A DNA stretch of 64,000 bases from Cytophagales bacterium (GTDB taxonomy: Bacteria; Bacteroidota; Bacteroidia; Cytophagales; Spirosomataceae). Positions 1-64,000 of the stretch are shown here, in pieces (position 1 is the first letter of the stretch; each line of letters begins with the position of its first letter). The stretch is taken from contig JAAFJP010000026.1 in the NCBI GenBank assembly GCA_013298125.1, positions 1 through 64,000 of the forward strand. The letters run 5' to 3'. The position numbers and the translations under genes are program-made. Below the pieces are notes generated by a model that did not search any database, was not told the origin of the DNA, and saw nothing but the letters and a program-made list of their open reading frames with translations.

Positions 1-133
1 AAAACAATAAATGACTAAAACATTGTCTGAGAATGTGTCAGATAGCATATAATTTGTTGTTTGGAAACTCAAAATTAATGCAGGATGACCATTCTTAGAT
101 TTTAATGTAGGTTACAACTTAAATTAGATAAGA

Positions 134-242
134 GCCACCAAGGCACAAAGGCATTGAGAAAACTTAACGTCGTCGAGGCTCAAAGCCTCGACGACGTTCT
201 TTTTATCTTAAAAAAAACTTGGAGTCCTGGTGCCTTGGTGGC
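134..242. repeat. Nested inverted repeat upstream of the GH13 gene
   Basis: Outer arms GCCACCAAGGCAC (134-146) and GTGCCTTGGTGGC (230-242) enclose an inner perfect 15-bp hairpin (166-180 and 184-198, loop CAA). The outer arms resemble a dispersed intergenic repeat type common in Bacteroidota. The inner hairpin shares its CAA tip with hairpins at 13.5 and 13.7 kb. The rest of bases 1-256 holds no gene or clear promoter that I can see. Confidence 0.85.
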
Positions 243-256
243 ATAAATAAAAACAC

Positions 257-1918
257 ATGAAAATACAAAAATCTTGGTGGAAAGAAGCCGTTGTTTATCA
301 AGTATATCCACGAAGTTTCAAAGACTCAAACGCTGATAGCATTGGAGATTTGAAAGGCATTACTTCCAAGTTAGATTACCTCCAAAATTTAGGCATTGAT
401 GTTATTTGGTTAAGTCCACATTTCAAATCTCCCAATATCGATAATGGCTATGATATATCTGATTATCAAGCCATTATGGAAGATTTCGGCACGATGGAAG
501 ACTTTGATGAAATGCTTTCTGAGATACACCAAAGAGGTATGAAACTCATCATAGATTTGGTCGTAAACCATTCATCTGATGAACATTATTGGTTTCAAGA
601 ATCCCGCAAATCTAAGGATAATCCCTACCGAGATTTCTATATTTGGAAATCCCATAAACCCAACGATTGGATTTCGTTTTTCTCTGGTTCAGCTTGGGAT
701 TTAGACGAAATTACGAATGAATATTACCTCCATCTTTTCGTCAAAAAACAACCCGATTTGAATTGGGAAAATCCAGTTTTGCGACAGCAGATTTATAAAA
801 TGATGAAATTTTGGTTGGATAAAGGCGTGAATGGTTTTAGGATGGATGTTATTTCTTTAATCTCGAAAGACCCTAATTATCCAAACTTCCCAGAAGGACG
901 TTTTGGAGATTTGAGTTTCTATGCAAATGGTCCAAAAGTACACGATTATTTGCAAGAAATGAATCAAGAAGTTTTAAGTAAATATGACTGTATGACCGTT
1001 GGGGAAGCCTTTGGCGTGAGTGCTGAACAGGCGAATCTATACGTAGGCAAGGAGCGAAAAGAATTGAACATGATTTACCATTTCGACCATGCCGTTCCCC
1101 GTGATGAAAATTGTTTTATTGACCCAAAACCAGAATTTACGCTTACAGAATTAAAGCAAATTTTCAGTAAATGGGACTTAGCCACGGGCAATGATGGTTG
1201 GAATACCGTCTATTTTGGCAACCACGACAACGCCAGAATGCTCTCACGTTTTGGCGATACCGAGCAATATTTTCAAGAATCCGCCAAAATGTTAGCCACC
1301 GTTTTATTGACTTTGCGAGGAACGCCCTATTTGTACCAAGGCGATGAAATCGGGATGAGTAATGCCAACTTTCAAGAGGTTTCAGAATACAATGACGTAC
1401 AAGTTTTGAATGCCTACAAAACCCTTGTAGAAACTCAGAAACATGATAAAAAGGCATTTTTAGCCGCTTGCAACAAGATTGCTCGTGACCACGCCCGTAC
1501 ACCCATGCAGTGGAATTCAACCCTAAATGCAGGGTTTAGTAAGGCTGAAAAAACTTGGCTAAAAGTAAATGAGAATTACCAAAAGATAAACGTTGAAGCC
1601 CAAGAAAAAGACGAAAATTCTGTGCTGAATTATTACAAAAAAATGATTCAATTACGGAAAAATACGCCCGCATTAATTTACGGTGAATATCAAGATTTAC
1701 GTCCAGACTGTAACAATATCTGGCTTTATGCTCGTGTGCATGAAGGAGAAAAAATCTTGGTGATGAATAATTTTACGAGTCTAAATCAGGAATTTGAGGT
1801 AGATTTTTTGATAAATACAAAAGAGTTATTGTTGGCAAATGTTGAAATTGAGAATGATATTTCTAATCAAAAATATAAGTTAAAGCCTTATGAATCAAGG
1901 ATTTATTTGATTTGGTGA
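257..1918 (+). CDS. GH13 alpha-glucosidase / oligo-1,6-glucosidase
   Basis: This is a cytoplasmic glycoside hydrolase family 13 enzyme expected to release glucose from the non-reducing end of malto- or isomalto-oligosaccharides. The 553 residues match the usual length of the oligo-1,6-glucosidase/trehalose-6-phosphate hydrolase group, and there is no signal peptide. The GH13 landmarks are in order: YQVYPRSF at the N-terminus, DLVVNHSS near 100, the nucleophile Asp197 in GFRMDV, the acid/base Glu250 in VGEAF, and Asp324 in GNHDN. A small C-terminal beta domain ends the protein. It stands alone behind a palindromic repeat and converges with the HD-domain gene. Exact substrate (isomaltose, maltose, sucrose or trehalose-6-P) cannot be read from the sequence. 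It could take up products made by the secreted amylase at 56 kb, but that is inference. Confidence 0.93.
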   Translation: MKIQKSWWKEAVVYQVYPRSFKDSNADSIGDLKGITSKLDYLQNLGIDVIWLSPHFKSPNIDNGYDISDYQAIMEDFGTMEDFDEMLSEIHQRGMKLIIDLVVNHSSDEHYWFQESRKSKDNPYRDFYIWKSHKPNDWISFFSGSAWDLDEITNEYYLHLFVKKQPDLNWENPVLRQQIYKMMKFWLDKGVNGFRMDVISLISKDPNYPNFPEGRFGDLSFYANGPKVHDYLQEMNQEVLSKYDCMTVGEAFGVSAEQANLYVGKERKELNMIYHFDHAVPRDENCFIDPKPEFTLTELKQIFSKWDLATGNDGWNTVYFGNHDNARMLSRFGDTEQYFQESAKMLATVLLTLRGTPYLYQGDEIGMSNANFQEVSEYNDVQVLNAYKTLVETQKHDKKAFLAACNKIARDHARTPMQWNSTLNAGFSKAEKTWLKVNENYQKINVEAQEKDENSVLNYYKKMIQLRKNTPALIYGEYQDLRPDCNNIWLYARVHEGEKILVMNNFTSLNQEFEVDFLINTKELLLANVEIENDISNQKYKLKPYESRIYLIW

Positions 1919-1926
1919 GGTTCTTT

Positions 1927-2559
1927 TTACCCATTCAGCAAATCAAGCTCCCAACGCAAATTCTCTTTCGCTTTTTCTTCCAACAATTCTTGAAAAATAT
2001 TCGTCTTAAAAATCGTTGGTTTTTCTAAAAAATGAATCAGAACTTTCTTACGTCCAGGCTTATACATGAAGTCAGGGTAAATAGAATATTCTTTTCTAAT
2101 CTCTTTTGTATAGTTCTGATAACGAGAAGATTCTGAACCTAAAATTGCTAAATCAAAATCTAAGAAATATGATAAATCTGAATCCTGAGTAGTGTTTTGA
2201 TGTGTCTTTGTAGCAATGATGTACTCAAAAATTTTGTCTATTCTTTCTTTTGGGAAATTGATTTGAGACAAATATTTCTGAGCAAAAACTGCACTTTTTT
2301 CTTCATTATCTGTCTTCAAAGTATTATAAATCACATCGTGAAAAAAGATAGAAAAAAGTACATCATCTTTGTTCTCAATTTTAGATTGATACTTTTCTAA
2401 AAAAACAAGTAAATCGCTGATATGTAGCCAATTGTGATAAGGGCGTTTGTTTACTTTTGAATAATTCTCATCTAATTTTTTGTAAATATTTTCAGTGATG
2501 TACCTATCATCAGAGTATCGGGACATTAATTCGTGAAATATTTTTTTTAGACTTTTCAT
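1927..2559 (-). CDS. HD-domain predicted metal-dependent phosphohydrolase
   Basis: A small all-helical HD-superfamily protein of 210 residues. The metal-binding pattern is visible as YHNWLH (His42, His46), then FFHD (His74-Asp75), with a later Asp near 140 in the LDFDLAILG segment. This matches the COG4339-type family of predicted metal-dependent phosphohydrolases, whose substrate is unknown and which databases often mislabel with a eukaryotic receptor name. The gene starts 4 bp after the thioredoxin stop, so the two are probably cotranscribed. There is no signal peptide, so it should be cytosolic. Confidence 0.8.
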   Translation of the reverse strand: MKSLKKIFHELMSRYSDDRYITENIYKKLDENYSKVNKRPYHNWLHISDLLVFLEKYQSKIENKDDVLFSIFFHDVIYNTLKTDNEEKSAVFAQKYLSQINFPKERIDKIFEYIIATKTHQNTTQDSDLSYFLDFDLAILGSESSRYQNYTKEIRKEYSIYPDFMYKPGRKKVLIHFLEKPTIFKTNIFQELLEEKAKENLRWELDLLNG

Positions 2560-2563
2560 AAAA

Positions 2564-2887
2564 TTACTCCTGATACGTTTTTACGGTCAATTCTTTAATA
2601 ATATTCTCCAATTGTTGTTTCTGAACAATGCCAGACGCTCGCCATAAAATGACACCTTTCTGAAATAGAATTAAAGTTGGTACACTCTGGATTTTATAAA
2701 CCGCCGCCGTTGCTGTGGCTTTATCCACATCAATTTTAATAACTCTCACACGGTCACCCATCTGTTTGGAGAATGCCTCTAAAATTGGTGACATTGTCTT
2801 ACAAGGTCCGCACCAAGTAGCAAAAAAATCTACTAAAACGGGTGTGTCCCCATCAATAATATCTTGGAAAGTTTCTTTTTTGTTCAT
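2564..2887 (-). CDS. trxA: Thioredoxin
   Basis: A classical thioredoxin that reduces protein disulfides in the cytosol. The active site WCGPC is at residues 25-29, preceded by VDFFAT. The cis-Pro loop VPTLILF lies near residue 72. I choose ATG at 2887, giving 107 residues, because that is the normal thioredoxin length. The reading frame is open to an ATG at 2920, which would add 11 residues of no known role. It forms a likely two-gene unit with the downstream HD-domain gene. The family also contains thioredoxin-like paralogues, so calling this the main TrxA is an inference. Confidence 0.88.
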   Translation of the reverse strand: MNKKETFQDIIDGDTPVLVDFFATWCGPCKTMSPILEAFSKQMGDRVRVIKIDVDKATATAAVYKIQSVPTLILFQKGVILWRASGIVQKQQLENIIKELTVKTYQE

Positions 2888-2982
2888 TGTTTTAAATTGT
2901 ATTTCAGAAATAAATTTCAAGTTTAAACATCTGATTATCAGTAATATATTTTCACTAACACCTAACCACTAAACCCTAACCC

Positions 2983-3438
2983 CTATTTATTCTTATACGT
3001 TTTCTCACAAAAATCTATCCAATCCTTCACGCTCATCTTTGTAACAGCCTCACCAATTAACTGATAAGGAATTTGGTCTAATTTCTTGAAACGAATACAG
3101 CTTTTACCCATGTCCAACTTCGCTTTTGAGTGTTTGGGATATTCATTTGCAAACCATTCTGCCAAAGGCTCATCAGCCATACTCATCATGTGAAGGGCAA
3201 TAAAATTCTTTTGAGAAGCCAAATTCATAAATGGTAAAGGCAGTTTGGGCGTACAATGATAGCCCGCAGGATAGATTGAATGTGGCACAACGTAGCCAAT
3301 CATGCCATAACTCATCTCCTCCGCAAATCCTTCTGGAAGGTTATCAAGAATGGTTTTTCGTAAGGTCGAAATGACCAATTTTCTATCTTCGGGCAATTCG
3401 TCAAGGTATTGTTCTACGGTTTCAGCTTTACTTTGCAT
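2983..3438 (-). CDS. DUF1801 (YdhG-like) protein
   Basis: A 151-residue protein of the DUF1801/YdhG-like family. The family signature is visible in the N-terminal helix (VEQYLDELPEDRK), the EEMSYGMIGY segment and the later LPLPFMNLASQKNFIALHMM segment. The fold is the SufE/IscU-like YdhG fold, whose biochemical role is unknown. There is no signal peptide. It has its own probable promoter, with a perfect TAAATTTG -7 box about 46 bp upstream, and diverges from the RlpA-like gene. Confidence 0.8.
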   Translation of the reverse strand: MQSKAETVEQYLDELPEDRKLVISTLRKTILDNLPEGFAEEMSYGMIGYVVPHSIYPAGYHCTPKLPLPFMNLASQKNFIALHMMSMADEPLAEWFANEYPKHSKAKLDMGKSCIRFKKLDQIPYQLIGEAVTKMSVKDWIDFCEKTYKNK

Positions 3439-3483
3439 AGGGAATTTCAGCTATTTTTCTCAGGTAAAAAGGTTTTCTCTCCA

Positions 3484-3491
3484 CAAATTTA
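3484..3491 (-). promoter_or_regulatory. Bacteroidota-type -7 box for the DUF1801 gene
   Basis: The minus strand reads TAAATTTG here, a perfect match to the Bacteroidota -7 consensus TAnnTTTG. It lies 45 bp before the ATG of the DUF1801 gene. I did not find a clean TTTG -33 box. Confidence 0.5.
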
Positions 3492-3646
3492 TGTATATTT
3501 ACATCATAGTTAAGGATTATTTAAGATATTTTTCGTAAAGTTTACCGCCATTCATTTTATAATGTATTGATAATCAAAACATTAAATTCTTGCTTTGTCC
3601 TTCTCTAAGTATTTGTTGATTCCTTGCCATAAAACTAAATGATTGC

Positions 3647-4840
3647 ATGAAATTCGCCAAAACATTCTTCTTTCTTACTTTATCTTATTTTGTCATTTCA
3701 AACGTACATGCTCAGGTTGGGGAAAAATATTATGGGAGAGCCTCTTATTACGCAGACAAATTTCATGGTAGAACCACATCCAGTGGAGAAATTTATGACC
3801 GTGCTGAATATACAGCAGCCCATCGAGAACTTCCTTTCAATACCATCGTAGAAGTTATCAATACGACTAATAATAAAACGGCAGTAGTCAAAATTAATGA
3901 CCGAGGTCCATTTGCTTATAATCGAATGATAGATTTGTCCTTTGCCGCTGCCAAAGACTTAGAACTTTTGGGTCCAGGCGAAGCATCCGTAGAGATGAGA
4001 GTTCTGGCAATGGATAAGCCCGAGTACAGTATTCCGAGTTTTTATGCAGGAATAAAAGATGAATTCAAACGTGAATTTACGCAATACGAACCCATCGAAA
4101 TCAGTGGGAAAAGTGTAGTCAAGGTGACATTGGACACTGCCTACCGCCCAACACCAATGCCTGTCAGTGTACAGCCTAAGCCTGTAACAGAATCATTTGT
4201 CATTGCGGATAGTCTTAGAAAAAAACAAGAAGAAGGTGATAAAATGGGCTTTCGTCAGCATAAATATATACGTGTTATTAAAGATGCCGACGGACGCTAT
4301 CGTCTTGATTCTACGATAGTTACGCCTCCAACGCCACAAGAAGTATATTCAGTTGCTCCTCAAAATCCCAAGTTTACTAATTACGAAGCAAGACCTGTCA
4401 TTGCCAAGACTGAACCCCAAAGTCAGACTGTAGCATCGAACGTGAATGATACTCAAAAAACCATGAAATCAGTAGCTGAGGAAGTGCAATCAGAAAATCG
4501 GGTAAGTGGATTTCGTCAATATCAATATGTGAAAGTTTATACAGATAGCGAAGGAAGAATTAGAATGGATACTGCCCAAAAGTCTCCTGTAACTTTGGCT
4601 AAAAATACGAATACTCAGACCATTAAGCCAGAAGAAGTTGCCAAATCTTTGATGGTGACAAATCCTACGACGAACAATGCTACAAATACTGCAAACGTAG
4701 TGACGACTACAAAACCTGTGGAAACTAAGGGAAAGGAAATTTATAAAGATGGTTTCAGACAACACTCATACATAAAGTTGTATAAAGACAAAGACGGTAA
4801 AACCAAAATAGATGATACCAGTTTTGAACGACCCAAGTGA
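3647..4840 (+). CDS. RlpA-like double-psi beta-barrel protein with three C-terminal repeats
   Basis: A secreted or envelope protein of 397 residues. It has a signal peptide ending near VHAQ (residues 1-23). A double-psi beta-barrel RlpA domain spans about residues 27-125, with the hallmarks GRASYYADKFHGRTTSSGE, VVKINDRGPF and MIDLSFAAA. In proteobacteria RlpA is a septal lytic transglycosylase. No SPOR domain is present here. Instead the C-terminal two thirds is Pro/Thr-rich linker carrying three copies of a roughly 23-residue motif beginning GFRQ(H/Y)xY(I/V)(R/K) and containing DG(R/K) or EGR followed by (L/M/I)D. They start at residues 201, 288 and 369. The repeat function is unknown. It converges with the CBS gene with only 7 bp between stops. 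Confidence 0.85.
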   Translation: MKFAKTFFFLTLSYFVISNVHAQVGEKYYGRASYYADKFHGRTTSSGEIYDRAEYTAAHRELPFNTIVEVINTTNNKTAVVKINDRGPFAYNRMIDLSFAAAKDLELLGPGEASVEMRVLAMDKPEYSIPSFYAGIKDEFKREFTQYEPIEISGKSVVKVTLDTAYRPTPMPVSVQPKPVTESFVIADSLRKKQEEGDKMGFRQHKYIRVIKDADGRYRLDSTIVTPPTPQEVYSVAPQNPKFTNYEARPVIAKTEPQSQTVASNVNDTQKTMKSVAEEVQSENRVSGFRQYQYVKVYTDSEGRIRMDTAQKSPVTLAKNTNTQTIKPEEVAKSLMVTNPTTNNATNTANVVTTTKPVETKGKEIYKDGFRQHSYIKLYKDKDGKTKIDDTSFERPK

Positions 4841-4847
4841 TGAGAAA

Positions 4848-5513
4848 TTACATTTCTAAATACTTCATCAACATATCATAACGCTCACGGTCAGGGGCTT
4901 CGATAGGGTCAGAATTGTATGCACCTACGATGTCATACTCATAACGTTGGAGCGTAGCTACTACGGGAGTAATATCCTGACGATTTAATTTTAGAGTTAA
5001 AATATTCTTGGTATCGTCTGATAATGAACCACTTGTATAATAAGAGCTAATGATTTTGGTGTCATTAGATTCTATCAATCGGCTAATTTCAGCTAAGGAG
5101 TAACTTCTATTTTCTACCTCAATTTCCAAAACAGCCCCTAATTCTTGCGTGCCGAGATTCTTTGAAAATTGATTTAATAATTCATTCACACTGATTGTTC
5201 CCGTAAATTTTTGAGCCTCATCCAATACCGCAACTGCCTGTAAATCATGTTTTTGCGTAGTTGATAATACCTCAAAGAGATGTTGATTTTCAGAAACGAA
5301 AACGTGTCCAAATTCTGGTTGAAGGGCTAACATCGGTAAATCTTCGTCAGCATCTATCAAAATATCCTGACTGATTAAACCTCTATATTCTGATTCATTC
5401 ACAAGCGGGAGTTGTGCTATTCGATACTCTTCCATCCAATCCATAACTTCACCGACGGTATCAGTTGATTTCAGGATGGGCAACATAGGATTAATAAATT
5501 CTTTTGCGAGCAT
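4848..5513 (-). CDS. CBS-domain protein
   Basis: This protein carries a pair of CBS motifs in its first 120 residues (DTVGEVMDWMEEYRIAQLPLVNE...YRGLISQDIL and VFVSENQHLFEVLSTTQKHDLQAVAVLDE...FTGTISVNELL). CBS pairs usually bind adenine nucleotides and act as regulatory modules. The C-terminal ~85 residues (LEIEVENRSYSLAEISRLIES...) look like an ACT-type regulatory domain. No catalytic domain is attached, so it is probably a free-standing sensor. I prefer the ATG at 5513. The frame also opens at a GTG at 5543, which would add 10 residues. It probably shares a transcript with the upstream alpha/beta hydrolase, 69 bp away. Confidence 0.8.
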   Translation of the reverse strand: MLAKEFINPMLPILKSTDTVGEVMDWMEEYRIAQLPLVNESEYRGLISQDILIDADEDLPMLALQPEFGHVFVSENQHLFEVLSTTQKHDLQAVAVLDEAQKFTGTISVNELLNQFSKNLGTQELGAVLEIEVENRSYSLAEISRLIESNDTKIISSYYTSGSLSDDTKNILTLKLNRQDITPVVATLQRYEYDIVGAYNSDPIEAPDRERYDMLMKYLEM

Positions 5514-5582
5514 ACGTGTTTCTGATGAATGTGAAATTATCACACTAAATTACTGGTTTTCAATCAATTTCCAAATTTATTT

Positions 5583-6362
5583 TCAAACTAACTCCTCTGT
5601 GTGGATGGGCGTTTTTTCGAGCCATCCTTCCAAGATTTCATTGAATCTCTCAGGACGTTCCATCATTGGTGCGTGACAACATTTGTCTATAAAGTGTAAT
5701 TCAGAATTTTCTATCAAACGATTAAATTCATGTCCTACTTGTGGGGGGGTAATGGTATCATTCAAGCCCCAAACTAACAGAGTAGGTACTTTAATATGAA
5801 CAACCTCTTTTGACATATTGTTCCGCTGGGCGGATTTTGCAATTGAGATAATTCTGATAACTTTTGAAGCCGTGTTGGTCGTTTCAAAAACCTCATCTAC
5901 TAATTCTTTGGTGGCAACTTTTGGGTCATAAAAAGTATATTCAACTCGTTCTTTTATGTATGGATAATTCCCACGCTTTGGATATGAACCTCCCATACCA
6001 TCTTCAAAAAGCCCCGAACTGCCCGTGAGGACTAATCTTTTTACTTTCTCAGGATTTTTCAAAGTATAAATCAACGAAACGTGTCCGCCTAATGAATTGC
6101 CTAATAATGTCAATTCGTCAAAGCCTTTCCAATCTACAAAACCTTCAATAAATTCACAAAGTCCTTCGCAACCTGCCTTCAAAATGGGCATATCATAAAT
6201 GGGCATCATCGGAATAATTACCCTGTATTTGCCTTTGAAGCCCTCAATAACGCCCTCCCAGTTGCTCAACGCCCCAAAAAGACCATGCAAAAGCAAAAGG
6301 ATTTCGCCTTCGCCTTCGTCGATATATTTATAGCCGTTGCCTTCGTGGATTTGATAGTTCAT
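5583..6362 (-). CDS. Alpha/beta hydrolase
   Basis: A 259-residue cytosolic alpha/beta-hydrolase fold protein. The oxyanion strand LLLLHGLFG is near residue 29. The nucleophile elbow GNSLGGH (about residues 88-94) gives the catalytic Ser. An Asp in LLVWGLNDTITPP and a His in DKCCHAPMMERP complete the triad. The lack of a leader suggests it acts inside the cell on small esters or amides. The substrate is unknown. A run of seven G/C bases falls in the codons for the TPP region (near 5745), a possible slippage point. Confidence 0.85.
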   Translation of the reverse strand: MNYQIHEGNGYKYIDEGEGEILLLLHGLFGALSNWEGVIEGFKGKYRVIIPMMPIYDMPILKAGCEGLCEFIEGFVDWKGFDELTLLGNSLGGHVSLIYTLKNPEKVKRLVLTGSSGLFEDGMGGSYPKRGNYPYIKERVEYTFYDPKVATKELVDEVFETTNTASKVIRIISIAKSAQRNNMSKEVVHIKVPTLLVWGLNDTITPPQVGHEFNRLIENSELHFIDKCCHAPMMERPERFNEILEGWLEKTPIHTEELV

Positions 6363-6835
6363 AAGTTTGAATGTTTTGGAATTTGTTGAGAAGTATTGTT
6401 TAAACGTTTTTATAACAACAATGTAACAGAGACTAATCTAAATTTTATTCGTTACATCCTTAGATACATAAATAACGGTTTTATTCTATTTTTGTTTCTC
6501 CCTAAAATTAACACAAAATAATAAAAAAACGCTGAAAACTATGTTATTTCTACGTAATGAATATTGAAAATTTTAATTTAATACAAAAAAATGTTTGCAA
6601 TTTTCTTGTAAGTAATTGTTTATCAGTTTGTTATATTTTTAACAACTTAATTTGTAGATTAATTCTTAAATTTAGTAATTTTTTAGTTTTAAATATGTCT
6701 GCCATATGACAATATTGAAATAATACAATTTTCCTTTGTTTTGTCATAAAGGCTTTTCTTATTCTAAAAAAAATGTTATGTTTGTATGACTGACTTTTTA
6801 CATATACCATATTTCAACCAAATCCACTTAAAATA
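6363..6835. other. Long AT-rich divergent intergenic region
   Basis: This 473-bp stretch separates the divergent alpha/beta hydrolase and lipoprotein genes. It is very AT-rich with many T tracts. I found no gene, no strong hairpin and no RNA gene. The only clear signal is the TATGTTTG box near its right end, listed separately. Confidence 0.6.
6777..6784 (+). promoter_or_regulatory. -7 box for the 6836 lipoprotein gene
   Basis: TATGTTTG matches the Bacteroidota TAnnTTTG -7 consensus exactly and lies 51 bp before the ATG. A matching -33 TTTG at the usual spacing is not obvious. Confidence 0.5.
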
Positions 6836-7528
6836 ATGAAGTTAATTCATCCTCTCGCAATATTTTTTATCATCGTTTTTTCTTCTTGTAAAAACACGAA
6901 AACTATCACTGCCAATCAATCTACTAAGCAAGAAATTGAGAAACCTAAAACACTGGTTTTTCAAATTAAATCCTTGAAAGCCATTGATTTAGAAGAAGAT
7001 TTGACTTTGGCAGATGAAATAGTCTTGACTTATTCATTAACTACCGTGGATGAAAACAATAAAATTGTAGAAGTTGCCAATGGGTCTTGGGGGGTAGAAA
7101 GTATGAAGAAAAATCAAGAGGTTTTGGCGGATAAATTCAAACCTATTGAATTGACAATTCCGACGAAAGGCAAGATGATGACATCGTTGGTTTTAACAGA
7201 AGTAGAAGATTATCAAAAAGCCCAAGATTTAGTAAATAATATTAATACTGTGGGTGGTTTAGGTAAAATCCCTGCGATGTTTATTTCTTTGGGAGAATAC
7301 GAAACGCCTTTGGCAGTGGTTTTTGCAAGTTTGCAGGCGGCAGGCATAGGTATAAAAGCCATTGATAAGTTTGATAAAGATGATATTTTGGGTCAAAAAA
7401 TGTACAATTTGGGACTTGATTTTTTACAAAAACGCCAAAAAACGATACCTATTACACTTAATTTTGAGGGTGAAAATATGAAAAATAAGTATCATTATGT
7501 ATTGAGTTATGAACTGAGTGTTAAGTAG
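6836..7528 (+). CDS. Lipoprotein of unknown function
   Basis: I do not recognise the family. The 230-residue product starts with a lipoprotein signal peptide whose lipobox FSSC puts the acylated Cys at residue 18, so it is anchored in the membrane facing the periplasm or outside. The mature part is mixed alpha/beta with segments such as LADEIVLTYSLTTVDE and MKNKYHYVLSYELSVK, and no known catalytic motif. A Gly/Ala-rich stretch (VVFASLQAAGIGIKAI) in the middle is mildly hydrophobic. Its TAG stop sits inside the first arm of a TACTGCC-type repeat. Confidence 0.75.
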   Translation: MKLIHPLAIFFIIVFSSCKNTKTITANQSTKQEIEKPKTLVFQIKSLKAIDLEEDLTLADEIVLTYSLTTVDENNKIVEVANGSWGVESMKKNQEVLADKFKPIELTIPTKGKMMTSLVLTEVEDYQKAQDLVNNINTVGGLGKIPAMFISLGEYETPLAVVFASLQAAGIGIKAIDKFDKDDILGQKMYNLGLDFLQKRQKTIPITLNFEGENMKNKYHYVLSYELSVK

Positions 7529-7605
7529 GCAGTAGGCAAAGTTTAGATAGTCATATGATTCTGTCTGACCAACTACTGCCTACTAATTATTGCCTACTGC
7601 CAACT
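7524..7605. repeat. Inverted repeat of the AGTAGGC/TACTGCC family
   Basis: Arms at 7524-7539 (AGTAGGCAGTAGGCAA) and 7590-7605 (TTGCCTACTGCCAACT) pair with one mismatch. A further TACTGCCTACTA unit lies between them at 7574-7584. The left arm includes the stop codon of the upstream lipoprotein gene. Related words occur inside the TPR lipoprotein gene near 59255. Apart from the -7 box at 7697, nothing else is evident up to the next gene at 7844. Confidence 0.8.
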
Positions 7606-7696
7606 ATTTACAGCTTCTTTTAGACCTCAAATCAATGATGATAAACCTCCAATACGATTTTCTTCTTTTGCCATAGTTCGTCTGGATATTTTTTAG

Positions 7697-7704
7697 TATT
7701 TTTG
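7697..7704 (+). promoter_or_regulatory. -7 box for the SurA-like gene
   Basis: TATTTTTG matches TAnnTTTG. It lies 139 bp before the ATG at 7844, implying a long 5' leader. No good -33 box at standard spacing was seen, so this is a weak call. Confidence 0.35.
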
Positions 7705-7843
7705 TAGCCCCAATACAATAAACTAACACGCTAATTAGTTAAATCTTATATCAGATTCGTCAAAAGGGTGTTTGGGATAAAAAGAAATTCTGATATAAAA
7801 CGTTTGAAATACCGCCCTTTCAGACCCATAAGATTAGAAAATT

Positions 7844-10102
7844 ATGAATCCATTTTTTAGAGTAATATATATACTAACTACTTGTTTTTTATTCGGTATT
7901 CATGCTGTATCTGCACAGACAGAATCTTACGCAATTAGAATTGGTAATACAGTAATTCCTCCCTCAGAACTATCACAGACTTACAAAAAACTTCTTCAAA
8001 GTGATAGTATCAAGAAAGATAAATCAAAAGAATTTCTCCAAGATTTTATTAACTATAAGTTGATGGTGTATGCTTCTCAACGAATGGGAAAAGATACTAC
8101 CAAAGCCTTTCGAGAAGAAATAAATTCGTATCGTAAAGAATTGGCGACTCCGTATTTAGTGGATAAAATTATTCTTGAAAAAATGATTCAAGACACCTAC
8201 GAACGTATGCGTGAGGAGGTACGAGTTGCTCAAATATTTATCCCAGTACCCAAAAATGCAAGCCCAGCCGATACAATGACGGCTTTTGATGAAATCCGAA
8301 CGTTGAGATTAAGAATCCTCAAAGGTGAGCCATTTGAACAAATTGCAAAGAATTATTCACAAGATGTAAGTTCGGCAGCAAGGGGAGGCGATATGGGTTT
8401 CATTTCGGTTTTGGGTAATCACTACACTTTTGAAACAGCCGCATATACGCTGAATAAAGGAGAATTGTCGTTTCCATTACGTACAGAAAAAGGCTATCAT
8501 CTCATCAAAGTTTTAGAAAAACGTTCATCAAGAGGAAAAGTAAAACTTGCTCAAATTTTGATTAGTGCAGTGCCAACCAATTCGATTGAAGTGGGCGAAG
8601 CTAAGAGAAAAATTGATGAAGTATATAATTATCTAAAAAAAGGTGAATCGTTTGAGGCAGTCTGTCGTGCGTATTCCAATGACACCAAAACCAAAAACTC
8701 AGGTGGTGTGATGTCTAAATGGTTTGAGGCTGGAATGTTGGACGATAAAGTATTGGAGGTTGTCTTTGCTCTTAGAGATAAAGGCGAATACACAGCACCC
8801 ATACAAACGGCTTTGGGTTGGCATATTTTTAAGTTAGTAGATAAAAAAGCTCTTCTTAGATTTGACGAAATGGCTCCTTTTATTCGTCAAAAAGTAACCT
8901 CAGATCCTTCGAGAGGGGCAATTATCAAAGGGAATTTGGTAAAGCGTTTGAGGAAAGACAATAACTTTCAAGAAACGATTTCTGTGAAACAAGAAGCCTT
9001 TGATAACTTTTATAAAGATAGAATCGGGAATGAAGATTATTTAGGAAAAACAGTTTTTACCATCAATCAAAGTCCATCATCAGTTCGAGAATTTTATGCT
9101 TTTGTTACAAAAACGCAAAGACAATTAGCGAAAATTGGAGCATTGAATGATAAATCAGAGAAAGATTGGTATAACCTTTTTGTAGAGGATAGAGTGCTTC
9201 GTTACGAAGAAAGTAACCTCGAAATCAAGTACCCAGAGTTTCGTGCGGAGGTACAAGATTACCGAGAAGGAATCTTACAGAAAGATTTTTTGAATGATAA
9301 TGTTCTTGACAAATCTTTGGATTCGTTATCACAATTACGATATTTCAATCAGAACGCTCAGAATTATCAATATACCAACCGAGTTTTAGCAAAGGTCATC
9401 ACAACTGACCGCCGTGAAACGATGGAGCAAGCCAGAGCGGCTTTGTTGAAAGCTCCTTATCAGATGAATCGCCCTTTTCCGAATGTATTTTTTGAAAAAG
9501 ATAAATCAGATTTCTCTGCCGAGACACAACAGAAATTGTCAGAATTGGTCGTTATTATGATTAAGAATAGAGATTATACCGTTGAAATTACGGGTAATTC
9601 TGACCCCGAAGAAACCGAGTCTGTATCTGCCCAAAGAGCCAGAAAAATTGTCAACTTCTTGATAAACAAGAACATAAGTCCTACAAGAATCATTGAAAAA
9701 GATGATGGTAAGTATAAGCCAGTCTCAAAAACGGATCGTTCGAGAAATATGCGTGCGGGAGTTAAGTTTTACTCAAATTCAATGGAAGATGTCGTAAAAA
9801 GGTTTAATGCCTTGAAACCTGGAAGTCTTACCGCTGAGGAACATTATTTCAAAAAGGGAGAAAATGAATTTGTAGATATGGCAGCTTGGATGGTAGGAGA
9901 GAGCAACTACGAAGCCAAAGGCAGACAAGTTTTAATAAATATTCAAAAAGTTGAAGAGCCACGCCCAAAGACTTTCAAAGAAGCTCGTGGACAAGTAATC
10001 AAAGATTATCAGAAGATTTTATTTGATAATTTAATGAACCAATTAAAGACAAAATATCCAGTAGTGGTGAGCCAAGAAGAAGTGAAACGAATACTGGATT
10101 AG
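7844..10102 (+). CDS. SurA-like peptidylprolyl isomerase with two parvulin domains and an OmpA-like domain
   Basis: A periplasmic folding factor of 752 residues, expected to help outer-membrane proteins fold. A signal peptide ends near AVSAQ (residue 25). An N-terminal chaperone region follows. Two parvulin (PpiC) domains span about residues 125-222 and 232-335, each with the GGDMGF/GGVMSKW-type segment and a final GYHLIKV/GWHIFKL strand. About residues 549-645 look like an OmpA C-terminal peptidoglycan-binding domain: FFEKDKSDFS, then VEITGNSDPEETE, then SAQRARKIVNFLINKNISPTRI, then RSRNMRAGVKF. The final ~70 residues (EARGQVIKDYQ, KYPVVVS) return to the C-terminal segment typical of Bacteroidota SurA homologues. 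A strong terminator follows. Confidence 0.88.
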   Translation: MNPFFRVIYILTTCFLFGIHAVSAQTESYAIRIGNTVIPPSELSQTYKKLLQSDSIKKDKSKEFLQDFINYKLMVYASQRMGKDTTKAFREEINSYRKELATPYLVDKIILEKMIQDTYERMREEVRVAQIFIPVPKNASPADTMTAFDEIRTLRLRILKGEPFEQIAKNYSQDVSSAARGGDMGFISVLGNHYTFETAAYTLNKGELSFPLRTEKGYHLIKVLEKRSSRGKVKLAQILISAVPTNSIEVGEAKRKIDEVYNYLKKGESFEAVCRAYSNDTKTKNSGGVMSKWFEAGMLDDKVLEVVFALRDKGEYTAPIQTALGWHIFKLVDKKALLRFDEMAPFIRQKVTSDPSRGAIIKGNLVKRLRKDNNFQETISVKQEAFDNFYKDRIGNEDYLGKTVFTINQSPSSVREFYAFVTKTQRQLAKIGALNDKSEKDWYNLFVEDRVLRYEESNLEIKYPEFRAEVQDYREGILQKDFLNDNVLDKSLDSLSQLRYFNQNAQNYQYTNRVLAKVITTDRRETMEQARAALLKAPYQMNRPFPNVFFEKDKSDFSAETQQKLSELVVIMIKNRDYTVEITGNSDPEETESVSAQRARKIVNFLINKNISPTRIIEKDDGKYKPVSKTDRSRNMRAGVKFYSNSMEDVVKRFNALKPGSLTAEEHYFKKGENEFVDMAAWMVGESNYEAKGRQVLINIQKVEEPRPKTFKEARGQVIKDYQKILFDNLMNQLKTKYPVVVSQEEVKRILD

Positions 10103-10118
10103 TTGCTTTCTGAAACGC

Positions 10119-10154
10119 AAAAGCCCTTCAAATGGATGTTTGAAGGGCTTTTTT
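10119..10154 (+). terminator. Rho-independent terminator of the SurA-like gene
   Basis: A 14-bp perfect stem (10119-10132 with 10139-10152, core AGCCCTTCAAA) and a 6-nt loop are followed by T residues, 17 bp after the stop codon. Confidence 0.9.
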
Positions 10155-10262
10155 GATGAATTATTAAGTATGAATTATGAGTTAGTAGGTATGAGGTGGA
10201 GTAGAAAATTTTGGTAATAAATAATTGTTTTACGGAACTCATTGATTGGAATGAGAAATTTT

Positions 10263-10320
10263 TACTACCTACTACCTACTACCTACTACCTACTACCTAC
10301 TACCTACTACCTACTACCTA
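10263..10320. repeat. Heptanucleotide tandem repeat (TACTACC)n
   Basis: Eight perfect copies of the 7-mer TACTACC plus a partial copy run directly up to and through the stop codon (10318-10320, CTA on the plus strand) of the minus-strand Mpo1-like gene. The perfection suggests recent expansion or ongoing slippage. Confidence 0.95.
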
Positions 10321-10785
10321 AATAGCAATCCCCAAACGTTGATAAATAAAACTCATCAACCACGCAGGTCCAATCATTAAGAATTGTAAATCTTTGATGA
10401 ACGAAGGTTTTTTCCCTTCCACCTTATGCCCCCAGAATTGCCCAATCCACGCTAAAACAAATACTGTTACACAAACTTGCCAAAGAGGAGCAAAGCCTGA
10501 TTGTTCAATAAGAAAGCAAAGATAAATGCACAAGGACGCAAATAGTAGCATTCCAACCGTCAAGGGCTTTGATAAAGTGAAATAATACAATAAGGTCAGC
10601 CCTAAGACTATTAAAGCAACATTCCCTTGCATACTTCCAAGACTAAAAAAAGGGATTTTGATACTGTAAAAAAGACCTACTACACTAAAAAAAATAAGGG
10701 GAACGCATATCCAGTGGACAGTCTTGTTGGTGGGGTTTTGGTGACTCTCGCCATATTCGGCAAGCCATTGATTAATGGTTTTCAT
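10318..10785 (-). CDS. Mpo1-like (DUF962) 2-hydroxy fatty acid dioxygenase
   Basis: A 155-residue membrane protein of the DUF962/Mpo1 family. In yeast Mpo1 is an iron-dependent dioxygenase that carries out alpha-oxidation of 2-hydroxy fatty acids from sphingolipid breakdown. The family signatures are visible: HQNPTNKTVHWICVP near residues 15-29, and the C-terminal IGQFWGHKVEGKKPSFIKDLQFLMIGPAW. Three or four hydrophobic segments lie between them. Bacteroidota of this type can make sphingolipids and hydroxylated lipids, so the activity is plausible, but it is family knowledge. The stop codon is embedded in a heptad tandem repeat. Confidence 0.85.
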   Translation of the reverse strand: MKTINQWLAEYGESHQNPTNKTVHWICVPLIFFSVVGLFYSIKIPFFSLGSMQGNVALIVLGLTLLYYFTLSKPLTVGMLLFASLCIYLCFLIEQSGFAPLWQVCVTVFVLAWIGQFWGHKVEGKKPSFIKDLQFLMIGPAWLMSFIYQRLGIAI

Positions 10786-10950
10786 GGGATATTAGTGATT
10801 TTTATGGTTAATGATAGGTTCAAATCTACAAATTAATCTTTGAATAATCAAATAAAATATGTGTTTTGTGTAGGTTTTTTGATAATTATCAACTTTTGAA
10901 GCACTCATTTTAAACCTACGATTTTCCTTTAATGCTCCGCCAAAATCTCG

Positions 10951-10958
10951 TATCTTCG
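10951..10958 (+). promoter_or_regulatory. Probable -7 box for tdk
   Basis: TATCTTCG is one base away from TAnnTTTG and lies 34 bp before the tdk GTG start, a sensible position for a promoter. The -33 box is not clear. Confidence 0.4.
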
Positions 10959-10992
10959 TGAACAGTTTTCATTCTTAAATTATTGTCATAAA

Positions 10993-11571
10993 GTGTTTAT
11001 TGAACCTTATCATAACCAACATCAACAAAACGAAAAACGTACGGGCTGGATAGAAGTAGTCTGTGGTTCGATGTTTTCTGGAAAAACCGAAGAACTCATC
11101 CGCCGACTCAATCGGGCAAAAATAGCCAAACAAAAAGTCGAAATTTTTAAGCCAGCTTTGGACACTCGTTATCACGAAGAGGATATCGTTTCGCACAATT
11201 CCTTGTCTATACGTTCATCGCCTATTCAGGCATCACAAGAGATTTTATTGATGTCGGGCGATTGTGATGTCGTGGGTATTGATGAAGTGCAATTCTTTGA
11301 TTCTGAGATAGTTGATGTCGTAAATAAACTTGCCAGTTCTGGTAAAAGAGTCATCGTTGCTGGACTTGATATGGACTTTCAGGGCAAACCATTTGGCTCA
11401 ATGCCCGCACTCATGGCAATTGCAGAATATATCACGAAGGTACACGCCGTATGTGTAGTATGCGGAGATGTTGCCAATTATTCATACAGAAAAACGGCAG
11501 CCCAAGAACAGGTACTTTTGGGTGAAACCGATAGCTACGAAGCAAGATGCAGAAAATGTTTTCATTTATAG
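10993..11571 (+). CDS. tdk: Thymidine kinase
   Basis: A type II thymidine kinase of 192 residues that phosphorylates thymidine in the salvage pathway. It shows the Walker A loop [10 protein letters not shown] (residues 25-34), the DEVQFF segment of the Walker B region, the lasso region with [16 protein letters not shown], and zinc-binding cysteines in CVVCGD and CRKC. The start is a GTG, since no ATG is available upstream of the conserved core. The stop lies inside the longest possible porZ reading frame, so the two genes may overlap by 25 bp and be cotranscribed. Confidence 0.95.
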
Positions 11572-13529
11572 GAGGTTTTAGGTTTAAGGTTTTAGGTGTT
11601 AGTCATGAAATACCTGTATCATTTTCCCTGCCGTGGTCTGTGTTCTCACAGAGCCTTCGTGTGACAGAAATCTCTCCGCCGTGGTCTGTGTCTCCACAGA
11701 CCACTCGTGCGACAGCAACGTCCCGAATAATCATATTTTTAATTTTATCCCTAACGTTATTCTCCTCCATAAAAGCCCAAATCGGTACTTGGAGAACTCA
11801 TTTCAACTATCTGAATACCAAAGATTTAGCTATCGTTGAAAAGAATATTTATTGTATTTCTGAAAACGGTTTTTTCTATTATGATACTGCCGAAAAGCAA
11901 GCCATAAAACTTTCAAAATTAGATGGTTTTACAGAGATTAGCATCTCTAAAATTGCGTATAATTCACCCCAAAAAACACTCGTAATTGCCTATAAATCAG
12001 GTAATATTGACTTGTTGAAAATAAATGAAAAAGGCGAGCCTTCAAAGATTATCAATATCCCATTATTGAAGGAAACCACCGCCATTCAGGGAAACAAACA
12101 AGCTAATCATATCGAATTCAAAGATAAAATTGCTTACCTGGCTTACGACTTTGGTTTAGTGGTATTGGATTTAGAAAAACAAGATATCCGAGAAACCTAT
12201 CAAAATCTTGGGAATAATGGTTCGCCCATTAATATTTATAAGACCGTTTTTACCCCTGACAGTATTTATCTATCAACTTCACAAGGCATAAGAGGGGCAA
12301 AGTTTGCTACAAACATCAATTTGCAATTTTTCGGTAATTGGAAAACACTTAATGATAATATCTTCTCTATCAGTAATTTCCAAAATGGTTTAATCCTTGC
12401 CTCTGCCATAGGCGAGATTTTTACGTATCAAAATGGCAAATATTCTAATTTTATCAAATTTTCAGAAAAAATTGAAAATATCGAAATTATAATTAATCAA
12501 GAATATTTTATAAAAACTTTAAATTCTATAAATATTTTAAATATCAATAATTTTAAAATAAATAAAATATCTGAAAATAAAATAATTTTACCACAGCAAT
12601 TAAAAGCTGACTTACAGGGTAAATATTGGATTGCTGATTATCGGAATGGATTATTGAGCAATTCAGAAGGGAATTATAAAACATTTAGTCCAAGTAGTTT
12701 AGATACGCTTTATCAAAATCGTCGAGATTCGATTGTTACTGATTTAGATGGAAACCGATGGATTAGACAAGGAGATTTTGGCGGACTTGTAGTAGAGAAT
12801 GTTGAAAAGAAACAAAAAACTCTTAAAACGGAAAAAGGTTCAGGGAATTTACCGAGTAATAATGTCAGGAGTATAGCCTTGGATAGAGACGGACAAGTCT
12901 GGGTCGGGACGGATAGGGGAGTAGTGGTTTTTGATAATCCTTCTGCGGTGTTTAGTGGTAGAAATTTTGATGCTTATACGCCTGTATTCGAGCGGAGGAG
13001 GCTTTTGGGAAATGAAATGGTTACGTCAATCGCCATTGACGGAGGTAATCGTAAGTGGATGGGAACACGAAATGGTATTTTCCTTTTTAGTCCAGATGGT
13101 ACTGAATTAGTCAGTAATTTTAACGAAAAAAACTCACCTTTACCTACTTCTGAAATCTCATACATCACGGCTGAACCCAATACAGGTGAAGTTTATATCC
13201 GCACACCAAAAGGTATGGTTTCTTATCGTGGGACGGCTACGGAGGGGAGTTTGAAGCAAGATGAAAATGCGGTAAAAGTATTCCCAAATCCCGTCAGACC
13301 AGATTTTGAAGGGCAAATCGGGATTGAGGGTTTAGTAGAAAATGCTTTTGTAAAAATCACGGACGTTGCGGGAAATTTAGTCTATGAAACTCGTGCAAAC
13401 GGTGGTACAGCCGTCTGGAATGGGCGTACTCTCTCAGGCGGACGAGTGGAGACGGGTATTTATTTGATTTTTAGTGGCAATGCAAAAGGGGAGGAGACGT
13501 TGGTGAGCCGTTTGGCGGTGGTGAAATAA
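11547..13529 (+). CDS. porZ: PorZ-like T9SS beta-propeller protein
   Basis: This looks like PorZ, the surface protein of the type IX secretion machinery that delivers the anionic lipopolysaccharide anchor to the sortase. After the signal peptide comes [20 protein letters not shown], typical of PorZ. Two-component-regulator-like propeller blades follow ([43 protein letters not shown]). The C-terminal ~85 residues are a T9SS sorting domain ([16 protein letters not shown] ... [12 protein letters not shown]). The hydrophobic signal core sits at residues 61-78 of the longest frame, after 60 residues that include two in-frame 16-residue repeats encoded by a hairpin element. The true start is therefore unsure. 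The ATG at 11547 lies inside tdk, and a GTG at 11688 would give a normal-length leader. A stretch near 12470-12600 is extremely AT-rich and Ile/Asn-rich. Confidence 0.85.
11629..11726 (+). repeat. 48-bp tandem hairpin repeat in the porZ leader
   Basis: Two copies of a unit starting CCGTGGTCTGTG begin at 11631 and 11679, a period of 48 bp (16 codons). The second copy holds a perfect 10-bp hairpin, GTGGTCTGTG-TCTC-CACAGACCAC. The first copy is the same hairpin decayed on its right arm. Because the period is a multiple of three, the porZ reading frame stays open through both (PWSVFSQS... and PWSVSPQT...). Confidence 0.85.
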
Positions 13530-13537
13530 TAAATTGA

Positions 13538-13569
13538 AACGTAGGCTGGGTTCAAACCCAGCCTACGTT
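13538..13569. repeat. Hairpin element, tip GGGTT-CA-AACCC
   Basis: The arm AACGTAGGCTGGGTT (13538-13552) pairs perfectly with 13555-13569, 8 bp after the porZ stop. It could act as a terminator, but there is no following T run. The same tip sequence occurs in the hairpin at 13678. Confidence 0.85.
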
Positions 13570-13677
13570 AGCCTAAGAACTTGATATGGTAAATCTTAAA
13601 AAAAATCATGTCTGATATTTTTTGTGGTAGGGACGAATGCTATTCCAATGCTGCCAACTTAAAAAATCTGTCCAACT

Positions 13678-13710
13678 AACGCTGGTAGGGTTCAAAACCC
13701 TACCAGCGTT
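13678..13710. repeat. Hairpin element, tip GGGTT-CAA-AACCC
   Basis: A perfect 15-bp stem (13678-13692 with 13696-13710) has loop CAA. The stem base differs from the element at 13538 while the tip is conserved. Confidence 0.9.
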
Positions 13711-13783
13711 CAAGCGAGGTTATTAAATATATTTTGATAAAAGTAAAACCTTAAATTGACAGCATTGATTTGTGCGACCCAGT

Positions 13784-13875
13784 CGGAACACGATTTTAGG
13801 ATTTACAGGATTTTTATGATTAATCTTATTAATTCTACTAATCTTAACGGTACGACGTTTCGCAATCGTGTTCTG
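13784..13875. repeat. AGGATTTACAGGATT-type intergenic repeat
   Basis: Terminal arms CGGAACACGATT (13784-13795) and AATCGTGTTCTG (13864-13875) pair with one G-T. The inside carries AGGATTTACAGGATTTTTATGATTAA-like words, a repeat type that I recall from many Bacteroidota intergenic regions. Confidence 0.65.
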
Positions 13876-13971
13876 AAATAAGAATAAGACAACTTAAATT
13901 TTTTTGAACACTACTTAGAACTTTACTCTCATAAACTTTTAACTTCTAACATAACCCCAAATATTACACTT

Positions 13972-15234
13972 CTAAGCCGTCTGCATCAATTCAGAATTTT
14001 GAAATTCTCGCAACACAAAATAAGCCGTTCCCACCATCGAAATTGCTAAGTACATCATTACAAAAATCGTTTGAATTTGACTTCCTACAAACCAATTTCC
14101 CATCTGAAATATTAAAGCAAATCCACAGATTGTTTTAACTAATTCCCACCAAATTGCTTTTGGATTCCTGTCCATTAATTCCGAATACGCATAGATATTC
14201 AATATCAAAAAGCCTCCGTAAATGAACATATTAGGTACGCCAAATTTAGCAATATTTCCATAGAAAAATAATAAAAGCCCAAAAGTTGAAATGAATTGAA
14301 ACCAAGTCCAGATTACTAATCTACTGGAAGCCAAGGGATTATATTTCTGAAAACTGTATGGGTTTGTAATTTTATTATGAAGAGGGTATTGTTCTATGAC
14401 ATCCGCTGGTCGCCAGCCTGTGGGCTTGAACCAGATAGTAAATTTATCTTTCCAGTTTTTTGTACGCCAAGCATCTTGCATCAACAACCAGATATGTTGA
14501 AAGTTTATTTTGATTGGATTCCATGTGGACACCGCAACGGTAATACCATACACAGGAGGAACGTTAGGTAATTCTTCTTGGAAAGTACCGAATAGTTTAT
14601 CCCAAATAATAAAAATTTGACCGTGATTTTTGTCGATATACTCAGGGTTGATAGCGTGATGTACTCGGTGGTGTGAAGGCGTTACGATGATTTTTTCCAG
14701 AAAACCCATTCGTCCGATGTGGACGGTATGATACCAAAATTGAGCAAACAAGTGGATAGGGGCAATGATGGCAATTATCTGTGCGGGTACACCTAAAATA
14801 GCTGCGGGTAAGAGAAAAATCGTGAAAAAATTAACCAAGGATGAGATACTTTGGCGTAAAGCACAAGCCAAATTGAACTCTTCGCTACTATGGTGAATGA
14901 GGTGTTGATTCCAAAGAAAATTAACTTGGTGGTTGAGGCGATGCCCCAAATAACCCGCCAAATCAAGCGAAATAAAAGCAATAATGCCAACAGCGATTGA
15001 AGATTCTATCTTGAAAACCGCCCAATGTTCAACCATCCATTTGTAGGTAATTATGGAAACACCAATACCTAAGACATCTTTGACGGAATTGGTATAACCC
15101 GAACTCAAACTCGAAATCATGTCCATATTGCGGAACGGCTCTTTTTTGAAAAACCATGCGTAGAGTTTTTCACCCAGAACCAAAAGCAAAAAGGCTGGAC
15201 TCGCAACCATTAATATTTTTCCGTAAGTTTCCAT
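13972..15234 (-). CDS. Sterol desaturase / alkylglycerol monooxygenase-like membrane protein
   Basis: An integral membrane di-iron hydroxylase of the fatty-acid-hydroxylase superfamily, 420 residues. The eight-histidine signature is present: HRLNH, then HLIHHSS, then HTVH, then HHRVHHAIN (about residues 117-225). The following segment, WDKLFGTFQEE, then YGITVAVSTWNP, and later FKPTGWRPADV, resembles alkylglycerol monooxygenase (TMEM195) more than C5 sterol desaturases. Several more hydrophobic segments make up the last 130 residues. The likely role is oxidation of an ether lipid or sterol-like lipid in the membrane. The substrate is not shown by sequence. It is transcribed alone, divergent from the susC operon. 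Confidence 0.87.
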   Translation of the reverse strand: METYGKILMVASPAFLLLVLGEKLYAWFFKKEPFRNMDMISSLSSGYTNSVKDVLGIGVSIITYKWMVEHWAVFKIESSIAVGIIAFISLDLAGYLGHRLNHQVNFLWNQHLIHHSSEEFNLACALRQSISSLVNFFTIFLLPAAILGVPAQIIAIIAPIHLFAQFWYHTVHIGRMGFLEKIIVTPSHHRVHHAINPEYIDKNHGQIFIIWDKLFGTFQEELPNVPPVYGITVAVSTWNPIKINFQHIWLLMQDAWRTKNWKDKFTIWFKPTGWRPADVIEQYPLHNKITNPYSFQKYNPLASSRLVIWTWFQFISTFGLLLFFYGNIAKFGVPNMFIYGGFLILNIYAYSELMDRNPKAIWWELVKTICGFALIFQMGNWFVGSQIQTIFVMMYLAISMVGTAYFVLREFQNSELMQTA

Positions 15235-15609
15235 AAAATGTAATTTTTCTTATAAGTATTTGTACAAAAAAATATTGTTTAGTTTAAAATGAACTTATTT
15301 CATTATTAAATTTATCTAAATTGTTGTTTTTCTGTGTCTCAAACGTTTTCTTGGAATTTGAGATGAAAGACCAATTATAGCATAATTTTAGAAATTTTGA
15401 AGTTGTTTTTCCTTGATTTTTTCAAAAATATCAAAATATGACTAACTAAACCTATTAAGATGAGTATATTTTTAAATTTAGGATAGTATAAAATTAATAT
15501 TTTTTCTTTTCATAATAACATAATTCCTGACAGAACAGTATAGTAAAATAAAAAAAACTGAGTAATTCTGTAAATTAAAATTAAATCAAAAAACAAGTTA
15601 AGTAAACTT
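15235..15609. other. Divergent AT-rich intergenic region before susC
   Basis: These 375 bp contain no gene and no strong hairpin that I could find. They must hold the promoters of the desaturase (minus) and the Sus operon (plus), but I see no perfect TAnnTTTG box that I would call. Confidence 0.5.
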
Positions 15610-18600
15610 ATGAAACAATTTTCCTATCGTTCGGCAATTCTACAATTTTGCTTAGTTACTACACTAAGTGGATTTGTTGAGGTATCTGCCCGAAGCCAGA
15701 GTTCTCAATTGCTGGCAAAAAATGAGAGTCAAGTGGCCACAAAGGCGAATAAACTTGACAAGGTAGCTGGTCCTGTTAAGGGAAAGGTGGTTGCAGAAAA
15801 CGGTGAATCAATGCCAGGGGCAAGTGTACGCCTCAAAGGTACAACCGTTGGAACAACAACAGACATCAATGGTAATTACTCAATCAATGTTCCCGAAAAG
15901 CAAAATAATGCTACTTTGGTTTTCACGATGATTGGTTATAACCCAATGGAAGTTGCAGTAAGAAACAGAGAGTTAATCAATGTAACACTTAGTCCAGATG
16001 TAAAAGCATTGGGCGAAGTTGTCGTGATTGGTTACGGAACTCAACAACGTAAAGATTTGACTGGTTCTATTTCTTCTATCCAAATGGGAGATATTAAAAA
16101 CCAAGCCATGACCTCACTCGACCAAGCTATGCAAGGACGGGCAGCGGGTGTTACGGTTAATAATAACACAGGACAACCTGGTGGTGGCGTTTCTGTACGT
16201 ATCAGAGGTATAACTTCGGTTACATCTACTAATGAACCCCTGTACGTAATCGACGGAATTCCGATGGGCGGAGATGGTGAATTAAGTGGAGGTAATAACA
16301 CTTTTTCATTCTCACTCCTTGGTGGTGGTGGCGGACAGACGAAACAAAATGCTCTTTCTGCCCTTAATCCAAGTGATATTGTTTCAATTGATATTTTGAA
16401 AGATGCCTCTGCAACTGCTATTTATGGTTCGAGAGCCTCAAATGGTGTTGTAATCGTAACGACAAAGAGGGGAAAAGCGGGTGAGTCAAAAATTACTTTA
16501 GATAGTTATTACGGATTTCAGACTGTTCCTAAGAAATTGGAGGTTATGAATTTGCAAGAATATGCAGCCTATCAAAATGAGATTCGTCCACCATTAGGAT
16601 TAACTGCTGTTGAAGAATTTGCTGATCCTTCGGTTTTAGGTCAAGGAACCAATTGGCAAAATGAAGTATTCCGTAGAGGTGCAATTCAGAATCATCAGTT
16701 ATCATTCTCTGGTGGAAAAGATAATTTCACTTATTACGTTTCAGCAAACCTGTTCAATCAACAAGGAACCGTTTTAGGCTCTGATTTTAATCGTGGAGCT
16801 ATTCGTATTAACCTTGATAATCAAGTAAAGTCTTGGTTAAAATTAGGTATATCTTCAAACATTGGTAAAACTTCTCAGAAAATTAGTTTGACCGATACAA
16901 ACGATGGTGTTATTGGTTCTGCTCTTCTTCAATCTCCCGCAGTTCCAGCTAAAAATTTGGACGGTTCTTTCGGAGCTCCTGAGGATCCAAACTCGTATTT
17001 TAACATCAATCCAGTTGCACAAGCATCATTAAGAACAATGACTCGTGAGCAGTTAAAAATAAATGGAAACGTTTATGTGGATGTGGCTTTGTATAAAGGA
17101 TTAAGTTTCCGTGGAGAAATAGGTGGTGATTTTGGTTTTACCGACAATTTAGCTTTCAACCCAACGTATGAATATGGTCGTGAAAAAAATACTATTTCAA
17201 GACTTTTACGTCGCTATGAAAACAATAGTTATTGGAATTCAAAACAATTATTAAACTACAATAAAGTTTTCAATACAAAACACCGAGTTTCTGCTGTTGC
17301 AGGACATGAAACCCAAGCGAATACCTATAAAAGTTTGGGAGGACAGGCTACAAGTTTAAGCAATAACCAAGTTTTATCTTTCAATATCTCAGATCCTCTT
17401 ACTCATAATTTGAGTGATGTAGATAGTCCTTGGGCAATGGAATCGTATTTAGTAAGAGCAAATTATGTTTACGATGATTTCCTTAACATAACAGGAACTT
17501 TCAGAAGAGATGGGTCTTCAAATTTCGGTTCAGAAAATAGATGGGGTAATTTTAAATCATTTGCCGCTGCTTGGACACTCACTAAGCACGATTTCATGAA
17601 GAGTCTTCCATTCGTTAGTAGTTTAAAATTACGTGCTGGTTACGGAGAAGTTGGAAATCAAAACATTCCTGGCTATTCTTTTGGAACAACTTTAAATACT
17701 TTCCCTTCAAGCTATGGAATTGCTTATACGCAAGGACGTTTACCAAATCCAAAAGTTCAATGGGAATCTTCGAACCAGTATAATGGAGGAGTTGATTTAA
17801 GTTTGTTAAATAATAAAATAAACATTACGTTAGACGTTTATAAGAAAATTTCTGACAAATTCTTATTGTTAGGTACAGTACCAAATTATACAGGGGTTGG
17901 TAAAGAATGGTTTGACGTTCAAGTTCCATATTTCAATGCAGGAGAAATGCAAAATACTGGTTTTGATTTGGCTATCAATACCACAAACATTGAAAGACCA
18001 AATGGATTGAAATGGAATACAAATTTAGTATTCTCAATGTATAAAAACCGTCTAAATTCATTAGATAGTCCAACTACAATTATAGATAACAGCTTGTCAG
18101 GTATTGATTTTTCAGGAGAGACCGTTACAAGAACTATTGCAGGTCAGTCAGTTGGCTTATTTTATGGTTACAGAGTAAAAGGAATTTTCCAATCGTTAGA
18201 AGAAGTTAAACAGGCCCCTTTTCAAAATTCCCAAACTGCTCCTGGTGATATTCAATTCCAAGATCTTAATGGGGATAATAAAATCAATTCTGAGGATAGA
18301 GAATATATTGGCTCTCCACATCCAGATTTCACTTTTGGATTTACAAATACCTTGAATTTTAAAGGATTTGATTTCTCAATTTTCTTGACTGGTTCTTATG
18401 GAGCTGAGATTTATAACTATACTCGTAGCCGATTGGAAGGATTGAGAGATGTATTTCCAAATCAGTTGAAAACGGTAGTAAATCGTTGGACTGCTGCTAA
18501 TCCAAATGGTGGTTTACCAAGATTCGTCTCTAATGACCCTAACTCAAACCGTCGTGTTTCTGACCGTTTTATTGAGGATGGTTCTTTCTTAAGAATTCAA

Positions 18601-18825
18601 AATATTTCATTTGGCTATGTACTTCCAACGAGTTTAATCAGAGGAACTTTTGTGAAGAAAATCAGAGTATACGGTTCTTTACAAAACATTTTAACTTTTA
18701 CAAAATATACTGGTTATGATCCAGAATTGGGCTCAGCTAATCAAAATGCAATGTTATCAAATGTTGACGGAGGGAATTATCCAACTCCCCGTACAGCAAC
18801 TATGGGTTTAAATATTGAATTTTAA
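15610..18825 (+). CDS. susC: SusC-type TonB-dependent outer-membrane transporter
   Basis: A 1071-residue outer-membrane importer of the SusC/RagA family that takes up oligosaccharides or peptides together with its SusD lid. A signal region is followed by a carboxypeptidase-like regulatory domain (VKGKVVAENGESMPGASVRLKG ... about residues 56-140). The TonB box/plug region follows, with VVVIGYGTQQRKDLTGSIS and the SusC-specific SIDILKDASATAIYGSRASNGVVIVTTKRGK near residues 255-290. The rest is a 22-strand barrel ending in aromatic residues (LNIEF). susD starts 11 bp downstream. The substrate cannot be told from the sequence. No degradative enzyme sits in this operon. Confidence 0.95.
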   Translation: MKQFSYRSAILQFCLVTTLSGFVEVSARSQSSQLLAKNESQVATKANKLDKVAGPVKGKVVAENGESMPGASVRLKGTTVGTTTDINGNYSINVPEKQNNATLVFTMIGYNPMEVAVRNRELINVTLSPDVKALGEVVVIGYGTQQRKDLTGSISSIQMGDIKNQAMTSLDQAMQGRAAGVTVNNNTGQPGGGVSVRIRGITSVTSTNEPLYVIDGIPMGGDGELSGGNNTFSFSLLGGGGGQTKQNALSALNPSDIVSIDILKDASATAIYGSRASNGVVIVTTKRGKAGESKITLDSYYGFQTVPKKLEVMNLQEYAAYQNEIRPPLGLTAVEEFADPSVLGQGTNWQNEVFRRGAIQNHQLSFSGGKDNFTYYVSANLFNQQGTVLGSDFNRGAIRINLDNQVKSWLKLGISSNIGKTSQKISLTDTNDGVIGSALLQSPAVPAKNLDGSFGAPEDPNSYFNINPVAQASLRTMTREQLKINGNVYVDVALYKGLSFRGEIGGDFGFTDNLAFNPTYEYGREKNTISRLLRRYENNSYWNSKQLLNYNKVFNTKHRVSAVAGHETQANTYKSLGGQATSLSNNQVLSFNISDPLTHNLSDVDSPWAMESYLVRANYVYDDFLNITGTFRRDGSSNFGSENRWGNFKSFAAAWTLTKHDFMKSLPFVSSLKLRAGYGEVGNQNIPGYSFGTTLNTFPSSYGIAYTQGRLPNPKVQWESSNQYNGGVDLSLLNNKINITLDVYKKISDKFLLLGTVPNYTGVGKEWFDVQVPYFNAGEMQNTGFDLAINTTNIERPNGLKWNTNLVFSMYKNRLNSLDSPTTIIDNSLSGIDFSGETVTRTIAGQSVGLFYGYRVKGIFQSLEEVKQAPFQNSQTAPGDIQFQDLNGDNKINSEDREYIGSPHPDFTFGFTNTLNFKGFDFSIFLTGSYGAEIYNYTRSRLEGLRDVFPNQLKTVVNRWTAANPNGGLPRFVSNDPNSNRRVSDRFIEDGSFLRIQNISFGYVLPTSLIRGTFVKKIRVYGSLQNILTFTKYTGYDPELGSANQNAMLSNVDGGNYPTPRTATMGLNIEF

Positions 18826-18836
18826 AAAATACAGAT

Positions 18837-20387
18837 ATGTCTAATATAAAAAAAGCAATTTTAAAGTACACAGCTATCACAGTGCTTTCATTGGCATCTT
18901 TCAGCTGTAGCGAGGACTTTTTAGATAAAACGCCTCAATCTCAAATCACCCTTGATAATTTTTATCAAACCAAAGAACAGGTATATGCCTCAACGGCTTC
19001 TTTATATAGTAAGCCATGGTTTAACTATCATTATCTTGCCCCACACTATATTGAGGCAATGGCAGGTAATACAATCCATCCAAATGATGGTACTATTTTA
19101 CAGTATTTATTATTCAATGTGCAAGGGAATCAAGACCAGTTGAACTTAATGTGGGGGTCTTTCTTTAGAGTTATTGGTTTCTCAAATAGTATTATTAAAA
19201 ATTTACCAATTAAAGTATCAAGTGCCGTTCCTGCTGATGATGTGAAACACGCATTGGCGGAAGCACGATTTATGCGTGCTGCGGCTTACTTTTATTTAGT
19301 ACGCTTGTGGGGTGCTGTTCCAATTGTTGAAGATCCAGAGACTTTAGTTGCTGGGGATTCAAATATTCCAAGAAATACAGTTGAGTCTGTTTATGAATTT
19401 ATCATTCGTGATTTAAAATTTGCAGAGCAAAATGGATTTTTGAATAAGAATGCTGAAGGACGTATCAGTATCTGGTCTGCAAAAGCAATGTTGGCGAAAG
19501 TATATCTACAACAAAAGGATTATGCGAATGCAAAAATTAAGACAGAAGAAGTTATTAATTCTGGTCAATATGCCTTGTATTCAGAGTATTTTGATAATTT
19601 CCGTACTCTAAAAGACAACGGAACAGAATCAATTTTTGCTCTACAGTGGCACGGAACTGATCACTGGACAGCACAAAATACGCTTCAAGCTTTCCTTGCT
19701 CCCTCGGGCGATATATCTGAAGTGGGTGACGGTTGGGGTTTGTTTTTGCCAAGTCTTGACTTATTAGGTCGGTTTGAGGCTGGGGACAAACGTAAACGTT
19801 GGACAGTTATGACACCAGGAGAGACTTACCCTGAATTGATTTCAACGGCAAATCCAAAAGGTTATACCTATCCTGTGAACAAAGTTGTTTCAACAACGGG
19901 TGCAAACTGGAGAAAAGGAATTGTTGGTTCACCAGCTAAAAATGGAGGTACTGATGGATTCGTAGATTTCATGAGAACTGCTCTTAACACGAATGTAATC
20001 CGTTACGCTGACATATTATTAATGAATGCGGAAGCAACGATTGGTACTGGAACTTCAACTTCTGATGCGAAAGCTCTGGCTAATTATAACGAAATTCGTA
20101 AACGTGCAGGTCTTTCTCAAAAAGCAAGTATTACCGTTGATGATGTTATGCAGGAAAGAAGAATCGAATTTGCAGGAGAATTTGATTTTTGGTATGATTT
20201 ACAACGTATGAACAGAACAAAAGCTACAAACTACCTTGTAAACCAAGAGCGAGGAACTATTTATTTGACAACTGTGAATACACGGAAAGTAACAGCAGCC
20301 GATATTGACTGGACTTTACCAATTCCAGTTGGTGAATTAGATAGAGCTCCACGTTTAAAAGATGAGCCAGTACCTTATAAATTTTAA
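18837..20387 (+). CDS. susD: SusD-family nutrient-binding lipoprotein
   Basis: The lipoprotein partner of the preceding SusC, forming the lid over the transporter. The lipobox ends at Cys24 (ASFSC). The RagB/SusD hallmarks are present: SCSEDFLDKTPQSQ at the mature N-terminus, ALAEARFMRAAAYFYLVRLWGAVPIV near residues 142-165, RYADILLMNAEA, and the C-terminal RRIEFAGEFDFWYDLQR, typical of this family. It is the second gene of the operon, followed by a hairpin and then the glycan-binding lipoprotein. Confidence 0.95.
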   Translation: MSNIKKAILKYTAITVLSLASFSCSEDFLDKTPQSQITLDNFYQTKEQVYASTASLYSKPWFNYHYLAPHYIEAMAGNTIHPNDGTILQYLLFNVQGNQDQLNLMWGSFFRVIGFSNSIIKNLPIKVSSAVPADDVKHALAEARFMRAAAYFYLVRLWGAVPIVEDPETLVAGDSNIPRNTVESVYEFIIRDLKFAEQNGFLNKNAEGRISIWSAKAMLAKVYLQQKDYANAKIKTEEVINSGQYALYSEYFDNFRTLKDNGTESIFALQWHGTDHWTAQNTLQAFLAPSGDISEVGDGWGLFLPSLDLLGRFEAGDKRKRWTVMTPGETYPELISTANPKGYTYPVNKVVSTTGANWRKGIVGSPAKNGGTDGFVDFMRTALNTNVIRYADILLMNAEATIGTGTSTSDAKALANYNEIRKRAGLSQKASITVDDVMQERRIEFAGEFDFWYDLQRMNRTKATNYLVNQERGTIYLTTVNTRKVTAADIDWTLPIPVGELDRAPRLKDEPVPYKF

Positions 20388-20392
20388 TATTT

Positions 20393-20431
20393 TTTAAGTC
20401 AAGTGTTTAATCATTACGCACTTGACTTAAA
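20393..20431 (+). terminator. Intercistronic hairpin between susD and the glycan-binding gene
   Basis: A 13-bp perfect stem (TTTAAGTCAAGTG with CACTTGACTTAAA) and a 13-nt loop lie 6 bp after the susD stop and 31 bp before the next start. It probably works as a partial terminator or mRNA stability element that sets lower or different levels of the downstream gene. Confidence 0.6.
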
Positions 20432-20461
20432 AATTACACATTTTTTATTCAGTAATTAAAG

Positions 20462-21592
20462 ATGAAAAAAATCCACATATATATATTAGCAATATTTGCC
20501 ATTGGAAATATACTTTTCCTCAATAGTTGTAGCAAAGAAGATGCTCCCGTTGCTCCCAAAGATTTAACTGTTTCCCCTTTATCAGGTGGTGTTGGCACTT
20601 TATTAACTATAAAAGGAGCTAATTTAGGAAAAGTTCAAAAAGTATTGTTTGGTAAAAAAGAAGCAACATTCAATCCAGTTTATAATACGGACGGTGCTTT
20701 ATTAATTAGAGTTCCAACTGGTGCAGAAGCTGGAAAACAAGCCATTACCATTTATAACACTGGTGGTGAAGCAACCATTGGAACTGTTGAATTTGAAGTG
20801 ACACGTCCAAAACCAATTTTGGTGGATGTTCAACCTCGAAGTAGAGTTGGTAACGGTGATCTTATTACTATTTTGGGTGATAATTTTACTGGTTTGAACT
20901 ATCCAGAACCAACAGTCTCTTTAGGTGGCGTTGAGTGTAAAATTGTCTCGAAAGAAGCAACTAAGATGGTTGTTAGGGTTACAACGGCTAAGACTGGTCC
21001 ATTGGAAGTAGCATTAGGAAGTGAAGTGGCTAAAACAACTTACAATTTAGAGGCTGAAACATTACTTCACTTAATGGCTAATTTTAATTGCTCATATTGC
21101 AAAACAAACGGTTCGACAGATGCTTCTTATTGGTACACTTATGGCGATGTTGATGGAAGTTTTGCAATTGCAAATGACAAACCAACTGCATTAGATGGAG
21201 GATTCATGAAAATGACAAATCTTAAAGGAACGTTGAAGGATGGTTATAGCGGTTCAGGTCATGATGATGCTATTAAATATGATCTTTCAAAAGTTACCGC
21301 AGAAAGTGCCATAAAGCTTGATCTTAATAATAATGGCGTAAAAACTACCAGAATGTATGTTGCAGTTAGAGTTAAAAATGGCGGTGGTGAATGGATTAAA
21401 AGATATGACGTTGATTGGGATGGATGGAAGTCGGTTACTTTCAATATCAAAGATGCAGAAAAATGGTATGGACAAGCAAATGGTGTTACGGCACTTAATC
21501 CAAAAGATATTACCATGGTGTATTTTGGATTTGATAATTACCAAGGGAAGGCACAAGATTTAAATATTGATAATGTTCGTATTATCAAATAG
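20462..21592 (+). CDS. IPT/TIG-domain surface glycan-binding lipoprotein
   Basis: The third gene of the Sus operon, probably a surface glycan-binding protein in the SusE/SusF position. The lipobox LNSC gives an acylated Cys23. Two IPT/TIG immunoglobulin-like domains follow (SPLSGGVGTLLTIKGANLGKVQKVLFGKKEA, about 38-118; QPRSRVGNGDLITILGDNFTG, about 122-195). The C-terminal ~170 residues, with a Cys-x-x-Cys pair (FNCSYCK) and a beta-sandwich pattern ending DLNIDNVRIIK, look like a carbohydrate-binding module. The ligand is unknown. A good terminator follows. Confidence 0.8.
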   Translation: MKKIHIYILAIFAIGNILFLNSCSKEDAPVAPKDLTVSPLSGGVGTLLTIKGANLGKVQKVLFGKKEATFNPVYNTDGALLIRVPTGAEAGKQAITIYNTGGEATIGTVEFEVTRPKPILVDVQPRSRVGNGDLITILGDNFTGLNYPEPTVSLGGVECKIVSKEATKMVVRVTTAKTGPLEVALGSEVAKTTYNLEAETLLHLMANFNCSYCKTNGSTDASYWYTYGDVDGSFAIANDKPTALDGGFMKMTNLKGTLKDGYSGSGHDDAIKYDLSKVTAESAIKLDLNNNGVKTTRMYVAVRVKNGGGEWIKRYDVDWDGWKSVTFNIKDAEKWYGQANGVTALNPKDITMVYFGFDNYQGKAQDLNIDNVRIIK

Positions 21593-21622
21593 AATGATTG
21601 GCTAAAATATTCATTAGTAAAG

Positions 21623-21656
21623 AAGTTTCCACAAGGTTTTTGTGGAAACTTTTTTA
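21623..21656 (+). terminator. Terminator of the susCD operon
   Basis: A 12-bp perfect stem (AAGTTTCCACAA at 21623-21634 with 21640-21651) is followed by a T run, about 30 bp after the stop of the glycan-binding gene. Confidence 0.9.
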
Positions 21657-21689
21657 TTTTATCTGTGAGAATAATTAAGTCAAAAAGGT

Positions 21690-21723
21690 TTTGTGTATTT
21701 ATTTTGAATTTACCTTAACTTTG
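21690..21723 (+). promoter_or_regulatory. Promoter of the PqqB-like gene
   Basis: A perfect -7 box TAACTTTG (21716-21723) has an upstream TTTG (21690-21693) 22 bp before it, slightly long for a -33 box. The box lies downstream of the first possible start codon of the next gene, so it supports the start at 21742. Confidence 0.6.
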
Positions 21724-21741
21724 AGTTTCAACATATTCACA

Positions 21742-22659
21742 ATGAAAAAACTAACCACGATACTTCTATTGACCATCTTCTGGTCGTTTACCAATGCTCA
21801 ATCTCCTTATGTGCTTGTGTTGGGTGTTGCACAGGATGGTGGCTATCCGCAAGTGGGGTGCAAAAAAGTCTGTTGTCAAGCGGTTTGGGAGCATAAAGTT
21901 CCGAAACAGACTGTCTCTTGCATTGCTCTGATTGACCCAATTAGTCAGGAAAAATGGGTGTTTGATGCCACGCCAGATTTTACAGAACAAATCCATTTGT
22001 TGAATAAAACGACTCAGAATGAAGGAAATATCAGCGGAATTTTCTTGACTCATGCACACATTGGGCATTATACGGGGCTGATATATTTGGGTAGAGAAAC
22101 AATGGGAGCGAAGAATACGAAGGTGTTTGCGATGCCCAAGATGAAGACTTTTTTAGAAAATAATGGACCTTGGAGTCAGTTGGTGAGTTTGCAAAATATT
22201 GATATTCAGGCGATTGAGGAAGATAAGCCTGTTGTTTTGAATGAAAGAATAAAAGTGATTCCGTTTAGAGTACCTCACCGAGACGAGTTTTCGGAGACGG
22301 TGGGTTACAAAATTATTACGCCAAACAAAACCCTCATTTTTATCCCTGATATTGACAAATGGCAAAAATGGAATCAGTCTTTGGTGGACGTGGTGAAAGC
22401 CAATGATATTCTATTGCTTGACGGTACTTTTTACCAAGACGGAGAAATTGCCCGCCCCATGAGTGAAGTACCACACCCTTTCATTTCCGAAACGATGGAT
22501 TTACTCAAAGATTTACCCTTGGCACAGAAAAGGAAAGTCCATTTCATTCATCTCAACCATACTAATCCAATTTTGCAAAGTAAATCAAAAGAGCGTAAAA
22601 GTCTGATTAAGAGTGGGTTCAGAGTGGTAACGGTAGGAGAGAGGTTTGAAATGAGATAA
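21742..22659 (+). CDS. Secreted PqqB-like metallo-beta-lactamase-fold hydrolase
   Basis: A metallo-beta-lactamase-fold protein resembling PqqB. The protein begins MKKLTTIL with a signal peptide ending near TNAQ, so unlike typical PqqB it is exported. The start at 21742 is chosen because a promoter -7 box lies at 21716-21723 and because the signal peptide then has normal length. The VLGVAQDGGYPQVGC opening with CKKVCC is PqqB-like. The metal motif is THAHIGHYTGL. Later metal ligands may be the His in VPHRDEF, Asp in LLLDGTF and His in HLNHTNP. PqqB itself belongs to a cofactor pathway absent from this window, so the role is open. The gene converges with the following one, 4 bp apart. Confidence 0.8.
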   Translation: MKKLTTILLLTIFWSFTNAQSPYVLVLGVAQDGGYPQVGCKKVCCQAVWEHKVPKQTVSCIALIDPISQEKWVFDATPDFTEQIHLLNKTTQNEGNISGIFLTHAHIGHYTGLIYLGRETMGAKNTKVFAMPKMKTFLENNGPWSQLVSLQNIDIQAIEEDKPVVLNERIKVIPFRVPHRDEFSETVGYKIITPNKTLIFIPDIDKWQKWNQSLVDVVKANDILLLDGTFYQDGEIARPMSEVPHPFISETMDLLKDLPLAQKRKVHFIHLNHTNPILQSKSKERKSLIKSGFRVVTVGERFEMR

Positions 22660-22663
22660 AAAA

Positions 22664-25600
22664 TTACTCCACCACAAACTTAAAATTCAAGGAAGTTGAG
22701 GGTAAATTTACTCTCAAAAAGTACATTCCAGTTGCTAAATCTGGTAAACTTAGGCTTATTAAATCAGGATTTATTGGGAAGTTATTTTGAGTCAATTGAT
22801 TAGAAATTAGCCTCCCAATACTATCATAAATTTCTATTTGCTGAATACTATTTCTTTGGTCTTTGGGTAGATTTAGGAACAGATATTTTGAAGTAGGGTT
22901 TGGGAAAATACCGTATTGATCCACTTTTTGAGCTGGAATTAGCTGATTGAGTCTTGCGATTGCACAGTCTTTATTGCCTATAAATTCTACATCCGCTACT
23001 TGGAGATTATTAAAATCAGGATCTTTTTGGTTTTGTTTTGCTTCATCCAATAACCACAACTGACGACCTTCATTGGGACTTTCTATAATGGCATAAAGAC
23101 GGTCAGCGACTAAGATAATTGGATAACGAGTTTCTGAATCGAAGCTGGTACGGAAAGCCCTCACACCAAAAGGGATTTCAATGATTTTTAGAGTAAAATC
23201 TTTTTTATTCACTCTTATTACCTTTTTTATCAAACCTTCACTTACTGGTAAATAGAGATACTCGTCACTCTGCATATACAACTGTGCATAATTGAATTGT
23301 TGCCAGTTTTCGGTTGGTTTTAAAGCTGTGAGGGTTGTATTTGTTGCATTTTTTCTCAAAATCAATTCCTTACCTACAGTCAAAAGAGTATTATTATTAT
23401 CACTAAAAAATAAGTAAGAAGACCCTGTTACATTTTGAGATTGTGTGATTTCAATTTTATCAACATTTTTCCCTTCATCAGTTATGGTAATTTGCTTGTT
23501 GCCAATGATTAATTCCCATTTTTTTGATTTTATTACTTCTTGAAAAGCATAATAATACCTCGCAGCTGTGTCAATAAAGGCAATTTTAGCAGTTTCCAAA
23601 TTATACTGATAGATTGCACTTTTATCTCGATTGCCCGAACTTTGGTTCTCTATCACTTCTATGTAATAAATATTTTTATTACTTGCCCCTAATATCACAA
23701 ACTTATTTTCTGGAAATACTCTGGCACTTTTCCCTTTACAAATAAAGGTTTCAGTTTGATTACTGAGCAAATAGTACTCAGAATTAATGACTCTAACAGC
23801 ATTCCAAAATCCATCTCTTTGCGGTACTGAAACCAATCCCGAATTTTGACAATCACCATCCGAAAAATAAACCTGATTTTGAGAGATTATGATGAAAAAG
23901 TCTTTGAAATCTGTAAAAAAATTATAGCTCTGCGTTTCCCCTAACTCAATATTCATCAAAAAATAACTTTCAAAAGCGTTTTTTGTATTTAAAAACCTCA
24001 CCTGACCCGCTTTTAAAACAACTACCAACCGATTTTTGAAGGTATAAACGGAGTTTACGGGTTCATCCACAAGTCTTCTGAAAGTATTGTCTTTTCCATC
24101 AAATACAAAAAGATGATTGTCAAATTCTCCTCCTTCTTGTCCCCAAAAATAGAGTTTATCATCAAGTTTAAACACTCGATTTTCTTGAAATTTTGTTGGG
24201 AAATAAAATGTTTTGAGGGTGTTAAAACGATAATTAAAATCAACCTCTCTGATTTTATCATTATCAATTTCATAGTTTCGTTTTTGAAGTTGATAAAGTG
24301 GTACAATTGAATTCTTTAATTCGACAGTTGTATTTTTGCGATGGTCATATATATAGCTTTTGTAACGTTCCCTTAAATCTTCCGAAAGTCCATATTCGCC
24401 AATCAGTGAAATGTTTTCAGAGTTATCGGTGGTGTATAAATATATATCATCAGAAATGTAAGGTTCGCCATTATAATTAAGCCGCTTTCTAATAATAAAG
24501 GCAGAATCTTTTTGAACTAAAATTCTTTCCCCTTGCTTACTGTCGGGTTTGAAGGCATAAATAGATTTTAGATTATCGTATTCATTCAGACCCACAAACA
24601 GCGTTTTATTCAAAATATCAAACGCCATTCCAAGTGATTTTGGACGTGATTTAGAAGGCAATAAATCAATTAAAAACTCATTTTTATTGAGATTAAAAAT
24701 ACTCAGACTACTTATTCTTGAAGGGTCTTTTAGTTTCTGACCAATAAAAGTACCGTTGGGAAGTAAAATGGATTCTCCTGATAAATCAATAAACCTTGTG
24801 GTGAATCTTTTAAAATTAACCACTGTCGTTTTCTGAAAATTATTGTAAGAATCAAGCGGATAAGAAAAACTGATAAGCGAATCATTGAGTATCCTCACGA
24901 TTGAACCAATATTAGTAACATCTGACAAGTTTAGCTTTACGGTCAATTCACCTGATTTATCTAATTGGACAAACTGGACTTTATCTACCCCTGTACTATA
25001 GCGAATGGTAGAATAAAAAAGTGAGTCATTGGATATTTGACGAAGAGAACCAACGTTAGCCCACTCATAAACTTTATTGGAAATTTGTTCTATTTTTTCT
25101 CCATCAAAAACATACTGAGTAATTTGAGAGCCGTCAGATGATAGAAAATAAAGTTTCTCCCCCAGCTGTTTTTGATATAAAACTGATTGAAAATAACCAC
25201 CAATTCTTTCAGGTTCTTTGTCTGGAGTAAATTTGTAAATACCCTGTGGATTGGTAATTCCAAAATAATTCTCTTTCAATTTATAGATATAAGTCGGAAA
25301 ACTTCCCCCAGAAAATGAACCCAAAACCAAAGCCTTATAGGTATTTTGTTTAGGTTCGAGAACGTAAAACTTATTATCTTTTTCATTGGCACTTCTATTA
25401 AAACTAAAAGCACGTAGTTTCCCGTGAGAACATTCAGTAAAACTTTTCAGATTGTCGTTTATCAAGGCTTTGGGGTCATTGATAGCGATTTTTTGAAAAG
25501 TTTTAGTTTTCAAATCAAAATATTCTATTGCATTGAAAAATAGTTTATCATCAAATTCTGCGATATTTATTAAATAGGTTGTGAGAAGGGGTTGCTGATT

Positions 25601-25969
25601 AAGTTGTTTAGCAATATGCTTTTTATCAATTTGCCAAAGGTTTTGCTGACTAAAAATATAAAGGATTGAATCAGTTTTGAAGTAAGTAACCCGATTTACT
25701 TCGGGGCGATTTGGGTCTATTTCAAGAAAAAACTTTGTGCCTCCCTTCGTACCATCGCTTGTCCAGAGGTTACGTCCGTGTATAGCGTCAGTAGCCATGA
25801 AATAGGCTTTCTCGTTAAATTCGATGAAATTATTAGGTACTTCGGTTGAAAGATCATTGGAATAAAAATCAGTCAGTCGCTTTTGGGCGTTGAGTCCAAA
25901 GGTCGTCAGTAGCAAAAGTGTGTTTGCTATCAGTAGCGTTTTTTTGAAGAATGAAGTATAATTTATCAT
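22664..25969 (-). CDS. Giant secreted protein with T9SS sorting domain
   Basis: A 1101-residue protein with a signal peptide (ending near FGLNAQ) and a C-terminal T9SS type A sorting domain (YGIFPNPTSKYLFLNLP ... ATGMYFLRVNLPSTSLNFKFVVE). The N-terminal part has the ELWxSDGT-like motif (GRNLWTSDGTKGGTKFF). The rest is a long series of beta strands rich in short kelch- or propeller-like patterns (KLYFLSSDG, KLYFWGQEGGEFDNHLFVFDGK). I know of no enzyme motif in it. It is probably a cell-surface or released adhesin/propeller protein. It lies 42 bp after an orphan SusD gene and likely shares its transcript. Confidence 0.82.
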   Translation of the reverse strand: MINYTSFFKKTLLIANTLLLLTTFGLNAQKRLTDFYSNDLSTEVPNNFIEFNEKAYFMATDAIHGRNLWTSDGTKGGTKFFLEIDPNRPEVNRVTYFKTDSILYIFSQQNLWQIDKKHIAKQLNQQPLLTTYLINIAEFDDKLFFNAIEYFDLKTKTFQKIAINDPKALINDNLKSFTECSHGKLRAFSFNRSANEKDNKFYVLEPKQNTYKALVLGSFSGGSFPTYIYKLKENYFGITNPQGIYKFTPDKEPERIGGYFQSVLYQKQLGEKLYFLSSDGSQITQYVFDGEKIEQISNKVYEWANVGSLRQISNDSLFYSTIRYSTGVDKVQFVQLDKSGELTVKLNLSDVTNIGSIVRILNDSLISFSYPLDSYNNFQKTTVVNFKRFTTRFIDLSGESILLPNGTFIGQKLKDPSRISSLSIFNLNKNEFLIDLLPSKSRPKSLGMAFDILNKTLFVGLNEYDNLKSIYAFKPDSKQGERILVQKDSAFIIRKRLNYNGEPYISDDIYLYTTDNSENISLIGEYGLSEDLRERYKSYIYDHRKNTTVELKNSIVPLYQLQKRNYEIDNDKIREVDFNYRFNTLKTFYFPTKFQENRVFKLDDKLYFWGQEGGEFDNHLFVFDGKDNTFRRLVDEPVNSVYTFKNRLVVVLKAGQVRFLNTKNAFESYFLMNIELGETQSYNFFTDFKDFFIIISQNQVYFSDGDCQNSGLVSVPQRDGFWNAVRVINSEYYLLSNQTETFICKGKSARVFPENKFVILGASNKNIYYIEVIENQSSGNRDKSAIYQYNLETAKIAFIDTAARYYYAFQEVIKSKKWELIIGNKQITITDEGKNVDKIEITQSQNVTGSSYLFFSDNNNTLLTVGKELILRKNATNTTLTALKPTENWQQFNYAQLYMQSDEYLYLPVSEGLIKKVIRVNKKDFTLKIIEIPFGVRAFRTSFDSETRYPIILVADRLYAIIESPNEGRQLWLLDEAKQNQKDPDFNNLQVADVEFIGNKDCAIARLNQLIPAQKVDQYGIFPNPTSKYLFLNLPKDQRNSIQQIEIYDSIGRLISNQLTQNNFPINPDLISLSLPDLATGMYFLRVNLPSTSLNFKFVVE

Positions 25970-26011
25970 CGGAATTGATATTTAATTTGTGTAAAATAGT
26001 TGCAATCCTAT

Positions 26012-27466
26012 TCAATACCCCACATTTTGCCTAAAGTTCAAATTTTGCTCTAAAGCAGATTGCGGAATTGGAAATAGTGTTTTGTATGATGCACTCTTTT
26101 TTGTTCTAACACTATTGGGTTCGTTAAATAAGCCAAAACGTATCAAATCTTGTCGAGCAAAGGCTTCCCAAAAAAACTCATGCTGTCTTTCGGTCAGAAT
26201 GTCATTTAATTTCAAGGTCTGGATAGGCTTAATTTTGGCTCTTTCTCTTATTTGATTGATGTAAATTAATGCCTCTGACGTTTTGCCCAATCTAAAAAGT
26301 GCCTCCGCTTTCATCAATAACACATCTGAGTATCGGAAAATTATATAGTCATTTTCGGCTTGTCCAGCGGGTGCATTTACATCAGGTTCATATTTGGGTA
26401 CTCTGATTCCATTGTATTCAGCATTGGCAAACAAAGAAATTCCTTTCGTAAAAGTCAAAGGATTTCCTGGTCTATCTTTTAGAGGAACACCTTTTGTACT
26501 TTTTTTGGGCCAAGTGAGGTTGCTGTATTGTACGCCTTCCCACAAGACAGATTTTCTGTAATCATTTTCTTCAAAGCTATCATACACATCGGCAATGGTA
26601 CAAAAGCCATTCCACGGACTTACAGCCAACTGATTGTAATGAAGAGTTCGCATGTAGAAATTATTGTTGGGCCAACCCAAATCAATTTTAGAGGAGAACA
26701 CTATTGGGAAAATGATTTCCTTGGATGTTTCGTTGTGAATCTTGAAATTATCGAAGTAATCAATGGACAATGCTCGACTTTTGACTTTATCAAGTACATT
26801 AATACATTCTTGCCACTTAGATTGCCCTGTGTAAGCCTCGGCATTCAAATAAATTTTTGCTAAAATTGCATAGGCTACGTCCTTATCCACTCTTCCGTAA
26901 GTGTTTAGCCCACCTTCTGGTAAATCGTTGATTGATTCGATTATTTCTTTCTCACAAAAGTTAAAAAGCTCTTTTCGAGTAACCTGCCTGACATCATCGG
27001 GGATGGGGGACTTGGTAATCAGTGGAACATTTCCGAAAGTATCCATTAAAATATAGTAATAAAAAGCCCTTAAAAGTCTTGCTTCGGCAATGAATTTTGA
27101 AGGCTTCTTATCTAACTGGTTGTACACATATAAGGCATTATTACTTGCAGCAACGCCTTCATAGAGCCAATTCCAGCAGTCTTCCATGTTTCCATCTTTT
27201 GCAAAAAAATCATGTTTAAAAAGTGTACCTGTATAATCAAATACATGGAGACTTGTTATAGCGGTTTCATTACTACTGACTTGAACTAAGTTCCAATACG
27301 CCCAAGTATAATTTCGGAGTTTTGAATACGCTGGCACGAGCGCTTTTAGGAGCGTTTCATCAGTGGTATAATAAGATTTTATTTGCTGTTCACTGAAAGG
27401 AGTTTCTTGTAAATCTGTACAAGAGAAAGACAATAATAAAAGTGAAATGATAGATGCCTTTTTCAT
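26012..27466 (-). CDS. SusD/RagB-family lipoprotein without a SusC partner
   Basis: A 484-residue SusD homologue. The lipobox SFSC places the acyl Cys at 16. The family features EARLLRAFYYYILMDTFGNVPLI, FRYSDVLLMKAEALFRLGK and a C-terminal RQHEFFWEAFARQDLIRFG are clear. SusD proteins normally follow a SusC gene, but here the upstream gene is a divergent cytochrome and no TonB-dependent receptor is close on this strand. The downstream gene encodes the giant T9SS protein. It may use a SusC elsewhere, or have been separated from its partner. Confidence 0.9.
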   Translation of the reverse strand: MKKASIISLLLLSFSCTDLQETPFSEQQIKSYYTTDETLLKALVPAYSKLRNYTWAYWNLVQVSSNETAITSLHVFDYTGTLFKHDFFAKDGNMEDCWNWLYEGVAASNNALYVYNQLDKKPSKFIAEARLLRAFYYYILMDTFGNVPLITKSPIPDDVRQVTRKELFNFCEKEIIESINDLPEGGLNTYGRVDKDVAYAILAKIYLNAEAYTGQSKWQECINVLDKVKSRALSIDYFDNFKIHNETSKEIIFPIVFSSKIDLGWPNNNFYMRTLHYNQLAVSPWNGFCTIADVYDSFEENDYRKSVLWEGVQYSNLTWPKKSTKGVPLKDRPGNPLTFTKGISLFANAEYNGIRVPKYEPDVNAPAGQAENDYIIFRYSDVLLMKAEALFRLGKTSEALIYINQIRERAKIKPIQTLKLNDILTERQHEFFWEAFARQDLIRFGLFNEPNSVRTKKSASYKTLFPIPQSALEQNLNFRQNVGY

Positions 27467-27619
27467 AGGAAAATTTGTTTATAATGGAGTTTAACTATTC
27501 ATTTATTTTTTTTGTTTTAGTCTGTAAATATGCTTTTCAATTTACACAATATTTTTCAATTTTAACTTATATTTCCTTGAAAATCAAAACAATACAATTT
27601 TCTATCAGTTTATCAATTT

Positions 27620-27985
27620 ATGAAACATTACAAATTTACATTCGCAATTATCATCTCAGGGTTAATGATTTTTTCTTGCAAGAAAAGTACCGTAAATCCT
27701 GTTGAAGAAGAGCTTATTATTCAAGACGGTTCAGTCGTAACTTTTAATAAAGACATCAAGCCGATGTTTATTTTAAAATGCTCACCATGCCATGCAGCGG
27801 GAGGAGATAGAAACAATAAATATGTAGAATATAATACTTCCAAAACGTTGATTACGGGTATTATTGGCAGGATAACAAAAGACGTTTCTGACCCACTTTT
27901 TATGCCCAAAAATGGAACGAAACTTAATAAAACAGAAATGGATTTGGTTAATAAGTGGATTAAAGAGGGGTTGTTGGAGAAGTAA
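27620..27985 (+). CDS. Small c-type cytochrome lipoprotein
   Basis: A 121-residue lipoprotein with acyl Cys20 (lipobox IFSC) and a single heme-c site CSPCH at residues 54-58. The probable distal Met ligand is in DPLFMPKNGTKL. The family resembles the small cytochrome-c-like domains of Bacteroidota that accept electrons from periplasmic dehydrogenases. No oxidase or dehydrogenase gene is adjacent, though a GMC dehydrogenase lies 8 kb away. It converges with the aldolase gene. Confidence 0.85.
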   Translation: MKHYKFTFAIIISGLMIFSCKKSTVNPVEEELIIQDGSVVTFNKDIKPMFILKCSPCHAAGGDRNNKYVEYNTSKTLITGIIGRITKDVSDPLFMPKNGTKLNKTEMDLVNKWIKEGLLEK

Positions 27986-27989
27986 AAAA

Positions 27990-28037
27990 GTTCGTCTGTA
28001 ATTTGTACAGAATTGAATGTATAAATTATAGACGAAC
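27990..28037. terminator. Bidirectional terminator-like inverted repeat
   Basis: Imperfect arms GTTCGTCTGTAATTTGTACA (from 27990) and TGTATAAATTATAGACGAAC (to 28037) lie between the convergent cytochrome and aldolase genes. Homopolymer A/T runs on the outer sides fit termination from either direction. Confidence 0.7.
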
Positions 28038-28065
28038 CGTAAAAATAAGTCGCTAAGACAAGTTC

Positions 28066-29052
28066 CTACCAAAACCTACCCCCTTGCCCCTCCCCCCCCA
28101 AAAGCCTAATCTTATCCATCACCACAGGCACGTAACGTTTTGAAACATAGGCATTTACGCCATTATCCATTACTGTATTTTTCCAGTCTTTGTGTTTGCG
28201 TTCAAACTGGGCTTCGTGACTTAGGTAGAATTCACGGGCAGCACTCGAACGTACAAAAAGACTCTCTGACGACCAGTTTACTTTGGTTACACCTGCCTTT
28301 GCGGCGGCGGCTAATTTATCAGAAGAAAGCCCTGTCGAACCGTGAAGGGCAATGCCAAAATCACGTCCAGTAATTTCACGAATTAATTTGATATTTTTCT
28401 CAACAGTAACGGGTGAAAAACCTGAATATCCATCGTCTGAGGTGAAACCGTGTTGTGTGCCTACCCCAGGAGCATACAAGTAAATTTCGCCTGGATATTT
28501 TTCTTCAACTGCCCCCAACAATCTACGAGATTCGTCTTCTGGGGTGATACCATCGTCCACAGCACTCTCCATTTCCAAAGTAACGGTTACGCCTGCCGCT
28601 TTGGCAATTTCTATTAATTGGCAAATATGTGCTACGTTTTCCTCCTCCGAAAGCTCAGAAGCATCTAAGGAAATGGTTGAAGCGTATGTCAGACCTTCTC
28701 CCGAAAGATTAATACCCTTGATAGCATTACCGAGGATATTCATCGTTTCAGGCCCTTTTATGTGGTCGGTATGATAAATAACGGGGACAGCTTTATATCT
28801 TTCAGAATTAGCAATAGCCTGAATATCAGCCAAATAACGTCTTAATCCTAAAATAGAATCAGTTGCTCCGAAGCTATGTCCTTTTAATTGCCAAAGACTG
28901 GTTTCGATAATAATGGGTGCATTCATCTGATACGCCGCTTCCAAACAATCGGTTATGGCAGCGTGGCTATCGGCATTGACCGCCAAAATCGCATATTGAT
29001 TTTGAAGAGCGTGCGTTAATAATTTTCTTGATTCAAGTGGAGTTAATAACAT
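28066..29052 (-). CDS. Class II (zinc) aldolase, fructose/tagatose-bisphosphate type
   Basis: A metal-dependent class II aldolase of 328 residues, cleaving a ketose (bis)phosphate to two three-carbon products. The N-terminal AVNADSHAAITDCLEAA corresponds to the first loop. IYHTDHIKG carries the zinc His. TLEMESAV is the middle acidic segment. GVGTQHGF and ALHGSTGLS hold further zinc His residues, and VTKVNWSSE is in the place of the phosphate-binding IxKINxxT. It is the last gene of a minus-strand operon with two aldehyde dehydrogenases and an alcohol dehydrogenase. The C-terminal codons run through an 8-base G tract (28092-28099), so the end of the frame is prone to slippage. Confidence 0.88.
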   Translation of the reverse strand: MLLTPLESRKLLTHALQNQYAILAVNADSHAAITDCLEAAYQMNAPIIIETSLWQLKGHSFGATDSILGLRRYLADIQAIANSERYKAVPVIYHTDHIKGPETMNILGNAIKGINLSGEGLTYASTISLDASELSEEENVAHICQLIEIAKAAGVTVTLEMESAVDDGITPEDESRRLLGAVEEKYPGEIYLYAPGVGTQHGFTSDDGYSGFSPVTVEKNIKLIREITGRDFGIALHGSTGLSSDKLAAAAKAGVTKVNWSSESLFVRSSAAREFYLSHEAQFERKHKDWKNTVMDNGVNAYVSKRYVPVVMDKIRLLGGEGQGGRFW

Positions 29053-29055
29053 CTT

Positions 29056-30531
29056 TTAAAACTCTATTTTAACGTGTTTTGTATTCAAATATTCAAAAAT
29101 AGCCTTACGAGAAAGCTCTACGCCATAACCAGAATCTTTCCATCCTGCATAAGGAGCGTAATTGGTATTCACTTTTCCGTTATTGATACAAACTGTACCC
29201 GCTTCCAATGCCTCCGCCAAACGGAAAGTTGTTGCCATATCTTTCGTAAAAGCATACGCCACTAAACCGTAATTGGTATCGTTGGCTTTGGCGATTGCTT
29301 CTTCCAAATTCTCAAAACTTTCTACTGGCACAACGGGTCCGAAAGTCTCTTCTTCCATCACAATCATGGTCGAATTACAATTATTCAAGATAGTTGGCAA
29401 GAAATAATTTCCTTTCTCGTATTGCTCTCCTTCTGGTTCTTTCCCACCTGTTACCAAAGTTGCTCCTTTCAATAAGGCATCTGCAATGTGTTCTTTGACT
29501 GTCTCAACGCCACTTTGTTGAACCATTGGTCCTAAATCAACCGAACCGTCTGTAACGCCATCACCAATTGACATTTTTTCAGCTTTGGCTTTCATAATCG
29601 AAACCAATTTAGCTTGTGCAGCTTTGGCAACATAGACACGGTTTACAGAGCTACAAGATTGTCCCATGTTACGGATTCCTTTGTAGATGATTACTTCTGC
29701 GGCTTGCTCTAAGTCAGCATCTTCGCACACAATTGCGGGGCATTGACCACCCAATTCTAAGGACACTTTGTTGAGGCTCGGTGCAAAAACTTCCATGATT
29801 CGTTTTCCTGTATTTGAAGAACCCGTCATGGCTACTTTTTTCACTAATTTGTGTCTCAATAAGCCTTCCCCGACTACTGAACCTTTACCCGTCAAGACGT
29901 TCACAACGCCCGCAGGAATCCCGCCTTCTGTCAATGCCACACAAAATGCCATTGGTGAAAGGGGGGTTTCGGTAGTAGGTTTCACGACCATCGTACAACC
30001 CGAAGCCAACGCTGGACCTAATTTCCAACTCAATAATGAAACGGGATAATTCCACGGTGTGATTAATGCACAAACTCCCACGGGTGAGTACTGAATCATC
30101 GAGCGTAAATTATTCGCCTCAGTTGGGCTGATTACGCCCTCAACTCTGATTCCTTCCTCGGCGTAATAATCCAAAGTATCACATGAACCAATGATTTCAG
30201 AGCGTGATTGGTTGAAAGGTTTTCCTTGTTCCAAAGCCATCAACATCCCGATTCTATCGGCTTGTGTACGTACATAGCCCGTAGCTTTTTCGATGATTGC
30301 TTTACGTTGGTATGCTGTCAGTTTCGACCATTTCGAGAATGCCGCTTGTGAGTTCTGTACAGCACTGTCCACGTCTTGCCCAGAGGCAGCCGCAATAGTT
30401 GCAATTACTTCGTTATTGGCAGGAGAATAGACTTTAAGTGTTTGGTTATCAGAAGAAGGCACTGATTCTCCGTTGATAAAAAGCCCCCAGTCTAACCCGA
30501 CCAAAGACTCTACTAATGTTGCGTTTTGCAT
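29056..30531 (-). CDS. NAD(P)-dependent aldehyde dehydrogenase (succinate-semialdehyde-dehydrogenase-like)
   Basis: A 491-residue aldehyde dehydrogenase. Visible motifs are the cofactor segment ITPWNYPVSLLSWKLGPALASGCTMVVKP, the Gly-rich AMTGSSNTGKRIME, the catalytic Glu in LELGGQCPAIV, and the catalytic Cys in MGQSCSSVNRVY. The overall pattern is closest to the succinate/glycolaldehyde semialdehyde group (GabD/AldA-like). It lies 3 bp upstream of the aldolase gene, so the two are translationally linked and the aldehyde made by the aldolase is a reasonable substrate. That link is inference. Confidence 0.88.
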   Translation of the reverse strand: MQNATLVESLVGLDWGLFINGESVPSSDNQTLKVYSPANNEVIATIAAASGQDVDSAVQNSQAAFSKWSKLTAYQRKAIIEKATGYVRTQADRIGMLMALEQGKPFNQSRSEIIGSCDTLDYYAEEGIRVEGVISPTEANNLRSMIQYSPVGVCALITPWNYPVSLLSWKLGPALASGCTMVVKPTTETPLSPMAFCVALTEGGIPAGVVNVLTGKGSVVGEGLLRHKLVKKVAMTGSSNTGKRIMEVFAPSLNKVSLELGGQCPAIVCEDADLEQAAEVIIYKGIRNMGQSCSSVNRVYVAKAAQAKLVSIMKAKAEKMSIGDGVTDGSVDLGPMVQQSGVETVKEHIADALLKGATLVTGGKEPEGEQYEKGNYFLPTILNNCNSTMIVMEEETFGPVVPVESFENLEEAIAKANDTNYGLVAYAFTKDMATTFRLAEALEAGTVCINNGKVNTNYAPYAGWKDSGYGVELSRKAIFEYLNTKHVKIEF

Positions 30532-30551
30532 ATTTTTTATTATTGCTGATG

Positions 30552-30838
30552 TTTTAGGTCACGGAGTTTCTCAGAGTATTTCACAGAGTTTCACTAAGAA
30601 GTCGTTTTAAAATGGATTTGAGGGAATGAGGTTACACAGAGAACCACAGAGAAAATAATAGAGAACCACTGAGAAAACACTCTCTAAGCTCTCAGAGGCT
30701 CTCTTTTTCAAACTCTGTGGTTCTCTGTGTGACCTCTACGACGACTAAACATTTTGCTCTGAATATATTTCAAAACAGTTTCTAAAAAAACTTTAAGAAA
30801 CTCTGTGAAAGACTCCATGTGACTTTGTGTCCTAAAAA
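30552..30838. repeat. Large nested inverted-repeat element inside the catabolic operon
   Basis: About 290 bp fill the gap between the aldehyde and alcohol dehydrogenase genes. Outer arms near 30552-30592 (TTTTAGGTCACGGAGTTTC) pair imperfectly with 30797-30838 (reading to GACTTTGTGTCCTAAAA). Inner arms near 30631 (GAGGTTACACAGAGAACCAC) pair with CTCTGTGGTTCTCTGTGTGA near 30712. CACAGAG words recur throughout. The right outer arm reaches the alcohol dehydrogenase stop codon. It may reduce read-through within the operon. Confidence 0.8.
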
Positions 30839-31891
30839 CTACTGTTGAGGTCTAATACAAACTTTCAAAGCCTCGCCCGACTGCATCAATCCGAAGGCTT
30901 CTGTGATTCTTGCTAATGGTAATTCGTGCGTAACGATTTTGTCTGATGGAAAACGTCCGCCTTCAATCAATGCTTTTGCCGCTTGGAAATCGCTCATTTT
31001 TTCAGAGAACGACCCACTGATTCTTAATTCTTTATAATGAACATGGTTGGCATTAAGCGTTGAAATCGGATTAGATTTTGGAAGACCTCCGAAGAATTCA
31101 ACTCGTCCACCTTTTCCAGCAATTTCCAAAGCATCTGCCTGTGCAGAAGCTACCGAAGCCGCCACAATCACGACATCAAAACCAAAACCATCAGTTAATT
31201 CTTGTGAAGTTGCATAATGACTTCCATCTTTATTTACTAAAATTGTTCCGTCAATATCAAACTGAGCCATTTGGTCTAAACGAGCCTGATTGACATCTAA
31301 CATAAACACTTTTTGAGCTCCCGAAGCCCTTGCAACCAAAGCGTGCATAATACCGATTGGACCTGAACCAATCACGGCTACGGTATCTTTTAGACCTATT
31401 TCCAAACGATTTTTTCCGTGAGCATTAATCACACAACCCAAGGGTTCTGCCAATGCCAAATGCTCAGAAGGCATATCTTCACGGACTTTAAATAATTGTC
31501 CACGGCTTACGGCTTTGGCAGGTACTTTCATGAATTCAGCAAATGCCCCATCATAATTATACGCCATCGTGGTACGGTTTGAACATAAATTCTCACGTCC
31601 TGCACGGCAATATTTACACTCTCCGCACGACAATACGATGTACATAACAACTCTATCTCCAACTTTCACATTGGCATTCGGAGCTTTTGATTCTACCACA
31701 CGTCCCACAAATTCATGTCCTAAAACTCTCGGTGGCTTGATGTTATGATGCCCGTGGTAGTAAATACGCATATCCGTACCACATACATTACAGGCTTCTA
31801 TTTGCAATAATACTTCACCATCCTCTAAGGTCGGCATGGCTACATCTTGTACTATTAATTGTTCTTTATCGTGAAAAACGGCTGCTTTCAT
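30839..31891 (-). CDS. Zinc-dependent alcohol/polyol dehydrogenase (MDR family)
   Basis: A medium-chain dehydrogenase oxidising an alcohol or polyol, or reducing the matching carbonyl. It has the catalytic zinc Cys in CNVCGTD, the GHE motif in RVLGHEFVGRVV, the structural zinc cluster CGECKYCRAGRENLC, and the nucleotide-binding segment VAVIGSGPIGIMHALVARASG. I choose ATG at 31891 (MKAAVFHDKEQ), which gives 350 residues. The longer frame begins inside a palindromic CCTCACCCC repeat and reads its translation as a false leader. It is the second gene of the operon started by the methylmalonate-semialdehyde dehydrogenase. The family includes sorbitol, threonine and L-iditol dehydrogenases, and I cannot separate these. 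Confidence 0.9.
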   Translation of the reverse strand: MKAAVFHDKEQLIVQDVAMPTLEDGEVLLQIEACNVCGTDMRIYYHGHHNIKPPRVLGHEFVGRVVESKAPNANVKVGDRVVMYIVLSCGECKYCRAGRENLCSNRTTMAYNYDGAFAEFMKVPAKAVSRGQLFKVREDMPSEHLALAEPLGCVINAHGKNRLEIGLKDTVAVIGSGPIGIMHALVARASGAQKVFMLDVNQARLDQMAQFDIDGTILVNKDGSHYATSQELTDGFGFDVVIVAASVASAQADALEIAGKGGRVEFFGGLPKSNPISTLNANHVHYKELRISGSFSEKMSDFQAAKALIEGGRFPSDKIVTHELPLARITEAFGLMQSGEALKVCIRPQQ

Positions 31892-31907
31892 TTTTATATT
31901 GATTTTC

Positions 31908-31997
31908 AACCTCACCCCCAGCCCCTCTCCTTCTGAGAGGGGAGCATTCGAGTCCAAAAACTCCCCTCTCAGAAGGAGAGGGGCTGGGGGTGAGGTT
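31908..31997. repeat. CCTCACCCC palindromic element, copy 1
   Basis: Arms of about 36 bp (beginning AACCTCACCCCCAGCCCCTC) pair almost perfectly around a 17-nt loop (31944-31960). It fills the gap between the alcohol dehydrogenase and the methylmalonate-semialdehyde dehydrogenase genes. A second copy lies at 35977-36070. I recall this as a very common Bacteroidota intergenic repeat. Confidence 0.92.
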
Positions 31998-32006
31998 ATT
32001 TTTATA

Positions 32007-33476
32007 CTAGCTCATCCAATTCTTACCAGCCGAAACTTCCCATTTAGTGGTAATTTTTTTTGTCTGTGTCCAAAAACGAATAGCGTCTTCGCCCGTGATG
32101 TCGCCTACGCCAAAACGAGAGTCATTCCAACCACCAAATGAGAAAGGCTCACGTGGTACAGGCACGCCTACGTTTACCCCAATCATACCTGCACTGGCAC
32201 GTTCAGAGAAATATCTTGCTGTACCTCCGTTACTCGTATAAATAGCGGCTGCATTTCCATAAGGATTGGCATTTTCGATAACAAGAGCTTCGTCTAATGA
32301 ATCAACACGAACAACCGAAAGTACGGGTCCAAATATTTCGTCACAAGCACATTCATCACTTGCCATAACGCCATCAATCAGGGTTGGACCAACATAATAC
32401 CCATTTTCTTTTCCTTCAACTACCACATTACGACCATCCACTAATAATTTTGCTCCATTAGCCTCAGCACGAGTAATGTAGCCTTCGATACGCTCTTTGG
32501 CAACGGGACTAATTACCGCTCCCATGTCGATTCCTGTACGAATGGCTGCGATTTCGACTTGTATTTTTTCTAAAATTGGTTCGCTACCTTTCACCATCAA
32601 CAACACACTGGCAGCCATACAACGTTGTCCTGCACAACCATTTGCCGAAGCCACTACGTTTTTGGCAGTCAATTCAGGGTCAGCATCTGGCATAACTACC
32701 AAGTGATTTTTTGCTCCACCCATTGCCAAAACACGCTTTCCAGACAATGTTCCTTTTTCATAAACGTATTTAGCAATTTTTGAAGAACCCACAAAACCTA
32801 CCGCTTTTACGGCTAAATTTTCTAATAATAAATTCACGGCATCTTTATCACCATGAACTACATTAAATGCACCGTCTGGCAAACCCGCTTTGGTTAATAA
32901 TTCTCCTAATTTTACGGGTGTCAATGGTACTTGCTCAGAGGCTTTCAAGATAAAAGAATTCCCACACGCCAAGGCAATCGGGAACATCCACATCGGTACC
33001 ATGGCAGGGAAGTTGAAAGGGGTAATACCGACAACCACACCCAAAGGAAAACGCTTCGTCTGACAATCAACTCCTGAACTTACTTCCACCATTTGCTGAC
33101 CTAAAATCTGTGGTAAAGAAGTGGCATATTCTACTACTTCTATTCCTTTTTCAATTTCAGCTTTTGCTTCTGCGACTGTTTTACCGTTCTCTGCCGCACA
33201 TAAAGCTGACAGTTCAGCCATATTTTCTTCTACCAATTGCTTGAATTTAAAAAGCACCTGCACACGATTTTTCACTGAGGTATTTCCCCAAACTTTAAAA
33301 CCTTGTTGGGCAGCTTCTATGGCTGCATCAATAGTAGATTCAGTAGCAAGTGACACAGAACCGATGATTTCACCATTCCAAGGAGAATAAACATCATGTG
33401 TTCTTTCATGAACAGTTGGGAAAGGTTTTCCACCAATATAATGAGCTGTGGTGGTGATGTCGAGAGTTGTTTCCAT
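32007..33476 (-). CDS. mmsA: CoA-acylating methylmalonate-semialdehyde dehydrogenase
   Basis: An aldehyde dehydrogenase of the MmsA/IolA type, converting malonate or methylmalonate semialdehyde with CoA and NAD to acetyl- or propionyl-CoA. The family signature is plain: GITPFNFPAMVPMWMFPIALACGNSFILKASEQVPLTP, then VGSSKIAKYVYEKG, then catalytic Cys286 in NGCAGQRCMAAS. The later FSFGGWNDSRFGVGDITGEDAIRFWTQTKKIT is nearly diagnostic. This enzyme ends valine, inositol and some sugar-acid pathways. It is the first gene of a four-gene minus-strand operon. A perfect 20-bp palindromic operator and a conserved promoter box lie 45-80 bp upstream, and the same module precedes the PfkB kinase at 51.5 kb. 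Confidence 0.92.
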   Translation of the reverse strand: METTLDITTTAHYIGGKPFPTVHERTHDVYSPWNGEIIGSVSLATESTIDAAIEAAQQGFKVWGNTSVKNRVQVLFKFKQLVEENMAELSALCAAENGKTVAEAKAEIEKGIEVVEYATSLPQILGQQMVEVSSGVDCQTKRFPLGVVVGITPFNFPAMVPMWMFPIALACGNSFILKASEQVPLTPVKLGELLTKAGLPDGAFNVVHGDKDAVNLLLENLAVKAVGFVGSSKIAKYVYEKGTLSGKRVLAMGGAKNHLVVMPDADPELTAKNVVASANGCAGQRCMAASVLLMVKGSEPILEKIQVEIAAIRTGIDMGAVISPVAKERIEGYITRAEANGAKLLVDGRNVVVEGKENGYYVGPTLIDGVMASDECACDEIFGPVLSVVRVDSLDEALVIENANPYGNAAAIYTSNGGTARYFSERASAGMIGVNVGVPVPREPFSFGGWNDSRFGVGDITGEDAIRFWTQTKKITTKWEVSAGKNWMS

Positions 33477-33520
33477 TGTCTGATTTTAACGGATTTCTTG
33501 GCTTAACAAATTTGATGATG

Positions 33521-33528
33521 TAAAATTA
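33521..33528 (-). promoter_or_regulatory. Conserved -7-like box of mmsA
   Basis: The minus strand reads TAATTTTACATCATCAAATT starting here. The TAATTTTA box lies exactly 9 nt after the operator core, as in the copy at 51441-51448. It is two steps from the Bacteroidota consensus (TAnnTTTG), so its role as a -7 element is inferred from conservation. Confidence 0.6.
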
Positions 33529-33535
33529 ATAATTT

Positions 33536-33555
33536 CAACTTGTATATACAAGTTG
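33536..33555. promoter_or_regulatory. Perfect palindromic operator upstream of mmsA
   Basis: CAACTTGTATATACAAGTTG is a perfect 20-bp palindrome. It has the form of operators bound by GntR-family (HutC/TreR-type) repressors. No such regulator gene is in the window. The 16-bp core ACTTGTATATACAAGT recurs at 51416. Confidence 0.8.
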
Positions 33556-33589
33556 ATTTGGAAATATTTTTCAGTATATTTAAAATCTA

Positions 33590-33728
33590 TAAGTACCCGT
33601 TTGAAAATACTTTATGTTATTCTTGTCATGTTGAACGTAGTGAAACATCTGTTTGAATACTACGACATCAGATGTTTCACTACGTTCAACATGACAAATA
33701 CCATAAACTAAATACTAACGGGTACTTA
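33590..33728. repeat. TCATGTTGAAC-type nested inverted repeat
   Basis: Perfect 28-bp inner arms (33624-33651 and 33669-33696, containing TCATGTTGAACGTAGTGAAA) lie inside outer arms AAGTACCCGT and ACGGGTACTT. The inner arm is a repeat type that I recall from many Bacteroidota genomes. It separates the mmsA operator region from the next gene, 33827. Confidence 0.9.
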
Positions 33729-33826
33729 CATAGAATAGCAATGTAACCAAGTCCCTCAGCGTTTCAATGAAAAGTGTTCATCTTGTTCTTTGCAAAATCT
33801 TATTTTCAAAAAATCTTATCACTACC

Positions 33827-35308
33827 ATGAAAAAAATAATTGTCCTTGTGCTTTTTAGCATGACTTCTTTCTCACAAACGAGTCAATTCGATAAAAAAGA
33901 TAGTGGATTAATATATCCAGATTCTACAATAAAACAGCTCAAATATATTGTTGATTCGCTACAATTGAAGTTTAAATCTTGTGATTTGAGTAAAATCTAT
34001 TACTCTAAATTTCAAGCGAAAGCCTATTCTGTCATGTTAGAAAAAGAAATGGCTGATTATGCGAAGAGAGATATTGATAACAATATTTCTATTGAAGACT
34101 TCATTACAAAATATCCAGCCTCCATTGTGCATAAAGACTTGCTCGTCATTAGAAATATTATTAAAGACAAAAAAGGAATTGATAATGTTCAATTCATAAA
34201 TGCTTCTTCAACTGACTATCGAAAATTTACGATAACTAAAAGTGATAGCCTTAAAACTGAATTGAAGCCTCTAAAAAATAAATGGGTTTATGAGTATGAC
34301 TCAAAATACAAATCCCTCAAAGCATATTATTTTGTGGATGAATTCAAGCAAACAGAGATTCCTTTGGAATATGCCAAGATGATTCAGTATAGCGAGTGTA
34401 TGATTGATACAACGACACAAATCTTTTTTAAAAATGCAAGGAGTGAAGATAATGTGGATATTAGTACATTGGAGAAATATTCAATGCCCGAGTTAGATAA
34501 ATTCATAAAGTATGTAAATACAGCAATTGATTCGGATAAACCCGATTTCCGAAAATTTACCATGAATACGTATTCTAAATATGAAGCAAATACTGTTCTT
34601 TGGGAAAGTAAAAAAGTTGCCAGAGTTGATAGTATTCGAAAGATAGATACAATCCTTTTTGATAGATTATTTGAAAAGGCATTGGAAGAAGTAAAATTAA
34701 AGGGCGGTGTTTTCCATGGCTATATCAACGATTTCGAGAAATATGTTGCAACTTTCATATCACCAAAACTGGCTCTTGAATTAAAAAGAAACCGTCTTGT
34801 TTTCGGACATTGTAGCCAAGATAGTGGTCCTCAAAATCACGCTTTTTCTATTGCTAAATTGGCAGCTTCTACTCTCAATTGGGATATTTTCTTGCGAGCT
34901 CACTTAGACATTATGAATGATAAATTTGATAGAGTTGCAGACTCAAATATTGGACAAAAAAAGAGAAATACATACATCAAAGAACTCGAAGTTTTGGAGA
35001 TTGATGTTGAAAATTTATTAGTAGGAATTGCGTTAAGATTTGACAATAGTAGTCAGAATCATTATTTTGGCAATATTTCACGTCTGGGAAGAGCAATATC
35101 AGAATCTACAAATTCTAATAATTTTGAAAATAAAATCATCAAAATTATTACTGATAACAACGTGGACGACTACAATAGACTTTTAATGTATTTCCTTCTT
35201 TTAAACAGAAATCAGTATTTAAAAGAAAATAAGATTTCAAATGAAAAATTAAAAGCAATTCAGCAAACTTTACCAAGTTATTTAGCCAAAATTAATTTTG
35301 AAAAATAA
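33827..35308 (+). CDS. Secreted protein of unknown function
   Basis: I do not recognise this family. With ATG at 33827 the product has 493 residues and begins with a signal peptide (MKKIIVLVLFSMTSFSQ), which is why I prefer it to the more upstream ATG at 33767. The mature protein is charged and helical, rich in Lys, Asp and Tyr. A central His/Cys-containing segment (LVFGHCSQDSGPQNHAFSIAKLAAS, about residues 343-367) is the most conserved-looking part. No membrane segment or sorting domain is visible. A shared 14-bp word (TACCCGTTTGAAAA) stands on both sides of the gene (33595 and 35310). Confidence 0.7.
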   Translation: MKKIIVLVLFSMTSFSQTSQFDKKDSGLIYPDSTIKQLKYIVDSLQLKFKSCDLSKIYYSKFQAKAYSVMLEKEMADYAKRDIDNNISIEDFITKYPASIVHKDLLVIRNIIKDKKGIDNVQFINASSTDYRKFTITKSDSLKTELKPLKNKWVYEYDSKYKSLKAYYFVDEFKQTEIPLEYAKMIQYSECMIDTTTQIFFKNARSEDNVDISTLEKYSMPELDKFIKYVNTAIDSDKPDFRKFTMNTYSKYEANTVLWESKKVARVDSIRKIDTILFDRLFEKALEEVKLKGGVFHGYINDFEKYVATFISPKLALELKRNRLVFGHCSQDSGPQNHAFSIAKLAASTLNWDIFLRAHLDIMNDKFDRVADSNIGQKKRNTYIKELEVLEIDVENLLVGIALRFDNSSQNHYFGNISRLGRAISESTNSNNFENKIIKIITDNNVDDYNRLLMYFLLLNRNQYLKENKISNEKLKAIQQTLPSYLAKINFEK

Positions 35309-35335
35309 ATACCCGTTTGAAAACAACAGGTATTT
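35307..35335 (+). terminator. Hairpin overlapping the stop of the 33827 gene
   Basis: AAATACC (35307-35313) pairs with GGTATTT (35329-35335). It overlaps the stop codon and contains the word TACCCGTTTGAAAA also seen upstream of the gene. The stem is short, so termination is uncertain. Confidence 0.4.
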
Positions 35336-35435
35336 AAAATCAAGATTAGGTTAAACCAATACAGACCATCACCAATTAGTTAGTATATTTCGCCAAAATT
35401 TACCTTTTACGAGTATTCCTAAAACAAATTAAAAA

Positions 35436-35954
35436 ATGCAAAGACGTTCAGCAATTAAAAATATAGCCCTCACCATTGGCGGGGCAATCGTCTTGCCTTC
35501 GTGGGCAAATGCTTGGAATCGAGAATCTGTACAGCATTCAAGATTAATTTCTCCTTCACAAGATGCCCTCTTGGCAGAAATCGTTGAAACCATTATTCCT
35601 AAAACCAATACCCCAGGAGCAAAAGAGCTTAATATTCACCAGTTTACGACCAAAATGGTAACAGATTGTTATGACAAAAACGCTCAGGGAATTTTCACAA
35701 AAGGTTTTGATTTAATAGATAAAAATGCTAAAAATGCTTTCTCAAAATCTTTCATGGATTGTGATGCCAAACAAAGATTAGAAGTGTTGGATAAAATGTC
35801 AAAATCCGAGAATTCAGACGAAAAAAACTTCGTGGGCTTAGTTAAAAACCTAACCATTCAGGGCTATTTGAATTCTGAATATGTAATGACAAATCTCAGA
35901 ATTTTTGAATTCGCTCCGGCCCACTTTTATGGGTGTGTGCCTGTGAAAAAGTAA
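35436..35954 (+). CDS. Gluconate 2-dehydrogenase subunit 3 family protein
   Basis: A small 172-residue partner subunit of GMC-type sugar dehydrogenases. It begins with a Tat-like signal (MQRRSAIKNIALTIGGAIVLPSW) that would carry the folded complex across the membrane. The family pattern follows in the mature part: LLAEIVETIIPKTNTPGAKELNIHQFTTKMV near residues 45-75 and a C-terminal YVMTNLRIFEFAPAHFYGCVPV. It is followed by a palindromic repeat and then the catalytic GMC subunit on the same strand. This is the usual order for the pair. Confidence 0.9.
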   Translation: MQRRSAIKNIALTIGGAIVLPSWANAWNRESVQHSRLISPSQDALLAEIVETIIPKTNTPGAKELNIHQFTTKMVTDCYDKNAQGIFTKGFDLIDKNAKNAFSKSFMDCDAKQRLEVLDKMSKSENSDEKNFVGLVKNLTIQGYLNSEYVMTNLRIFEFAPAHFYGCVPVKK

Positions 35955-35976
35955 GTAATTATTTACTTTAAGTTGC

Positions 35977-36070
35977 AGAACCTCACCCCCGACCCCTCTC
36001 CGATGAAGAGGGGAGAAAAATCGGAAGAATACTCTCCTCTCCATCGGAGAGGGGTCGGGGGTGAGGTTCT
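35977..36070. repeat. CCTCACCCC palindromic element, copy 2
   Basis: Arms AGAACCTCACCCCCGACCCC... (from 35977) and the matching sequence ending GTGAGGTTCT (36070) form a long near-perfect palindrome between the two dehydrogenase subunit genes. Outer arms match copy 1 at 31908. The centre differs (CGATGAAG against TTCTGAG). Confidence 0.92.
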
Positions 36071-36158
36071 ACGGACTATGCGACTTAGAGTCTTTAATTC
36101 AGAAAATAAATTTAATATCAGTTAAATACCTTTCCTACCAAATACAACTGAACATAAA

Positions 36159-37874
36159 ATGTCAAATTTCAATATAGACTCAAAGAAAAATCAAACCTAC
36201 GATGCCATCGTAATTGGCTCTGGAATTAGTGGCGGCTGGGCAGCTAAGGAGCTGACAGGCAAAGGCTTACGTACACTCGTATTAGAGCGTGGACGTGAGG
36301 TAAAGCACGTAACCGACTACCCAACCACCATGAAACAACCGTGGGAGTTTGAACACCGTGGACAACTCCCCAAAGAAATCATTGATGCCAATCCCATCGT
36401 GAGTAAATGTTATGCATTCTACGAAGGTTCAGAGCATTTTTTCGTAAAAGATGCTGAACATCCTTACGTACAAGAAAAACCCTTCGACTGGATTCGTGGC
36501 TATCAGACGGGTGGGAAATCCTTGATGTGGGCAAGACAAACCCAACGTTGGTCGGAGTTTGATTTTGAAGGTCCAGCCCGTGATGGATTTGCAGTAGATT
36601 GGCCCATTCGTTACGCAGACCTTGCTCCGTGGTATAGTTACGTAGAAAAATTTGCGGGTATTGCGGGCAATAAAGACGGCTTACCAAACTTACCCGATGG
36701 CGAGTTTTTGCCTCCGCACGAGATGACTTGTGTCGATAAACATTTCAGTAAAGAGGTTGCCAAACATTACAATGACCGCCATATTATCATCGGGCGGGCG
36801 GCACACTTGACCAAACCCAACAAAATTCATTACGACCAAGGACGTGGAACGTGTCAGAACCGAACCATTTGCGAGCGTGGTTGTCCTTTTGGAGGCTATT
36901 TCAGTAGTAATTCTTCGACCTTGCCTTGGGCAGCCAAAACGGGTAAAATGACCTTACGCCCTCATTCTGTCGTGCATTCTATTATTTATGACGAACAGAA
37001 AAAGAAGGCAACGGGCGTGCGAGTGATTGATGCCAACACTAAGCAAATGACCGAGTATTACGCAAGAATTATCTTCGTAAATGCCGCTGCCATCAATAGT
37101 AACTTGATTTTATTGAACTCTACCTCAAACCGTTTCCCGAATGGATTGGGTAACGACAGTGGTGTACTCGGAAAATACATAGCTTTCCATAATTACAGAG
37201 CCACCATCCACGCTGAGTATGAAGGCTTTTTGGATAGTACTACTGATGGGAAAAATCCAAATGCCGCTTATGTCCCACGATTTAGAAATGTTTATAAACA
37301 AGAAACTGATTTCTTACGGGGTTATGCGGCAGGTTTTTATTCTAATCGCTATCAATACGAAGATAGAAATGGTTTGGGTGAGGATTTGAAGAAAAATTTA
37401 TTGAATCCTAAGTACAGTGGTGCGTGGAGCGTAAACTCACACATGATGGGCGAGACGATTCCGAAAGAGAGTAATTATGTAAAATTAGACAAAACCTTAG
37501 TCGATCCGTGGGGAGTGCCACAATTGAGAATAAACGTGGATTATGACGACAATGACGTAAAAATGACCAAAGATTTCTTTGAGCAATTTAAAGAAATGTT
37601 CACCAAAGCGGGCTTCACAAACATACAAACCCACGACACCAACCGCACTCCTGGCTTAGACATCCACGAGATGGGCGGAGCAAGAATGGGTAAAGACCCC
37701 AAAACGTCGATTTTGAACAAATGGAACGCTTTGCACCAATGCAAAAACGTATTCGTAACCGACGGTGCATCCATGACTTCCACCTCAACCCAAAACCCAT
37801 CCTTAACGTACATGGCTCTCACCGCCCGTGCGGCTGATTATGCGGTGAAGGAGATGCGGAAGGGGAATTTGTAG
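36159..37874 (+). CDS. GMC-family FAD oxidoreductase (sugar/gluconate dehydrogenase large subunit)
   Basis: The catalytic flavin subunit of a sugar or alcohol dehydrogenase, 571 residues. The FAD motif GSGISGG starts at residue 20 with the acidic end LVLERGREV. The active-site His503 in DIHEMGGARMG and Asn546 in QNPSLTYMAL are present. The Cys-rich GTCQNRTICERGCPFGGYF near 229-247 is typical of the bacterial gluconate/fructose dehydrogenase-like group. It has no leader of its own and would be exported together with subunit 3 by Tat. A cytochrome subunit is not adjacent. The cytochrome lipoprotein at 27620 is one possible acceptor, though this is a guess. A terminator follows. Confidence 0.92.
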   Translation: MSNFNIDSKKNQTYDAIVIGSGISGGWAAKELTGKGLRTLVLERGREVKHVTDYPTTMKQPWEFEHRGQLPKEIIDANPIVSKCYAFYEGSEHFFVKDAEHPYVQEKPFDWIRGYQTGGKSLMWARQTQRWSEFDFEGPARDGFAVDWPIRYADLAPWYSYVEKFAGIAGNKDGLPNLPDGEFLPPHEMTCVDKHFSKEVAKHYNDRHIIIGRAAHLTKPNKIHYDQGRGTCQNRTICERGCPFGGYFSSNSSTLPWAAKTGKMTLRPHSVVHSIIYDEQKKKATGVRVIDANTKQMTEYYARIIFVNAAAINSNLILLNSTSNRFPNGLGNDSGVLGKYIAFHNYRATIHAEYEGFLDSTTDGKNPNAAYVPRFRNVYKQETDFLRGYAAGFYSNRYQYEDRNGLGEDLKKNLLNPKYSGAWSVNSHMMGETIPKESNYVKLDKTLVDPWGVPQLRINVDYDDNDVKMTKDFFEQFKEMFTKAGFTNIQTHDTNRTPGLDIHEMGGARMGKDPKTSILNKWNALHQCKNVFVTDGASMTSTSTQNPSLTYMALTARAADYAVKEMRKGNL

Positions 37875-37904
37875 GAATCCTAAATTTTTTGATTGAATTT
37901 ACTC

Positions 37905-37941
37905 AACGCACAGGCTATTATGTAGTCTGTGCGTTTTGTTG
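37905..37941 (+). terminator. Terminator after the GMC gene
   Basis: The stem AACGCACAGGCT (37905-37916) pairs with AGTCTGTGCGTT (37924-37935), with one G-T pair, and is followed by a T-rich stretch. Confidence 0.85.
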
Positions 37942-38029
37942 TAACAGACTGACAGAAACTACGTCTCTAAAAACTCCCATTTCGTAGATTCTACACACAA
38001 ACAAGCACTGAAAAATCGTAATTTAGAGA

Positions 38030-38037
38030 TACCTTTG
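38030..38037 (+). promoter_or_regulatory. -7 box for the DUF5916 gene
   Basis: TACCTTTG is a perfect match to TAnnTTTG. It overlaps the first possible start codon (TTG at 38035) of the next gene and so favours the GTG at 38074 as the true start. Confidence 0.55.
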
Positions 38038-38073
38038 TTTATTCAAATCATCATCAAACAAATAAGTCTCTCA

Positions 38074-40314
38074 GTGAAAAAAATACTACTCTTCTTATCC
38101 TTATCGTTTATCAGCCTGACCCTATCAGCTCAAAAAATTAACGAAAAATACCAGTATCATATCAATAAAGCTACCTCCGAAATCAGGATTGATGGTAAAT
38201 TGGACGAAGCCCAATGGCAACGTTGTGAATCTGCAACGGACTTTTGGATGGTGACACCCGCAGATACCTCACGGGCAAGGTGTAAAACCGTAGCAAGGTT
38301 CACGTATGATGATAAATTTCTTTATTTTTCTGCCATTAATTCTCAGGAAAAAAAAGGACCTTACATCGTAGAATCATTAAAAAGGGACTTCAATTTTGGT
38401 AGAAATGATAATATTTGGCTCATTCTTGAACCTTTTAATGACCTCACCAATGGTTGGGTTTTTGGTTCAAATGCCGCTGGGGCTCAATTTGATGGACAGA
38501 TTGGCGAAGGCACAAATCTGAATCCCAATTGGGATAATCGTTGGATTTCTCAGACCAGTTTTGATGGTCAAAATTGGATTCTGGAAATGGCGATTCCGTT
38601 TAGTTCGCTTCGTTATAAAGCCAACGAAACCACTTGGGGAATGAACATGAGCCGTTTAGATTTGGTAACAAACGAAAAATCGGTATGGGCTCCTGTACCA
38701 CGACAATTCTTTTCGATTACGCTTGCCTACACGGGTTCGCTGATTTGGGACAATCCTCCGCCAGCACCCAAAACTAATATCTCCATTATTCCTTACGTTT
38801 TGGGTGGTGTTTCTCAGAATTTTGAGAAAAAAGAAGATGCTGTTTTCAAAAAAGATTTTGGAGGTGATGCTAAAATCGCTGTTTCTCCGTCATTGAATCT
38901 TGACCTCACCGTTAATCCAGATTTCTCGCAAGTGGATGTGGATCAACAAGTTACCAATCTCAACCGTTTTGAATTATTTTTTCCAGAACGTCGTCAGTTT
39001 TTCTTAGAAAATTCAGATATTTTTAACAGCTTTGGAGGTGACGAAACCCGCCCATTTTTTTCTCGTAGAATAGGCTTGGGAACACCCATTCAGTACGGAG
39101 CAAGATTGAGCGGAAAGTTGGATAATAATTGGCGAATTGGAGTCCTGAACATCCAGACAAGTGCCAATAAAGATACGGCTGTGGGGCTTCCTACCTACAA
39201 TTATTCAGTTTTTGCTCTACAACGGAAAGTCTTTTCACGTTCCAATATCAGCATGATGATTGTGAACAAAGAGGGTATTGGATTTGGGACAGAGAATACA
39301 AAAAAAGGATTTAGTCAGTACAATCGGAATGTAGTTTTGCAGTATAACTTAGCCTCAAAATCTAATAAATGGACGGGGAAATTTGCTGTTATGAAATCTA
39401 TCAGCCCCGAGGTTACGACAGACGATTATGCCCAGTATTATGATGTATCTTACGCTACACAAGTATGGGATATTGGATTGACATACACCAAAATAGGCGA
39501 AAACTTCAAAGCTGAAACGGGCTTTGTACCACGCAAGGGATATTCCTATTTTAATCCAAATATTGGTTATACTTATTATGTCAAAAATGCCAGTAGCCCA
39601 ATTATTTCTCACGGACCAAAAGTGTTTAGTTTTTTGTACAGAAACAACCGTACAGACGTTCCTGAGAATGTTTCTTTGTCTTCTGATAATTCAACTACGC
39701 ACGTTTTGGGGTATAATATTGGGTTTCGTGACCGTGCTACTCTTGAACTTTTTACAGCGACTGACAACATCGTTTTGTTCTCGGCATTCAATCCTATCAA
39801 CCCATTTCTGAAAGATTTTTATGTCAAAAATCGAAGCGAACACACATGGGCTTCTTGGGGCGTAAGTTTTGCTTCTTCTCCCCGCAATCTTTTTACGTAT
39901 GGAGTCAATTCACGCTACGGGACATACTTTGGTGATGGGACACGTTTACGTCTGAATGGTGTGATTGGCTATCGTTTTCAGCCTTTCGTAAGTCTTTCAT
40001 TATCAGCGGAATACAATAGCATAAAAGATGTAAATGTATTTAAAACCGCCGACAACAAACCTACATTGGCAGGGACAGATTTTTGGTTAATTCAGTCGAA
40101 ATTTGATATAACTTTTACCAACAAAATCTTCTGGACGACTTATTTTCAGTATAACGAACAAGTCAAAAACGTGAATCTCAACAGCCGTATTCAGTGGAGA
40201 TACAAGCCCGCTTCGGATGTTTTCTTGGTGTATTCAGACAATTACTTACCCTCAGATTTAGGTATTAAAAATCGTTCGATTGTGTTGAAATGGAATTATT
40301 GGTGGAATATTTAG
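38074..40314 (+). CDS. DUF5916 outer-membrane protein with N-terminal CBM9-like domain
   Basis: An outer-membrane barrel protein of the DUF5916 family. I choose the GTG at 38074 (V/MKKILLFLSLSFISL), which gives a normal signal peptide ending at LSAQ. An in-frame TTG at 38035 lies within a probable -7 box. A CBM9-like domain (IRIDGKLDEAQWQRCESATDFWMVTPAD ... WILEMAIPFSSLRY) covers about the first 210 residues. The DUF5916 region follows with VNPDFSQVDVDQQVTNLNRFELFFPERRQFFLENSDIF and a long barrel ending LKWNYWWNI. The role of the family is not established. It is probably a surface carbohydrate-related channel or receptor. Confidence 0.87.
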   Translation: MKKILLFLSLSFISLTLSAQKINEKYQYHINKATSEIRIDGKLDEAQWQRCESATDFWMVTPADTSRARCKTVARFTYDDKFLYFSAINSQEKKGPYIVESLKRDFNFGRNDNIWLILEPFNDLTNGWVFGSNAAGAQFDGQIGEGTNLNPNWDNRWISQTSFDGQNWILEMAIPFSSLRYKANETTWGMNMSRLDLVTNEKSVWAPVPRQFFSITLAYTGSLIWDNPPPAPKTNISIIPYVLGGVSQNFEKKEDAVFKKDFGGDAKIAVSPSLNLDLTVNPDFSQVDVDQQVTNLNRFELFFPERRQFFLENSDIFNSFGGDETRPFFSRRIGLGTPIQYGARLSGKLDNNWRIGVLNIQTSANKDTAVGLPTYNYSVFALQRKVFSRSNISMMIVNKEGIGFGTENTKKGFSQYNRNVVLQYNLASKSNKWTGKFAVMKSISPEVTTDDYAQYYDVSYATQVWDIGLTYTKIGENFKAETGFVPRKGYSYFNPNIGYTYYVKNASSPIISHGPKVFSFLYRNNRTDVPENVSLSSDNSTTHVLGYNIGFRDRATLELFTATDNIVLFSAFNPINPFLKDFYVKNRSEHTWASWGVSFASSPRNLFTYGVNSRYGTYFGDGTRLRLNGVIGYRFQPFVSLSLSAEYNSIKDVNVFKTADNKPTLAGTDFWLIQSKFDITFTNKIFWTTYFQYNEQVKNVNLNSRIQWRYKPASDVFLVYSDNYLPSDLGIKNRSIVLKWNYWWNI

Positions 40315-40538
40315 TTTATTGATTACTGGTTTATTGGTGAATTAGAAATTGGTTACTGGTATTGAAAAGTTCTATTTTACTCCAATTATGTGGTGTCGGT
40401 TTCTCAAAACCGACACTTTTGGATTCTCAAATCCAAGAAGTTTGGGGTTTGAGAACCCAAACCGTCAGATTTGAGAATCTGACGGCACTGGATGGAATTA
40501 TTGGTGGAATATTTAGCATAACTTACCCATATTAAACA
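40315..40538. other. Repeat-filled intergenic region
   Basis: This holds GGTTTATTGG-type words (40315-40370, also seen at 42.65-42.86 kb) and then a four-hairpin array. The gene for the Tat-exported hydrolase starts at 40539. Confidence 0.7.
40393..40485. repeat. Array of four hairpins with CTCA or TGAG tips
   Basis: Four small stem-loops follow each other at 22-24-bp spacing. Loops are CTCA at 40403, CTCA at 40426, TGAG at 40450 and TGAG at 40472. Stems are GTGTCGGTTT, TTGGATT, TTTGGGGTT (one bulge) and CCGTCAGATT, each paired with its complement. Every tip has the form TT-CTCA-AA or its reverse complement, while stem bases differ. The first two and last two point in opposite directions. 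Confidence 0.92.
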
Positions 40539-42641
40539 ATGACAAACCGCAGAGATTTTATCAAAAACAGCACCCTCGCAGGGGCTGGTCTTTTAGTGGC
40601 AGACTCGATGATGAATCAGACTTTTGCCAATGCTATTCTTTCATCAGAAGAAAGTCAGAGCCTTCGATTCAGACAAATTCATTTGGACTTTCATACCCAC
40701 GAAAGCATCCAAGATATTGCCACTCAATTTGACCCCGAAGAATTTGCAGCGACCCTAAAAAAGGCTTCTGTGAACTCTGTCACGTGTTTTGCGAGATGTC
40801 ATCATGGGTATATTTATTACGATACCAAAAATAATCCCGAACGCCACCATCCTTTTTTAAAACGAAATTTATTGAAAGAACAGATTGAGGCGTGCCACAA
40901 ACTCAACATCCGTGTACCCGTATATACAACGGTACAATGGGATAAATTTTCTGCCCTCAAACACCCCGAATGGTTGATTCGGGATGAAGACGGAAAGCCA
41001 TATTCGGGCAATCAGAAGGCATTTGATGCAGGTTTTTATGAGCATTTGGACGTGATGACTTCCTACCGTGATTTTTTGAAAGAACACATCACTGACCTCT
41101 TTGAATCTGTACCCGTTGATGGGGTTTTCTTTGATATTTTTCATGTATTTCCCAATGCCAATTTTGTTGCCGTCGAGGCTATGATTAAGCAAGGATTGAA
41201 TCCTGCGAAAGAGGAAGTTCGGTATGAATTTTATAAAAAAACGATGCGTGAATTCAAGCAAGAATTCATGGATTATGTTAAAAAATTAGATAAAAAAGCG
41301 GGCGTTTTCTTCAATGGCGGACACATCGGACCTTCTATTCGACCTGAATTATCCAGTTTCAGTCACCTCGAATTAGAGTCTTTGCCTTCGGGCGGTTGGG
41401 GGTATTTGCACTTCCCACTGACCTCACGATATGCTCGAAATTTGGGGAAAGATATTATGGGAATGACGGGCAAATTTCATACTTCTTGGGGCGATTTTCA
41501 TTCGCTAAAAAATCAAGCTGCCCTCGAATTTGAGACGTTTTCGATGTTGGCTTTAAACGCAAAATGCTCTATCGGCGACCAACTTCACCCCAAAGGCAAA
41601 TTGGACGGAGCAACTTACGATTTGATTGGAAATGTGTTTGGAAAAGTTGCCCAAAAAGAGCCTTGGTGTGAAGGGGCAAAAGCAAAAACGGATATTGCAT
41701 TATTTTCTTCGGAGGAATACAATACGGTTTCGAGTCCACGAACGCCTGAGCAAATGATGGGGGCAATTCGGATGTTGCAAGAAGGCAAACATCAATTTGA
41801 TATTATTGATTCATATTCAGAACTATCTGACTATAAGGTTATTATCATGCCTGATAGTATTCCTGTAAATGATTCTTTAAAACAGAAATTAGAAAATTAT
41901 ACGGCAAAAGGTGGTTCGATTATCGCCAGTTTTCAGTCTGGATTAACGATTGATAAAAAGAATTTTGCTGTTTCAAATTTTGGCATATCATTGGTGGGAG
42001 ATGCACCTTTTAGCCCTGATTTTATTGCACTTACTGGTGAAGGAATTGGTAAGAATTTGCCTCAAACTGAGTTGGTTATGTACTTGAAAGGCATGGAAAT
42101 TAAACCTACGACTGCCAATATTTTAGCCAATGCCAATGTCCCCTATTTCAACCGAACTTGGGAGCATTTTAACTCACACAGACACACGCCTTCGACCAGT
42201 AAAATAGGTTATCCAGCCGTTACTCAAAACGGTAAAAATATCTATTTTGCTCATCCAATTTTTACGATGTACGCCCAAAATGCCCCTCGTTGGTGTCGTG
42301 AAATTTTCTTGAATGCTTTGGAAATGTTATTGCCCGAGCCTTTGGTAAAAATGCCTAATGCTCCAACGGCAATGTTAGCGACTCTGAATGAACAAAAAGC
42401 TCAAAATCGTCAGGTGCTACACGTGCTATATTACGTACCCGAACGCAGAGGAAGTCAGTTTGATGTGATTGAGGATATTATTCCGATTTACAACACTAAA
42501 ATTTCTATAAAAACACCTTCAAAACCCTCAAAATTGACTCTCGTTCCAGAAAATAAACCCTTAACTTTTGACTATCAAAATGGACGAGTTGTATTTGTTT
42601 TACCAGAATTAAGAGGACATCAAATGGTGGAAATTCGTTGA
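40539..42641 (+). CDS. Tat-exported putative glycoside hydrolase (TIM barrel, GHL6-like)
   Basis: A 700-residue secreted protein with a Tat signal (NRRDFIKNSTLAGAGLLV). The body starts IHLDFHTHESI and continues as a TIM barrel: FARCHHGYIYYDTK, RVPVYTTVQWDKF, then SVPVDGVFFDIFHVFPNA and AGVFFNGGHIGPS, each at the expected strand ends. The DGVFFDIF Asp and following residues are candidates for the active site. About residues 400-500 (IALFSSEEYN ... YKVIIMPDSIPVNDSLKQKLENYTAKGGSIIAS) look like a beta-galactosidase trimerisation-type flavodoxin-like domain. The pattern matches the alpha-amylase-like/GHL6 proteins, some of which sit near fucosidases. The substrate is unknown. Confidence 0.72.
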   Translation: MTNRRDFIKNSTLAGAGLLVADSMMNQTFANAILSSEESQSLRFRQIHLDFHTHESIQDIATQFDPEEFAATLKKASVNSVTCFARCHHGYIYYDTKNNPERHHPFLKRNLLKEQIEACHKLNIRVPVYTTVQWDKFSALKHPEWLIRDEDGKPYSGNQKAFDAGFYEHLDVMTSYRDFLKEHITDLFESVPVDGVFFDIFHVFPNANFVAVEAMIKQGLNPAKEEVRYEFYKKTMREFKQEFMDYVKKLDKKAGVFFNGGHIGPSIRPELSSFSHLELESLPSGGWGYLHFPLTSRYARNLGKDIMGMTGKFHTSWGDFHSLKNQAALEFETFSMLALNAKCSIGDQLHPKGKLDGATYDLIGNVFGKVAQKEPWCEGAKAKTDIALFSSEEYNTVSSPRTPEQMMGAIRMLQEGKHQFDIIDSYSELSDYKVIIMPDSIPVNDSLKQKLENYTAKGGSIIASFQSGLTIDKKNFAVSNFGISLVGDAPFSPDFIALTGEGIGKNLPQTELVMYLKGMEIKPTTANILANANVPYFNRTWEHFNSHRHTPSTSKIGYPAVTQNGKNIYFAHPIFTMYAQNAPRWCREIFLNALEMLLPEPLVKMPNAPTAMLATLNEQKAQNRQVLHVLYYVPERRGSQFDVIEDIIPIYNTKISIKTPSKPSKLTLVPENKPLTFDYQNGRVVFVLPELRGHQMVEIR

Positions 42642-42861
42642 TTGGTTTATTGGTTTATTGGGGAACTGGTTTATTGGGGAATTGGTTGATTGGTTATTAG
42701 AAAAAATATCAAAAATGGCTTTTAGGTGACTCTGAAAGCCATTTTTGTATTATAATAGTCAGTAGTTTCTCAAAACTAATTCCCCAATAAACCAGTAACC
42801 AATTCATCAATTCACCAGTCCACTAATAAACCAATTTCCCAATAAACCAGTAACCAATAAA
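42642..42861. repeat. GGTTTATTGG repeat cluster with central terminator
   Basis: Left part (42640-42700) has at least five copies of GGTTTATTGG-like words on the plus strand. The right part (42776-42860) has them inverted (CCAATAAACC). A terminator (42711-42746) stands between. The cluster separates two convergent genes. Confidence 0.75.
42711..42746. terminator. Bidirectional terminator between convergent genes
   Basis: AAAAATGGCTTT (42711-42722) pairs perfectly with AAAGCCATTTTT (42735-42746) across a 12-nt loop, with A and T tracts on the two sides. Confidence 0.85.
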
Positions 42862-44148
42862 CTAATCCACAATAGCCTGATAAACCAAATTCTCAAACTT
42901 ATCATACAATTCTCGTTGGTGTGAACTTGGATAAATTTGAGTCATTAGCACCGCTACAATTTGCTCTTTTGGGTCTATCCAGAAAGTTGTGTTGTATAAT
43001 CCACCCCAAGCCAAACGACCAGGAGAACCCAATTTATGATATGAACTTTGAGCCGTTTCTACTGAAAACCCCAAACCAAATTTCGTTCCGTTGGCATTGA
43101 TACTGAGGTCGCCGATTTGATTATTACTCATAGATTCAATACTTTTTCTACTCAAAATTCTAACACCGTTTAGCGTACCATTATTCAAAATCATTTGCAT
43201 AAATTTCATGTAATCTGCCGCAGTTCCCGACAAACCACTTCCTCCCGAAAAGTACGTTTTAGCCCCACGAGTAGGGAAATAGGCGTTTTTAGCCTGTGGA
43301 AAAGGCATGGCATCCAGTAACGTTCCATTGATTTCTGTATATAAATGTGCTACTCTATTTTCTTCTGATTCGGGTCTGAAAAAGTGCGTATCTTTCATGT
43401 CCAAAGGCTTCAAAATTCGTTCTTCACAAAAATCTGAAAGCGATTTACCAGAGAGAACTTCTACTAAATATCCCGCCATATCTATACCCATACCATACGT
43501 CCACTTAGTGCCAGGGGCGTGCAGGAGAGGCTGTTTTGCTAAGAGTTTCATCTTCTCGGCAATGGTTACATTCTCCATATTTGCCCCATCTGGAATTTTC
43601 GCTTTGCCATACACTACCCCCGAAACTTTGGTATTCGTAAACCCATAACCAATCCCCGAAGTATGCGTAAGTAGCTGACGGATAGTAACTTCCGAAGGCG
43701 AAGGCTCAGAGGTATAGGTAGAATCTTTGGCATTTACTTCCTTCAAAACCACAGGATTTTTGAACTCAGGAATGTATTTAGACACGGGGTCTTCCAATAG
43801 ACATTTACCATCTTCCACCAACATCATAATCGCTGTTGTAACGATGGGCTTTGTCATAGAAGCCAACCTGAAAATATCGTCAGATTTCATTTCTTGCTTA
43901 TTGATGCCACTCGTACCGATGGTGGTAGAGTAAATAATTTTGCCTTTACGAGCCACCATTGCCACCGCCCCAGGAATCCACTTTTTATCCAAATGGTCTT
44001 TAAAATGAGCATCAATCCTTTTGAGTAATTCCGTTGAAACCCCAACACTTTCAGGACTGCCAATGGTTAAATCAGTACCAGTTTTTTGAGCAGTTAGGTT
44101 AAAATTTACGATGAATAAAAGCGTGATGATGGTTAGTTTTTGTTTCAT
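42862..44148 (-). CDS. Serine hydrolase of the class C beta-lactamase / esterase type
   Basis: A secreted 428-residue penicillin-binding-fold protein. The signal peptide ends near NLTAQ (residue 21). The SxxK motif is S97-M-T-K100 in FRLASMTKPI, with the Tyr-containing second motif near WTYGMGIDMAGYLVE. Near the C-terminus LGSPGRLAWGGLYNTTFWIDP takes the KTG-like place. Such proteins act as esterases, D-aminopeptidases or peptidases more often than as beta-lactamases, so antibiotic resistance should not be assumed. It lies downstream of DUF5686 on the same strand but is separated by a strong terminator. Confidence 0.88.
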   Translation of the reverse strand: MKQKLTIITLLFIVNFNLTAQKTGTDLTIGSPESVGVSTELLKRIDAHFKDHLDKKWIPGAVAMVARKGKIIYSTTIGTSGINKQEMKSDDIFRLASMTKPIVTTAIMMLVEDGKCLLEDPVSKYIPEFKNPVVLKEVNAKDSTYTSEPSPSEVTIRQLLTHTSGIGYGFTNTKVSGVVYGKAKIPDGANMENVTIAEKMKLLAKQPLLHAPGTKWTYGMGIDMAGYLVEVLSGKSLSDFCEERILKPLDMKDTHFFRPESEENRVAHLYTEINGTLLDAMPFPQAKNAYFPTRGAKTYFSGGSGLSGTAADYMKFMQMILNNGTLNGVRILSRKSIESMSNNQIGDLSINANGTKFGLGFSVETAQSSYHKLGSPGRLAWGGLYNTTFWIDPKEQIVAVLMTQIYPSSHQRELYDKFENLVYQAIVD

Positions 44149-44206
44149 GTCTTTGGAAGGGGATTTGTTTGGATTTAAAGGTAGGGAATTTTACTTGTAA
44201 AATACA

Positions 44207-44245
44207 AAGCCAAGTTTACCTATTTTTGATAGGCAAACTTGGCTT
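44207..44245 (-). terminator. Terminator downstream of the DUF5686 gene
   Basis: A 17-bp stem (44207-44223 with 44229-44245, one G-T; core AAGCCAAGTTT) is followed on the minus strand by a T-rich run. Confidence 0.8.
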
Positions 44246-44397
44246 AAAAATTACTCAGAACGTTGCAGGTGAAAAACACGCTGCAATGGTGGGTGAGGGA
44301 AGACCAACACTGGTAAAAAAAATACTCTGAAAAACCCTTTGAATTTGAGATTTCAGAGGGTTTACTTTGATAAAAGATACTTGTTGATGCAAGTTCA

Positions 44398-44486
44398 AAA
44401 TAGACCACGGATAACACGGATTAGACTGATTAACACTGATAAAAATCCGTAAAAATCAGTCAAATCCGTTTCATCTGTGGTCTAAA
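44398..44486. repeat. GACCACGGATAACACGGATT-type inverted repeat
   Basis: Arms TAGACCACGGATAACACGG... (from 44402) and ...CCGTTTCATCTGTGGTCTA pair imperfectly, with internal ATCAGT/ACTGAT words. This is another dispersed intergenic repeat type. A weaker hairpin (AAACCCTTTGAA with TTTCAGAGGGTTT) sits at 44332-44372. The remaining bases of 44149-44550 show nothing else. Confidence 0.75.
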
Positions 44487-44550
44487 TTCAAAGTTTGACT
44501 GAGAAAATGAAATCTGCATTAATAAGTACATAGTTCCGAAAGATTATATG

Positions 44551-46986
44551 CTAAAACCGTACATTCCAAACCAAGCGATAAGCCCAATTATCTTGACTGT
44601 TTGGTAACTCATTTGCTCCCCATCTTCTGAAAACGCCAATTCCAGCCCCTACGTAAAATAATTTCATAAACCTTTTTCTGAATAAATTATCCACCATCAA
44701 GCCTGATTCAAAGTAGCCTTTTTCTAAGGTTTTGAAGTCGACTCCTTCGTGGGCGTTTCTGTCGTTGGTGAAACTTCCAAACGCAACTCCTTGAAAAACA
44801 GATACATCTGGACGAAACCATTTGGTTTTGGGTTTTGATAATAAACTTCCAAAACTGTGGGTAATGAATAAGTTGGAGTATTGGTCGGAAGTAAATTCAT
44901 ATAGTCCCATCGTGTTGAAATGGTTGGCTACCCAAATTAAATTACCGCCATCCTCTGATTTTCCTCCTCGCCCGTTGTATAGGTATGGATAAGGCACTTC
45001 TCCCCACGTTTTTCCTGCCGTCAGGTTGATAAACGTTTGCCCAAAACCTGGTGTATTGAGGTTATATTCAACTCGTGCGTTGAGTTTTGAGTAATACGTT
45101 TTACCTTCTGGAAAATATAAAACACCTTGAATAAAATTGAGTGCAAAGGTAGGAGAGGGGATTGCCGTGATAATTGAACCTCGCCCAATTTGCGAAAATT
45201 GCTCGCCAAAAGCATATCGAATTCCTACACTTACCTCAGAGGTATGAAAATCATCCATCATCGGACTTGAGGGGTCGTGCATGGGATTGTGGTATTTGTA
45301 TTTGTAGGTAGGATTACGGTATTCGTCTGTAAATGAGACAGATACGGTTGCGTACTTCAATGCTCTAAAATTGAGTTCAGCCTTTATTTGCTGCAAACTA
45401 TCAGCTTTGGCAATCTGGAAAGTACGGATGAGTTCATACGGAATTTGGGGTGAATTCCAGATAAAATACTGAACGTTGCCAGGTTCAGAAATATCGCTTC
45501 GATAAGATAGACTCAGTCTCATTCGGGTCTTTTCGTCCAATGAAAATCTGATTCTGCCTTCATATTTAAATGCTTGGTCATTAAATCCGTAGCCCGCTTT
45601 GGTATCTAATCGGATGAATTTTGAGAAGTTTTCATTCGTCAAAACATTAAAAGTTGGGCGGATGCCTTCATAGACGTTGGCATCGAAGAGATTTTGAATT
45701 GATAAATCTAAATGTTTGCTCAAAGGAATCATGCCCGACACAAACCATTCGGAGGCATTGAGGGAGGCGTTTTGGATAAATTTTTGAGCAATCGTTTTTG
45801 ATTTATGATACAGAAAAGTATTTTTATCTCTAATCGAAAGCGAATCAGGTCGATGTATTTTCCAAAAGTTTTCATCTTGATAAACCGCATCAGATTTGAT
45901 TTCAAGCACATTTTCATCAAAATACGAAGCCAACATCGGTACGTCAATTTCAATGTTTTTGATAGAACTTCTAATATTGAACCGTAAACTTTGCCCGCCA
46001 ACTTTAAACTCCGACAAAAGCCATTGAGCTGATAAATCTGTGGGAAACCATTTCTGATTATTACCCACTCGCTCATACATTTGTTCTAACTTGAAATACA
46101 ATAAAGACTTCTCTGCTGGTTCGGCTTCCACGTATTGTAGGGCAAAATCGCCCGAGTGGATATGCAAAACACCCTTCAATCCTTCAAAATTTGAGCGTTT
46201 TTGTGGAGCAAATTCTATGACAAAAGTGCTATCGCCAGGCTCAATGACAAGCGTATCGACTAAATCAAAATCATAACGATTGGTTGCCCCTTTGGCGAGT
46301 GGATTTACGTAAATTAATTGCTCGCTCAATTGTCTTCCTTGAAATTGGATGAAGTCTCTGTAAAATCCAAATTGTTGTAAAAGTGGCGTTAGACTCGTGA
46401 ATAGCGTACTTTTTGTACCTGATGTACGAGAAGCGGTGATAATTTCTTTGCTCAGATTAGGGCGAATGAACTGCCGAGTTGCATAACTTTCATTGACAAA
46501 CAAATCACTCTTTTGAAGAATTTTACCTAATTTTTTATTAGGATTCAGTGAATCAATATCTGCAGTGACGATGCTTTTGTGATAGACTTCATACTTAAAA
46601 GAAGGATAATTTTCGGGGTCGTTGATTGGTTTATTCTTGATGGCGGCATCAATAATTCTATGGGCGGGATTAATAAAACGTACCGTTACCTCACTCAACT
46701 GATTTTCTTTTTCATCCAAAAAAACAACACTCGCTTTTGAGGCTTTTATGACCTTCGGAAAATATCCTATCGAACTGAAAATCAGCTCCGTATCTTTACT
46801 ATTTACATCAATCGAAAAACTGCCATCATCTTTTGAGATTATCCCTTTCGTAGTGTTCTTGATAGAAATCGACACAAAAGGCAAAGGCTCACGGGTACGT
46901 GCATTAAAGACCTGCCCTGAGATTACCTGTGCCTGTAAACTGATTGAAATATGTATGAGAATAAAGAGAAGTACTAATTTTTTCAT
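44551..46986 (-). CDS. DUF5686 outer-membrane protein with carboxypeptidase-like regulatory domain
   Basis: An 811-residue outer-membrane protein. After the signal peptide (ending SLQAQ) comes a carboxypeptidase-regulatory-like domain (VISGQVFNARTREPLPFVSISIKNT ... about 20-100). A DUF5686 region follows: HRIIDAAIKNKPINDPENYPSFKYEVYHK, a beta-rich middle, then a C-terminal barrel with repeated aromatic strands ending AYRLVWNVRF. Members resemble TonB-independent surface receptors or BamA-like barrels, and their role is not established. A 254-bp gap containing a long inverted repeat separates it from the sialidase-like gene upstream. Confidence 0.88.
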   Translation of the reverse strand: MKKLVLLFILIHISISLQAQVISGQVFNARTREPLPFVSISIKNTTKGIISKDDGSFSIDVNSKDTELIFSSIGYFPKVIKASKASVVFLDEKENQLSEVTVRFINPAHRIIDAAIKNKPINDPENYPSFKYEVYHKSIVTADIDSLNPNKKLGKILQKSDLFVNESYATRQFIRPNLSKEIITASRTSGTKSTLFTSLTPLLQQFGFYRDFIQFQGRQLSEQLIYVNPLAKGATNRYDFDLVDTLVIEPGDSTFVIEFAPQKRSNFEGLKGVLHIHSGDFALQYVEAEPAEKSLLYFKLEQMYERVGNNQKWFPTDLSAQWLLSEFKVGGQSLRFNIRSSIKNIEIDVPMLASYFDENVLEIKSDAVYQDENFWKIHRPDSLSIRDKNTFLYHKSKTIAQKFIQNASLNASEWFVSGMIPLSKHLDLSIQNLFDANVYEGIRPTFNVLTNENFSKFIRLDTKAGYGFNDQAFKYEGRIRFSLDEKTRMRLSLSYRSDISEPGNVQYFIWNSPQIPYELIRTFQIAKADSLQQIKAELNFRALKYATVSVSFTDEYRNPTYKYKYHNPMHDPSSPMMDDFHTSEVSVGIRYAFGEQFSQIGRGSIITAIPSPTFALNFIQGVLYFPEGKTYYSKLNARVEYNLNTPGFGQTFINLTAGKTWGEVPYPYLYNGRGGKSEDGGNLIWVANHFNTMGLYEFTSDQYSNLFITHSFGSLLSKPKTKWFRPDVSVFQGVAFGSFTNDRNAHEGVDFKTLEKGYFESGLMVDNLFRKRFMKLFYVGAGIGVFRRWGANELPNSQDNWAYRLVWNVRF

Positions 46987-47115
46987 GGAATTGCGACGTA
47001 AAATTGGCGAGTTTGCGTACGCAATTTATAGAATTGTAGAGATTAGAATGTCGGGTAACTGACAAAGCTACAAGATTCGCTTTTCGTATTCTTGGTCGGT
47101 GTTACCAACGTACTA

Positions 47116-47187
47116 TAGTGCGAAAGGCACTGTCTGAAAAAATAATTTTTAAATATAATTATTTTTCAGACAGTACCTTTCGCATTA
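47116..47187. repeat. Long inverted repeat upstream of the DUF5686 gene
   Basis: Arms TAGTGCGAAAGGCACTGTCTG... (from 47116) and ...CAGACAGTACCTTTCGCATTA (to 47187) pair over about 30 bp around an AT-rich centre. It is flanked by GGTCGGTGTTACCAACG on the left and CTGGTGGAGACACTC on the right. The latter shares GTGGAGACAC with the complement of the porZ leader hairpin. Confidence 0.88.
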
Positions 47188-47240
47188 TGGCTGGTGGAGA
47201 CACTCTCAAATTTCAAAATCCAGCCTTTTTTTATATTCTT

Positions 47241-48527
47241 CTACAACCCCACCACACTAACCTTCAATCCATTCCGCTTATTCGCTTGTTTTACTTCATA
47301 AGCCACAAGTAGTTGATTATCAATTACTAAGCCCGTTGAATTGATGCCGTTCGATGAACCATCTACCCAAACTGTTTCAGAAACTTTACTGTTATTTATT
47401 TTCTTGAAAGCTATCTGCGTAAGATTTCCTTCTGGTTTATTTTGTTCCCAAAGCATCACTTGATTTTGTGAACCATTGGCTAAAAAAGCATTTTTGGCAG
47501 AAGCATCGTCTAAAACCACTAATTTCTTCCCCTCACCACTTACTAATCTGATTCCCTTCTCTTTATCAGCACCCGAAAACCACGCAAACAATGAACCCTT
47601 GCCCGCAGTAGTTGAAACCGCTCCACTGTGTGGACAACCGCTTATTTTCCATTCGTCATTGTGCAAAATCTGAGATTTCGAGAATGTCGCCGCATTGTCC
47701 GTAGAGGTCATTTTTGCCATGTCTCGGATGTCGTCATTATTATCACGATAAACGATGGTCAAAGTACCTTTGGCATCAATCAACATATTTATGGGACAAC
47801 AATCGCACACCACAGGGTCGATGACTTTCTCGGGTTGAAATGCTCCATTTTTCGTAACAACCATTCTCAAATCACGCTCTTCGTGTTTGGTGCTGTTGGC
47901 TACGTCTTTCAAATAAGCTACTGCAATTTCATCATTTGGCAATACAACAGCATCAAAAAAGCCTCTCGTAATACCTCGTTTTGGGTCTGAATCTACTGAA
48001 ACAGGAATCGTCCAAGTTGTGCCATTGTCTTTTGAAACACAATAAACGATATTTGAAGAACGCTTACCACCACCACGTCCACCTTCGGGAGGGGTAGTTG
48101 AGGTCGAGGCAGTTGGAACAACATCTCTATTTGAGAAAATAGCTACCAAACTTCCGTCTTTTTTCGTAAGCACTTTTGCCCGCATCATACGGCTATTTCC
48201 TACGCCTGTTCCCGCAAAAATTACTTTTTTATCAGAAAACGTTTTGCCTTTATCTTTTGAAAAAGCCAAGCAAAAAGAGGTAATGCCTTGTGGGTCTTTC
48301 TCCGTCCACGAGAGCATGACCTCACCTTTGGGCGTTTGTGCGAGCAAAGGCATCGAATAGGCTTTGGTCGTATCGTCAGGGTTGAGATTCGAGAAAGAAT
48401 TTCCCTCTAAATCTGAATGGCAAACTGCGATTTCAGAGATTGGAGAGGTTCTTTCTGTTTTTTTAGCAAAGAAAAATGCTCCAAATCCGAACAAGAAAAT
48501 TTGAAATGAGATGAGTAATTTTATCAT
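47241..48527 (-). CDS. Sialidase-fold (BNR/Asp-box) secreted protein
   Basis: A six-bladed propeller-type protein of 428 residues with an N-terminal hydrophobic segment (LLISFQIFLFGFGAFFF). Three Asp-box-like motifs are visible: SKDKGKTFS, SKDNGTTW and STDNAATFS. A CDCC motif (VVCDCCPINM) and a Cys-Pro-His (SGCPHSGA) form an unusual Cys-rich centre. The classical sialidase Arg triad and Tyr nucleophile are not evident to me, so true sialidase activity is doubtful. The Cys pattern suggests a metal or disulfide site. A short low-complexity insert (TASTSTTPPEGGRGGGKRSS) lies in the first third. Confidence 0.75.
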   Translation of the reverse strand: MIKLLISFQIFLFGFGAFFFAKKTERTSPISEIAVCHSDLEGNSFSNLNPDDTTKAYSMPLLAQTPKGEVMLSWTEKDPQGITSFCLAFSKDKGKTFSDKKVIFAGTGVGNSRMMRAKVLTKKDGSLVAIFSNRDVVPTASTSTTPPEGGRGGGKRSSNIVYCVSKDNGTTWTIPVSVDSDPKRGITRGFFDAVVLPNDEIAVAYLKDVANSTKHEERDLRMVVTKNGAFQPEKVIDPVVCDCCPINMLIDAKGTLTIVYRDNNDDIRDMAKMTSTDNAATFSKSQILHNDEWKISGCPHSGAVSTTAGKGSLFAWFSGADKEKGIRLVSGEGKKLVVLDDASAKNAFLANGSQNQVMLWEQNKPEGNLTQIAFKKINNSKVSETVWVDGSSNGINSTGLVIDNQLLVAYEVKQANKRNGLKVSVVGL

Positions 48528-48581
48528 TGTTTTATTGATTTATGTTTTTGTCTTCTTTGATTTTGGGTAAAATTAATCAAT

Positions 48582-48642
48582 AAATTACAAACGGGGGTTA
48601 TTATTTAGAATTTTTCTAAATAATAACCCCCGTTTGTAATTT
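48582..48642. terminator. Perfect 29-bp inverted repeat downstream of the lactonase gene
   Basis: Arms 48582-48610 and 48614-48642 pair perfectly over 29 bp (containing ACAAACGGGGGTTATTATTT) with a 3-nt loop TTT. It lies 16 bp after the lactonase stop and 54 bp before the sialidase-like start, and probably terminates lactonase transcription. Its length and perfection are more typical of a mobile repeat than of a simple terminator. Confidence 0.75.
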
Positions 48643-48658
48643 AAGACAAAAGATTTGA

Positions 48659-49789
48659 TTAAAAACTAACCATCTTCAAACAAACAGGATTAGGCACAGC
48701 AATTTCCTTTCCCGTAGGTGTGAGTGTGCCTTTCTGTGCATCACGCTTAAAAATCGTAATATTATCTGAGTCCTGATTGGCTACTAAAACAAAATTTCCA
48801 GTGGGGTCAATCATAAAATTTCTTGGTTTTTTGCCTATGACAGATTGATGTGCTACGTAGGTCAATTTTCCCGTTTTTGAGTCAATCGAATAAATCACTA
48901 AACTATCATGCACACGGTTTGAAGCGTAGAGAAATTTACCATCGGGCGAGATATGAATATCTGCCGAATTAAAATCTCCTGTATGATTAGCTGGCTTGGT
49001 CGAAATGGTCTGTATTGCCGTCAGAGAACCTTTTTTGTAATCAAAAGCACTTACTTCACCCGTCATTTCGTGGATAACGTAAGCATTTTTTCCGTTAGGA
49101 TGAAAGGTGAAATGTCTTGGTCCAGAGCCATCTTGAACCTTCGTGAAGGCAGGATTTCCAGCTGTCAATTTGCCCGTTTTTGCATCCAAAGCATAGCTCA
49201 TAACTTTATCAATTCCCAAATCTGGTACAAAGATATCTACATTATTAGGAGCAATATTTATCGAATGCACATGAGGTCCTTCTTGACGATTTGGGTTTAC
49301 ACTTTTACCTTCGTGTTGAATCGTTTGTGTCGGTTTTCCTAAGCCTCCATTAGCTTCTACGGGCAAAATGGTCAAGTTTCCAGCTCCATAATTTCCCGCA
49401 ATTACCCACTTCCCAGTTTTATCAATATCAACATGACAAGGATAATTTCCATTGGATGATTGTGTACTGAGTTGCGTTAAAGTACCTGTTTTTTTATCAA
49501 AAGCAAAGGAATAAATCGCTCCATTTTTATCAACTTCACCTGCCGAATAAACATATTTTTCATTAGGAGAGACTACCAAAAAAGAAGGATTTTTTAAGCC
49601 TTTGGCAATGCTTTCTTCCATAAATTCACCCGTCTGAACATTGAATTTATACACGTAAATACCTTCACTTTTTCCAGAAGTGTATGTACCAACCAAAAGG
49701 TGAAAATCACTACTCATTTTCTGTTTTGGGGCTTTTTGGGCAAAAATGGATGTGCAAATGAATGTAAGAAATAAGAATATTTTTTTCAT
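48659..49789 (-). CDS. Lactonase-family beta-propeller (6-phosphogluconolactonase-type)
   Basis: A secreted seven-bladed propeller of the 3-carboxymuconate cyclase / 6-phosphogluconolactonase (Pgl) type, 376 residues. A signal peptide (IFLFLTFICTSIFAQ) is followed by repeating blades such as LLVGTYTSGKSEGIYVYKF, NPSFLVVSPNEKYVYSAGE, GPRHFTFHPNGKNAYVIHE and DIHISPDGKFLYASNR. The GPHVHSINIAPN segment carries the conserved His region. Because it is exported, the substrate is likely a periplasmic lactone such as the product of the GMC dehydrogenase. That is inference. The flavoprotein gene lies 57 bp upstream on the same strand, so the two may be an operon. Confidence 0.88.
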   Translation of the reverse strand: MKKIFLFLTFICTSIFAQKAPKQKMSSDFHLLVGTYTSGKSEGIYVYKFNVQTGEFMEESIAKGLKNPSFLVVSPNEKYVYSAGEVDKNGAIYSFAFDKKTGTLTQLSTQSSNGNYPCHVDIDKTGKWVIAGNYGAGNLTILPVEANGGLGKPTQTIQHEGKSVNPNRQEGPHVHSINIAPNNVDIFVPDLGIDKVMSYALDAKTGKLTAGNPAFTKVQDGSGPRHFTFHPNGKNAYVIHEMTGEVSAFDYKKGSLTAIQTISTKPANHTGDFNSADIHISPDGKFLYASNRVHDSLVIYSIDSKTGKLTYVAHQSVIGKKPRNFMIDPTGNFVLVANQDSDNITIFKRDAQKGTLTPTGKEIAVPNPVCLKMVSF

Positions 49790-49846
49790 GGAATTTGTTT
49801 TGAAATGTTATAACGTTACAAGTTAAGGATTATTTGCAAAAATATC

Positions 49847-51355
49847 TCAGCCATTCACCCGCTTAATCAACTCCTCCGCTGCCATCCGACCCGTCTCCGC
49901 CCCACCATTCATATATCCCTGCGAGTCTTTTGAGCAATGTTCTCCTGCAAATAAAATACTGTTGATAGGCTCAGATTCTACTCCGCCAAAAGCCGTTTTT
50001 TGCCCAACCGTCATGCAGGCGTAACTGCCCTTTGCGTGAGGAGAATTACCCCAATTAAAAGTGCCTTTTTTACCGTTAAATTGTTCTTTTATGCCTGGAT
50101 AAATTATGTTTAATTTGTTTAAATAATCTCCTATTTGGTTGTCATTCAAGCCTTTACCTATTTTTCCGCCAAAGAAAACGGAATAGCCTCCCGCCCCCTC
50201 ATTGTTCGTTTGCATCTGTGAACTATCCCAACCGTTGTGCATCAAATTACTGAGTACATAGCCCGAAAAACCTTGCTCTCTCCAAATTCTTTTGTTCATG
50301 CCCAAGAACATTTTTGAGTTTGTTCCGTAGGATAACTCTTTGATACATTTTTCTTTTTTAGGTGACATATCTACATTCATTTTTACTTCTCTCAAAACAG
50401 AAAACGGAATCGTTATTATCACAAAATCTGCCATGATTTCTTTGCCATTTTGGAAGGCTAATTTGTACTCCATCCCCTTTTCAGTAAGAGATTCTAATTG
50501 ATATTCACGCTCAATTTGTCCTTCCAAAGTCTTCGCCAAAGCATCCACTACTTTTTGATTTCCACCAATGACTTTATATCGTTCATCGCTTTCTCCATAA
50601 ATATCAAAACCATTGGCGGTGTTGGTGTCTAATAATTCCAAAAATGCGATACAGTTCTGAATATCAGACTCCAAGCCCATTTCTGCCGTGTAAGAAATCC
50701 TCAATAAATCGTACAACCACCCTGTGATACCAATTTTTTGGAGGTATTCATCCAAAGATAATTTGTCCAAAGCCATCAAAGCGGGATTTTTATAGTTGTC
50801 GGTGGCAACCAAAGCCGCATCTTTTTTGATGATTGACAAATACGGTTTGATGGCTTCAATCAAAGATTTTTCAGAAATTCTGTGATTGTCAAAATAAAAA
50901 TCATGCTTGACCAGATTGCGTTTTACTTCTTCTGGGGCTTGCATATCCAATAATTTCAAGTCAAATTCTTTGCATAAATCTAACATATCCTTATGCGATG
51001 AATCAATGAATTCACCTCCTAATTCTGTCGTGATATTTTCTGCCAATAACCCTGTGGCACTCATCATGCGTCCGCCTGTGCGTTTGGCAGCTTCATAAAT
51101 AGTAGGTTTGAAACCCGCCTTGTTGAGATAATGGGCGGCGGTCAATCCCGCAATTCCTCCACCGATGATGGCAATTTTTATGTCTTTTTTCGTGACACAA
51201 CTTACAAAATCAGTTGCCACAAAAGTAGCTAAGGAAGCCACAGACGCATTTTTGATAAATGTTCTTCGTGAATTATCAAAATCAAAATTAGGATTCTGAG
51301 CCTGTAAAAAAGCACGGCGGAATAGTCTGAGAATGGGAGATTTTGGATTTTTCAT
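49847..51355 (-). CDS. Tat-exported flavin amine-oxidase-like oxidoreductase
   Basis: A 502-residue flavoprotein of the monoamine oxidase / protoporphyrinogen oxidase superfamily. A Tat-like motif NSRRTFIKNASVASLATFVATDFVSC lies at residues 28-53 after an N-terminal extension, with a Cys that could be acylated. The Rossmann motif KIAIIGGGIAGLTAAHYLNKAGFKPTIYEAAKRTGGRMMS follows. The C-terminal FAGEHCSKDSQGYMNGGAETGRMAA binds the flavin end. The substrate is likely an amine or amino acid. The gene diverges from the PfkB kinase gene, and the shared gap carries the palindromic operator. Since the conserved -7-like box points to PfkB, this gene may not be under the same control. Confidence 0.88.
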   Translation of the reverse strand: MKNPKSPILRLFRRAFLQAQNPNFDFDNSRRTFIKNASVASLATFVATDFVSCVTKKDIKIAIIGGGIAGLTAAHYLNKAGFKPTIYEAAKRTGGRMMSATGLLAENITTELGGEFIDSSHKDMLDLCKEFDLKLLDMQAPEEVKRNLVKHDFYFDNHRISEKSLIEAIKPYLSIIKKDAALVATDNYKNPALMALDKLSLDEYLQKIGITGWLYDLLRISYTAEMGLESDIQNCIAFLELLDTNTANGFDIYGESDERYKVIGGNQKVVDALAKTLEGQIEREYQLESLTEKGMEYKLAFQNGKEIMADFVIITIPFSVLREVKMNVDMSPKKEKCIKELSYGTNSKMFLGMNKRIWREQGFSGYVLSNLMHNGWDSSQMQTNNEGAGGYSVFFGGKIGKGLNDNQIGDYLNKLNIIYPGIKEQFNGKKGTFNWGNSPHAKGSYACMTVGQKTAFGGVESEPINSILFAGEHCSKDSQGYMNGGAETGRMAAEELIKRVNG

Positions 51356-51415
51356 GAGTTAGTTTTTTATGAGTAATTGAGTTATAAAATTATGCTTAAA
51401 AATATTTTTCTCTCA

Positions 51416-51431
51416 ACTTGTATATACAAGT
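51416..51431. promoter_or_regulatory. Palindromic operator upstream of the PfkB kinase
   Basis: ACTTGTATATACAAGT is a perfect 16-bp palindrome identical to the core at 33538-33553. It is followed after 9 nt by TAATTTTACAT in the plus direction, matching the mmsA arrangement. An extra half-site CAAGTTG follows at 51432-51438. Confidence 0.8.
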
Positions 51432-51440
51432 CAAGTTGCC

Positions 51441-51448
51441 TAATTTTA
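51441..51448 (+). promoter_or_regulatory. Conserved -7-like box of the PfkB gene
   Basis: TAATTTTACATTAGCAAATT starts here, closely matching the minus-strand sequence at the mmsA promoter with the same 9-nt spacing from the operator. A TTG at 51418-51420, inside the operator, is 20 bp upstream, so a bound repressor would cover the -33 region. Confidence 0.6.
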
Positions 51449-51568
51449 CATTAGCAAATTATGATAAGACGTATCAAGAATTAAGTGGAAAATCATTAAT
51501 TTTATCCGTAAAGGTAAAAGTCTCAAATAGGATAAACAATCCGTTGAATCAATAACAAGAAAACAATT

Positions 51569-52753
51569 TTGAAAACATTATTTAATTCCTTAATCAAAGC
51601 TCTCAATACGTATCAAAAATCAGGGCAAAGTTTTAAAGCTATCGTTGGTTTTGATGGCTATGTTGATAAAATTCAGAAAGTAGTGAGGAGCAAAAATGGC
51701 TCACAGTCAGTTTATTACAACACTATTACAGAAATTGCTAACCATGTAGCGACATTAGCGGGTGTGAGTGGACAAATAGAAATCCGAAACTTAGAACTCA
51801 AATTAGGCGGTAATGCTCCCATCATGGCAAATTCTCTGGGGGCTTTGAATATAAAAAATACTTGTATCGGGACGATGGGTTATCCAGATTTGAATAATGT
51901 TTTTGAAGAGATGCACCCCAATTGTCAGGTTGTTTCAATAGCCGAACCCGCCCAAACGAATGCCATGGAGTTTGATGATGGTAAACTGATTTTTTCAGAA
52001 GTAAGTACCTTTGAGCAACTCACATGGACGTACGTAGCGGCAGTGACTGGGATGGAAAACCTATCAAAATGGATTTATGAAAGTCAATTAGTTTCCTTCG
52101 TAGATTGGGCAAATTTGAACTACTGCACGGATATTTGGGAAGGAGTTTTAGAAGATATTGTCGTGACATTAAACCCTTCTCCCAACGAAAAAGAAATAGG
52201 AAGGTATTATGAAGTGAATAAAAAAATAGCCGATGAAGAAGGAATAGGCATGAGACATAAAAACTATTTCTTTGACCTCTGCGACCCTTCAAAACGTTCC
52301 AAAGAAGAAATTTTAGCCGCTCTTTCAGTCATCAATCGTTATAAACCTTACGGTAAAGTAACCTTGGGAATGAATGAAAACGAAGCCCGAAAAGTATATA
52401 AATCATTAGATGGAGAAAACTCAAGTGTTGTTGATTTACAGACCGTTGCGAGATATATTTTTGATAAAATAACGGTTCATCAAGTCTTAATTCATCCAAC
52501 AGACCGTTCGATTGTAGCGACTGAAAATAAAATTTTTGAAGTGAAAGGTAGGCTCGTTCCTGAGCCAAGAATTCTCACGGGTGGGGGAGACAATTTGAAT
52601 GCAGGTTTTTGTTTGGGCTTAGTGCTTGACTTACCCATTGAACAAACGATGCTCTTAGGCATGGCAAATTCGGGTACATATATCACCAACAGAGCAAGCC
52701 CAAACGTCGAGGAATTGGTTGAATACTTGGAGATGTGGGAGAGGGAGATATGA
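51569..52753 (+). CDS. PfkB-family carbohydrate kinase
   Basis: A ribokinase-fold sugar kinase of 394 residues, phosphorylating a sugar or keto-sugar with ATP. The N-terminal strand IVGFDGYVDKI and the sugar-site LGGNAPIMANSLGALN are typical. VTLGMNENEARKVYKS and LTGGGDNLNAGFCLGLVLDLP are the C-terminal PfkB signatures, with the catalytic Asp in GGGDN. It is longer than average (family near 310), with an insert around residues 130-210. The start is a TTG, and no ATG is available before the core. Its operator and promoter match those of the mmsA operon. That suggests it supplies the phosphorylated substrate of the class II aldolase, which is inference. Confidence 0.87.
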   Translation: MKTLFNSLIKALNTYQKSGQSFKAIVGFDGYVDKIQKVVRSKNGSQSVYYNTITEIANHVATLAGVSGQIEIRNLELKLGGNAPIMANSLGALNIKNTCIGTMGYPDLNNVFEEMHPNCQVVSIAEPAQTNAMEFDDGKLIFSEVSTFEQLTWTYVAAVTGMENLSKWIYESQLVSFVDWANLNYCTDIWEGVLEDIVVTLNPSPNEKEIGRYYEVNKKIADEEGIGMRHKNYFFDLCDPSKRSKEEILAALSVINRYKPYGKVTLGMNENEARKVYKSLDGENSSVVDLQTVARYIFDKITVHQVLIHPTDRSIVATENKIFEVKGRLVPEPRILTGGGDNLNAGFCLGLVLDLPIEQTMLLGMANSGTYITNRASPNVEELVEYLEMWEREI

Positions 52754-52754
52754 G

Positions 52755-52821
52755 AAGTTGTTAAGTTATTAATTTTGTAATTCAATAACTTAACAACTTA
52801 TAAATTAGAGACTTAACAACT
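52755..52821. terminator. Bidirectional terminator between PfkB and the BamA-like gene
   Basis: AAGTTGTTAAGTTATT (52755-52770) pairs perfectly with AATAACTTAACAACTT (52784-52799). A third ACTTAACAACT copy follows at 52811-52821, inside the gap between convergent genes. Confidence 0.75.
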
Positions 52822-52826
52822 GATTC

Positions 52827-54788
52827 CTATCTGAACGGAACAATCTCAGGAGCTGAAATATCAAAATCTCGCAGACGAAGATTATAACTATCATTAAACG
52901 CAAAGTTGAGTGTTTGGACATCGGGAACGTTAGGAAAATAAGAGAATTTGAGCTGAAAGGTACTGAATGTTAAATTCTCATTACGCAAACGAATACCTAT
53001 GCCTATACCTGTATAAGGCACTCTATTGAGTAAAAATTGATTTTTAGGATTGACAAAAGCAATATCCGCCTGAAAGAATGGAGCAAGACGAAAACCGACA
53101 AAATTAAGTCTCGAAAAGAAAACGATTTGATACCCCAATCCTAATTTTTTAGTACCCCAAAGTCTGTCACTATTCACATCCAAAATCCCATTTTCACGAT
53201 TGACATTTACATATTCACCCGTGTAGCGATTGAGTCCAAGAGAATATCTAAAATTGACAAAATGACGTACTGGAATCCTGCCTCGATAGAGATGAAGTGT
53301 ACTAAAATAATTAGATTCTATACTCAAACCAGTCGTGCCGTTTGAATATCCTCCAACATTTACTAATCCATAAATATAGCCAGCTTTGCCAATGTACTGT
53401 CCTTTGGCGAGCTTTAAACCGATATATTGTCGTGTACCAAAGGCATCAGAATTTTCAAAACCTGTTACAACAGTTGCCAAATATCCGTAGGGAACGTCCT
53501 CCGTTATTCCGAAACCATAAATCAAAAAATCTCGTTTGTAACGTCTATTTGAGAAACCAATACCCATCAAATAATCACGATGATTTCTGAATAGTTGGTT
53601 AGTATCAGCCGAAACCTCTGGGCGTACTGTGTAGGAAATATCGGCAAATCTTGCATTCACAACTACACGAGTTCTTTGTTGAAGTTCTTTACTCAAAAAC
53701 GGCACTTTGAAGGCATAACCCATCCAAAAATCTATTGAATTACGATTGAGTGGAAAGGTCAAAGCAGTAGAATCATTAATTTTATAAACTGAGCCATCAT
53801 TTCCTCTAATTGAATTGATTAGATTACGGTCATTGCTCAATTCAAAACTACCTGCCAATTTCATTTCGGGCGTGAGGAATGGACGGAAAAGTCGTAAGCC
53901 ATAGTGGGTTGTATTTCTGCGTAATTCTATTTCACCTTGTCCCGTCACAAATGTCCGCCCGATGTAAGGAATCGTGTATTGAGAGTAATATTCTAAGGCA
54001 GGTTTTTCGTTATAATTCAAATAAAAATTATTTCGCCAAGAATGCCCTAAGCCTCTGAAATTCACCTGATTAATCCCTACATAAAAATCTTTAAAATTAT
54101 TAAAACCAACGTCTGGTAAAATAGACCAAATATCTTGGGTAATGACCAATAAATCAACTAAATTAGGAAATTGAGCATCGGGCAAAATTAAAATTCGTGC
54201 ATCATGTAGGATAGAACTTCTACGCATCAAACGCTCATTATCTCGCAAACGGTCAGCATCAATAATGTCACCAACGTCAAACATCAAAAAGGATTTACGG
54301 ATAACTTTTTCTTTTGTATTGGTGTGTAATGAGTTTAGAAAACGGTCAAACCCTTCGGCAATGCGGGTGGTATCGACGATACTTTCACCAAAAACTTGTT
54401 TTCTTTTTACATAAATTTTACGAATGACTCTCCCTTCGTAATCTTTAAAAGGATTTTCTTCTACTTGCAGAACTTCTTGACCATCAGGGCTTTGGGTATA
54501 AACATCTCTGAAAAGAGCGTTATAGATTTCATTAAGAATTTTATTTTTAGAAAAACGTTTTTTTAGCTTCGTAAACATCAAACTATCTTTCGTAGATTTT
54601 GTACTCACTACTTCTATGGACTTTTTTTGAGAGGTTTCTGCGGATTTACTTTGGGTAGTTTCCACAGGTTTTAATTGAGTTGTATCTTTTTTCTGAGCAA
54701 ACCCAGAAGAAGCACAAACAATCACCAAGAACAAAACTTTAATCGTTTGTTTGAGAGAATATGAATAATTTTGTAAAATCAATTTCAT
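52827..54788 (-). CDS. BamA/TamA-like outer-membrane barrel protein with POTRA-like region
   Basis: An outer-membrane protein of the Omp85-like kind. I choose ATG at 54788 (MKLILQNYSYSLKQTIKVLFLVIVCASSGFAQ), giving 653 residues and a proper signal peptide. The longer frame back to 54941 would run through the maf gene in antisense. A Ser/Lys/Thr-rich linker (KSAETSQKKSIEV) follows, then a POTRA-like region (VIRKIYVKRKQVFGESI ... VIRKSFLMFDVGDIIDADRLRDNERLMRRSSILHDARILIL). A barrel follows with VGINQVNFRGLGHSW and repeated aromatic strands, ending SAPEIVPFR. It may insert or move proteins or lipids in the outer membrane. It is divergent from maf with only 16 bp between starts. Confidence 0.82.
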   Translation of the reverse strand: MKLILQNYSYSLKQTIKVLFLVIVCASSGFAQKKDTTQLKPVETTQSKSAETSQKKSIEVVSTKSTKDSLMFTKLKKRFSKNKILNEIYNALFRDVYTQSPDGQEVLQVEENPFKDYEGRVIRKIYVKRKQVFGESIVDTTRIAEGFDRFLNSLHTNTKEKVIRKSFLMFDVGDIIDADRLRDNERLMRRSSILHDARILILPDAQFPNLVDLLVITQDIWSILPDVGFNNFKDFYVGINQVNFRGLGHSWRNNFYLNYNEKPALEYYSQYTIPYIGRTFVTGQGEIELRRNTTHYGLRLFRPFLTPEMKLAGSFELSNDRNLINSIRGNDGSVYKINDSTALTFPLNRNSIDFWMGYAFKVPFLSKELQQRTRVVVNARFADISYTVRPEVSADTNQLFRNHRDYLMGIGFSNRRYKRDFLIYGFGITEDVPYGYLATVVTGFENSDAFGTRQYIGLKLAKGQYIGKAGYIYGLVNVGGYSNGTTGLSIESNYFSTLHLYRGRIPVRHFVNFRYSLGLNRYTGEYVNVNRENGILDVNSDRLWGTKKLGLGYQIVFFSRLNFVGFRLAPFFQADIAFVNPKNQFLLNRVPYTGIGIGIRLRNENLTFSTFQLKFSYFPNVPDVQTLNFAFNDSYNLRLRDFDISAPEIVPFR

Positions 54789-54804
54789 AAGAAAATAAAT
54801 AAAA

Positions 54805-55380
54805 ATGCTACAACTCAACAGACCACTTCTTTTAGCCTCAAATTCACCCCGTCGCCAACAACTTTTACGTGATGCAGGTTTTGAATTTACAGTAAAGGTA
54901 AAAGATACTGATGAGGATTTTTCAGAAACTATGCCCGCCATTGAAGTTCCTGAATATTTGGCTCGTAAAAAAGCGGAGGCTTTTCGTGAAGAGCTTAATA
55001 ATCAGATAGTTTTAACGGCTGATACAATCGTGGTCATTGATAACGAAATCCTAAATAAACCAAAAGATGCCTTAGAAGCAAGCGAGATGCTAAGAAAATT
55101 ATCAGGACGACAACACCAAGTCATCACGGGTGTATGTATAATGACTCATGAAAGTACAGAATCGTTCATTGATATTGCCCAAGTTTTCTTTCGTGAATTA
55201 AGCGATTTTGAGATAGATTACTACATCAAAACCTGCCGTCCGTTTGACAAAGCGGGTGCTTATGGTGTACAGGATTTTATCGGAATGGTGGGTATTCCCC
55301 GCATGGAAGGCTCGTATTTTACGGTCATGGGTCTGCCTGTGCATAAGGTTTATGAGGGATTATCGAAGTATTTTTTATAG
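54805..55380 (+). CDS. maf: Maf-family nucleotide pyrophosphatase
   Basis: A 191-residue house-cleaning pyrophosphatase hydrolysing non-canonical or UTP/dTTP nucleotides. The signature ASNSPRRQQLLRDAGFEF starts at residue 10, followed by LTADTIVVIDNEILNKPKDALEA, GRQHQVITGV and KTCRPFDKAGAYGVQDF. Length and motifs match YhdE-type dTTP/UTP pyrophosphatases. The gene shares a very small divergent promoter region with the BamA-like gene. Confidence 0.94.
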   Translation: MLQLNRPLLLASNSPRRQQLLRDAGFEFTVKVKDTDEDFSETMPAIEVPEYLARKKAEAFREELNNQIVLTADTIVVIDNEILNKPKDALEASEMLRKLSGRQHQVITGVCIMTHESTESFIDIAQVFFRELSDFEIDYYIKTCRPFDKAGAYGVQDFIGMVGIPRMEGSYFTVMGLPVHKVYEGLSKYFL

Positions 55381-55417
55381 TCTCTTTGAGTTGATTTGGG
55401 AATAATCTATTAAATTT

Positions 55418-55750
55418 ATGAATATGTATTTACCTAACGCTGAAAACGCTTTAATAGCCACAGAGAAATTATTGGAATATCTTTTAGATGAAGAAAACTC
55501 AAAAGGAAAAAGTACATTCTTCAATCGTTACGGGTATTTTAAAGATAATTATGAAGTTTTAATTCAAGATTTGAAATCAGTTGCTCTTCACGGACAAATA
55601 ACCAAACAAGAAGAAACAAAATTTGGGGTTAAATTTGTTATTGAGATGGAGTTAATTACCGCTAATAACAGAACAGCAACTATTTCAAGTGTTTGGATGA
55701 TTGATAATGAAAGTGAATTTCCAAGATTAATAACCGCATATCCAGTATGA
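55418..55750 (+). CDS. DUF6883 small protein
   Basis: A 110-residue protein that looks like the DUF6883 family: an NAENALIATEKLLEYLLDEENSKGKSTFFNRYGYFKDN start and a beta-rich second half (GVKFVIEMELITANNRTATISSVWMID). The family occurs alone and at the ends of larger proteins, sometimes linked to toxins, but no activity is established to my knowledge. No leader is present. It overlaps the next gene by 4 bp (ATGA), so the pair is translationally coupled. Confidence 0.7.
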   Translation: MNMYLPNAENALIATEKLLEYLLDEENSKGKSTFFNRYGYFKDNYEVLIQDLKSVALHGQITKQEETKFGVKFVIEMELITANNRTATISSVWMIDNESEFPRLITAYPV

Positions 55751-55986
55751 ACGAGATAAAATTATATTCAGAAATAGTCCTTATGAATGATAAGCCAAAT
55801 GTTGGTTTATTGAAAGGAGATGTGGGCGTTGTTATTGAAATTTATAATAATCATGCGGGTTTTGAAGTAGAATTCATGACAAAGGAAGGGCGTACTGTTG
55901 CTGTTCAAACATTGGATTCCTCTGAAATAAGAGCTATTTCTACTCGTGATATGCTTCATATTAGAGAGTTGGAACAAGTAGCTTAG
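55747..55986 (+). CDS. DUF4926 small protein
   Basis: A 79-residue protein with the DUF4926 pattern: IVLMNDKPNVGLLKGDVGVVIEIYNNHAGFEVEFMTKEGRTVAVQTLDSSEI, predicted as a small SH3-like beta barrel. Its ATG overlaps the stop of the DUF6883 gene. Such a coupled pair of one alpha/beta protein and one small barrel is the layout of many toxin-antitoxin or effector-immunity modules, though nothing in the sequence proves that role. Confidence 0.75.
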   Translation: MNEIKLYSEIVLMNDKPNVGLLKGDVGVVIEIYNNHAGFEVEFMTKEGRTVAVQTLDSSEIRAISTRDMLHIRELEQVA

Positions 55987-56069
55987 AAAACACCTTTATT
56001 TCCTACCACAAAAATCATAATTCGTTTCTTAGTGCATTCCCATTAATCAACCATTTTATCAAACAAAAT

Positions 56070-58820
56070 ATGAAAAAACTTATTTTACTATTCGCCCTTT
56101 TATGGACGAAATGGCTTCCTGCTATTGGTCAAGCCGTAACAACAGAACCCGCCTTCCCAAATGGTGACCAAGAAATTACCCTCATTTTCGACCTCACGCT
56201 CGCCAAAGATGCCCGTGCCAAAGGGTTATTGGGCAAAACGAGTGACGTATTTTTATGGTCAGGGGCAGGAACAACCGAAACGGGTGATGCCTTTCAGTTT
56301 CAGCCCGCTGGACAAACTAATTTTGCAGTTCCCTTTGAGAAAGGCAAAATGACTTCATTGGGTAACGATAAATGGAGTATCAAAATGAAACCCCGTGATT
56401 ATTTTTCTGTGCCTGCCAACCTTACCATCAAACGTTTGGGGGTTTTGTTGAAAAGTGGAAACGGGTCTTCTCAAACCGAGGATTTTTTCGTAACCATGTA
56501 CGATAGTAAACTGAACGTTGCTTTTGTTTCGCCCAAAGAAAAAAACTTCTTTGCAGACGGTGGAAGCACGATTTCGGTGGTAGCGGTGTCTTCTCAGAAA
56601 GCCAATTTAGAATTGACCGTCAATGGAACTTCTGTCGTTACAGCTACTAATAAAGATTCCCTGAAATATGCTCTGAAAGTCTCAGGAGCATCTCAGCTCG
56701 TGAAAATTACTTCAAAAACTGCTACCGAAACTGCCACTAACGAATTTACCGTAACCGTGAAGCCAACGCCCCAAACCGCAGCCTTGCCATCGGGCGTAAG
56801 AGATGGCATTAATTATATTTCAGATACTAAGGTTACGCTGGTGCTTTATGCTCCTAAAAAAGACTTTGTATATCTCATCGGAGACTTTAATAATTGGCAA
56901 ACTACTTCTCAATATTTGATGAAAAGAACTGCCGATGGAAACCGCTATTGGATTGATATTGAAGGACTTACGAAAGGACAAGAATACGCTTTTCAATATT
57001 TAGTAAACGGAACATTACCCGTAGGAGATCCCTATTGCGAGAAAATTCTTGACTCTAATAATGATAAATTTATTCCCTCTTCTACTTACCCAGGTATTAA
57101 AACCTTACCCGCAGATGTTAAATCTATTGCCTCAGTTTTACAGACTGGACAAACGCCTTATCCTTGGAAAGTGACCAATTTTAAACGCCCAGTTCAAAGT
57201 AATTTGGTTGTTTATGAAATGCACATTAGAGATTTTGATAAAGATGGTACGTATAAAAATGCCATTGACCGTATATCCTATTTCAAAAATCTTGGCGTGA
57301 ATTGTATTGAATTAATGCCTATTTCTGAGTTTTCGGGTAATGATTCTTGGGGATATAATCCGATTTATTATCTCGCCCCAGACAAGGCTTACGGAACGAA
57401 AGACGATTTGAAAAGATTTATTGATGTATGCCACGAAAATGGTATTGCAGTAGTTCTGGACGTGGTATATAATCAAGCAGACTATGAATTCCCATACGTA
57501 AAAATGTATTGGGATGGTGCTCAACCATCTACGGATTCACCATTTTTCAATCAACAAGCTACGCACCCATATAGTGTATTTTTTGATTTTAATCATGAGA
57601 GCCAAGCAACAAAAGACTATGTAGAACGTGCCAATGAATTTTGGATAAAAGAATACAAAATAGACGGTTATCGTTTTGATTTGGCAAAAGGATTTACTCA
57701 GAAAAAAACAAATAATGATGCTGCCTTTAAACTTTATGACCAAACTCGTGTAGATATTTGGAAAAATTATTACAACAAAATCAGGGCTTATGACAAAGAT
57801 GCCTATGTGATTTTGGAACTCTTCTCGGATGACCAAGAGGAGCAAGTGCTTACGGATATGGGCATGATGGTTTGGGGAAATCAAAATGGCGATGCTCGCA
57901 ACGCTGTGAAAGGAAATGGTAGCGATTTCTCAAGGCTATCCTACAAGGAAAGGGGTTTCAAAAATCCTGCGGCTATTGGATATATCGAAAGCCATGACGA
58001 AGAAAGAATTGCTTTTGATGCAAGAGCAACTCCACAAATGATAGAACGACTCAAAACTACCGCTGCTATGTTTTTGACCGTCCCTGGACCTAAAATGATT
58101 TGGCAATTTGGAGAATTAAGCTATGATATTTCCATTGACCAAAATGGTAGAACGGGCAGAAAACCAATCAAATGGGAGTATTTTCAAGATGCAGAACGTT
58201 TGAAATTATACAAGGTTTATTCGGAATTGATAAAATTAAAAACAACCCAAGATATTTTTAAAACTACTGATTTCCAATCTGATTTATCAGGAATTGCCAA
58301 GAAAATGATATTGAAAAGTGGTAGTAACCAATTAATCTCAATTGCGAATTTCTCACAAACTAACCGTAATATCAGTGATGTTTTTCCAACACTCGGGAAA
58401 TGGTATGACTTCTTTACAGGTGAAGAAATCAACGTAACCGATTTGAGTAGAACGTTCTCATTTCAGGCAGGCGAATTCCATATTTATTCAACCAACCAAT
58501 TACCAAAACCCGAAGCTAATTTAGTGCCTTGGAAGGCTCTTAGTGGTACTGTTTTGGCAATCGAAAACGAAGTTGAAGACGACATAAAACTTTATCCCAA
58601 TCCAAGTAAAGAGAGTTTGCAAATAGAAATTCCAGCATTCACAAAAGGTTTATTCCTACTGAAAATCAATAACTTAACTGGAAGAATGGTGTCAGAATTT
58701 GAAATAAGAGGAGGGCAGAAAAGTTATTCAATCGACATCAAAAATCTCCCCGAAGGAACATATTTTTTGAATGCTGAACAAGGAGAGAAAAGATTTGTGA
58801 AGAAGTTTGTGAAGTTGTAA
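56070..58820 (+). CDS. Secreted GH13 alpha-amylase with T9SS sorting domain
   Basis: A 916-residue secreted starch- or glycogen-degrading enzyme. A signal peptide (LILLFALLWTKWLPAIGQ) is followed by an N-terminal beta-sandwich region (about 20-235). A CBM48/E-set domain follows (TKVTLVLYAPKKDFVYLIGDFNNW, about 250-330), and then a GH13 catalytic domain from VVYEMHIRDFDKDGTYK. Catalytic residues are nucleophile Asp537 in DGYRFDLAK, acid/base Glu583 in VILELF, and Asp643 in ESHDEER. The C-terminal ~75 residues form a T9SS type A domain (IKLYPNPSKESLQIEIP ... LPEGTYFLNAEQGEKRFVKKFVKL). It would feed maltodextrins to a Sus-type importer, possibly the one at 15.6 kb, and to the GH13 enzyme at 257. 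Confidence 0.92.
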   Translation: MKKLILLFALLWTKWLPAIGQAVTTEPAFPNGDQEITLIFDLTLAKDARAKGLLGKTSDVFLWSGAGTTETGDAFQFQPAGQTNFAVPFEKGKMTSLGNDKWSIKMKPRDYFSVPANLTIKRLGVLLKSGNGSSQTEDFFVTMYDSKLNVAFVSPKEKNFFADGGSTISVVAVSSQKANLELTVNGTSVVTATNKDSLKYALKVSGASQLVKITSKTATETATNEFTVTVKPTPQTAALPSGVRDGINYISDTKVTLVLYAPKKDFVYLIGDFNNWQTTSQYLMKRTADGNRYWIDIEGLTKGQEYAFQYLVNGTLPVGDPYCEKILDSNNDKFIPSSTYPGIKTLPADVKSIASVLQTGQTPYPWKVTNFKRPVQSNLVVYEMHIRDFDKDGTYKNAIDRISYFKNLGVNCIELMPISEFSGNDSWGYNPIYYLAPDKAYGTKDDLKRFIDVCHENGIAVVLDVVYNQADYEFPYVKMYWDGAQPSTDSPFFNQQATHPYSVFFDFNHESQATKDYVERANEFWIKEYKIDGYRFDLAKGFTQKKTNNDAAFKLYDQTRVDIWKNYYNKIRAYDKDAYVILELFSDDQEEQVLTDMGMMVWGNQNGDARNAVKGNGSDFSRLSYKERGFKNPAAIGYIESHDEERIAFDARATPQMIERLKTTAAMFLTVPGPKMIWQFGELSYDISIDQNGRTGRKPIKWEYFQDAERLKLYKVYSELIKLKTTQDIFKTTDFQSDLSGIAKKMILKSGSNQLISIANFSQTNRNISDVFPTLGKWYDFFTGEEINVTDLSRTFSFQAGEFHIYSTNQLPKPEANLVPWKALSGTVLAIENEVEDDIKLYPNPSKESLQIEIPAFTKGLFLLKINNLTGRMVSEFEIRGGQKSYSIDIKNLPEGTYFLNAEQGEKRFVKKFVKL

Positions 58821-58935
58821 GGAAGAAAAGGATTAAGGGAGACAGGAGGAATGGAAAAATAAAGGATTAATAGATTTCATAAAATACTTAAATTCATTTC
58901 TCCTGTTTCCATTTTTCCTCTCTCCTTCCGAAAAA
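58821..58935. repeat. Imperfect inverted repeat after the amylase gene
   Basis: GGAAGAAAAGGATTAAGGG... (58821-58862) is mirrored by ...CATTTCTCCTGTTTCCATTTTTCCTCTCTCCTTCC (to 58929). The purine-rich left arm and pyrimidine-rich right arm would form a long imperfect stem and may terminate transcription. Confidence 0.65.
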
Positions 58936-58940
58936 GGCAT

Positions 58941-59030
58941 AAAAAAAGGCAAATTCACCGCTACGACCTGCCTACCCTTGCTTCGATCAAGACCTGGGGG
59001 ATTCGGAGGGAGCTGGTAATTTGCCGATAC
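58941..59030 (-). ncRNA. ffs: Signal recognition particle RNA (small bacterial SRP RNA)
   Basis: The minus strand carries the conserved SRP core CCCCCAGGTC ... GAAGCAAGGGTAGGC, as in small bacterial SRP RNAs. The outer ends GGCAAATT and AATTTGCC (58948 and 59025) pair to close the hairpin. A run of seven T residues follows the closing helix on the minus strand and acts as terminator. A good promoter lies just upstream. This RNA binds Ffh to target membrane and exported proteins. The exact 5' and 3' ends are approximate, and the hexaloop tip is not a perfect textbook match. Confidence 0.82.
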
Positions 59031-59061
59031 AAAGATGGTGGATTTTGTTGAGCTTACAAAA
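59030..59061 (-). promoter_or_regulatory. Promoter of the SRP RNA gene
   Basis: On the minus strand a -33-like TTTTG (59057-59061) stands 19 nt before CATCTTTG (59030-59037), one base from the TAnnTTTG -7 consensus. This spacing is the normal one for Bacteroidota promoters and puts transcription start close to the closing stem of the RNA. Confidence 0.65.
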
Positions 59062-59182
59062 TGGGTCTGTAAAATTTGATTTCTTAAATGATTTATTTAG
59101 TAGATAAACTTTTTAGAATCAGTCGATTACAGGCTATAATTTATTTTAAATATTTTTTATTTTTTCTTTAAAAACATACATA

Positions 59183-59938
59183 ATGCTTGCTCTTTTATCT
59201 AAAATCATATTGTCAAATTTTCGTAAGACAGATTGGAACCCTATTTTACTGATTACTGCCTATTGCCTACTTATTACTTCCTGCACAGGCTCATCCGAGG
59301 CATTTTTAGAAAAAGCCAAAGAACAATTAGTGAAAGGTAATCCCAAAGAAGCCATCGGATATTTGAACCAAGCCATTGACAAAGATGCCCAAAATGCAAA
59401 GGCGTTTAATATGCGTGGAGTGGCAAATTTTGAGCTGAAAGACTATGCCAATGCCATTTTGGACTATGAAAAAGCCATTCAACTTGACCCCAAAGATTAC
59501 AAGCCCTATTTCAATCGTGCCTCGGTAAAAATGGAAAAGTCGGACTGGGAGGGAGCATTGAATGATTGTGAGAAAGCCGCTGAAATTCAACCAGATACGG
59601 CTGAGATTTATGTAAAAAGTGGTATTATTCAATCTGCATTATTGAGAATTCCTGAAGCAATCAATGCCTTTGATAAAGCCTTGAAACTGAATCCCAAAGA
59701 AACAAACGCCTTGTATAATCGTGGGAATATTTACTATCAAACCAATGATTTTGAGAAAGCCGAAAAAGACTTTTTAGCTGCCATAAAAGTGGATTCAAGG
59801 TTTGGTAAGGCATTTTATGGTTTGGCGGTAGTTCAGCAAAAAATAAAAAAAATGGATGAGGCGTGTATGAATATGAAAATGGCAAACCGTTTGGGTTATG
59901 CAGATGCCAAGACGGCGGTGGATAGTTTTTGTCAGTGA
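59183..59938 (+). CDS. TPR-repeat lipoprotein
   Basis: A 251-residue protein made of tetratricopeptide repeats (EAIGYLNQAIDKDAQNAKAFNMRGVANFELKDYANAILDYEKAIQLDPKDYKPYFNR and onward, about five copies from residue 43 to the end), an adaptor for protein complexes. The N-terminus has a lipoprotein-like signal with acyl Cys34 in LLITSC. The stretch coding LLITAYCLLITSC (59240-59285) is made of the TACTGCCTATTGCCTACTTATT repeat family seen in intergenic DNA, so the leader seems to have been built from, or extended by, a repeat. It begins a likely operon with TMEM220 and ThuA genes. Confidence 0.85.
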   Translation: MLALLSKIILSNFRKTDWNPILLITAYCLLITSCTGSSEAFLEKAKEQLVKGNPKEAIGYLNQAIDKDAQNAKAFNMRGVANFELKDYANAILDYEKAIQLDPKDYKPYFNRASVKMEKSDWEGALNDCEKAAEIQPDTAEIYVKSGIIQSALLRIPEAINAFDKALKLNPKETNALYNRGNIYYQTNDFEKAEKDFLAAIKVDSRFGKAFYGLAVVQQKIKKMDEACMNMKMANRLGYADAKTAVDSFCQ

Positions 59939-59966
59939 TTTTATTATATTTACGAAAAAAAACAAA

Positions 59967-60332
59967 ATGAAATACATAGCCCTAATTTTCTCTCTAATTT
60001 TTGTCCTCTTTGCAGGCTGGCAATATAACGACCCAGACCCAATTCTTTGGATTCCAATCTATCTTGTTGCCGCCTATGCTACTTTCAGAACCTTTCAAGG
60101 CAAAGCCAATCCCGAAATGCTTTTGGTTTTGATACTCCTTTCTTTTGTAGGAGGCATGAATTCATGGAATATGATGACATCTTGGGAAGGTTTTTTCTCA
60201 GAAGGTGGCGGACTTTCGATGAAATCGCACAATCAAGAACTCGCCCGTGAAGCATGTGGGCTGTGGGTTTGTACAGTTTCCTTTATGATTTGTTGGGAGA
60301 TTGATAGATTCACTAAGCCAGTTAACAATTAG
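59967..60332 (+). CDS. TMEM220-family membrane protein
   Basis: A 121-residue protein with three or four membrane spans: IALIFSLIFVLFAGWQYNDPDPILWIPIYLVAAYATFRTF, LLVLILLSFVGGM and WVCTVSFMICWEI. The WQYNDPDPILW segment after the first span is the TMEM220 family mark. The function is unknown. I choose the ATG at 59967 because the longer frame starts inside the TPR gene. It lies 28 bp after the TPR gene and 37 bp before the ThuA gene. Confidence 0.85.
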   Translation: MKYIALIFSLIFVLFAGWQYNDPDPILWIPIYLVAAYATFRTFQGKANPEMLLVLILLSFVGGMNSWNMMTSWEGFFSEGGGLSMKSHNQELAREACGLWVCTVSFMICWEIDRFTKPVNN

Positions 60333-60369
60333 CAATATACAACTAACAATTATTTTTAGCCCTTTCAAA

Positions 60370-61134
60370 ATGAAAAAAATATTACCTCAAAATGTACTTC
60401 TTGTACTATTATTTTCAGTGTTTTCAAGTGGTATTTACGCCCAGCAATTCAAGGTTTTGTTGTTTACCAAAACAGACGGATTTCACCATGAGTCAATCAA
60501 CGACGGAGTTACAGCCATAAAACATTTAGCAAGTCGTAATACGTTTAGTGTAGATTGGCATGAGAATGCTTCGATTTTTAATGATAAAGAATTAGCAAAA
60601 TATCAAGCAGTGATTTTCTTGAACACCACTGGAAATATACTCAACGAAGAACAACAAGCCGCTTTTGAGAAATTTATCAAAGCGGGTAAAGGTTTTGTAG
60701 GTATCCACGCAGCCTCTGACACAGAATATGATTGGGCATGGTACACTAAAATGGTAGGCATGATGTTCAAAATTCACCCAGCACAGCAAACCGCTTATCT
60801 GAAAGTTGAAGATAGTAATTTCCCAGGAATGGAGCGTTTTCCGAAAAAATTATTGTGGACAGACGAGTGGTATGAGTTTGGCGAAAAGAAAGCTGACGAT
60901 TTGAAAATCCTGGTTTCGGTAGATGAAAAATCTTACAATCCTTATGCAAAATGGGGTGACAAAGAAGGAAAAGGGATGGGAGTTATGCACCCAATTTCAT
61001 GGTATCATAATTACGATGGTGGTCGTGCTTTTTACACAGCATTAGGACACATCCCAGCCATTTATTCAGACCAAACTTTCTTAGACCATGTTTATGGAGG
61101 AATTTATTGGGCAGCTACTGGAAAGGGGCTATAA
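60370..61134 (+). CDS. ThuA-domain secreted protein
   Basis: A trehalose-utilisation (ThuA) domain protein of 254 residues. The ATG at 60370 gives a signal peptide ending GIYAQ. The ThuA pattern follows: FKVLLFTKTDGFHHESINDGVTAIKHLA, AVIFLNTTGNILNEEQQAAFEKFIKAGKGFVGIHAASDTEYDWAWY, and the C-terminal WYHNYDGGRAFYTALGHIPAIYSDQTFLDHVYGGIYWA. The glutamine-amidotransferase-like fold and His/Glu residues suggest a sugar-related role, possibly disaccharide oxidation products, but the activity is not settled. It ends the TPR-TMEM220-ThuA operon and has a clear terminator. Confidence 0.9.
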   Translation: MKKILPQNVLLVLLFSVFSSGIYAQQFKVLLFTKTDGFHHESINDGVTAIKHLASRNTFSVDWHENASIFNDKELAKYQAVIFLNTTGNILNEEQQAAFEKFIKAGKGFVGIHAASDTEYDWAWYTKMVGMMFKIHPAQQTAYLKVEDSNFPGMERFPKKLLWTDEWYEFGEKKADDLKILVSVDEKSYNPYAKWGDKEGKGMGVMHPISWYHNYDGGRAFYTALGHIPAIYSDQTFLDHVYGGIYWAATGKGL

Positions 61135-61156
61135 CATTGATTCTATAAGATTTTCA

Positions 61157-61188
61157 AGAGCCAATTTGTTCAAAATTGGCTTTTTTTT
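61157..61188 (+). terminator. Terminator of the TPR-TMEM220-ThuA operon
   Basis: AGCCAATTT (61159-61167) pairs with AAATTGGCT (61173-61181), followed by a run of eight T. Confidence 0.9.
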
Positions 61189-61220
61189 ATTTATCATATT
61201 TTAATATTCTCAGTTATACT

Positions 61221-61228
61221 TAACTTTG
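61221..61228 (+). promoter_or_regulatory. -7 box for ftsE
   Basis: TAACTTTG is a perfect TAnnTTTG match, 36 bp before the ftsE ATG at 61264. The -33 region is T-rich but lacks a clean TTTG. Confidence 0.55.
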
Positions 61229-61263
61229 AGAAAAGTATAATCTAAAATCTAATTTAATTGAAT

Positions 61264-61941
61264 ATGTTTAATTCCGAGCCAGTCGTTTCCATTCAGAATG
61301 CTTTTATTTATCAAAAAGAGCGTGTAGTGCTTTCTGATGTTAATTTTTCTATCAATAAAGGCGAATTTGTTTTCTTGATTGGACGCACTGGAAGCGGCAA
61401 AAGTTCATTGCTCAAAACCCTATACGCTGACCTTTGGCTACAACGTGGTAAAGCCAAAGTGGTTGGCTATGAGATAGAAACATTACTGCCCACCGATAGA
61501 CCATTCCTTCGTCGTAAAATTGGCGTAGTCTTTCAAGATTTTCAATTATTTATGGACAGGAATGTCTATGAAAACCTCCTTTGGGTCTTGGAAGCTACGG
61601 GTTGGACAGACTCAGGCAAGATTAAAGCCCGTGTGGCGGAAGTGCTGATGCAAGTAGGAATGTCCACCGCCAAAGATAAAATGCCCCACCAACTCTCAGG
61701 GGGTGAGCAACAGCGTATCGTAATAGCAAGAGCCTTGTTGAACGAACCCCAAATCCTTTTTGCCGATGAACCCACAGGCAATCTCGACCCCGAAGTATCA
61801 GAACAAATCATCAAACTTTTTCACGAAATCAACAAGGCAGGAACGGCTATTTTGATGGCTACTCACGATTTTGATATGATTCGTAAATTCCCCGCTCGGA
61901 TTTTGAAATGTGAGAATGGGGTGGTTTTGGAGGAGGATTGA
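61264..61941 (+). CDS. ftsE: Cell-division ABC-transporter ATP-binding protein FtsE
   Basis: An ABC ATPase of 225 residues that works with FtsX at the division septum to control peptidoglycan hydrolases. Walker A GRTGSGKS is at 40-47, the Q-loop in VVFQDFQLFM, the signature LSGGEQQR near 139, Walker B ILFADEPTGNLDP, and the H-loop in MATHDFD. I use ATG at 61264. A TTG two codons upstream also exists. The FtsX gene is not adjacent in this window. The last ~96 bp of this gene are repeated, in diverged form, at 62838-62935 beyond the BRO gene. Confidence 0.93.
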   Translation: MFNSEPVVSIQNAFIYQKERVVLSDVNFSINKGEFVFLIGRTGSGKSSLLKTLYADLWLQRGKAKVVGYEIETLLPTDRPFLRRKIGVVFQDFQLFMDRNVYENLLWVLEATGWTDSGKIKARVAEVLMQVGMSTAKDKMPHQLSGGEQQRIVIARALLNEPQILFADEPTGNLDPEVSEQIIKLFHEINKAGTAILMATHDFDMIRKFPARILKCENGVVLEED

Positions 61942-61995
61942 TAACTGACAAATAAACCAAAACAATAACCACAAAACTTTCAAAAATAACCATAG

Positions 61996-62820
61996 ATGAG
62001 CAACATTAAACTTTTTGAAGATAAACAAGTACGCACCGTATGGGATGCCGAAGTAGAAAAATGGTATGTTTCTATTATTGATGTGATAGAAGCCTTGACA
62101 GGAACAGACCGACCAAGAAAATATTGGAGCGATTTAAAAACTAAACTTAAAAAAGAAGGAAGTGAGTTGTCCGAAAAAATCGGACAACTGAAAATGCAAT
62201 CTTCCGATGGAAAGTTTTACAAAACAGACGTGGCTGATACAGAGCAACTTTTTAGGTTGATACAGTCTATTCCATCACCAAAAGCTGAACCTTTTAAACT
62301 ATGGTTGGCACAAATAGCCAGCGAGCGATTAGATGAAATGCAAGACCCAGAACTGAGCATAGACAGGGCTTTGCAACAGTATCTTAACCTTGGGTACAGC
62401 GAAAACTGGATAAATCAACGCCTGAAAAGTATCGAAATCCGAAAGGAATTGACTGATGAATGGAAAAGGCTTGGATTAAAAGAAGGACAACAATTTGCTA
62501 CCTTAACCGATATCATTACTAAAAGCTGGTCAGGTAAAAATACCAAAGAATATAAAACTTTGAAAGGATTGAAGAAGGAGAACCTTCGAGACAATATGAC
62601 TAATACTGAGCTGATACTCAATATGTTGGCGGAAGCATCTACCAAAGAAATTTCCCAGGCAGTAAATCCGACAAGTTTTGAAGAAAGTAAAACGATTGCA
62701 CAACAAGGCGGTACTATTGCTGGCAATGCTCGAAAAGAATTAGAAGCAAAAACGGGTAAAAAAGTAGTAACAGAATTGAATGCGACAATATTTTTAGAAA
62801 ATAAGAAAAAACTTGAATGA
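61996..62820 (+). CDS. BRO-N domain (phage antirepressor-like) protein
   Basis: A 274-residue DNA-binding-type protein. The N-terminal ~110 residues are a BRO-N domain: VRTVWDAEVEKWYVSIIDVIEALTGTDRPRKYWSDLKTKL, then QLKMQSSDGKFYKTDVADTEQLFRLIQSIPSPKAEPFKLWLAQ. The C-terminal part (LTDEWKRLGLKEGQQFATLTDIITKSWSGK ... QGGTIAGNARKELEAKTGKKVV) is typical of the antirepressor-like family found widely as a solitary gene in Bacteroidota and in mobile elements. It lies between two copies of the end of ftsE, so it is probably an inserted gene. No integrase or phage gene is next to it. Confidence 0.85.
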   Translation: MSNIKLFEDKQVRTVWDAEVEKWYVSIIDVIEALTGTDRPRKYWSDLKTKLKKEGSELSEKIGQLKMQSSDGKFYKTDVADTEQLFRLIQSIPSPKAEPFKLWLAQIASERLDEMQDPELSIDRALQQYLNLGYSENWINQRLKSIEIRKELTDEWKRLGLKEGQQFATLTDIITKSWSGKNTKEYKTLKGLKKENLRDNMTNTELILNMLAEASTKEISQAVNPTSFEESKTIAQQGGTIAGNARKELEAKTGKKVVTELNATIFLENKKKLE

Positions 62821-62837
62821 ATTATAAAGCATGAGTA

Positions 62838-62935
62838 GCTATTTTGATGGCGACTCTCGACTTTTTGATATGATTTGTAAATTCCCCGCTCAGATTTTGA
62901 AATGTGAGAATGGGGTGGTGTTGGAGGAGAAATGA
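62838..62935 (+). pseudogene. Diverged duplicate of the ftsE 3' end
   Basis: This 98-bp stretch matches the last 96 bp of ftsE (61846-61941) at about 90% by eye. Shared words include GCTATTTTGATGGC, AAATTCCCCGCTC and AAATGTGAGAATGGGGTGGT. A 2-bp insertion in the TTTTGATATGAT region breaks the ftsE reading frame and leads to an early stop. The two copies form direct repeats on either side of the BRO-N gene. The copy ends 1 bp before the stop of the convergent gene at 62937. Confidence 0.92.
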
Positions 62936-62936
62936 G

Positions 62937-63665
62937 TTATTTTAGAAAATAACGTATGCCTATTCCGCTGTTGTTGATGGAGAATGATGGGCTGAAAGAA
63001 TAATCTGTTACTGTCTCAGATTCATAGGCAGTATAAATTTGGGTATTTCCACCTCTTGTTACACCATACTCTTTCGAGGTATCTGATGTTTTGATTGACA
63101 GTTCAAATAGATTTAAATTGCCAATAGTTGTTGTTAAAGCCCATCTCGAATTAATAAAATAAATAAAGCCTGGATATGCCTTAATGTATCCATTTATATA
63201 TTTTGATTCTCCATAACTATTGAAAATTGAATTTGGAATATTTGCAATTTGTTCCCCCACTCCTTTTTTGTATGCAATTCCGACTTCAAGTCCACCTAAA
63301 ACAGCAAATTTATTCAAAAACACTTTATATTTTTCATAAGCATAAGAAATGTTGAGCCTAAAATCTGAGCCTTTAAATATTTGCTGTTCGTAGATTCTTT
63401 CAGATTTTGCTATACCTATACTAAAAATTCGAGCATCTCTTTTTCTGACAAACTTCCCCAATGATAAATTAGCTGATAAATATGAACTGTTATAATAATT
63501 TTGGATAGAACTCTGATTATTCTGAGTTTGAACAGATGTATTAAAATCGGTTGATATTGAAACGAACTTTCTACTCTTAGTTGTAAGAGTATCTTTTTGT
63601 GAGAACGAATTAATATTAATCAGAGTTAAGAGAAAAGCTAATTTTAATAAAAATTGAATATTCAT
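62937..63665 (-). CDS. Outer-membrane beta-barrel-type protein, function unknown
   Basis: A secreted protein of 242 residues from ATG at 63665. The signal peptide (LLKLAFLLTLININSFSQ) is followed by alternating aromatic beta strands (SSYLSANLSLGKFV, YIKAYPGFIYFINSRWALTTTIGNLNLF, NNSGIGIRYFLK). Such patterns and the terminal aromatic-rich strand fit small barrels of the Bacteroidota outer membrane. I do not recognise a named family. It lies 12 bp after the next gene upstream, also barrel-like, so the two may be tandem paralogues. Confidence 0.75.
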   Translation of the reverse strand: MNIQFLLKLAFLLTLININSFSQKDTLTTKSRKFVSISTDFNTSVQTQNNQSSIQNYYNSSYLSANLSLGKFVRKRDARIFSIGIAKSERIYEQQIFKGSDFRLNISYAYEKYKVFLNKFAVLGGLEVGIAYKKGVGEQIANIPNSIFNSYGESKYINGYIKAYPGFIYFINSRWALTTTIGNLNLFELSIKTSDTSKEYGVTRGGNTQIYTAYESETVTDYSFSPSFSINNSGIGIRYFLK

Positions 63666-63677
63666 AAGATGTACCAA

Positions 63678-64000
63678 TTAAAAGTTTTTACCTATACCAA
63701 GATTTAAGAAAGAAAAAAAAGGGTTATTATAAATTTCAAAGCTTGAAATTTGCTCATCATCAAATTTTTTCGATTCATATTTAATTTTTCCTATTGAAGA
63801 TTTTGCATCAATAAAAAACATTTTTTTAGATATAAAACGTATTCCAATATTCAAATTCATAGTAATTGCATTACTTTTAATGTGGTTATCTACATTGTTC
63901 CCACTGGTAAAATAAGTAGAATTTCCAAAAGAATGTGACACGCCTATGTTAGGTTCGCCGTAAAAATAAAGTTGTGGTGTTACTGAGATAAATTGAGAAA
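63678..64000 (-). CDS. Partial outer-membrane-type protein running off the right edge
   Basis: The frame stays open to the end of the window, reading ...PQLYFYGEPNIG before VSHSFGNSTYF, so this is the C-terminal part of a longer gene rather than a small protein. Strand-like segments NAITMNLNIGIRFISKKMFFIDAKSSIGKIKYE and FFSFLNLGIGKNF resemble the end of a beta barrel. It precedes the similar protein at 62937-63665 on the same strand. The 5' end is not in the window. Confidence 0.75.
   Translation of the reverse strand, partial: SQFISVTPQLYFYGEPNIGVSHSFGNSTYFTSGNNVDNHIKSNAITMNLNIGIRFISKKMFFIDAKSSIGKIKYESKKFDDEQISSFEIYNNPFFSFLNLGIGKNF

Follow-up and report, generated by a model that had tools for sequence, protein, structure and literature searches.

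The Bro-N gene located behind ftsE in this Cytophagales genome probably (at a rough probability of 0.6) encodes a mobile DdrC-like DNA-binding protein whose operator lies within the coding sequence of its own recognition domain, an arrangement that would provide portable autoregulation behind any promoter. The evidence comes from the insertion pattern of the gene and its homologs, a nucleotide-level constraint on an internal palindrome, covariation of the palindrome arms, and a correlation between the predicted recognition helix and the palindrome sequence. Here, the window is the whole stretch of DNA analyzed (64,000 nucleotides), and all coordinates without a locus number refer to it.

The ORF list, a profile match, and relatives identify an intact ftsE gene (ABC transporter ATPase; 61264–61941, + strand), which is followed by a 54-bp gap (61942–61995, + strand) and the Bro-N gene (61996–62820, + strand; 274 aa). 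The top NCBIfam match of the ftsE product is FtsE (TIGR02673; 242.7 bits, under the cut-off of 264.85), and among seven genomes of the same genus its protein identity is 91–94% in five and 88% in one, with no close ortholog found in the seventh. As the preliminary description had reported, the last 96 bp of ftsE (proximal copy, 61846–61941, + strand) recur beyond the Bro-N gene in a decayed form with a 2-bp insertion and substitutions (distal copy, 62838–62935, + strand). Self-alignment gave ungapped blocks of 73 nt at 93% and 39 nt at 79% with a 2-nt offset, which BLAST joined into 98 columns at 90.8% identity (E = 4e-34 within the locus), and the 2-bp insertion sits in the distal copy. This repeat is not attributable to chance, because only one of 211 control ORFs shows a flanking direct repeat of at least 45 bp. 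The Bro-N gene is the sole plausible gene between the two tails (the mechanical ORF list also contains two antisense ORFs of 76 and 103 aa that lie between the tails or overlap it), in agreement with the earlier claim of a single-gene unit lacking an integrase: the ORF list shows no integrase-like gene between the copies. An integrative element at gene ends was rejected accordingly, since the unit encodes neither an integrase nor a recombinase. The last base of the distal copy is 62935, 1 bp from the stop of a convergent ORF (62937–63677, − strand; no match in Pfam or NCBIfam), again as first described. The source genome (5.85 Mb, 95.5% complete) has no homolog at E ≤ 0.001 other than the Bro-N gene itself. 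TAnnTTTG is the Bacteroidota promoter motif; a motif check found one such box at 61221, upstream of ftsE, and none in the 54-bp gap or the ftsE tail, and the Bro-N gene is therefore likely transcribed by read-through from ftsE.

The ftsE loci without the Bro-N gene have a single tail in all eight relatives compared (six of the same genus and two of the family, all other species rather than strains; flanks ≤1.5 kb), and one of these genomes (G003; G numbers denote genomes) has a fragment of the Bro-N gene family of the window (hereafter, BRO) elsewhere. The locus thus combines a long flanking direct duplication with single-copy empty sites (8/8), the two features by which we recognized insertion with long target duplication. 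Nine columns differ between the two tails. The derived state is in the distal copy in eight of them, with the 2-bp insertion accounting for two, and in the proximal copy in the ninth, implying that the functional tail is the one attached to ftsE and that the distal copy is decaying. If the distal changes represent decay, the ancestor of that copy was nearly identical to the proximal tail, and any tail donor would have been a very close relative; the extra tail may be of incoming origin or a copy of the resident one. The original proposal that an incoming segment brought its own ftsE tail holds with respect to insertion at the gene end, duplication of this end, an intact proximal copy, and decay of the distal one. 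Its companion idea, in which the distal copy retains the ancestral arrangement of genes, was not supported: the convergent ORF was not found beside ftsE in any of the eight relative loci (flanks ≤1.5 kb), so that either copy may occupy the ancestral place.

To place the window in a wider context, homolog and comparison loci (L numbers) were collected. Of the 222 genomes of the family, 26 contain a homolog at E ≤ 1e-30; a scan of named genomes supplied another 80 loci, the best 80 of 580 confirmed stretches. After exclusion of the duplicate records L172 and L175, and with phage and plasmid records left out of the repeat counts, 98 BRO loci had at least 300 bp on each side. Flanking direct repeats of at least 45 bp were present in 17 of these 98 loci compared to one of 211 control ORFs (Fisher p = 1.6e-8; controls of 180–420 aa from the same stretches, being ordinary neighbors rather than accessory genes, with control repeats counted whatever their copy number), and the other 81 BRO loci have no repeat of this length. 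Given this choice of controls, part of the repeat excess may be a property of accessory regions at large. Only one control gene (L120 544–1221) is closely flanked by a direct repeat (155 bp, 86%), and it may be another mobile gene. A strict set, defined by two copies only, a left copy ending ≤250 bp and a right copy starting ≤150 bp from the gene, retained nine of the 98 loci (p = 1.8e-4): the window, L063, L066, L067, L130, L149, L154, L169, and L173. Four of the 17 repeats (L083, L117, L146, and L156) have 3–6 copies within the locus and were rejected as simple duplications. The upstream gene is co-directional in 75 of 91 BRO cases versus 273 of 395, a modest enrichment.

Individual loci show that other solitary Bro-N genes are flanked by duplicated gene ends or starts, an outcome in line with the check suggested in the preliminary description. 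In G170, BRO follows an mscS-type channel gene, and the 78-bp tail of that gene is found again on the far side of BRO; the 117-bp repeat of L130 is likewise the end of the upstream gene. In G163 and G171, BRO precedes an mscS-type gene, its stop codon abutting the channel ATG, and a decayed channel-gene head (308 and 53 bp, respectively) lies upstream of BRO. An identical 48-bp repeat in L154 spans a leader, the start codon, and the next codons, with BRO in frame with this start; the second copy opens only 26 aa. In L156, four copies of one leader of 103–123 bp (748–870, 1720–1840, 3559–3677, and 4135–4236) stand in front of four different genes: BRO, a gene of the RhuM family, a truncated DinD-type Bro-N gene, and a fourth ORF. 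BRO and the next two share the reading frame of the leader's start codon. This row looks like serial insertion behind one leader, each unrelated solitary gene having its own leader copy. In G164 (L090 707–1500), a remnant of the channel-gene head is followed by a broken gene that matches DUF1016_N (6e-7, slightly short of the cut-off) and then by an intact mscS-type gene, and BRO was not found in this genome at E ≤ 1e-30; because the channel-gene start is duplicated here around another gene, the mscS-type place looks like a hotspot for solitary genes. On the Arcobacter cloacae plasmid pACLO (L339 988–3453), a Bro-N gene lies between cas4 and cas1b of a type I-B CRISPR set. Junctions are unlike one another among the loci examined, and the repeats range from 48 to 341 bp. 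An insertion sequence or transposon was rejected, given these long, variable repeats, the differing junctions, and the absence of a transposase ORF between the window repeats.

The main competitor for the insertion pattern, which we rate a little short of even odds, is one-sided homologous recombination, in which near-relative DNA comprising a gene end and BRO recombined within the host gene and the other side was joined illegitimately, with no element-coded mobility. Homology-facilitated illegitimate recombination is a known route, and it suits the intact gene beside BRO with a remnant beyond it in the window, L063, L066, and L067, the channel head remnant around the broken DUF1016 gene of G164, and the repeated leader before four unrelated genes in L156. 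Against it, the strong excess of repeats over ordinary genes calls for a BRO-specific reason, and the two tails in the window are of nearly the same lineage. It is very improbable that the repeats are remnants of tandem gene duplication with BRO incidental to them: the 308-bp mscS remnant in G163 could be a truncated whole copy, but at several loci what is repeated is a 5′ leader or the short end of an unrelated gene, with BRO between the copies each time.

The product of the Bro-N gene matches Pfam Bro-N (PF02498; 43.1 bits versus a cut-off of 25.6), PHROG 15286 (phrog_15286), and the PADLOC phage defence candidate PDC-S13 (442.3 bits over residues 2–271, a model without a printed cut-off), a term not found in the literature searched. 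With respect to a possible role as a phage antirepressor, four of 50,697 phage records match the gene family. The predicted structure (mean pLDDT 90.3) has a DdrC-like fold over most of its length, with 14–18% sequence identity to the DdrC structures of Deinococcus radiodurans (7udi, 8u0g, 7qvb; N-terminal domain 8u1j). Based on the fold comparison and a weak match to the DdrC equivalog NF033622 (24.4 bits at residues 136–220, under the cut-off of 150, and thus not an assignment to that equivalog), about residues 133–256 (62392–62763, + strand) form a helical, DdrC-like C-terminal part. In the N-terminal part, the model places helices at residues 27–35 and 40–54, followed by strands at 63–68 and 74–80, an order that corresponds to the layout of a winged helix-turn-helix. 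The predicted helix-turn-helix covers codons 27–54 (62074–62157, + strand), and residues 45 and 46 (62128–62133, + strand), which track the palindrome type among homologs, are modeled near the start of the second, recognition-type helix (residues 40–54).

Comparison of homologs revealed a near-perfect palindrome, TGAGTTGTCCGA-AAAAA-TCGGACAACTGA (62163–62191; core 62165–62189), at codons 57–65 of the Bro-N gene, which we regard as the putative cognate site. The motif GTCCGA-N1-7-TCGGAC occurs once in the 5.85-Mb source genome, inside the Bro-N gene, and a dispersed repeat or genome-wide regulon was rejected because this palindrome type is present only in the gene itself. Similarly, GTTACANNNTGTAAC occurs once each in G170 and G163, within the BRO gene, and in none of five other genomes searched. 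For the family-wide analysis, 106 of 109 BRO loci were parsed (the other three being fragments), and removal of two duplicate records left 104 genes. The palindrome centre falls at the same codon in all 104, and a real palindrome is recognizable in 103, being absent from L083. Half-site positions 2 to 7 are Watson-Crick paired in 100, 102, 103, 103, 98, and 100 of the 104 genes, with 2, 3, 4, 4, 3, and 3 kinds of pair, respectively. Across 103 distinct modules, 600 of 618 cells are Watson-Crick pairs, where 2000 shuffles gave 289 on average and at most 368. Under a synonymous-codon null, with codons drawn from each gene's own usage, the mean palindrome score was 10.6 versus 4.5 (p ≤ 0.05 in 102/104 and p ≤ 0.01 in 79/104), and the palindrome is strictly the best of its gene in 95 of 104. 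Two palindrome codons are identical in 99% of same-residue pairs; elsewhere in the stretch examined the figure is about 20–80%, apart from a lysine codon immediately after the palindrome (96%). The palindrome is thus constrained at the nucleotide level beyond what the peptide requires. No strong palindrome was found in the other Bro-N genes L201, L202, and L207 (another subfamily) or in L205.

The palindrome sequence follows the predicted recognition helix. In all 102 distinct palindrome-bearing modules, the bases at positions 3 and 4 of the half-site are set by residue 46: valine goes with A3T4 (45/45), lysine with A3G4 (22/22), aspartate with G3C4 (28/28), and alanine with C3C4 (7/7). The remaining module, L083, has asparagine at residue 46 and no real palindrome. 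Residue 45 is more loosely linked to position 5 (R-T 26/26, K-T 19/22, N-C 12/13, S-C 27/37), and the residue pair 45–46 shares 2.87 bits of mutual information with the half-site (at most 1.14 in shuffles), a correlation that is not independent of descent, since the helix residues lie about 30 nt from the palindrome and are inherited together with it. In a later test set (12 of the 17 matches listed from plasmid and phage records, one of them seen earlier, leaving 11 new loci, with L341 and L342 on two plasmids of one strain), nine loci have the palindrome and all nine obey the rule; two Chlorohelix plasmid copies have no palindrome, and one of them has K46, where the rule expects a site. There are 138 pairs with at least 85% C-terminal identity (ungapped) yet different residues 45–46, including L066/L067 and L072/L075, which share 99% of the C-terminal sequence and have different modules, each palindrome fitting its own helix. 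Conversely, 85 of 117 same-class pairs with C-terminal identity of at most 55% share all six half-site bases. A KV-like palindrome lies upstream of an mscS-type gene in three genomes (L035 412–449, L038 about 927–943, and L090 1442–1458), one of them without BRO, and these may be due to chance. Exclusion between copies was considered and set aside as uninformative: half-sites differ in five of the five two-copy genomes or metagenome-assembled genomes listed, a proportion close to chance expectation (about 4.5 of 5), and G026 has two copies that are by eye both of the KV type.

DinD-like Bro-N genes have an equivalent palindrome of another type, CATTTT-NNN-GA..TC-NNN-AAAATG, which reached p ≤ 0.05 in 79 and p ≤ 0.01 in 56 of 102 distinct genes from chromosomes and viral contigs; the other 23 miss p ≤ 0.05. 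Helix and mirror codons were parsed in 96 genes (70 distinct), and 170 of 210 mirror-codon bases match, compared to a shuffle maximum of 111. The type again tracks the putative helix motif, with the helix placed by alignment: EWRN occurs with GTT..AAC in 13 of 14 cases and RWEN with CGT..ACG in five of five. Flanking repeats, at a limit of at least 40 bp, were present in four of 31 DinD-like loci. The dinD palindrome of Escherichia coli K-12, TGACCATTTCGAGGA-GA-TCCTCGATATGGTCA, has 14 of 15 arm positions paired. A dinD match was found in 4,668 of 5,426 E. coli genomes (4,253 over at least 80% of the gene), with identity at the best place of ≥95% in 1,932, 80–90% in 2,732, and <80% in four. Three alleles of the 80–90% band differ from K-12 over the first 300 nt (41–64 of 75 per comparison interval) and then agree at 92–100%; the second common allele thus has an exchanged N-terminal module. 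Comparison of L328, L329, and L333 with L216 shows at least two very different N-terminal dinD modules with nearly the same C-terminal part, and in L332 (1291–1568; E. coli isolate 3702594) the start of the second-module allele is joined to the last 68 bp of the gene. The second allele has a weak palindrome (10/15 positions), which counts against a universal rule.

Other roles for the palindrome were weighed against that of an operator. An unlikely one is that it serves mobility or exchange of specificity modules, as a site of recombination or end recognition, rather than regulation. The gene moves, as its flanking repeats indicate, N-terminal modules are swapped (the E. coli dinD alleles and L066/L067), and a similar palindrome precedes the mscS-type target in three genomes; the junctions, however, lie at variable distances outside the gene and none at the palindrome, which is intact in inserted copies. 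Somewhat less credible still is an RNA hairpin acting in the mRNA on translation, stability, or sensing. Covarying arms around a centre of 3–5 nt, located on the coding strand, would suit a stem-loop equally well. Nevertheless, positions 2–7 contain only six G-U pairs and 12 other mismatches in 624 cells, so that G-U is nearly absent, with all six at one position in the SV class, and the arm sequence tracks two predicted recognition-helix residues, for which a plain hairpin has no need. A mutational by-product, in which template switching keeps perfecting the arms of an imperfect inverted repeat (quasi-palindromes are known to undergo such correction), can be largely discounted, because it leaves unexplained both the link to residue 46 and the 85 of 117 same-class pairs with distant C-terminal parts that share all six bases.

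Under the operator reading, the unit would be a single-gene mobile element without integrase or transposase that inserts at the start or end of a host gene and generates a long target duplication of variable size. The N-terminal Bro-N winged helix may read the palindrome as a dimer, and because the cognate palindrome directly follows the recognition-helix codons, specificity and site would travel and be exchanged as one module. Landing behind a host promoter (here, presumably by ftsE read-through) would lead to expression, and the protein could then bind the palindrome, located about 170 nt from the start of its gene, and stop further transcription, making autoregulation independent of the landing site. 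More broadly, we consider it about as probable as the reverse that these genes form a widespread mobile Bro-N/DinD/DdrC-like class with a protein-DNA code that can be read from sequence. Each specificity module would hold its target site within its own coding sequence, so that inheritance, exchange, and diversification act on protein specificity and site together as a self-referring unit, which amounts to a single-gene immunity-group system. To our knowledge, the role of DinD and Bro-N proteins is unclear; if the operator reading is true, it offers a function-level handle on them that is directly testable in E. coli K-12, and it accounts for the ability of a solitary gene to move to any promoter yet remain under its own control. 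The linked helix and site would also make binding specificities readable from sequence in many genomes. With respect to mobility, insertion with long target duplication would apply to single genes as well as to restriction-modification genes, and the many natural cases would help in finding the duplication mechanism.

Gene mobility by target duplication and autoregulation by an internal operator are already known in kind, and there is a fair chance that a self-encoded, co-evolving site is something new in itself; a search of titles and abstract openings, with most subscription literature outside its reach, found no report of a palindrome or binding site inside Bro-N, DdrC, or dinD genes. Excerpts from two papers (PMC1643837, PMC3031569) describe, citing Nobusato et al. 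2000, the insertion of restriction-modification genes with long, variable target duplication. In those excerpts, the likeness to our loci is the long, variable direct target duplication around a gene unit. The unit in the window differs in consisting of one Bro-N/DdrC-like gene with no restriction or methylation gene, the BRO family is found in records of several phyla, and in the window, L063, L066, and L067 the host gene remains intact through its proximal copy. The protein resembles DdrC of D. radiodurans in fold and differs from it in sequence (14–18% identity; 24.4 versus 150 bits for NF033622). With E. coli DinD it shares a Bro-N-type N-terminal domain, a similar length, and, in K-12, an internal palindrome at the corresponding place, whereas DinD belongs to another subfamily with another half-site, is located between yicC and yicG in the records examined, and has one common allele with only a weak palindrome. 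The lac operator in lacZ is a repressor site inside a coding sequence, and the proposed Bro-N site is similar in lying within a transcribed gene; unlike the lac operator, it overlaps the codons of the regulator's own recognition domain and changes with them.
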